A program made the translations under genes and the position numbers. The notes under the pieces are model-generated. The model had not been told where the DNA came from. It saw nothing but the letters and a program-made list of their open reading frames with translations, and searched no databases. This document shows positions 1 to 22,373 of a stretch of 22,373 nucleotides of DNA, in pieces. The stretch is from a virus: positions 1-22,373 of the IMG/VR virus record IMGVR_UViG_3300024518_003488, one strand, 5' to 3'. Every line of letters starts with the position of its first letter. Within the stretch, counting starts at the first letter, position 1.

Positions 1-32
1 AGACAAAAAATCTAAAGTTAAGTGGTACTAAT

Positions 33-419
33 ATGGCCTGGTTTGGTCTAGCAAAAATTGCTTTACAAGCTGGGAGTAAGATATACGCCAATCGTCAAAG
101 AACAAAGATGGCTATGTCTGATGCACAATTGATGCACGCAGAAAAAATGGCCCGAGGAGAAGAATCTTACCAGGGCAAACTTTTAGAATCGAGAGATTCA
201 GATTTTAAGGACGAAATCGTACTTGCGATATTAACGCTCCCGATAATTGTGCTCGCATATGGGGTTTGGTCGAACGATCCGGGCGCGATGGAGAAAATAA
301 ACATCTTTTTTGACCATTTCGCGAATTTGCCGAAATGGTTTACAAATCTCTGGATCCTTGTAGTAGCCAGCGTTTTTGGTATAAAGGGTACACAGATATT
401 TAGAGGAGGAAAAAAATAA
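33..419 (+). CDS. Holin-like small membrane protein
   Basis: 128 aa. The N-terminal half (about residues 1-58) is hydrophilic and basic and reads as a helix (many Ala, Lys, Gln, Met). Two hydrophobic segments follow, about 61-79 and 102-118, separated by an acidic/aromatic stretch, and the protein ends in a basic tail (RGGKK). There is a short 'RDSDFKDE' motif just before the first membrane segment. This layout resembles the 3-TM holin family described for gene transfer agents and common in marine phage contigs, so a role in lysis timing in the inner membrane is possible. The family link is from memory, and no lysis enzyme is visible next to it. It could instead be a membrane protein of unknown role. 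It ends inside the start of the next gene (TAATG, 1-nt overlap). Confidence 0.6.
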   Translation: MAWFGLAKIALQAGSKIYANRQRTKMAMSDAQLMHAEKMARGEESYQGKLLESRDSDFKDEIVLAILTLPIIVLAYGVWSNDPGAMEKINIFFDHFANLPKWFTNLWILVVASVFGIKGTQIFRGGKK

Positions 420-646
420 TGGGTGATAAATCAGTAAAAGATAGAACTTGGTCTGGAGCTTTGCCAACATTAAAGCGTCCTTCAGGGAAAACTCTTTTAG
501 AAAAAGGTGAAAAAAATAAAAAAGATAATGGATTACAATTTTTGAAAGATTATGCTAAGGATAAGAAAAAAAAGATTACTACTAAAGTTAAAAATATAAC
601 TGGTGGTATGAAGGTTGTTGCTAAAAAATTAAAAGGAGATAACTAA
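419..646 (+). CDS. Small Lys-rich basic protein, unknown function
   Basis: 75 aa, very rich in Lys (runs such as KDKKKK), strongly positively charged, with no hydrophobic segment and no recognisable domain. An AGGAGG Shine-Dalgarno at 404-409 sits 9 nt before the ATG, and the start overlaps the stop of the upstream holin-like gene by 1 nt. Its place just ahead of the head module and its charge would suit a nucleic-acid-binding or packaged internal protein, but that is inference only. I do not recognise a family. Confidence 0.75.
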   Translation: MGDKSVKDRTWSGALPTLKRPSGKTLLEKGEKNKKDNGLQFLKDYAKDKKKKITTKVKNITGGMKVVAKKLKGDN

Positions 647-647
647 C

Positions 648-869
648 ATGAGACAAAACGGCGTAAGATCGAATGTGCGTTTTCCTTATGGTTCTTCTAA
701 AAGAGCTAAGAAATCTAGAGGTGGTCAAGGCTATGATGATAGACTTGATGAATCTTTAGGTGCAAGACATGGGAAAAAATCCCAATCTTTCAAAGCTCGA
801 AGAGATGAATCTAAAGGCATGGAAAAAGCTTTGGGTAAAAGAGCTTATTCCCATATTGATAAAGGGTAG
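648..869 (+). CDS. Small Arg/Lys/Gly-rich basic protein, unknown function
   Basis: 73 aa, highly basic and rich in Ser, Gly, Arg and Lys, with low sequence complexity and no hydrophobic stretch, probably disordered. An AAGGAG Shine-Dalgarno lies just upstream (about 633-638), and the start is 1 nt after the stop of the previous gene. It is the second of three consecutive small basic proteins. Nothing shows an enzymatic role. Nucleic-acid binding or incorporation in the capsid is a guess from charge and context. Confidence 0.72.
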   Translation: MRQNGVRSNVRFPYGSSKRAKKSRGGQGYDDRLDESLGARHGKKSQSFKARRDESKGMEKALGKRAYSHIDKG

Positions 870-871
870 TA

Positions 872-1129
872 ATGACTAAAAAAAATTGGATTCAAAAAGT
901 TAATAAATCCATTAAGGCAAGAGGCACTAAAGGTAAATGTACACCTATTACGAAAAAAGGATGTACAGGAAGAGCAAAAGCTTTAGCTAAAACCTTTAAG
1001 AAGATGGCTGCTAAAAGAAAACATGCTGCTGACGGTGGATACATGGGACCAAGCATAAAAGGTGATTATGCTGGACATAATTTATCTAATGCTAGTTATA
1101 GAAATTACTATAAAGGCATGCTTGATTAA
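872..1129 (+). CDS. Small basic protein with paired cysteines, marine-phage family
   Basis: 85 aa and basic. About residues 14-50 carry a KGKC-x6-GC stretch followed by an Ala/Lys-rich helix (ALAKTFKKMAAKRK). The C-terminal third is Gly/Tyr/Asn-rich (YMGPSIKGDYAGHNLS) and looks disordered. I have seen similar short Lys/Ala proteins in marine phage genomes, always without assigned function. Two cysteines 9 residues apart could bind metal or form a disulfide, but two are too few for a classical zinc finger. The ATG has only a weak GGG upstream and starts 2 nt after the previous stop, so translational coupling is likely. Confidence 0.72.
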   Translation: MTKKNWIQKVNKSIKARGTKGKCTPITKKGCTGRAKALAKTFKKMAAKRKHAADGGYMGPSIKGDYAGHNLSNASYRNYYKGMLD

Positions 1130-1143
1130 AAAAAGGAGTTAGA

Positions 1144-1410
1144 ATGGATTTAGAATTAATAATAAAGATACAGAGACAACTAAAACAATTATATCAAAAT
1201 ATTGGTGACTCCATGGTAGGTGGTGGGGTTGACAATATGGAAAAATACAAATATATGTTAGGGCAGGCACATGCCTACCAATATATTTCACAGGAAATCT
1301 CTAACCTGCTAAATAAGAAGGAGCAAAAAAATGAAAAAGGAACAGTCGTCGACCTCAACTCAGCCAACAATTCTGGCAGACCAAAAGGCAGAGGCCCCAA
1401 AGCACATTAA
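1144..1410 (+). CDS. Small helical protein, unknown function
   Basis: 88 aa. Residues 1-60 are predicted helical by eye (LELIIKIQRQLKQLYQNI, then a second helix around MEKYKYMLGQAHAYQYI). The last 25 residues are a polar tail ending GRPKGRGPKAH. An AGGAG Shine-Dalgarno at about 1136-1140 supports the ATG at 1144. The final 80 nt overlap the start of the GroES-like gene in another frame, an unusually long overlap for this compact genome, and the disordered tail is what the overlap encodes. No function is recognised. Position just before chaperonin and scaffold genes suggests a head-assembly or packaging accessory at most. Confidence 0.75.
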   Translation: MDLELIIKIQRQLKQLYQNIGDSMVGGGVDNMEKYKYMLGQAHAYQYISQEISNLLNKKEQKNEKGTVVDLNSANNSGRPKGRGPKAH

Positions 1411-1831
1411 TGCTTTAGAAGAAAAATATAAAGCTCAAGAACCAGAAAAATCAAAAACAACAAAAAGATTAGATCCTGAATCAATTAAAAGTGTAATTGA
1501 TGAATTACCAAATCCATCAGGATATAGACTTTTAGTTTTACCCTTTACCCCAAAGGAAAAAACTAAAGGTGGAATTATTTATGCCCAAGAATCTTTAGAC
1601 AAAGCAAGAATAGCTACGAACTGTGGTTATGTTTTAAAGATGGGTCCATTGGCTTACTTTGATCATGAAAAATTTTCAACAGGGCCATGGTGTAAAAAAG
1701 GAGATTGGGTGATCTTTGCAAGATACGCAGGATCGCGATTACCAATAGAAGGCGGAGAGATCCGTATTCTCAACGACGACGAAGTTCTGGGTACAATAAA
1801 AGATCCAGAATCAGTGTTGCATTACGTATAA
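1331..1831 (+). CDS. GroES-like co-chaperonin
   Basis: 166 aa. An N-terminal extension of about 60 residues is polar and probably disordered. From about residue 62 the protein follows the Cpn10/GroES fold: GYRLLVLPF (first strand), KTKGGIIYAQES where the GroES mobile loop sits, GYVLKMGP, then CKKGDWVIFARYAG and the closing NDDEVLGTI, matching GroES elements such as GDIVIF and ESDILAIV. GroES caps the GroEL ring and helps proteins fold. Phage versions (T4 gp31 is the classic) let the host chaperonin fold the capsid protein. The gene lies two genes before the scaffold/capsid module, which fits that role. AAGGAG at 1318-1323, 7 nt before the ATG, fixes the start even though it lies 80 nt inside the previous gene. 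The N-terminal extension is longer than in host GroES. Confidence 0.8.
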   Translation: MKKEQSSTSTQPTILADQKAEAPKHINALEEKYKAQEPEKSKTTKRLDPESIKSVIDELPNPSGYRLLVLPFTPKEKTKGGIIYAQESLDKARIATNCGYVLKMGPLAYFDHEKFSTGPWCKKGDWVIFARYAGSRLPIEGGEIRILNDDEVLGTIKDPESVLHYV

Positions 1832-1843
1832 CATAGGAGGACT

Positions 1844-2881
1844 ATGCCAGAAAAAGAAGAAGCAAAAAAAGAAGAAGTAAAAAAAGAAGATCTTACAGTT
1901 GATATTGATACTTCTGGTCCAGGAGCTGAAATAGAGCTTGAGGATAAAAAACCAGAAGGAGAAGTAGAAACTGTAGAGAAAAAAGAAGAAGCTCCTAGCG
2001 ACCCGACTCCCGCTGCTGAACCTGTAGAGGAGAAGCAAGAGGCGAGTGACGAGAAGCCGGTAGAAGAAAAGAAAGACGAGGATGTAAAGCCTGTAGAAGA
2101 AAAGAAAGACGAATTAGAAACATATAGTAAAGATGTTCAAAGAAGAATTGCTAAGTTAACTAAAAAATGGAGAGAAGCCGAACGTCAAAAAGATGAAGCT
2201 ATTAATTATGCTAAATCTCAAAAAGACGAGCGAGAACAACTTCAGAAAAGATATTCTTCCGTTGAACAAGCTGGTGTTAAAGACAGAGAAGAGAGAATCA
2301 AATCTGGTCTTCAAGCAGCAACAGCTAAGTTAGCCGCAGCTAAAGAGTCAAGTGATCTTGTCGCTGAAGTTGATGCTAATAAAGAAATCGCAAGACTAGG
2401 ATACGAAGAAGCTAGACTTGCAGAAACTAAACAAATGGCAGCCGAAGCAGCGAAATTAGAGGAAAAGGAGAAGAAGCCGATGATTTCACCGCAACAAACT
2501 ACTGCACCAGATCCTAAAGCAGAATCTTGGGGAACTAAAAACAGATGGTTTGGTACGGATACAGCAATGACGTACACTGCATTTGACTTACATAAAAAAC
2601 TAGTGGAAGACGAAGGCTTTGACCCGCAGACGGATGAATATTATGGTGAAATTGATAGAAGAATAAGACTTGAATTTCCCCACAAATTTGATACAACTAA
2701 AGGCAAGGTTACACAAGATACGACCAAACCGACGCAAATAGTCGCTTCAGCGAAGCGCAGCGTAAATGCACCCGGTCGCACAACCGTGAGACTCACACCT
2801 TCTCAGGTTACTATCGCTAAAAAATTAGGAGTGCCATTAGAAGAATATGCGAAACAATTAAAAATCACGAAGGAGGTATAG
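1844..2881 (+). CDS. Capsid scaffolding-like acidic coiled-coil protein
   Basis: 345 aa. Residues 1-95 are extremely Glu/Lys-rich and disordered, with an 11-residue tandem duplication (KPVEEKKDE at 71-79 and 82-90). Residues about 93-212 form a long charged helix or coiled coil rich in Ala, Lys, Glu and Gln. Residues 228-285 hold a conserved-looking block with aromatic residues (WGTKNRWFGTD, then DEYYGEIDRRIR and FPHKF). The basic C-terminal part (298-345) includes TVRLTPSQVTIAKKLGV, a helix-turn-helix-like end that may be a capsid-binding tail. Composition, coiled coil and position two genes before the major capsid protein match phage scaffolds, which shape the procapsid and then leave. The start is supported by AGGAGG at 1834-1839. 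The assignment is by context and composition, not by a catalytic motif. Confidence 0.72.
   Translation: MPEKEEAKKEEVKKEDLTVDIDTSGPGAEIELEDKKPEGEVETVEKKEEAPSDPTPAAEPVEEKQEASDEKPVEEKKDEDVKPVEEKKDELETYSKDVQRRIAKLTKKWREAERQKDEAINYAKSQKDEREQLQKRYSSVEQAGVKDREERIKSGLQAATAKLAAAKESSDLVAEVDANKEIARLGYEEARLAETKQMAAEAAKLEEKEKKPMISPQQTTAPDPKAESWGTKNRWFGTDTAMTYTAFDLHKKLVEDEGFDPQTDEYYGEIDRRIRLEFPHKFDTTKGKVTQDTTKPTQIVASAKRSVNAPGRTTVRLTPSQVTIAKKLGVPLEEYAKQLKITKEV
2060..2112 (+). repeat. Short direct repeat in the scaffold gene
   Basis: The 20-nt word GTAGAAGAAAAGAAAGACGA occurs at 2060-2079 and again at 2093-2112, 33 nt apart. In protein terms it duplicates an 11-residue KPVEEKKDE unit inside the acidic disordered N-terminus. 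It is a local in-frame duplication that probably changes only the length of the acidic arm. Confidence 0.8.
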
Positions 2882-2884
2882 CAT

Positions 2885-3346
2885 ATGGAAAATGAAAAAC
2901 TAAAAACTTCTCGTGCGAGTCAGTCAAGGGACAAAGTTAAAAGACCTACGACTTGGACTCCACCATCATCTTTAGATGCACCACCTGCGCCGGATGGATT
3001 TCGACACAGATGGATAAGAGCTGAGGTAGTTGGCTTCGACGATACAAAGAACATGTCAGGTAAATTTAGATCTGGCTGGGAACTTGTTCGTGGAGATCAA
3101 TATCCAGACGCTGAATATCCAACTGTAAATGAAGGCAAATATTCAGGGGTGATCGGAGTTGGCGGCCTGTTGCTGGCAAGGATACCGGAAGAGGTTGCAA
3201 AATCGAGGGAAGCGTTTTTTAGACAACAAACGCAAGCCAAAGATGAAGCAATAAACAACGACCTTATGAAGGAACAGCACTCCAGCATGCCGATTAATGC
3301 TGAGAGACAAAGTCGTGTAACTTTTGGTGGTAACAAGAAAAATTAA
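2885..3346 (+). CDS. Conserved marine-phage head-module protein, unknown function
   Basis: 153 aa. A basic N-terminus leads to a central block, about residues 24-75, with motifs WTPPSSLDAPPAPDGFRHRW, IRAEVVGFDDTKN and SGWELVRGDQYPD. A helical segment rich in Gln, Glu and Lys (about 103-135) and a polar tail follow. I recognise the central block from many marine phage genomes, where it consistently sits between scaffold and capsid genes and is annotated as hypothetical. The ATG follows AAGGAGG with good spacing and begins 3 nt after the scaffold stop. A minor head protein or assembly factor is the natural guess from position, with no direct evidence. Confidence 0.75.
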   Translation: MENEKLKTSRASQSRDKVKRPTTWTPPSSLDAPPAPDGFRHRWIRAEVVGFDDTKNMSGKFRSGWELVRGDQYPDAEYPTVNEGKYSGVIGVGGLLLARIPEEVAKSREAFFRQQTQAKDEAINNDLMKEQHSSMPINAERQSRVTFGGNKKN

Positions 3347-3355
3347 TTTTTTCGC

Positions 3356-3386
3356 GATACCAACATTCGAGACGCGGTGCTATAAA
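3356..3386 (+). promoter_or_regulatory. Candidate extended -10 promoter before the decoration and capsid genes
   Basis: In the 62-nt gap between 3346 and 3409 lies TGCTATAAA (TATAAA at 3381-3386, with TG one base upstream as in an extended -10). GATACC at 3356-3361 and ACGC at 3372-3375 precede it. The same GATACC...ACGC...GCTATAAA order appears at 6687-6721 before another virion gene. No good -35 hexamer is seen here. It would drive the abundant decoration and major capsid genes. It has not been tested, and short AT-rich matches are common in this DNA. Confidence 0.4.
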
Positions 3387-3408
3387 CTTAAATAAGGAGT
3401 AAATAAAT

Positions 3409-3987
3409 ATGGCAAATCAAGACAGTGCTTTTGGCTTACGAGCTATAGGCAAAGCTGGCCAGAATAGAGACAACCAAGGTTTAAGTGAATTTAGTATTGC
3501 AGCAAGCTCAGGCGCGATATACCAACATGATCCAGTTCAAGCATTAGCTACTGGGTACATTGGTGTAGCAGGCGCGGGCGACACATTATTAGGCTCACTA
3601 AACGGTGTCTTTTTCACTGACGCTAGCACGTCGAAACCTACATGGGGTAATCACCTTAAAGCAGCTAACACAGCAACAGATATTGTTGGCTTCGTAAGTG
3701 ACGATCCTTATGAAAGGTTCGAAATACAGTCTGACGCAGCGATGGCGATAGCGAGCATAAATCTAAACATGGATTTAGTTTATGCGGCTGGAGCTTCACC
3801 GAATTTTAATTCGAAAGTTGAAGTTTCACAAACTAACGCAACAACTAACTCACGACAAATCAAAGTAATAGGAGTGACTAAAGATACTTCAAACAACCAA
3901 AAATCGAACGCAACTACGTATGCGACGAATGTTAACGTTGTAGGGATTATTAACGAGCACTTCTTAAAATCAACATCAGGAGTATAG
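3409..3987 (+). CDS. Head decoration-like structural protein
   Basis: 192 aa, rich in Ala, Ser, Thr, Asn and Gly, predicted beta-rich, with no signal peptide or membrane segment. The start MANQDSAFGLRAIGKAG is characteristic of a protein common in marine phage genomes immediately before the major capsid gene. The middle holds DPVQALATGYIGVAGAGDTLLG and FVSDDPYERFEIQSD. Proteins of this type are generally taken to be capsid-stabilising decoration or head fibre proteins. That role is inferred here from position and family memory. Translation starts at an ATG with AAGGAG upstream (3395-3399), and the gene is separated from the capsid gene by only 11 nt, so both are probably expressed together at high level. 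Confidence 0.72.
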   Translation: MANQDSAFGLRAIGKAGQNRDNQGLSEFSIAASSGAIYQHDPVQALATGYIGVAGAGDTLLGSLNGVFFTDASTSKPTWGNHLKAANTATDIVGFVSDDPYERFEIQSDAAMAIASINLNMDLVYAAGASPNFNSKVEVSQTNATTNSRQIKVIGVTKDTSNNQKSNATTYATNVNVVGIINEHFLKSTSGV

Positions 3988-3998
3988 GAGTATAAATT

Positions 3999-4904
3999 AT
4001 GGCAATAAGTAGAGGACAATTAGTCAAAGAACTAGAGCCAGGATTGAATGCACTATTCGGCCTGGAATACAAGCGGTATGAAAATCAGCAAACTGAAATT
4101 TTCGATACAGAATCATCTGACAGAGCTTTTGAAGAAGAAGTAATGTTATCTGGTTTCGCAAACGCTCAAGTTAAACCAGAAGGTTCTGGAGTAACTTTTG
4201 ACAATGCACAAGAAACTTTCACTGCTAGATACACGCATGAAACAATAGCTCTTGCATTCGCTATCACTGAAGAAGCGATCGAAGACAATTTGTATGACAG
4301 ACTCGCGTCTAGATATACAAAAGCTTTGGCAAGATCTATGGCAAACACTAAGCAAGTAAGAGCAGCTAACGTATTAAACAATGCGTTTGACTCTAACTTC
4401 ACTGGTGGAGATGGGATAGAACTTTGTTCTACAGCCCACCCAACAATCGCAGGCACAGTTGCTAACGAGTTATCAACTTCTGCTGACCTTAACGAAACGT
4501 CAATGGAACAAGCGTTAATTGATATCGCTGCTCTAACTGACGAACGTGGTTTAAAAGTTGCGGCTCAAGGAAGAAAAATGATAATTCCTTCTGAGCTTCA
4601 ATTTACTGCTGAGAGATTATTCAAATCTCAAGGTAGAGTTGGAACTGCTGACAATGACATCAATGCTGTTAAAAGCATGGGTATGATTCCACAAGGCTGG
4701 GTAGTTAACAATTTCTTAACTGACACAGACGCGTGGTTCATTAAAACTGACGTTCCTAACGGAATGAAAATGTTTGTCAGATCACCAATCAAAACTGCTA
4801 TGGAAGGCGATTTTGACACTGGAAACGTTAGATACAAAGCTAGAGAAAGATACAGCTTCGGCTGGTCTGACCCTAGAGGTATCTTCGGATCTCCAGGTGC
4901 GTAA
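3999..4904 (+). CDS. Major capsid protein
   Basis: 301 aa, starting MAISRGQLVKELEPGLNALF. It has no signal peptide and the balanced alpha/beta composition of HK97-fold shell proteins. The central part includes ETFTARYTHETIALAFAITE and then FTGGDGIELCSTAHP, a loop seen in Mu gpT-like and marine capsid proteins. The C-terminal third contains GRKMIIPSELQFTAERL, KSMGMIPQGWVVNNFL, TDTDAWFIKTDVPNGMKMFV and the closing YKARERYSFGWSDPRGIFGS, typical of these shells. Length is normal for the family. It would form the icosahedral head around the scaffold. AGGAG lies 5' of the ATG, and a strong terminator follows 25 nt after the stop, closing the head operon. Confidence 0.88.
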   Translation: MAISRGQLVKELEPGLNALFGLEYKRYENQQTEIFDTESSDRAFEEEVMLSGFANAQVKPEGSGVTFDNAQETFTARYTHETIALAFAITEEAIEDNLYDRLASRYTKALARSMANTKQVRAANVLNNAFDSNFTGGDGIELCSTAHPTIAGTVANELSTSADLNETSMEQALIDIAALTDERGLKVAAQGRKMIIPSELQFTAERLFKSQGRVGTADNDINAVKSMGMIPQGWVVNNFLTDTDAWFIKTDVPNGMKMFVRSPIKTAMEGDFDTGNVRYKARERYSFGWSDPRGIFGSPGA

Positions 4905-4929
4905 TCACTTGTAGTAAATTACAATAATT

Positions 4930-4958
4930 AAGGGCGCCCTTGTGGCGCCCTTTTTTTT
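4930..4958 (+). terminator. Rho-independent terminator after the capsid gene
   Basis: AAGGGCGCC (4930-4938) pairs with GGCGCCCTT (4944-4952) around a CTTGT loop, and an unbroken run of eight T (4951-4958) follows. GC-rich stem, short loop and U-tract make this a textbook intrinsic terminator and the clearest one in the window. It separates the head genes from the accessory insert that begins only 24 nt later. Confidence 0.93.
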
Positions 4959-4982
4959 ATGTTAAAAGAAAGTAAGAAAGTT

Positions 4983-5705
4983 ATGTTTAGAAAAAATAAA
5001 GATATTATTATTCAGACGAATGAAATTCCTGTGGATATATTAAAAAAGTTTTTATTAACTTTTCCACATAATTTACCTAAATATTTTAAAGATATACCCT
5101 CTCATTTTTTTGATAATCAAAAAAGACAAATACGATCTAAAAAAACGCTTAAGAGTTGCTCCGGATTTATAAATCTTTTTAAAAGATGTATTCTATTTAC
5201 CTCTCCCTACGATATTGAATTATTTATTGAACCTAAAGAAATTAAAGGTCATTTTGATATTAAGGGAATGGTTGGTGGATCTGTTTGGCACCGATATTTA
5301 CACCATCATGCCGATTGGCAATTTATTGATTATGTTAAAAGTGATTATGCTTTTATTCTTAAATTTATGCCTTTCTTTAATATTAGATGTCCTTATAATT
5401 TAATTCTTTCTAATCCATGGTGGCATATGAATAGTTTTGAGACTATTCCAGGGATGGTTAATTGTAAAGACCCCCTAGATTTGAACATTTTTATACCTAT
5501 CAAAAAGGGTCAAACTTACCTTTTTATTCCTCAAGGAGCTCCTTTAGCCTATATAAATTTTGAAACTGATGACCAATTAAATCTAGTTTATAAAAATAAA
5601 AATTATAAATACTCTGATTGGATGGGTCTCCACTATACTTTTAGTAATTTGAAAAATAAGCTGGTAAACAATATAATTAAAAAAATACATGGAACCAATA
5701 TTTGA
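4983..5705 (+). CDS. Accessory protein of unknown function, possible jelly-roll fold
   Basis: 240 aa from the ATG at 4983. An in-frame ATG at 4959 exists, but it abuts the terminator T-run and would add only MLKESKKV, so the later start is preferred; neither has a clear Shine-Dalgarno. The protein is rich in Phe, Tyr, Lys, Ile and Asn. The second half has WHRYLHHHADW, NLILSNPWWHMNSFETIPGM and LNIFIPIKKGQTYLFIPQG, a pattern of beta strands reminiscent of small jelly-roll or cupin-like phage proteins. Several His residues (HHHAD) could bind metal, but no complete facial triad is convincing. It overlaps the next gene, a 2OG-Fe(II) oxygenase, by 17 nt, suggesting a coupled pair. Its AT-richer codon use and lack of a ribosome site differ from the neighbouring virion genes. 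Function unknown. Confidence 0.7.
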   Translation: MFRKNKDIIIQTNEIPVDILKKFLLTFPHNLPKYFKDIPSHFFDNQKRQIRSKKTLKSCSGFINLFKRCILFTSPYDIELFIEPKEIKGHFDIKGMVGGSVWHRYLHHHADWQFIDYVKSDYAFILKFMPFFNIRCPYNLILSNPWWHMNSFETIPGMVNCKDPLDLNIFIPIKKGQTYLFIPQGAPLAYINFETDDQLNLVYKNKNYKYSDWMGLHYTFSNLKNKLVNNIIKKIHGTNI

Positions 5706-6231
5706 AGAAGATAATTTTATAAGTAAGGCTGCTTGTAAAAAGTTAATATCTTACCATAAAAATAATTGTCCAAAAGATGATACGTCTCATGGAGTTTGGA
5801 ATAATAGAATTGTTACTTCATACGATGATAGTATTAGAAATTTAATAAATTCTATTCACCATAAAGTTCTTTCTCTGGTTCAGAAATTTTATAAGGAAGA
5901 TGTATTATATCTAGAATTTAGTAATTTAGTTTATTGGGGTAAAGAAATGGAATTAGTACCTCATGCTGACAATTTTTGGATTGATAATCCTAAAAAACCT
6001 CATAATTGCTCTCATCGAGTTTATTCTTCTATTTTATATTTAAATAATAATTTTAAAGGTGGAGAAACTTATTTTCCAGGGCATAATTACAGTATAAAGC
6101 CAAAATCAGGGAAATTAACCTTTTATACATCGGGGGCAAAACATGTTCATGGTGTTAAAAAAGTTACTAGTGGGACAAGATATACCCTGGGAACTTGGTT
6201 TACAAAGGATCTAAACCGTAGTATACTGTAA
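5689..6231 (+). CDS. 2-oxoglutarate/Fe(II)-dependent oxygenase, prolyl 4-hydroxylase type
   Basis: 180 aa. The double-stranded beta-helix core is clear: metal ligands H92 and D94 in PHADNFW, the strand VYSSILYLNNNFKGGETYF (111-129), the distal H154 in HVHGV, and the 2OG-binding R164 in GTRYTLGTWF. All residues needed for Fe(II) and 2-oxoglutarate binding are present, so an active hydroxylase is expected. Length is at the short end for P4H-like catalytic domains, with only about 85 residues before the core. The substrate is unknown and could be a peptidyl proline, another residue, a sugar or a nucleobase. The start lies inside the preceding gene (17-nt overlap) and has no Shine-Dalgarno, consistent with translational coupling. 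Confidence 0.9.
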   Translation: MEPIFEEDNFISKAACKKLISYHKNNCPKDDTSHGVWNNRIVTSYDDSIRNLINSIHHKVLSLVQKFYKEDVLYLEFSNLVYWGKEMELVPHADNFWIDNPKKPHNCSHRVYSSILYLNNNFKGGETYFPGHNYSIKPKSGKLTFYTSGAKHVHGVKKVTSGTRYTLGTWFTKDLNRSIL

Positions 6232-6249
6232 AAACATTAGAATAACCTT

Positions 6250-6501
6250 ATGAAAAACTTCCGCGTACAAATACGAGCTTATGGCTATTATGCTGACTTC
6301 ACTATGTCGTCAGTTGATGAGGCCCAAGCCTTTGAAAATACCCTAGTTGACAAATTAGGAAAAAAGGATATAAAGTGGGAGAAAGATGGATTCTCAGGAA
6401 AACATCTAAAATGGATAACCTATGAGGAGGTTTCTAATGATCCAGGACCTATACAAACAAAAGAAGTCCTTGGAGTTAAGTTGGGAGCAAGAGCATCTTA
6501 G
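6250..6501 (+). CDS. Small protein of unknown function
   Basis: 83 aa. It opens with alternating beta-type sequence (MKNFRVQIRAYGYYADFTM) and then a helix (SVDEAQAFENTLVDKLGKK), a beta-alpha pattern. No Shine-Dalgarno is visible. The end overlaps the next gene. No family is recognised. It sits between the accessory oxygenase and the next virion genes and could belong to either. Confidence 0.6.
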   Translation: MKNFRVQIRAYGYYADFTMSSVDEAQAFENTLVDKLGKKDIKWEKDGFSGKHLKWITYEEVSNDPGPIQTKEVLGVKLGARAS

Positions 6502-6646
6502 AGAAGATAAATATACTCTCAACATGGTTCGACTTGATGACAAAATAAGAGAAGTCATTACGGCCATTAAGATAGAAGAGGCAAAAATTGCAGATAGAGA
6601 AAATGCAATTTCTGAATCGGCTCCAGAAGTTTCAATAGCTACTTAA
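6437..6646 (+). CDS. Small helical protein, unknown function
   Basis: 69 aa from the ATG at 6437. An in-frame ATG at 6422 would add MRRFL, but the AGGAGG at 6425-6430 lies 6 nt before 6437 and overlaps the upstream candidate, so it decides for the later start. The protein reads as one or two charged helices (SLELSWEQEHLREDKYTL, then DKIREVITAIKIEEAKIADR), likely a coiled coil, with a short polar C-terminus. It overlaps the previous gene by 65 nt in another frame. No family is recognised. Confidence 0.65.
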   Translation: MIQDLYKQKKSLELSWEQEHLREDKYTLNMVRLDDKIREVITAIKIEEAKIADRENAISESAPEVSIAT

Positions 6647-6686
6647 ATAAAAAGCTATACCATTGAAAATACCAGTTTCATCACAA

Positions 6687-6721
6687 GATACCTTGCGCTC
6701 TACGCAAATCTGCGCTATAAA
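6687..6721 (+). promoter_or_regulatory. Candidate sigma-70-like promoter before the 6807 virion gene
   Basis: TTGCGC (6693-6698) is followed after exactly 17 nt by TATAAA (6716-6721), a plausible -35/-10 pair. It lies in the longest gene-free stretch of the window (6647-6806). GATACC at 6687-6692 and ACGC at 6702-6705 are shared with the element at 3356-3386 upstream of the decoration/capsid pair. It would restart transcription of virion genes after the accessory insert. Assigned by inspection only. Confidence 0.45.
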
Positions 6722-6743
6722 TTAATCAGTATACAATTAATTA

Positions 6744-6786
6744 TGAATCTAGACGAGTATACTCGACGGCCTAGAGACTAGATTCA
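6744..6786 (+). promoter_or_regulatory. Nested inverted repeat in the leader of the 6807 gene
   Basis: TGAATCTAG (6744-6752) pairs with CTAGATTCA (6778-6786), and inside it lies a perfect 12-bp palindrome CGAGTATACTCG (6754-6765). It lies between the candidate promoter and the AGGAGG (6793-6798) of the next gene, so it is in the 5' leader if that promoter is real. It could be an RNA stem that protects the message or an operator for a dimeric regulator. No U-tract follows, so it is not a terminator. Confidence 0.55.
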
Positions 6787-6806
6787 CAAACTAGGAGGAT
6801 TAAATT

Positions 6807-7268
6807 ATGGCAACAACTACATTTTCGGGACCGATTAAAGCGGGAACGATTAAAGACACGACTGGTACAACAGTTGGAACGGATATGAAAAATACCGGCC
6901 AAGTTGTAATGGCACAAACACATGCTATTGACCTATCAGGCGGAGCGATCGCAGCAGAAGCAACAGCTATGATCATTCCAGCAAATTCACAAATAATTGA
7001 TATCGTTTTTGATGTTATCACTGCAGCAAGTGGTACAACAGATATCAGTGTGGGTCTTGTTGGCGGATCAGCAGTCCAATATGTAAATGCTTACACAATT
7101 GGAACAACTGCGGGTAGACACTACCCAACAACTGAAGCTGGTGGCTCTTCTGTTTGGGAAGATGTTGGAAGTACTGATGTCAGAATGAATGTAACTAACT
7201 CAGCAGCGACAAGTTCTGGTGAGTGTAGAATTACTGTTCTGTATCAACAAAACAATAATCTTGCTTAA
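6807..7268 (+). CDS. Virion structural protein, marine-phage family
   Basis: 153 aa, rich in Ala, Thr, Gly and Val, predicted all-beta. It begins MATTTFSGPIKAGTIKDTTG, an N-terminus I recognise from many marine phage contigs, where it is a small virion protein of unrefined role. Later segments such as AMIIPANSQIIDIVFDVITA and SDIS-like beta strands suggest a jelly-roll domain of the head-fibre or decoration type. The start has AGGAGG 8 nt upstream (6793-6798). Candidate promoter and leader hairpin upstream and a stable UUCG hairpin just downstream imply high expression. The exact place in the virion cannot be told from sequence. Confidence 0.7.
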   Translation: MATTTFSGPIKAGTIKDTTGTTVGTDMKNTGQVVMAQTHAIDLSGGAIAAEATAMIIPANSQIIDIVFDVITAASGTTDISVGLVGGSAVQYVNAYTIGTTAGRHYPTTEAGGSSVWEDVGSTDVRMNVTNSAATSSGECRITVLYQQNNNLA

Positions 7269-7278
7269 TAAAATTAAT

Positions 7279-7300
7279 GTGAGCTCCTTCGGGAGCTCAC
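7279..7300 (+). terminator. Stable C(UUCG)G hairpin without U-tract
   Basis: GTGAGCTCC (7279-7287) and GGAGCTCAC (7292-7300) form a 9-bp perfect stem closed by the extra-stable TTCG tetraloop in its preferred C-G context. It begins 10 nt after the stop of the upstream virion gene. The following bases are GAATTCAAAA, with no T-run, so full intrinsic termination is unlikely. A partial terminator or a 3' RNA-stabilising or processing hairpin is more probable. Confidence 0.65.
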
Positions 7301-7325
7301 GAATTCAAAATTAAAGGAGAAAAAT

Positions 7326-7628
7326 ATGTATTGGAAAAATGATATTCAGGCCAGCAATCAAACTACTGAAACTGGAACTATTCAATCAGGTAGAACTAGA
7401 GTATTTGGTGTTCGTTATGCGGGACCAGCTGTAGCTGGAAATATTACACTTCGAGACGGCGGTGGCGCTGGAACAATTAAATGTGTAATTGATAAAGCTG
7501 CACAAATCGATTCTGGAACTGTAAATTTTCCAGGAGCAATTCTGTTTAAAACAGATGTGTACGCTGCTTTTACAACTGAACAAGTAACAGCAATAACAGT
7601 ATTCCATAGTGGCGGATCGAACACTTAA
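7326..7628 (+). CDS. Small beta-rich probable virion protein
   Basis: 100 aa. It alternates short beta strands and glycines (GRTRVFGVRYAGPAVAGNI, TLRDGGGAGTIKCVIDKA), with no membrane segment or catalytic motif. Composition resembles small beta-sandwich proteins of phage capsids and tails. The pattern of an opening strand, RDGGG loop and closing strand is similar in style to the 21646-21990 protein. It is preceded by AAAGGAG and lies between two structural genes, so a virion role is likely by context. Confidence 0.65.
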   Translation: MYWKNDIQASNQTTETGTIQSGRTRVFGVRYAGPAVAGNITLRDGGGAGTIKCVIDKAAQIDSGTVNFPGAILFKTDVYAAFTTEQVTAITVFHSGGSNT

Positions 7629-7639
7629 GGAGTTTGTAA

Positions 7640-8368
7640 ATGGCGAATACTACTTCCGGAACAGCAACGTTCGGCAAAACATTTTCTATTGATGAAATTA
7701 TTGCTGAGGCGTACGATAGATTAGGAATTTTTACTTTAAACGGTGGTCATTTAAAAACTGCCAGACGTTCTTTAAACATTATGTTTCAAGAATGGGGCAA
7801 TCGAGGATTGCACTATTGGGAAGTCGCAAATAATTCAATTACATTAGTAGATGGTCAAGCTGTCTATACTATGTGGAGATCAACTGCCGATGGCACTTCT
7901 GATGCTACTGCAGTATATGGAGTTGATGATATTTTAGAAGCAAGTTATAGAAATGCAGACAGTGTTGATGCACCTCTTACAAAAATTGGTAGATCTACTT
8001 ACCAAAGTTTAGCAAATAAATCATCAAAGGGAACACCTTCACAATATTTTGTACAAAGATTTATTGATAAAGTTACTATCACTTTATATTTAACACCGGG
8101 TGCAGCAGTAGACGGTAATTTTTTGAATTATTATTATGTAAATAGAATACAAGACGTTGGGGCATTTACAAACGCTACAGATCTTCCTTATAGATTTATG
8201 GCTTGTATGTGTTCTGGTCTAGCATTTTATTTATCACAAAAATATCAACCTCCAAGAACACAAGAATTAAAATTATTATATGAAGATGAATTAAACAGAG
8301 CTTTAACAGAGGATGGCTCTGACGTAAGTACTTTTATATCCCCTAAAACTTATTATCCAAATGTCTAA
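7640..8368 (+). CDS. Head-to-tail adaptor (P22 gp4 / T7 gp11-like)
   Basis: 242 aa. It opens with helices (FSIDEIIAEAYDRLGI, then LKTARRSLNIMFQEWGNRG), passes to strands (VDGQAVYTMW, then a VDDILEASYR segment), and has SQYFVQRFIDKVTITLYLTP followed by a C-terminal helix (LPYRFMACMCSGLAFYLSQ) and a tail. This helix-strand-helix plan is that of the gp4/gp11 ring that sits beneath the portal in short-tailed phages and receives the nozzle. A second protein with the same plan is at 9176-9835. The start follows AAGGAG. It overlaps the next gene by 8 nt. Confidence 0.65.
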   Translation: MANTTSGTATFGKTFSIDEIIAEAYDRLGIFTLNGGHLKTARRSLNIMFQEWGNRGLHYWEVANNSITLVDGQAVYTMWRSTADGTSDATAVYGVDDILEASYRNADSVDAPLTKIGRSTYQSLANKSSKGTPSQYFVQRFIDKVTITLYLTPGAAVDGNFLNYYYVNRIQDVGAFTNATDLPYRFMACMCSGLAFYLSQKYQPPRTQELKLLYEDELNRALTEDGSDVSTFISPKTYYPNV

Positions 8369-9179
8369 TTTTGCAAAAGGTAAAAACGCTCTATTTATTT
8401 CTGATCGATCCGGATTACAATTTCCTTATAAAGAAATGGTTAAAGAATGGAATGGTGCTAGAGTTCATACTTCTGAATTTGAACCTAAACAACCACAATT
8501 AGATCCTAAACCAATTGTTGGAGATCCACAGGGTTTATCTCATGTAAGACCTCCAAAAAAACAATTACCAACAACTGATTTTTTACCAGATAATCCTTTT
8601 TCAACAATTAATACTTCAACTACTGTGACAGTATCAGAACCACATAGTGGTAGACAAACAGGAGATATTGTTAGAATTTATAATCTTGCTGCACCAGTAG
8701 GTGGAGTTGCAATTTCTACTTTTCAATTAGAAACAACTTTAGCTGCAGCTATTAATGCAACAACAGATTCAATTTTAGTAAATGATTCTTCCCAGTTTCC
8801 CGCTTCTGGATATTTGATTATAGAAAAAGTAGACACTTCAGAAGAAGGATACACTTATTACAATAATGAAGTTATTCAATATACTGGAAATGCTGCTCAC
8901 ACTTTTACGGGATGTACTCGAGGAACTAATGCTAAGACTCGAGGATCCAAACCTGTTAATACGACTGCGAGCTCGCATCCTATCAATGCAAAAGTTCGTG
9001 GTGGTTATTCAATAACTATGATACCATCTACTGTGAAAAATCCTAATGGGATGCCGGCTACATTTACGGAAAATAATAGTTATAAATTTTCTTTAATAAA
9101 TGCAGCAACGGTTACAGAAAAAGCTGGTGGATTATTTGTATCAGCAGGGCCTATTAATAATGGAGTAGAATCTAGATGA
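8361..9179 (+). CDS. Virion structural protein, marine-phage family
   Basis: 272 aa. The N-terminus contains FISDRSGLQFPYKEMVKEWN and VHTSEFEPKQPQLDPKP, a signature I recognise from marine phage virion proteins. A middle segment (about 87-115) has TVTVSEPHSGRQTGDIVRIY. A second beta module (about 127-200) reads INATTDSILVNDSSQFPASG, then NEVIQYTG and FTGCTRGTNAKTRG, the 'FP.sG.i.i...E...YtG....TGctRG' pattern found in many phage tail and baseplate-like proteins. It is wedged between the two adaptor-like genes, overlapping both (8 nt and 4 nt), so it probably belongs to the neck/tail assembly. Exact role unknown. Confidence 0.68.
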   Translation: MSNFAKGKNALFISDRSGLQFPYKEMVKEWNGARVHTSEFEPKQPQLDPKPIVGDPQGLSHVRPPKKQLPTTDFLPDNPFSTINTSTTVTVSEPHSGRQTGDIVRIYNLAAPVGGVAISTFQLETTLAAAINATTDSILVNDSSQFPASGYLIIEKVDTSEEGYTYYNNEVIQYTGNAAHTFTGCTRGTNAKTRGSKPVNTTASSHPINAKVRGGYSITMIPSTVKNPNGMPATFTENNSYKFSLINAATVTEKAGGLFVSAGPINNGVESR

Positions 9180-9835
9180 CGTACACAGAATTATTACAGA
9201 AAATAAGGGATTATACAGAAGTTGGGTCAACAGTACTGACTGACTCAATCTGTAATGGCTTTATTAATGATGCAGAATTTAGAATTTTAAGAGAAGTTGA
9301 TTCTGATAATAATCGAAGATATGCAACGGCTTCATTAGTGGTGGGTCAAAGATATATTGATGTTCCTGATGATTGTTTAATTATTAGATCTGCTCAAATC
9401 GTAGATGCAGATCCGGACGCTTCCCCCGATACGGATAGAGTAATTATTGAGTATAGAGACACTAATTTTATGTTAGAATATAACCCTTTAGACACTCAAG
9501 GACGACCAAAATATTTTGGCTATTGGGATAATAATACAATTGTCTTTGCTCCGGTGGCTGACAAAGCATATACAATTCAGATAAATTATATCTTGAAACC
9601 GCCTGGATTATCTAGTACAAATACTACAACATATATAAGTACCTATTTTCCCAATGGTCTTTTGTATGCATGCCTAGTTGAGGCTTTCAGTTTTTTGAAG
9701 GGGCCAAAAGATCTCTTGCAGTTATACGAACAAAAGTATACACAAGTGATTCAAGGTTTCTCAGTTGAACAAATGGGAAGAAGAAGACGGGATGAGTTTA
9801 TAGAGAGCGCACCTCGTTTACCAAAACAAGGATAA
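9176..9835 (+). CDS. Second head-to-tail adaptor-like protein (gp4/gp11-like, gp6-like)
   Basis: 219 aa. An N-terminal helix pair (YTELLQKIRDYTEVG, then FINDAEFRILREV) leads into beta strands with YIDVPDDCLIIRSAQIVD, RPKYFGYWDNNTIVFAP and AYTIQINYILKPPGL, and then a helix (FPNGLLYACLVEAFSFLKG) and a basic tail (RRRRDEF). This 'P-x-Y...d.ivfaP.....y.i.i.Y' plan is the same as in the 7640 protein and in phage tail-adaptor families. The start is an ATGA overlap with the preceding gene. Likely a neck ring component; which one cannot be told. Confidence 0.68.
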   Translation: MTYTELLQKIRDYTEVGSTVLTDSICNGFINDAEFRILREVDSDNNRRYATASLVVGQRYIDVPDDCLIIRSAQIVDADPDASPDTDRVIIEYRDTNFMLEYNPLDTQGRPKYFGYWDNNTIVFAPVADKAYTIQINYILKPPGLSSTNTTTYISTYFPNGLLYACLVEAFSFLKGPKDLLQLYEQKYTQVIQGFSVEQMGRRRRDEFIESAPRLPKQG

Positions 9836-9847
9836 GGAGAAAAAACT

Positions 9848-10288
9848 ATGGCAATAACACAAGCAATTTGTAACAGTTTTAAAAAGCAACTGTTGGAAGC
9901 AGACATGAACTTTAAGTCATCTGGTGGCGACAAGTTTAAAATAGCTCTTTATACCTCTTCAGCTACTATGTCCTCAGCGACAACTGCATACGCTGCAGCT
10001 AACGAAGTTAGTAATAGCGGTCAGTATGTAACTGGTGGTGGAGCTCTAACAAATTCCGGAACATCTATTTCAGCAGGAGTTGCAAGATGCGACTTTGCAG
10101 ACAGATCTTTCACTGGAGTAACGTTAACAGCAAGAGGTGCTTTAATTTATAACACGTCGTCTGATACGACAAATGCATCAGTAGCTGTTTTAGATTTTGG
10201 CGGAGATAAAACTGCAACCGCAGGAACTTTTACAATACAGTTTCCAGCTAATACAAGTACAGCAGCGATACTAAGAATATCGGGCTAA
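9848..10288 (+). CDS. Virion protein, phage beta-rich family
   Basis: 146 aa. Opening helix (ITQAICNSFKKQLLEADMNF), then KFKIALYTSSATMSS, GQYVTGGGALTNSG, CDFADRSFTGVTLTARGALI and AVLDFGGDKTATAGTFTIQF. This succession is a well-known family in phages of marine and other bacteria, always within tail or fibre modules and lacking an assigned function. It is predicted to be a beta-sandwich. Good AAGGAG upstream of the ATG, and it lies directly before the Trp-repeat gene. Probably a minor tail or fibre-base protein by context. Confidence 0.7.
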   Translation: MAITQAICNSFKKQLLEADMNFKSSGGDKFKIALYTSSATMSSATTAYAAANEVSNSGQYVTGGGALTNSGTSISAGVARCDFADRSFTGVTLTARGALIYNTSSDTTNASVAVLDFGGDKTATAGTFTIQFPANTSTAAILRISG

Positions 10289-10306
10289 TAGGAGGTAGCC
10301 TCCTAT
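10288..10306 (+). promoter_or_regulatory. Hairpin sequestering Shine-Dalgarno and start codon of the 10305 gene
   Basis: ATAGGAGG (10288-10295) is perfectly complementary to CCTCCTAT (10299-10306) with a TAG loop. The 5' arm contains the AGGAGG Shine-Dalgarno (10290-10295), and the 3' arm runs into the first two bases of the ATG at 10305. In RNA this 8-bp stem would hide both elements. It begins on the last base of the previous gene, so ribosomes finishing that gene could open it, giving coupled and limited translation. Confidence 0.7.
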
Positions 10307-12125
10307 GGCGTTTAAGACATATACAGTAACTGTTGCTACGGGGGCCAGATATCCGCAGCCTAGCGGTGGTACAGGAGCCGTATTTTATTTAGATGCGGTA
10401 AGAACAATGGATGTCGACGTTGTCGGCACTCTTTCGTATGTTTTTAATCAAGATGATTCTTCTAATAATAATCACCCATTAGTTTTTTCTAATTCAACAT
10501 CAACAAGCGATATTTTTCAAACAGGAGTCGTTTATAAACTAGACGGCGCTTCTGTTACCTACGCTAATTATACAGACACAACAACTTTCAACGCAGCAAC
10601 AACTCGTCAAGTAGAAATTACTGTTGCCGAAAGTGCAGATTTTTATTTTATTTGTTTCGTTCACGGAGGCGCAATGGGTGGCGTCATGGATCTTCAAACA
10701 GATGCATGGGGAGCTCTTGGTTGGGGCTCTGGTAATTGGGGCGAACAAAATAATGATGATGTCTCACTCACTGGTCAAGATTTAACTCTATCTCAAGGAG
10801 CTGCAGAATCTGTAGTTACTAAAGGATGGAGCGCAACAACTTGGGGTAATGGTGAATGGGGAGATCTTACAGATACAACTATAACACCATCAAGTTTTAA
10901 TTTAACTGCAACTCTTGGAGATGAAACCGCCGTTGGAGTTATAACTACAGGTTGGGGCCGAATAGAAGGTTGGGGCGAACAACTTTGGGGTGAACAGCAT
11001 GAAGGAGCAAGTGTTACTGGAATTGCCATGTCTGCAAACCTTGGAAGTATAACTGCAACTGCAGAAGTAAATCAAGGATGGAATAGATCAACATGGGGAT
11101 CTGATGCATGGGGAATTTATGGAACAGTATTAGCAACTGGTATTTCTGCGTCGTTTGATCTTGGTTCTCCTACAATTACAGTTGAAGTTAATACAGGTTG
11201 GGGAAGATCAACTTGGGGCGCTGAAGGTTGGGGCGTAAATGAAACAGAATTAAATGTAAATGTTACTGGTCAAGCTATGACCATAGCTCAAGGTGATGAA
11301 ACAATTACCGCCGAAGTAAATCAAGGTTGGGGCAGAACAGAATGGGGTTATCAAGTTTGGGGTAGTCCAAATGAAGCTGCAACTTTAACAGGTTTTGGTT
11401 TAACTGCTAATTTAGGTGACGAAACTGCTTCAGGTGAAGTTAATACTGGTTGGGGCAGAGATGATTGGGGACATGAACCATGGGGAGAAAATACAGCTTT
11501 TCCAATTGCTGACCTTACAGGAATTGCAATGTCTGCAAATCTTGGAAGTATAACTGCAGAAGTTGAAGTTAATATTGGTTGGGGTAGAAGTACTTGGGGA
11601 GCTCAAGTATGGGGTGAAGCAAATGAAGCTCCGTTAGCAGTAGGATTTGCAATGTCTGCAAATCTTGGTGCAATTGAAATTAATAATGAAGTTAATACCG
11701 GTTGGGGTAGAGCCGCATGGGGAGCACAAGGTTGGGGTGTTAATACTACAATTCTAGATGTTCCAGTTACTGGAATTGCAATGACTGCAACTTTAGGTGA
11801 TGAAACCGCAGTTGGTGTAATTAATAAAGGTTGGGGTAGATATGCTTGGGGTGAAGGAGATTGGGGTTCACCAGGTAATACTATAATTTCATCAAGTTTT
11901 GAAATGTCAGCTAATTTAGGTTCTGTAGATCCTTCTCCAGATGTCATGCTTACAGGTATGGAAATGAGCATGCAGGAAGGTGACGAAAGTACCTCTGGAA
12001 ATGCTAAAATTTACTTGACAGGAAATGGGTTGACAGTAGCTACAAATAGCGTATATAATCTAATCTGGAATCAAGTAGATACCGGCACAACCGTTACATG
12101 GACAGAGGTTGACACCGCAGCTTAA
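10305..12125 (+). CDS. Trp-repeat tail protein with N-terminal cupredoxin-like domain
   Basis: 606 aa. Residues 1-128 resemble the plastocyanin-like domain found in cyanophage and marine bacterial proteins: a YTVTVATGA opening, a GAVFYLD strand, NNHPLVFS with H57, and FICFVHGGAM with C117, H120 and M124, the His-Cys-His-Met order of type 1 copper sites. Residues 133-521 hold ten Trp-triplet units (consensus GWGRxxWGxxxWG) about 41 residues apart, separated by beta segments such as TGIAMSANLGSITA. The last 85 residues are a divergent beta-rich end. Length and repeats suit an elongated tail fibre or adhesin shaft. Copper binding is inferred from ligand order only. The start codon is buried in a hairpin (10288-10306). 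Loci before and after are also tail genes. Confidence 0.72.
   Translation: MAFKTYTVTVATGARYPQPSGGTGAVFYLDAVRTMDVDVVGTLSYVFNQDDSSNNNHPLVFSNSTSTSDIFQTGVVYKLDGASVTYANYTDTTTFNAATTRQVEITVAESADFYFICFVHGGAMGGVMDLQTDAWGALGWGSGNWGEQNNDDVSLTGQDLTLSQGAAESVVTKGWSATTWGNGEWGDLTDTTITPSSFNLTATLGDETAVGVITTGWGRIEGWGEQLWGEQHEGASVTGIAMSANLGSITATAEVNQGWNRSTWGSDAWGIYGTVLATGISASFDLGSPTITVEVNTGWGRSTWGAEGWGVNETELNVNVTGQAMTIAQGDETITAEVNQGWGRTEWGYQVWGSPNEAATLTGFGLTANLGDETASGEVNTGWGRDDWGHEPWGENTAFPIADLTGIAMSANLGSITAEVEVNIGWGRSTWGAQVWGEANEAPLAVGFAMSANLGAIEINNEVNTGWGRAAWGAQGWGVNTTILDVPVTGIAMTATLGDETAVGVINKGWGRYAWGEGDWGSPGNTIISSSFEMSANLGSVDPSPDVMLTGMEMSMQEGDESTSGNAKIYLTGNGLTVATNSVYNLIWNQVDTGTTVTWTEVDTAA
10701..11867 (+). 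repeat. Ten-unit tandem repeat encoding Trp triplets
   Basis: Ten degenerate units of about 120 nt, each coding a GW-G-xx(x)-WG-xxx-WG block and a beta-rich linker with N-L-G or Q-G-D-E-T motifs. Two linkers remain nearly identical at DNA level: 11019-11056 and 11520-11557, 501 nt apart (GGAATTGCNATGTCTGCAAA and onward). The units vary enough to show old duplication with some later exchange. Confidence 0.85.
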
Positions 12126-12144
12126 AAAATAACTAAATTTAATG

Positions 12145-12166
12145 TTTGACAGGATTGTCAAATTTT
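12145..12166 (+). terminator. Weak terminator-like hairpin, overlapping a -35-like TTGACA
   Basis: TTTGACA (12145-12151) pairs with TGTCAAA (12156-12162) around GGAT, followed by a short TTTT (12163-12166), in the 69-nt gap between the Trp-repeat and tail-fibre genes. The stem is AT-rich and the T-run short, so termination would be partial. The 5' arm is also a consensus -35 (TTGACA, 12146-12151) with a poor TAAAAA 17 nt on, so a promoter is the alternative reading. Confidence 0.45.
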
Positions 12167-12194
12167 AATAAAAACGTAAAGAGGACAAAAAATT

Positions 12195-13274
12195 ATGGCA
12201 AATTCAACATCAGCAAGTCTTAAACTGACGGTCCAAACTACTGGGGAAAATTCAGGAACTTGGGGTCAAATAACAAATACAAACTTATTAATATTAGAAC
12301 AAGCTGTCGGTGGTTATGAAGCAGTTGCATTAAATGCAACAACTGGTGCTACATTAGCTTTTACTGACGGTGCGGTATCTAACGGAAAGAATCAAGTATT
12401 AAAATTAACTGGAACAATTACAGGTAACGTAAATGTTATCGTACCTAATTCAGTTGAAAAAACTTATATTATAGAAAACGGAACAACTGGAGTTCACACA
12501 GTTACAGTTAAAACAACTTCTGGAACTGGAGTTACTTGGAGTACAGTCGACAAAGGTAAAAAGATGGTTTACTCTGATGGAACAAATATTGTAGACACAG
12601 CGTTTACAGATTTATCATCAGACTATTCACCACAACTTTCTGCAGATTTAGAAACAAATTCTAAAAATATTAGTTTTGCTAATGCAACAGGAATTGTTGA
12701 TGATTCTGGAAATGAACAAATTACATTTGCTAAAACAGCATCAGCTGTAAATGAAATAACGGTTACTAACGCAGCAGCGTCTGGTAATCCAGCTATTTCT
12801 GCTACAGGTGGCGACACAGATGTAGATTTAACTTTAACACCAAAAGGAAGTGCTGGAAGAGTATCTTTTAATGGCGGTGGTAAGATTCAGCAAATTGCTG
12901 AAAAAGTTACAACTGAAGCAACAGCCGCTACTGGAACTTTAAACTACGATTTAATTACTCAAGCAGTATGGAATTTAACTACTGCAGCAGCAGCTAACTG
13001 GACTTTAAATTTAAGAGGAGACGGTTCAAATTCTTTAGATTCAATTATGGATGTTGGAGAATCAGTAACTTGTGCTCACCTGGTATTACAAACAGGAACA
13101 GCATATTACAATAACGTTTTCCAAATCGATGGAGCAACTCTTACACCAGAATGGCAAGGCGGATCTGCGCCAAGTGGTGGAAATATAAATTCTATCGATG
13201 TTTATACATATACGGCGATAAAAACAGCTGGTTCAACTTTCACAGTTTTAGCAGCACAAACACAATTCGCGTAA
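12195..13274 (+). CDS. Tail fibre protein, marine-phage family
   Basis: 359 aa. The N-terminus (SLKLTVQTTGENSGTWGQIT, then NLLILEQAVGGYEAVAL) is a hallmark of marine phage tail fibres. A beta-rich segment follows: KNQVLKLTGTITGNVNVIVP, KTYIIENGTTGVHTVTVKTT and VTWSTVDKGKKMVYSDGTN. The middle (about 165-230) carries repetitive beta strands of the shaft type (ISATGGDTDVDLTLTPKGSA), and the C-terminal 110 residues form a distinct beta-rich domain that may be the receptor-contacting tip. No enzymatic motif. AGAGGA serves as ribosome site. The next gene encodes a glycine-rich adhesin, consistent with a receptor-binding module. Confidence 0.75.
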   Translation: MANSTSASLKLTVQTTGENSGTWGQITNTNLLILEQAVGGYEAVALNATTGATLAFTDGAVSNGKNQVLKLTGTITGNVNVIVPNSVEKTYIIENGTTGVHTVTVKTTSGTGVTWSTVDKGKKMVYSDGTNIVDTAFTDLSSDYSPQLSADLETNSKNISFANATGIVDDSGNEQITFAKTASAVNEITVTNAAASGNPAISATGGDTDVDLTLTPKGSAGRVSFNGGGKIQQIAEKVTTEATAATGTLNYDLITQAVWNLTTAAAANWTLNLRGDGSNSLDSIMDVGESVTCAHLVLQTGTAYYNNVFQIDGATLTPEWQGGSAPSGGNINSIDVYTYTAIKTAGSTFTVLAAQTQFA

Positions 13275-13291
13275 TAGGAGGTTAAAGAAAG

Positions 13292-14188
13292 ATGCCAATA
13301 ATCGCTTCAAGAGGTGCAGGATCTGGTAAAGGATTCGGAATGACAGCTGGAGCTCCATCATACATGGATGCTACAGGTGGAACAATTTACGACACAGGAA
13401 CTTACAGAATTCACTTATTTACTGGACCAGGCTCATTAATAGTTTCAAAAGTCCCCGACCCAGCGTTTGCAACAGCAGACTATCTGGTTATTGGAGGAGC
13501 AGGAGGAACAGCTCCCTCAGGTCGAGGTACATGCGCAGGAGGATACAGAGAATCTGCACCAGCGGGTGGTGTATGGGTATCAGCTCCAATGGCAAATACA
13601 ACTGGAACTCCGAGCCCACTTGGAACTCAAACTTTAACGGCAACAACTTATCCTATTACAGTAGGAGCAAAAGGTGCTCCTCAACCTTCACAAAATACAC
13701 AAGGTAATCCAGGAACAGCTTCAACATTTTCAAATATTACATCTGCCGGAGGCGGCGGATCTGGAGTAGGACACTACACTCAACCTGTAAAAAGCGCACC
13801 GGGACTTCCGGGCGGATGCGGGGGAAGTGGTGGTGGATATCCTCCAAATACTGCAGCTACAGGTGGAAATGGAAACACTCCACCTACAACTCCACCTCAA
13901 GGACAAAATGGTGCTTGGAATGGTGGCGGAGGAGCTCTTTCAGCTGCTGATTCATCAGGAACAGCAACATCAGGTCAAGGAGCTGGAACAGAATTTGCTG
14001 GCGGTTTTCCAAACTTTGGAGTACCAGGACCATCTGCCCCACTAAGATATAATGCTGGTGGAAGCGGACAAGGAGGATCTGGAGACGCTAGTTCTAACTA
14101 TCCCGGACCTACTGGACCGGAATTATCGTACGGTGCTGCAGCATCACCTGGCGATGGCGCGGTTCTGATAAGGTATCAATACGCATAA
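13292..14188 (+). CDS. Glycine-rich adhesin / receptor-binding tip protein
   Basis: 298 aa. Residues 30-70 are beta strands ending in ADYLVIGGAGG, the usual entry to phage glycine-rich domains. From about 68 to 290 the protein is dominated by Gly with Pro, Ser, Thr and Asn, with runs such as SAGGGGSGVG, GGCGGSGGGYPP, NGGGGALSAA and YNAGGSGQGGSGD, and it closes GDGAVLIRYQYA. T-even gp38-type adhesins use stacked polyglycine helices joined by variable loops to contact receptors. The same arrangement of conserved Gly runs and variable loops is seen here. Proline-containing loops (YPGPTGP, NTPPTTPPQG) are notable because proline-hydroxylase-type genes follow. AGGAGG lies upstream of the ATG. Confidence 0.75.
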   Translation: MPIIASRGAGSGKGFGMTAGAPSYMDATGGTIYDTGTYRIHLFTGPGSLIVSKVPDPAFATADYLVIGGAGGTAPSGRGTCAGGYRESAPAGGVWVSAPMANTTGTPSPLGTQTLTATTYPITVGAKGAPQPSQNTQGNPGTASTFSNITSAGGGGSGVGHYTQPVKSAPGLPGGCGGSGGGYPPNTAATGGNGNTPPTTPPQGQNGAWNGGGGALSAADSSGTATSGQGAGTEFAGGFPNFGVPGPSAPLRYNAGGSGQGGSGDASSNYPGPTGPELSYGAAASPGDGAVLIRYQYA

Positions 14189-14667
14189 TGGCACATTTCG
14201 CTAAAATAGATGACAATAATATTGTTTTAAGAGTTGATCCTTTAGCTGACTCTATAGCTACAGACGAAGCAGCTGGACAAGCTCACCAAGAAACACATAC
14301 TGGTTGGCCTGCAGCAAAATGGATTCAAACAGATAACAAGACTAAAAGAAATGCACACTTAGATGGTGGCACTCCTTTTAGAGGAAATTTCGCTGCGGTT
14401 GGCTATGAATGGGATGCAGCAAATGATGTTTTTTGGCCACCAAAAGGTAATCACCCAGGTTCTTGGGTAAAAAATAATTCAACAGCAGACTGGGAATCTC
14501 CAGCAGGTTTAATACCAGCTCTTGATGATGCTAAAAAACTTACACATTTTTGGAAGTGGGATGAAGACAATACACAGTGGGTTGACACAGAATACCCTAC
14601 ACCAATTCCGCAAGCTGATTATGATGCAGCAGAAGACAAAGAAGAAATACTTGGAAGAAAAAGATAA
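14188..14667 (+). CDS. Fibre-associated virion protein, marine-phage family
   Basis: 159 aa. It starts MAHFAKIDDNNIVLRVDPLA and contains HTGWPAAKWIQTDN, FRGNFAAVGYEWDAANDVFW and PGSWVKNNSTADWESP. This series is a familiar protein in cyanophage and marine phage genomes, found beside tail fibres, with Trp/Gly/Asn loops and no catalytic residues. Start overlaps the adhesin stop by 1 nt (TAATG), so the two are translated together. It may be a fibre tip accessory or chaperone; the sequence does not decide. It is the last gene before the accessory cassette. Confidence 0.7.
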   Translation: MAHFAKIDDNNIVLRVDPLADSIATDEAAGQAHQETHTGWPAAKWIQTDNKTKRNAHLDGGTPFRGNFAAVGYEWDAANDVFWPPKGNHPGSWVKNNSTADWESPAGLIPALDDAKKLTHFWKWDEDNTQWVDTEYPTPIPQADYDAAEDKEEILGRKR

Positions 14668-14689
14668 ATAATATATAGTTCCTAGAAAG

Positions 14690-15241
14690 ATGGAAAAGAA
14701 AGTATTATCCGAAATAGCACTTTATCATGGGGATGTTAAAAGACCCAAAGGTTATGAAATTAATCGGCATGAAATTAAAGCCGCTATTTTACAAGCTCAA
14801 CTGGAAAGAAAAACAGTAACTGATAGTGAATATAGCTATAGATTTTTTGACTATAAGTTAGATTTTTCAAAAAATATAGGGTACGTCCATGACCATCTGA
14901 GGGACTATTTTCTATTACAATACAAAAGACATCTTGCACCAGTTCTAAGTTTTGGTAATATTTTACAATATAGAGAACAATCTTTTTCTAGAAAATGCCT
15001 AGATGAAACTTGTTTGAAAAATGAACCAGATTATGTAATGATTTATGGAGTAGATGTAGCCCAAGATTCTACTAATGTTGTTATTGAATATGATGACAAT
15101 AGAAGAAATGATAAAACTTGGCATGTGCCTTTAAACAACAATGGATTTGTTATGTTTCCTACAACACAAAGATTTTTTATTACAGGAAATATTGCTCATC
15201 AACCTAATTTCTTTTTATTAACAACTTTTGAACTTATATGA
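14690..15241 (+). CDS. Unknown protein opening the oxygenase cassette
   Basis: 183 aa. The first half is mixed helix and charged (ALYHGDVKRPKGYEINRHEI). The second half is beta-rich: DYVMIYGVDVAQDSTNVVIE, TWHVPLNNNGFVMFPTTQRF and FFLLTTFELI. Strand spacing and the 'G-F-V-M-F-P' turn resemble the end of a 2OG-oxygenase double-stranded beta-helix, but no HxD...H triad can be placed, so if related it is non-catalytic or highly diverged. No Shine-Dalgarno. Its end overlaps the next gene by 4 nt (ATGA). First gene of eight overlapping accessory genes. Confidence 0.65.
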   Translation: MEKKVLSEIALYHGDVKRPKGYEINRHEIKAAILQAQLERKTVTDSEYSYRFFDYKLDFSKNIGYVHDHLRDYFLLQYKRHLAPVLSFGNILQYREQSFSRKCLDETCLKNEPDYVMIYGVDVAQDSTNVVIEYDDNRRNDKTWHVPLNNNGFVMFPTTQRFFITGNIAHQPNFFLLTTFELI

Positions 15242-15864
15242 ACCTATCAAATTATTACTATTACTTTCAATCGGCTATTCCACATAGACTTTGTGATGAT
15301 ATCATAAGACTTGGTAAAGACAGGAAAGAAGCTGAAAAAATAGGAATGACTGGGGGCATGGAAGCAGGAAGAGACATGAAGAAAAATCCTTTATCTAAAA
15401 AAGAACTTAAAGATTTAAGAAAACTAAGAGATTCAAATATTACTTGGATGAGTGACCCATGGTTATATAATTTAATTCATCCTTTTATTCATTCTGCTAA
15501 TATACATGCGGATTGGAATTATACGTGGGACTCTAGCGAAGCTTGCCAATTTACGAAATATAGTAAAGGTCAATATTATGGTTGGCATTGTGATACTTGG
15601 GATAAAAAGTATAAAGATCAAAAAGTAAGAAAGTTATCAGTGACAGTTACTTTAAGTGATCCTTCGGAATATGAAGGGGGAGACTTAGAATTTGATTTTA
15701 GAAATGTGGATCCGGATAAAAAAAGAAATGTTGTGGTAGCGGACATAAAACCCAAAGGTTCTATAGTTATATTCCCGAGTTTTGTTTGGCATCGAGTTAA
15801 GCCAGTAAAAAGTGGAACAAGATATTCTTTAGTTATATGGAATCTGGGGTATATGTGGCAGTAA
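15238..15864 (+). CDS. 2-oxoglutarate/Fe(II)-dependent oxygenase, PKHD type
   Basis: 208 aa. Metal ligands H117 and D119 in GWHCDTW, the strand RKLSVTVTLSDPSEYEGGDL (131-150), distal H185 in FVWHRVKPV and 2OG-binding R195 in GTRYSLVIW are all present. The QFTKYSKGQYYGWHCD approach to the HxD is typical of PKHD-type (PiuC-like) hydroxylases, and the length is usual. It should be a working Fe(II)/2OG hydroxylase of unknown substrate. It begins by an ATGA overlap with the previous gene and overlaps the next by 28 nt, so it is part of a continuous coupled block. It is unlike the oxygenase at 5689 except for the core motifs, which argues against recent duplication. Confidence 0.92.
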   Translation: MNLSNYYYYFQSAIPHRLCDDIIRLGKDRKEAEKIGMTGGMEAGRDMKKNPLSKKELKDLRKLRDSNITWMSDPWLYNLIHPFIHSANIHADWNYTWDSSEACQFTKYSKGQYYGWHCDTWDKKYKDQKVRKLSVTVTLSDPSEYEGGDLEFDFRNVDPDKKRNVVVADIKPKGSIVIFPSFVWHRVKPVKSGTRYSLVIWNLGYMWQ

Positions 15865-16550
15865 GTTTTAAAAAAAATAAATACTGTATAATTAGAAAGG
15901 CTGTTTCAAAAGAGATTGCTAATTTTATTTATAATTATTTTTTAATTAAACGACAGGTTTCCAGAACATTGTTTGATGAAAACGCAATTTCACCGTTTAG
16001 TAGTGAATTTGGTGTGTGGAATGATGCTCAAGCTCCTGATACCTTTAGTCATTATTCTGACGTTGCTATGGAAACTTTATTATTAAGATGTCAACCTCTT
16101 ATGGAAAAACATACAGGATTAAAACTATTACCGACTTATTCTTATGCTAGAATTTATAAAAATGGAGATATACTTAAAAGACATAAAGACAGACAGAGTT
16201 GTGAAGTATCTACTACAATGTTTTTAGGAGGAGATTTTTGGCCTATTTTTTTAAGCCCTAATGAAAATGTAGGAATTCATGCTGGCCCTAATGCAAAACC
16301 AGGTACTACTTTTTCTAGTGATGCCAAAGGAGTTAAAGTCGATTTAAAACACGGAGATATGTTAGTTTATGATGGAATGCAATTAGAGCATTGGAGAGAA
16401 GTTTTTACTGGTAAAGCGTGTGCGCAAGTCTTTTTACATTACAATACAGATACACCTCAAAATAAACAAAATATGTTTGATACGCGACCCCATCTAGGTC
16501 TTCCTACGTATTTTCAAAGAGCTAAAAGATTTAAAGCTTATGATCGTTGA
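15837..16550 (+). CDS. 2-oxoglutarate/Fe(II) oxygenase-like protein, atypical cosubstrate site
   Basis: 237 aa. H116 and D118 in RHKDRQSCEVS and H185 in LEHWREVF give a complete metal triad. The preceding YSYARIYKNGDILK and the strand GVKVDLKHGDMLVYDG fit the fold. The usual Arg on the last strand is not in the standard place: the sequence there is AQVFLHYN, with Q197 in the position normally followed by the cosubstrate-binding Arg/Lys. Other marine phage homologues I recall show the same QVFLHY, so it is a family trait, not a mutation. Function unknown. Starts within the previous gene (28-nt overlap), no Shine-Dalgarno, and the C-terminal 40 residues are a basic extension. Confidence 0.8.
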   Translation: MESGVYVAVSFKKNKYCIIRKAVSKEIANFIYNYFLIKRQVSRTLFDENAISPFSSEFGVWNDAQAPDTFSHYSDVAMETLLLRCQPLMEKHTGLKLLPTYSYARIYKNGDILKRHKDRQSCEVSTTMFLGGDFWPIFLSPNENVGIHAGPNAKPGTTFSSDAKGVKVDLKHGDMLVYDGMQLEHWREVFTGKACAQVFLHYNTDTPQNKQNMFDTRPHLGLPTYFQRAKRFKAYDR

Positions 16551-16869
16551 GAGATTTTCTAAATATCTTAATGCTATAGAATACCCTAAAGAAAAAACGT
16601 CTTGGAATATCGCTGGAATTTTAAAATCTAAAAATGCTTTTTATAAATTTGATGTTCGAAACCTGAAGCAAGAATCTAAGAATCATTTATTTCAAACAGG
16701 TAAAACAAACACAAAAGCTGATAAAATGGTTTTTGAATTTAAAGATGAATGGATTATACTAGACATTGAAGAATTACATAAGTATATAGAAATTAATAAA
16801 GGAAAAGAGTTTAATCTTGATGATTTACTTAAGAAATTAGAATGGAACATAGTAGTAAAAAAATATTAG
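16540..16869 (+). CDS. Small unknown protein in the cassette
   Basis: 109 aa, Lys-rich. The N-terminus reads FSKYLNAIEYPKEKTSWNIA. The middle has HLFQTGKTNTKADKM followed by a strand and a charged helix (FEFKDEWIILDIEELHKYIE) and an end of leucine-rich helix (LDDLLKKLEWNIVVKK). No known fold or catalytic motif can be assigned. It overlaps the previous gene by 11 nt and the carbamoyltransferase N-terminal gene by 28 nt. Constant company with the carbamoyltransferase suggests a partner, for instance a binding or regulatory subunit; this is a guess. Confidence 0.68.
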   Translation: MIVERFSKYLNAIEYPKEKTSWNIAGILKSKNAFYKFDVRNLKQESKNHLFQTGKTNTKADKMVFEFKDEWIILDIEELHKYIEINKGKEFNLDDLLKKLEWNIVVKKY

Positions 16870-17774
16870 GTATTAATATATCCCATCATCCATCTGTATG
16901 TATTTATGAAAATAACAAAGTAAAAGAGTTTTATAATGAAGAACGATTTGTATTAACTAAAAACCTTTTACCTGATGAAACAACTGAGATTTATCAATCT
17001 ATTCTACAAAAAATAGATTTTAAACCAGACTTTGTTTGTTATGTTTCTTTTGGAAGAAACTATTCTTATTTTTCTTGTACCGATCAAATGATTATAGATC
17101 GAATCCAAAAACAATTAGATCATCCTCCGTATTATTTTGATATTAAAGAACATCATTTATATCATGCTATCACTGCTTTTTACTTTTCGAAGTTTAAAGA
17201 AGCAGCTGCTATTGTAGTAGATGGAGGAGGAGCTTGTAAATTTTTTATTCCTTATCAAGAAGTTGAGTCTATTTATTTACTTAATAGTAAAGATATTATT
17301 CCTGTTTATAAACATAGTAGTAATTATAGATGTAATAAAAACTTTCATATTGAAATGCCTCAACATGAAACCTTTGTTTATTTAAATGGTTTTAAAAATA
17401 AGTTTTCAACTAAATGTGTAGGAGGAATGGCTTTTGAAGAAGCTACGATTGCTGCTGGTTTTAAAGATGCCAATGATGCCGGTAAACTTATGGGGTTATC
17501 TTCATACGCGTACACGGATAAGAAATATCCTTTAGATTATAACAAAGTTAAAATTGCTAAAGAAGTACAAGAAAAAACATTTGAAGATACTTGTAAACTC
17601 ATAGATCAAGCACCCAGTAAAAATATAATATTATCGGGTGGTTATTTTTTAAATTGTTCTAATAATTTTAAATACGTAAAAAAATACCCTCAGTTAAATT
17701 TCTTTGTGGATCCCATACCCCATGATGCAGGAACAGCAATAGGAGCAGCTATTTATTATGATACATATAAATAA
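16842..17774 (+). CDS. Carbamoyltransferase, N-terminal (ASKHA) part, separate gene
   Basis: 310 aa, corresponding to the N-terminal Kae1-like domain of the NodU/CmcH/TobZ carbamoyltransferases, which use carbamoyl phosphate and ATP to make a carbamoyl-adenylate and pass it to a hydroxyl of a sugar or antibiotic. Visible motifs: LGINISHHPSVC (9-20), metal-site-like EHHLYHA (103-109), VVDGGG (125-130), AGKLMGLSSYA (213-223), ILSGGYFLNCSNN (263-275) and DPIPHDAGTAIGAA (290-303). The C-terminal half normally fused to it is instead encoded by the next gene, which starts 17 nt before this stop in another frame. Both halves are intact in motifs, so a two-subunit enzyme is likelier than a decayed one. 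Confidence 0.87.
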   Translation: MEHSSKKILGINISHHPSVCIYENNKVKEFYNEERFVLTKNLLPDETTEIYQSILQKIDFKPDFVCYVSFGRNYSYFSCTDQMIIDRIQKQLDHPPYYFDIKEHHLYHAITAFYFSKFKEAAAIVVDGGGACKFFIPYQEVESIYLLNSKDIIPVYKHSSNYRCNKNFHIEMPQHETFVYLNGFKNKFSTKCVGGMAFEEATIAAGFKDANDAGKLMGLSSYAYTDKKYPLDYNKVKIAKEVQEKTFEDTCKLIDQAPSKNIILSGGYFLNCSNNFKYVKKYPQLNFFVDPIPHDAGTAIGAAIYYDTYK

Positions 17775-18267
17775 AGCAGTAGAGATTCTTTTAGATCAAA
17801 AACCCTTAGTCCTTTATCAAAAGGAAAGTGAATGGGGACCTAGAGCTTTAGGGAATAGATCTATATTATTTGATCCCAGAAACGTCAAAGCTAAAGAGAT
17901 AGTCAATAAATTTAAAAAAAGAGAATGGTGGAGGCCTTTAGCTGGCACTGTTCTTTTAGAACATGCCCATGATTATTTTGATTTTGGTACATTAAAAGAA
18001 AGTCCTTATATGTCTTTTGCTGTATTAGCTAAGCCAAAAGCACAGGAAGAAGTCCCTTCTCTTGTACACGTAGATAATACTTGTAGAATTCAAACGATTG
18101 ACAAAGGTCAATACCACAATTTGATAGAAATGTTTTATCATGAAACAAATGTCCCTTTACTTTTAAATACTTCTTTTAATTTAGCTGGTTATCCTATTGT
18201 AGAAAATAAAGAGTTTTTAAAATTCACTATGAATTCATCGGAGTTTGAACACGTTTATGAAGTTTAG
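17758..18267 (+). CDS. Carbamoyltransferase, C-terminal part, separate gene
   Basis: 169 aa, matching the C-terminal (YrdC-containing region's partner, Carb_trans_C) part of carbamoyltransferases: ESEWGPRALGNRSILFDPR (23-41), KKREWWRPLAGTVLLE (53-68), HVDNTCRIQTI (104-114) and PLLLNTSFNLAGYPIV (133-148). These are the most conserved segments of the family. The linker of some tens of residues that usually precedes the GPRALGNRS motif is short. It starts with its own ATG, overlapping the upstream half by 17 nt. A +1 frame change would be needed to fuse the two; no slippery site is evident. Expected to pair with the upstream product. Confidence 0.87.
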   Translation: MIHINKAVEILLDQKPLVLYQKESEWGPRALGNRSILFDPRNVKAKEIVNKFKKREWWRPLAGTVLLEHAHDYFDFGTLKESPYMSFAVLAKPKAQEEVPSLVHVDNTCRIQTIDKGQYHNLIEMFYHETNVPLLLNTSFNLAGYPIVENKEFLKFTMNSSEFEHVYEV

Positions 18268-19003
18268 TTTTCTTTGTGCATTACCCAGAACGGGAGCTAC
18301 CTTATTAGGTGCTATCATTAATCAAAGTAAACAAATTAAAATGACTCCTAATAGTATACTTCCAGAAGTTTTTCTAAACTTATTTAATACTAAAGAGTCT
18401 AGTGTATTTAAGAACTTTCCTTATCATAAAGGAATAGACAACATTATTTTAAATGTATTTAATAACTATTATAAAGATATCAAAGCTGATCATATTTTAG
18501 ACAAAGGCCCTTGGGGTACTCCTTATCATTTAGAAATATTAAAAAGTATGTTTAAAGAAAGAAGGTTTGTTATCTTAGTTAGACCTGTTTTAGAATGTTT
18601 AGCGTCTTTTATTAAAGCAAGGAGAGATAATAAAGACATTGAATTGTTTTGTGATAGTCTAATGGATCCTGATCATGGTATTTTAGGAAAGAATATATGG
18701 GCTATTAATCATTTAATTAAGAATAAAGAGAAGCATATTATCATTACTTATGACGATTTTGTTACCCATCCCCAAAAAGAACTCAATAGAATCTTTAGAT
18801 TTTTAAAACTTAAACCAGAAAAGTTAGATTTAAATAATTTAAAACAATATACGTTTGAGGGTATGGGCTATGATGATACACATGTTGAGGGTCCTTTTCA
18901 TTCTATCGATGTAGACAAAGTAAAAAAAGTAAACTATAAAGTAGAAGATTATTTACCTAAGACAATAATAGACAGATATAAGAATGCCCGACTCATTTTA
19001 TAA
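18257..19003 (+). CDS. PAPS-type sulfotransferase
   Basis: 248 aa from the ATG at 18257; a TTG at 18245 would add four residues, but GGAG at 18240-18243 would be only 1 nt from it, versus 13 nt from the ATG. Near the N-terminus FLCALPRTGATLLGAIINQ contains the 5'-phosphosulfate binding loop (LPRTGATLL). ERRFVILVRPVLECLASF holds the 3'-phosphate binding Arg and Ser (about residues 109 and 117). A DKGPWGTPYH segment and IITYDDFVTHP further support the fold. It should move sulfate from PAPS to a hydroxyl on a sugar or protein. The acceptor is not predictable. It overlaps both neighbours (11 and 20 nt). Confidence 0.88.
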   Translation: MKFSFLCALPRTGATLLGAIINQSKQIKMTPNSILPEVFLNLFNTKESSVFKNFPYHKGIDNIILNVFNNYYKDIKADHILDKGPWGTPYHLEILKSMFKERRFVILVRPVLECLASFIKARRDNKDIELFCDSLMDPDHGILGKNIWAINHLIKNKEKHIIITYDDFVTHPQKELNRIFRFLKLKPEKLDLNNLKQYTFEGMGYDDTHVEGPFHSIDVDKVKKVNYKVEDYLPKTIIDRYKNARLIL

Positions 19004-19544
19004 TAAAGGATTTTTAAATCCCAAACAGATTAAACAATTAAACAAGTTTATAGAAGCTAATTATTCTCATATCGAAGATCCAGCCAATACCGCTAGAAAT
19101 GAAGATGGCTCTTCTAGGAAGAAAACTAAAACTCTCATCATTTATAGACATCAAATCAAAAAACTCATTCATACATTAGAGACCTATGTACACTATGTAA
19201 ATAATCATTATTTTGGCTATGATTTAAATCCCTTTAATGATCATGATGTGTGCTTATACAATATATATGAGTCCAGTAATCAAGGTGAATATCGTTATCA
19301 TGTTGATACTTCTAGGTCAGACGTGTATGATATCAAATTAACTATTATAGTTAATTTATCTAATAAGGCTTTTGAAGGTGGTGAATTCTATATTTTTAAT
19401 GGAGGAGAATATGAGACTGAAGAAATCAAACAGCCTGGTACTATTCTTATTTTAAAATCTTATTTAAATCATAAAGTTTCCCCTGTTATTTCAGGCCAAA
19501 GGAAGACTCTAACGTTTTTTGCTAGAGGACCGCGGTTAAAATAG
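18984..19544 (+). CDS. 2-oxoglutarate/Fe(II)-dependent oxygenase
   Basis: 186 aa. H106 and D108 in YRYHVDTS, the strand KLTIIVNLSNKAFEGGEFYI (118-137), a GTILILKS turn, H163 in LNHKVSPV and R173 in GQRKTLTFFA give the full Fe(II)/2OG site of a P4H-like hydroxylase. About 100 residues precede the HxD and are mostly helical. It overlaps the sulfotransferase by 20 nt and closes the cassette. No Shine-Dalgarno is apparent. It differs from the three other oxygenases of the window outside the core motifs. Substrate unknown. Confidence 0.9.
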   Translation: MPDSFYNKGFLNPKQIKQLNKFIEANYSHIEDPANTARNEDGSSRKKTKTLIIYRHQIKKLIHTLETYVHYVNNHYFGYDLNPFNDHDVCLYNIYESSNQGEYRYHVDTSRSDVYDIKLTIIVNLSNKAFEGGEFYIFNGGEYETEEIKQPGTILILKSYLNHKVSPVISGQRKTLTFFARGPRLK

Positions 19545-19547
19545 TGC

Positions 19548-19575
19548 TGGAAACTTCATATAAATTGATTATACT
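19548..19575 (+). promoter_or_regulatory. Possible promoter just before the nozzle gene
   Basis: TGGAAA (19548-19553) and TATACT (19570-19575) are 16 nt apart, in the 39-nt gap after the accessory cassette. The -10 ends only 8 nt before the ATG at 19584, so such a transcript would have almost no leader, and no Shine-Dalgarno is present there. Low confidence; the gene may simply be read through from upstream. Confidence 0.25.
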
Positions 19576-19583
19576 ACGTCATT

Positions 19584-21485
19584 ATGCCACTAAAGAAACT
19601 AGGAATTAAACCAGGATTTAACAAACAAGCAACAGCATCGGGCGCAGAAGGTGAATGGATCGATGGTGATTATGTTAGATTTAGATATGGACTACCTGAA
19701 AAGATAGGAGGTTGGCAACAACTTACCATTGCTGAAAAGGAGCTTCCTGGAGTAGCGAGAGCTCAGCTTGTATGGACAAGTTTAGCTGGTGAAAAATATG
19801 CTGCTATTGGAACTCATAAGGGTTTATTTTTATATTATGGGGAAGATTTCTACGACATTACACCTTTAAACGCAGCTGTTACCTTATGTACGTTTACTTC
19901 AACAACTAGCTCAACAGAAGTCACAATCAACAAAGCTTCTCATGGCTTTGTTGCTGGAGATTATATTGTATTTTCATCTGTTACTTTACCGGGCGCAGGC
20001 GCTACGGGATACACGATAACAACTTTTGAAGAAACAGTTTATGAAGTTATTACTGCTGCTACAAACACTTTTACTATTACCATGGCATCACAAGAAACAG
20101 GAACAGGTATGACCGCTGCAGGATCTTGCTCAGCTGCTTCTTATATTGAAGTTGGTCCTTCTTTTCAAACTGCAGGTTATGGTTGGGGAACTTACCTTTG
20201 GGGCGATTCATCATGGGGAACTGAAAGAACAACATCAAATGTTATTTTAGATCCAGGTAATTGGTCTCTCGATAATTTTGGTCAAATTTTAATTGCAACA
20301 ATATTTAACGGAAAGACTTTTACGTGGGACGCAGGCGCAGCAAATCCAAGAACGAATCGAGCCACTCTTATGTCGAACGCACCAACAGCAACACGACTAA
20401 CTCTTGTTTCAGATAGAGATAGACACTTATTTCATTTTGGAACTGAAACTACTATTGGTACACCTTCAACACAAGATCCAATGTTTATTCGTTGGTCACA
20501 ACAAGAAAATTATACGATCTACACACCAACAGCTACTAATACAGCCGGAACGTTTAGACTCGACACGGGAAACAAGATTGTAGGAGCTATTAACGCTAAA
20601 GACTATGTACTAGCTTTAACGGATCGAGCAGCTTATGTTATTCAATATATAGGACCCCCTTATACTTTCTCGGTAAGACAAGTGGGAACAAATTGTGGTT
20701 TAATTGGTCAACATGCTGTTAGCTTTTCTAATGGTAAAGTTTTTTGGATGTCACAAGAAGGAGGCTTCTTTGTATTTGATGGTACCGTTAAATCTTTACC
20801 TTGTTTAGTTGAAGACTTTGTTTTCAATACTGATGGAACTAACTTAGGAATTAATTATGATTCCTCAGAAACTATTTATTCATCTCATAATTCTTTATAT
20901 TCTGAAGTTAATTGGTTCTATCCAAAATTTGGTTCTACTCAAATTAATAGATGCGTAACTTATAATTTCGCTGAAAATGTTTGGACAACATCTTCATTAC
21001 CAAGAACAACTTATGTCGATCAAGGCGTATTTAATTTACCTTACGCTACCGAATACAATGCAACACAAATCCCTACCTTTCCTATTCAAGGAATTACAGG
21101 TACTGCTGGAGCTTCTACTTATTATTCTCATGAAACGGGAACCGATCAAATTTTAGCAGGAGTCACATCAGCTATCCCTGCTTACATTAGATCTGGAGAT
21201 ATGGATATTGAAGATGGAGAAATATTCTCTTCTGTAAGAAGATTTATACCGGATTATAAATATATAACTGGTAATTCAAAAATTACAGTTTTCTTGAATG
21301 ATTATCCAAACAACACAGCAACAAGCTCACCTTTGGGACCATTTACAGTTTCATCTACAACTGATAAAGTAGATACAAGAGCAAGAGGAAGATTAATAAG
21401 CTTTAAAATAGAAAATGATTCAACAGGGGAAACCTGGAGATATGGCACATTAAGAGTTGATGCTCAACCTGATGGAAGAAGATAA
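19584..21485 (+). CDS. Tail nozzle / tail hub protein (P22 gp10 / T7 gp12-like)
   Basis: 633 aa. The N-terminal GFNKQATASGAEGEWIDGD, then VRFRYGLPEKIGGWQQL, is typical of the large tail proteins of short-tailed phages. The body is beta-rich with propeller-like repeats (KDYVLALTDRAAYVIQYIG, GKVFWMSQEGGFFVFDGTV), and the end TRARGRLISFKIENDSTGE, then RYGTLRVDAQPDGRR, is characteristic. A GWGTYLWGDSSWG stretch (W201, W206, W211) repeats the Trp-triplet motif of the 10305 protein. It would form the hexameric nozzle below the neck adaptors. The start has no Shine-Dalgarno. Family placement is by recognised terminal motifs and overall plan, not by alignment. Confidence 0.75.
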   Translation: MPLKKLGIKPGFNKQATASGAEGEWIDGDYVRFRYGLPEKIGGWQQLTIAEKELPGVARAQLVWTSLAGEKYAAIGTHKGLFLYYGEDFYDITPLNAAVTLCTFTSTTSSTEVTINKASHGFVAGDYIVFSSVTLPGAGATGYTITTFEETVYEVITAATNTFTITMASQETGTGMTAAGSCSAASYIEVGPSFQTAGYGWGTYLWGDSSWGTERTTSNVILDPGNWSLDNFGQILIATIFNGKTFTWDAGAANPRTNRATLMSNAPTATRLTLVSDRDRHLFHFGTETTIGTPSTQDPMFIRWSQQENYTIYTPTATNTAGTFRLDTGNKIVGAINAKDYVLALTDRAAYVIQYIGPPYTFSVRQVGTNCGLIGQHAVSFSNGKVFWMSQEGGFFVFDGTVKSLPCLVEDFVFNTDGTNLGINYDSSETIYSSHNSLYSEVNWFYPKFGSTQINRCVTYNFAENVWTTSSLPRTTYVDQGVFNLPYATEYNATQIPTFPIQGITGTAGASTYYSHETGTDQILAGVTSAIPAYIRSGDMDIEDGEIFSSVRRFIPDYKYITGNSKITVFLNDYPNNTATSSPLGPFTVSSTTDKVDTRARGRLISFKIENDSTGETWRYGTLRVDAQPDGRR

Positions 21486-21649
21486 TGGCAAAAATAACAA
21501 CATTTGTCCCAGAACCAAAAGAACAATACGAAGCTGATAATCAAAGACAGATTATCGCATCTATTGATAGTTTAAAAAATCAGCTTAATTTTACTTTTCA
21601 AAACGATTTAAAGGAAGAACAGGATACATTTAATTATTTTTTATCATGA
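21485..21649 (+). CDS. 54-aa small protein
   Basis: Encodes 54 aa beginning MAKITTFVPEPKEQYEADNQ and continuing as an amphipathic helix (ASIDSLKNQLNFTF), ending DTFNYFLS. The start overlaps the nozzle stop (TAATG) and the stop overlaps the next start (ATGA), so both ends are fixed by coupling, which strongly supports translation. Similar short proteins follow the large tail protein in marine phages. Likely a virion or tail accessory helix. Function unknown. Confidence 0.72.
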   Translation: MAKITTFVPEPKEQYEADNQRQIIASIDSLKNQLNFTFQNDLKEEQDTFNYFLS

Positions 21650-21990
21650 CCATACAATATAAAAACGCTACTGGAAATTTAACAACTACTAATCTGACTA
21701 CGGTTTTAACTTTATCTACATCAACTGTAGGTATTATAAAAAGCGTATATTTTTCTAATACGAGTACAGGTGCCATTCTATGTAATGCTGCCATGTCTGA
21801 TATTTCAGCAGGTAGTTATGACGCAGAATTTTTTAGAGATTCGATAGCTGCATCCAGCTCAATAAATGCAGCTCCTGAGGGATTGAATTTAGAAGCTGGG
21901 GATGCTATAAAAGCGCAAGCGGATACAGGAAACTATGTTAAAGTTTTAGTTAATTATGCGCAAATAGATAGATCTCAGGAGAATGGATAA
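21646..21990 (+). CDS. Small beta-sandwich virion protein
   Basis: 114 aa, rich in Thr, Ser and Ala, with VLTLSTSTVGIIKSVYFSNT, then AFRDS-like strands and GLNLEAGDAIKAQADTGNYV. The pattern 'vks.y.sNt...a....l.aGD.i.a.a...n.v.v' is common in small phage fibre-base or decoration proteins. ATGA overlap with the preceding gene and a 1-nt overlap with the next. No enzymatic motif. A virion role is likely by context. Confidence 0.65.
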   Translation: MTIQYKNATGNLTTTNLTTVLTLSTSTVGIIKSVYFSNTSTGAILCNAAMSDISAGSYDAEFFRDSIAASSSINAAPEGLNLEAGDAIKAQADTGNYVKVLVNYAQIDRSQENG

Positions 21991-22217
21991 TGTCAGATGA
22001 CCCTTTAAAAATAAATTGTACAACCCATGTTGTTTGTACAAATAAAAAAACAAATAAAGTTTATAAAGATGAAACAGAGATGAAAGCAGATGTTGCGAAT
22101 CCTCAAACAGAAACTACAATAAATGATATTAAACAAGATATAACTGTTGAAGTATCTCCAAAAGGTTTGAAAGCAATACAGAAAGTTATGGCTAGACAGA
22201 ATGCAAAAAAATCCTAG
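21990..22217 (+). CDS. Small charged protein, unknown function
   Basis: 75 aa. Two cysteines near the N-terminus (INCTTHVVCTNKKTNKVY), an acidic/polar middle and a basic helical end (SPKGLKAIQKVMARQNAKKS). AGGAG lies about 9 nt before the ATG. It overlaps the next gene by 17 nt. I know similar short proteins in this position in marine phage contigs but no function. Confidence 0.65.
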   Translation: MSDDPLKINCTTHVVCTNKKTNKVYKDETEMKADVANPQTETTINDIKQDITVEVSPKGLKAIQKVMARQNAKKS

Positions 22218-22373
22218 AGGCGGGACTGAATTACAATTAGAATATTTAAATCAGTACGTTGAAAAAAAATTATTAGATAAAGTACAGATAACAACTTCTG
22301 TACCTGAGAAAATACCTTTATCTAAAAAGAAACCTAATATTTTATGGCAGAAAAATTCTTGGGACCAACCAAA
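22201..22373 (+). CDS. Glycosyltransferase, N-terminal fragment (runs off the window)
   Basis: 57 complete codons are visible, with no stop before the window ends. The start MQKNPRGGTELQLEYLNQYV, then LLDKVQITTSVPEKIP and PNILWQKNSWDQP, matches the opening of GT4/GT1-type glycosyltransferases of marine phages ('GGTEL...LLDKVQI....K.NILW'), with the GGTE loop of the nucleotide-sugar-binding Rossmann fold region. It would transfer a sugar to an unknown acceptor. No Shine-Dalgarno, 17-nt overlap with the upstream gene. Only about the first fifth is seen, so the call rests on the N-terminal motif alone. Confidence 0.68.
   Translation, partial: MQKNPRGGTELQLEYLNQYVEKKLLDKVQITTSVPEKIPLSKKKPNILWQKNSWDQP

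Follow-up and report, generated by a model that had tools for sequence, protein, structure and literature searches.

A hydroxylase-rich gene block beside the tail adhesin gene of a Pelagibacter phage relative as a possible adhesin-tailoring locus

A block of eight overlapping genes in the tail module of a marine virus may serve as an island for post-translational tailoring, i.e. for hydroxylation of the prolines of the adhesin encoded just upstream, with optional decoration by carbamoyl and sulfate groups; we place about even confidence in this reading, which is drawn from sequence comparison. Genes for 2OG oxygenases belong to the most frequent additions in marine phage genomes, and as a rule they are classed as auxiliary metabolism genes with no known substrate. 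In the loci studied here, adhesins are richer in proline where the hydroxylase genes are present and poorer where they are absent, a pattern suggesting that the phages chemically modify the protein with which they bind their hosts. The block lies in an IMG/VR contig (IMGVR_UViG_3300024518_003488) related to abundant phages of the ocean, namely the Pelagibacter phages HTVC027P and HTVC023P, and the whole stretch of 22,373 nucleotides that was analysed is called the window below.

Organization of the block

The eight overlapping ORFs, all on the plus strand, are located between the genes of a glycine-rich adhesin and the 14188 protein on one side and a nozzle-like gene at 19584 on the other (genes and their products are named by first position). 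ORF and family searches bear out the sequence-only reading as to the existence of this block, its gene families, its overlaps and its late placement in the tail module. The features are as follows.

13292..14188, plus strand: glycine-rich adhesin-like protein, the proposed hydroxylase substrate (298 aa, 23% Gly, 10.4% Pro)
13871..13903, plus strand: GNTPPTTPPQG, a conserved proline motif of the adhesin; its second proline tracks 15238/15837-type oxygenases
14188..14667, plus strand: conserved marine phage protein between adhesin and hydroxylases (present in 78/80 loci fetched with 14690), no Pfam or NCBIfam match
14690..15241, plus strand: predicted prolyl-4-hydroxylase-fold protein that lacks the HxD...H metal site, a pseudo-oxygenase (AlphaFold2 pLDDT 88.8; Foldseek; 38 relatives)
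15238..15864, plus strand: 2OG-Fe(II) oxygenase A, prolyl/PKHD-hydroxylase type (PF13640 5e-17; phrog_61; partial match to NF003974)
15837..16550, plus strand: predicted 2OG-type oxygenase B, phrog_2954, with the database label 'ferrochelatase' (AlphaFold2 pLDDT 89.4; best fold match 4iw3)
16540..16869, plus strand: conserved small protein of 109 aa, with relatives upstream of the nozzle gene in many plus-strand loci
16842..17774, plus strand: Kae1-like half (transfer domain) of a carbamoyltransferase (PF02543 1.3e-15; phrog_1601)
17758..18267, plus strand: YrdC-like half (carbamoyl-adenylate-forming domain) of the carbamoyltransferase, its own gene in the +1 frame (PF16861 1.4e-47; phrog_1601; alignment)
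18257..19003, plus strand: PAPS-type sulfotransferase (PF13469 1.3e-11; PF00685 1.5e-9)
18984..19544, plus strand: 2OG-Fe(II) oxygenase C (PF13640 8.1e-10)
19584..21485, plus strand: nozzle/tail stabilisation-like virion protein, the right-hand border of the variable locus (phrog_3287 2e-84; 65% identical to that of HTVC027P)

From 14690 to 18984, successive genes overlap by 4, 28, 11, 28, 17, 11 and 20 nt, values that are exact only if the sulfotransferase gene starts at ATG 18257, its longest ORF starting at TTG 18245. Because the relatives of 15837 begin with MSFKKNKY, its start may be a few codons further in, and the 28-nt overlap of 15837 is therefore an upper bound. Within the block, the plus strand showed no terminator-like site. 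An extra oxygenase gene is encoded outside the block, at 5689-6231, after the capsid gene.

Hydroxylase-fold proteins

A prolyl-4-hydroxylase fold is present or predicted in four of the eight proteins (14690, 15238, 15837 and 18984), and the metal site is kept in 15238, 15837 and 18984, in agreement with the three 2OG oxygenases originally claimed. Both 15238 and 18984 match PF13640 above the cut-off; the HxD...H residues are H117, D119 and H185 in the former and H106, D108 and H163 in the latter, with a downstream Arg in each. The fold class of 15837 and 14690 was decided by predicted folds; neither their profile-profile comparison with 15238 nor a sequence-profile search that compared 15837 with the PDB was informative, and 15837 has no Pfam match. 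The predicted structure of 15837 is a double-stranded beta-helix, in which H116/D118/H185 are invariant in 47 sequences and which best matches the P. putida prolyl-4-hydroxylase; after the distal His, R187 and Q197 are invariant, with no clear Arg/Lys at the usual 2OG-binding spacing. In addition, the first half of phrog_3531 matches 15837 and its second half matches 15238, thus suggesting natural fusions of the two.

Two proteins of the block had been described as unknown. This holds for 16540, which has no significant family, but not for 14690, whose Foldseek matches include 2rg4, PHD2, P. putida P4H and PBCV-1 vCPH. No HxD...H metal site was found in 14690, no His being conserved across 38 relatives, and it may possibly be a partner or chaperone. 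The prolyl-4-hydroxylases of P. putida (acting on EF-Tu) and PBCV-1 (vCPH) thus share their fold with 14690, and the former also with 15837; they differ from the phage proteins in sequence (about 8-15% identity), in the metal site that 14690 lacks, and in that the phage substrate is a proposed one.

The 'ferrochelatase' label of 15837 is most likely wrong in view of its predicted prolyl-hydroxylase fold, its invariant HxD...H and the lack of a domain match: a ferrochelatase Pfam match is found in 0/37 phrog_2954 members, and the best 50 fold matches listed for 15837 hold 2OG oxygenases, including prolyl hydroxylases, and no ferrochelatase. The phage 'ferrochelatases' of phrog_2954 are most likely prolyl-hydroxylase-type 2OG oxygenases, judging from the model. 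Pelagiphage genes for a 2OG oxygenase and its 'ferrochelatase' partner have been published (PMC9599517), as has the seasonal enrichment of the same pair (PMC11561400). These belong to the same families as here, phrog_61 and phrog_2954, and were tied to heme metabolism, whereas we read phrog_2954 as an oxygenase and tie the pair to adhesin prolines. Manipulation of host iron/heme or metabolites by this pair, although it is the published interpretation (PMC9599517, PMC11561400), is already disfavoured by the predicted fold, the invariant motif and the missing ferrochelatase matches, and we consider it very improbable.

Split carbamoyltransferase and sulfotransferase

Between them, the products of 16842 and 17758 make up a NodU/CmcH/TobZ-type carbamoyltransferase, each supplying one half. 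They have the Kae1-like and YrdC-like domains of the class III O-carbamoyltransferases TobZ, GdmN and NodU, and the four iron-ligand positions of 16842 (H104, H108, D127 and D295, all invariant) are spaced much like those of GdmN (H133, H137, D156 and D333); the phage halves, however, are separate proteins from two overlapping genes and not one polypeptide. An assembly error can be dismissed as the cause of the split, which about a dozen contigs share (44-95% identity). In nearly all of these, the downstream ATG lies at one and the same point of the TAT-TAT-GA stretch coding for Tyr-Tyr-Asp/Glu; the exceptions are L059, where it lies at another position, and L008/L009, which have a separate ORF between the halves. 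Programmed frameshifting that would fuse the halves was rejected, given the ATG and AGGAG-like upstream sequence of 17758 itself and the intervening ORF of L008/L009. The carbamoyltransferase of cyanophage S-RIM44 is also encoded by two genes, in reverse order, which means that the splitting of such an enzyme in a phage has a precedent. An apparent oxygenase-carbamoyltransferase fusion in S-SCSM2R, where a gene named '2OG-Fe(II) oxygenase' covers the carbamoyltransferase match, is probably a naming error. A genome scan queried with the bare 17758 protein gave no match.

The 18257 protein matches PF13469 and PF00685 and has both motifs of PAPS-dependent sulfotransferases, 5' PAPS PRTGATLL and 3' RPVLECLASF, with residues invariant in 9 sequences. 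In L003 and L007, the sulfotransferase gene is directly followed by an APS-kinase-like gene and a cytidylyltransferase-like gene, in keeping with PAPS-dependent sulfation. The objection that the presumed SAR11 host lacks PAPS was dropped, because in a SAR11 family 43/118 genomes encode PF13469 sulfotransferases and about 23 show a near full-length APS-kinase match.

Conserved core and optional genes

The order adhesin-14188-14690-15238-(x)-15837 is found in nearly all of 80 loci fetched with 14690, with the 15238 family in 77, the adhesin in 69 and the 15837 family in 56, many of these contigs being short. Among 44 nozzle-selected loci complete from the fibre gene to the nozzle gene, a 2OG oxygenase gene is present in every one, carbamoyltransferase genes are found in 5, and the whole cassette is seen in 1. 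The carbamoyltransferase pair, the sulfotransferase and 18984 are thus an optional part of a variable locus, of which the cassette in the window is one assortment. Among related phages, HTVC023P, HTVC027P and 023Pt_psg01 share the nozzle and capsid families of the contig, and HTVC023P and 023Pt_psg01 have homologues of the adhesins, 14188, 14690, 15238 and 15837 in the same order before the nozzle gene, without a carbamoyltransferase or sulfotransferase in this place. In HTVC027P the oxygenases are encoded on the other strand, and there is no glycine-rich adhesin.

The sequence-only reading had proposed a search of marine contigs for the same gene order. The full cassette was recovered in L007 (about 52-81% protein identity) and parts of it in L002, L003 and L113, so the cassette is a real unit; as a complete set, though, it is confined to one of the 44 loci. 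This bears on a reading in which the adhesin is a substrate of the hydroxylase core alone, the carbamoyltransferase, sulfotransferase and 18984 being independent cargo of a permissive, fast-changing tail locus with unrelated targets. The carbamoyltransferase pair indeed occurs at several unrelated positions, downstream of the nozzle gene in L004-L006, after the capsid gene in L010 and on the minus strand in L059 and L082. On the other hand, in L007 the genes 16540 through the sulfotransferase gene keep their order and overlaps at 68-81% identity, and carbamoyltransferases repeatedly adjoin the same oxygenases in varied arrangements (L011-L015, L047, L062 and L059); we regard independent cargo as somewhat improbable.

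Covariation of adhesin prolines with oxygenases

For loci chosen by the adhesin motif and having at least 3 kb downstream, 51/53 GNTPP adhesins are followed by 15238/15837-type oxygenases, compared with 9/51 of those with GNTP-nonP (p 1e-17); conversely, GNTPP is present in 51/60 adhesins with such oxygenases downstream and in 2/44 without. The second-proline column has the strongest association of all adhesin alignment columns. Proline is also the amino acid that differs most, making up 8.1% of adhesins with these oxygenases and 3.6% of those without (AUC 0.93), and other ORFs of the same contigs show no proline difference (AUC 0.59). The proline-rich group has the lower GC, and the effect persists in the 0.40-0.48 GC bin (16/22 vs 0/18); the covariation is accounted for neither by GC content nor by neighbouring genes. 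Shared descent of adhesin and oxygenases could: on an adhesin tree built with the motif left out, there are about 18 changes of oxygenase state and 1 independent pair on well-supported branches, so tree-based independent contrasts have low power. Exceptions also exist, as 24 adhesins without the second proline have 15238/15837-type oxygenases and L443 has a GNTPP adhesin with none in reach. Moreover, in many relatives, e.g. HTVC027P, the oxygenase genes lie on the other strand and a collar-type protein is all that stands in place of such an adhesin, and hence the wider oxygenase family must have other substrates as well.

Glycine-rich tail adhesins are known from other phages, i.e. S16 gp38 and Pam3 gp24 (PMC9608196). 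The 13292 protein is likened to them by composition, sharing glycine-rich stretches and, as a putative tail-tip protein, a place beside fibre genes, and differs in its proline-rich motif and adjoining hydroxylase genes.

Proposed pathway and alternative targets

A phage fibre, a host glycan or a small molecule had been offered as the target, and for the hydroxylases only, the evidence points to the phage's own adhesin: the core synteny, the oxygenases in all 44 complete loci and the proline covariation favour it. That the reaction would be prolyl hydroxylation is favoured by the predicted folds of 15837 and 14690 and by the PF13640 match of 15238. In our model, 15238 and 15837 would hydroxylate prolines of the adhesin, including those of GNTPPxxPPQG, probably aided by their catalytically dead relative 14690, as the adhesin is synthesized late in infection. 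Less securely, 17758 might make carbamoyl-adenylate from carbamoyl phosphate and ATP, 16842 might pass the carbamoyl group on to the adhesin, and the sulfotransferase and 18984 might add further groups, perhaps on the new hydroxyls or on sugar; gene position is what ties these two transfers to the adhesin. Such decoration would alter what the tail tip attaches to or withstands. In its full form, the pathway would begin with prolyl hydroxylation of the adhesin by a trio of one pseudo-oxygenase and two oxygenases; some phages would then go on to O-carbamoylate and O-sulfate that same adhesin, at times with PAPS of their own making. We offer this version tentatively and would not expect it to hold in every part.

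Nod-factor decoration provides a different precedent, in which carbamoyl and sulfate groups are added by NodU and NodH/NoeE. The block might accordingly place carbamoyl, sulfate and hydroxyl groups on host surface glycans or proteins, hiding receptors or blocking superinfection. For the C-terminal half of the carbamoyltransferase there is a match to NodU, and for the sulfotransferase a weak one to NoeE, both far below the equivalog cut-offs (100 vs 1000 and 20 vs 500 bits, respectively). Homologues of the carbamoyltransferase are found in bacteria, SAR11 among them; genomes of one SAR11 family have the sulfotransferases noted above, and L007 and L003 may make PAPS. However, the block lies within the late tail module, its core tracks the adhesin gene and the adhesin prolines, and it holds no glycosyltransferase or sugar-nucleotide gene; a host envelope target seems unlikely to us.

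The covariation names a concrete candidate substrate for marine phage 2OG oxygenases, the prolines of the neighbouring adhesin, and the cultured relative HTVC023P carries homologous adhesins together with 14690, 15238 and 15837. The phrog_2954 label, re-read here as an oxygenase, is in wide use and carries published ecological conclusions. If the full pathway holds, host range in these phages would have a chemical side, shaped by joint evolution of the adhesin and the enzymes that tailor it.

Results

Composition of the eight-gene block

The window is an IMG/VR contig of 22,373 bases. Its nozzle-like protein is 65% identical to that of the Pelagibacter phage HTVC027P and 60% to that of HTVC023P, the capsid protein is 82% identical to its HTVC027P counterpart, the GC content is 0.36, and the host is likely to be of the SAR11 type. 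The sequence-only reading had described eight overlapping genes in the tail module as a hydroxylation, carbamoylation and sulfation cassette. The genes and their overlaps are borne out when the ATG at 18257 is taken as the sulfotransferase start, but the interpretation is only partly supported. The block (14690-19544) and its borders, with genes named by start coordinate, are as follows.

13292-14188 (+): glycine-rich adhesin-like protein
14188: conserved protein
14690: protein with a prolyl-hydroxylase-like predicted fold
15238: PF13640 oxygenase
15837-16550: phrog_2954 member
16540: conserved protein
16842: Kae1-like half of a class III carbamoyltransferase
17758: YrdC-like half of the same enzyme
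18257: sulfotransferase
18984: PF13640 oxygenase
19584: nozzle gene

Elsewhere in the window, a GroES-like co-chaperonin gene (phrog_3188, 1331-1831) lies upstream of the capsid genes. Another PF13640 oxygenase (5689-6231), separate from the tail island, overlaps a phrog_7084 gene (4959-5705), the pair spanning 4959-6231 directly after the capsid gene.

Oxygenase-type proteins

Both 15238 and 18984 retain the HxD motif, the distal His and the Arg. The product of 15837 has no Pfam match, and its family, phrog_2954, with relatives in HTVC023P, HTVC033P, HTVC008M and cyanophages, carries the database label ferrochelatase. This assignment is disfavoured by the HxD and distal His residues (H116, D118 and H185), which are invariant among 47 relatives, by the predicted structure (pLDDT 89), which matches prolyl-4-hydroxylases and other 2OG enzymes, the top match being the P. 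putida enzyme 4iw3, and by ferrochelatase models, which match 0 of 37 family members. The protein widely labelled 'ferrochelatase' thus seems to be a 2OG oxygenase of the prolyl-hydroxylase type. Of the two proteins previously left without a function, 16540 is conserved among relatives, and 14690 is predicted to fold like prolyl hydroxylases (pLDDT 89); since no conserved histidine was found in its family, it is best read as a putative pseudo-oxygenase.

Carbamoyltransferase and sulfotransferase

The two halves correspond to domains with distinct roles in GdmN, where adenylation of carbamoyl phosphate falls to the YrdC-like domain and carbamoyl transfer to the Kae1-like one (PMC9633730). The first three iron ligands of 16842 are spaced identically to those of GdmN (H-x3-H, then 19 residues to the Asp), and its D295 is consistent with the fourth ligand. 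The proposed two-gene split is real, being common to contigs of 44-95% identity with catalytic residues intact in both halves. Nearly all split-gene contigs have the downstream ATG embedded at one shared position within the Tyr-Tyr-Asp/Glu codons; in one (L059) it occupies another position, and in L008 and L009 an additional ORF separates the halves. Cyanophage S-RIM44 also has a split enzyme, but in reversed gene order, and other relatives (L016, L017, L047 and L062) have a fused one.

The sulfotransferase contains both PAPS motifs. Immediately 3' of its homologues in L003 and L007 are two genes (2189-2894 in L003, 11212-11917 in L007), for a small P-loop protein, which in L007 scores just above the cut-off of an APS kinase model (22.8 versus 21.1 bits), and a cytidylyltransferase-like protein, which in L007 matches PF01467. 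The PF01467 superfamily includes ATP sulfurylase, and the pair may constitute a minimal phage-encoded PAPS supply; neither gene is present in the block of the window. Separately, the tail island of L016 encodes a flavin-dependent halogenase-like protein, identified by eye (11149-12573; same island in L017), with two sulfotransferases, the fused carbamoyltransferase and several oxygenases as neighbours.

Conservation of the block

Relatives were picked by the nozzle protein alone, and hence without bias by the cassette; 44 of these 80 loci span the fibre gene to the nozzle gene. At least one 2OG oxygenase occurs in 44/44, a carbamoyltransferase in 5 and a sulfotransferase in 1. A search for the same gene order in other marine phages had been proposed as a check: the entire cassette does recur, but in only 1 of the 44 loci, L036 (the same contig as L007); L002, L003 and L113 contain parts of it. 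The block therefore represents one particular gene combination within a variable island, of which the oxygenases are the constant element.

Oxygenases are on the + strand in 12/12 loci with a 14188 homologue, one of which (L040) carries additional ones on the - strand, and exclusively on the - strand in 31/32 loci without it (e.g. L030, L038, L059, L071 and L107). The opposite-strand genes of loci without the glycine-rich adhesin and 14188 lie between the fibre and nozzle genes.

Adhesin linkage and proline content

Scanning with 14690 recovered at least 597 relatives; the 80 best matches show an almost invariant order of adhesin, 14188, 14690, 15238, (x), 15837. Two to four adhesin genes stand in tandem 5' of the hydroxylase core in L108 (8235-13931) and many loci fetched with 14690, as if serving adhesin switching.

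The adhesins share the motif GNTPxxxPxQG (GNTPPTTPPQG in the window, whose adhesin has 10.4% proline). We scanned for three versions of this motif, leaving the second-proline position open or requiring either Pro or a Ser-like residue there, and scored 15238/15837-type oxygenases within 4 kb downstream on the same strand, counting contigs that extend 3 kb or more beyond the adhesin. Oxygenases follow GNTPP adhesins in 51 cases and not in 2, one of the exceptions (L372) having them on the other strand, whereas they follow GNTP-nonP adhesins in 9 and not in 42 (odds ratio 119; p 1e-17, a value too small because related sequences were treated as independent, with one independent pair left on supported branches of a poorly resolved adhesin tree). 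Oxygenases were detected by profiles from this phage group, which distant 2OG families can escape: that of DSL-LC04 was found only after the profile set was widened.

Among all adhesin alignment columns, this second proline has the strongest association with oxygenases, and the second proline of an SPP pair ranks fourth. Of the 20 amino acids, proline also shows the largest difference in overall content (8.1% with oxygenases versus 3.6% without), one not found in neighbouring ORFs of the same contigs. The proline-rich group has lower GC, opposite to the GC-rich proline codons, and within the GC bin 0.40-0.48 the contrast is 16/22 versus 0/18.

No glycine-rich adhesin was seen in the loci with opposite-strand oxygenases (HTVC027P type); these oxygenases therefore need another substrate, perhaps a collar-type protein.

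Discussion

Oxygenases, carbamoyltransferases and sulfotransferases of marine phages are each known singly. One study has described the pairing of an oxygenase with a 'ferrochelatase' in phages of this type (PMC9599517) and another its seasonal enrichment (PMC11561400), both adopting the ferrochelatase interpretation. Work on Baltic Sea viral genes pointed out that collagen, a substrate of prolyl 4-hydroxylase, can form part of viral tail fibres, and called the viral use of this enzyme cryptic (PMC9301287). No mention of the linkage to the adhesin, of the covariation with its prolines, of the pseudo-oxygenase or of the phrog_2954 reassignment was found in the open-licence literature searched. 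On these sequence comparisons, the block is best read as a putative adhesin-tailoring island, in which a widespread hydroxylase core would be joined by optional carbamoyl- and sulfo-transferring enzymes.
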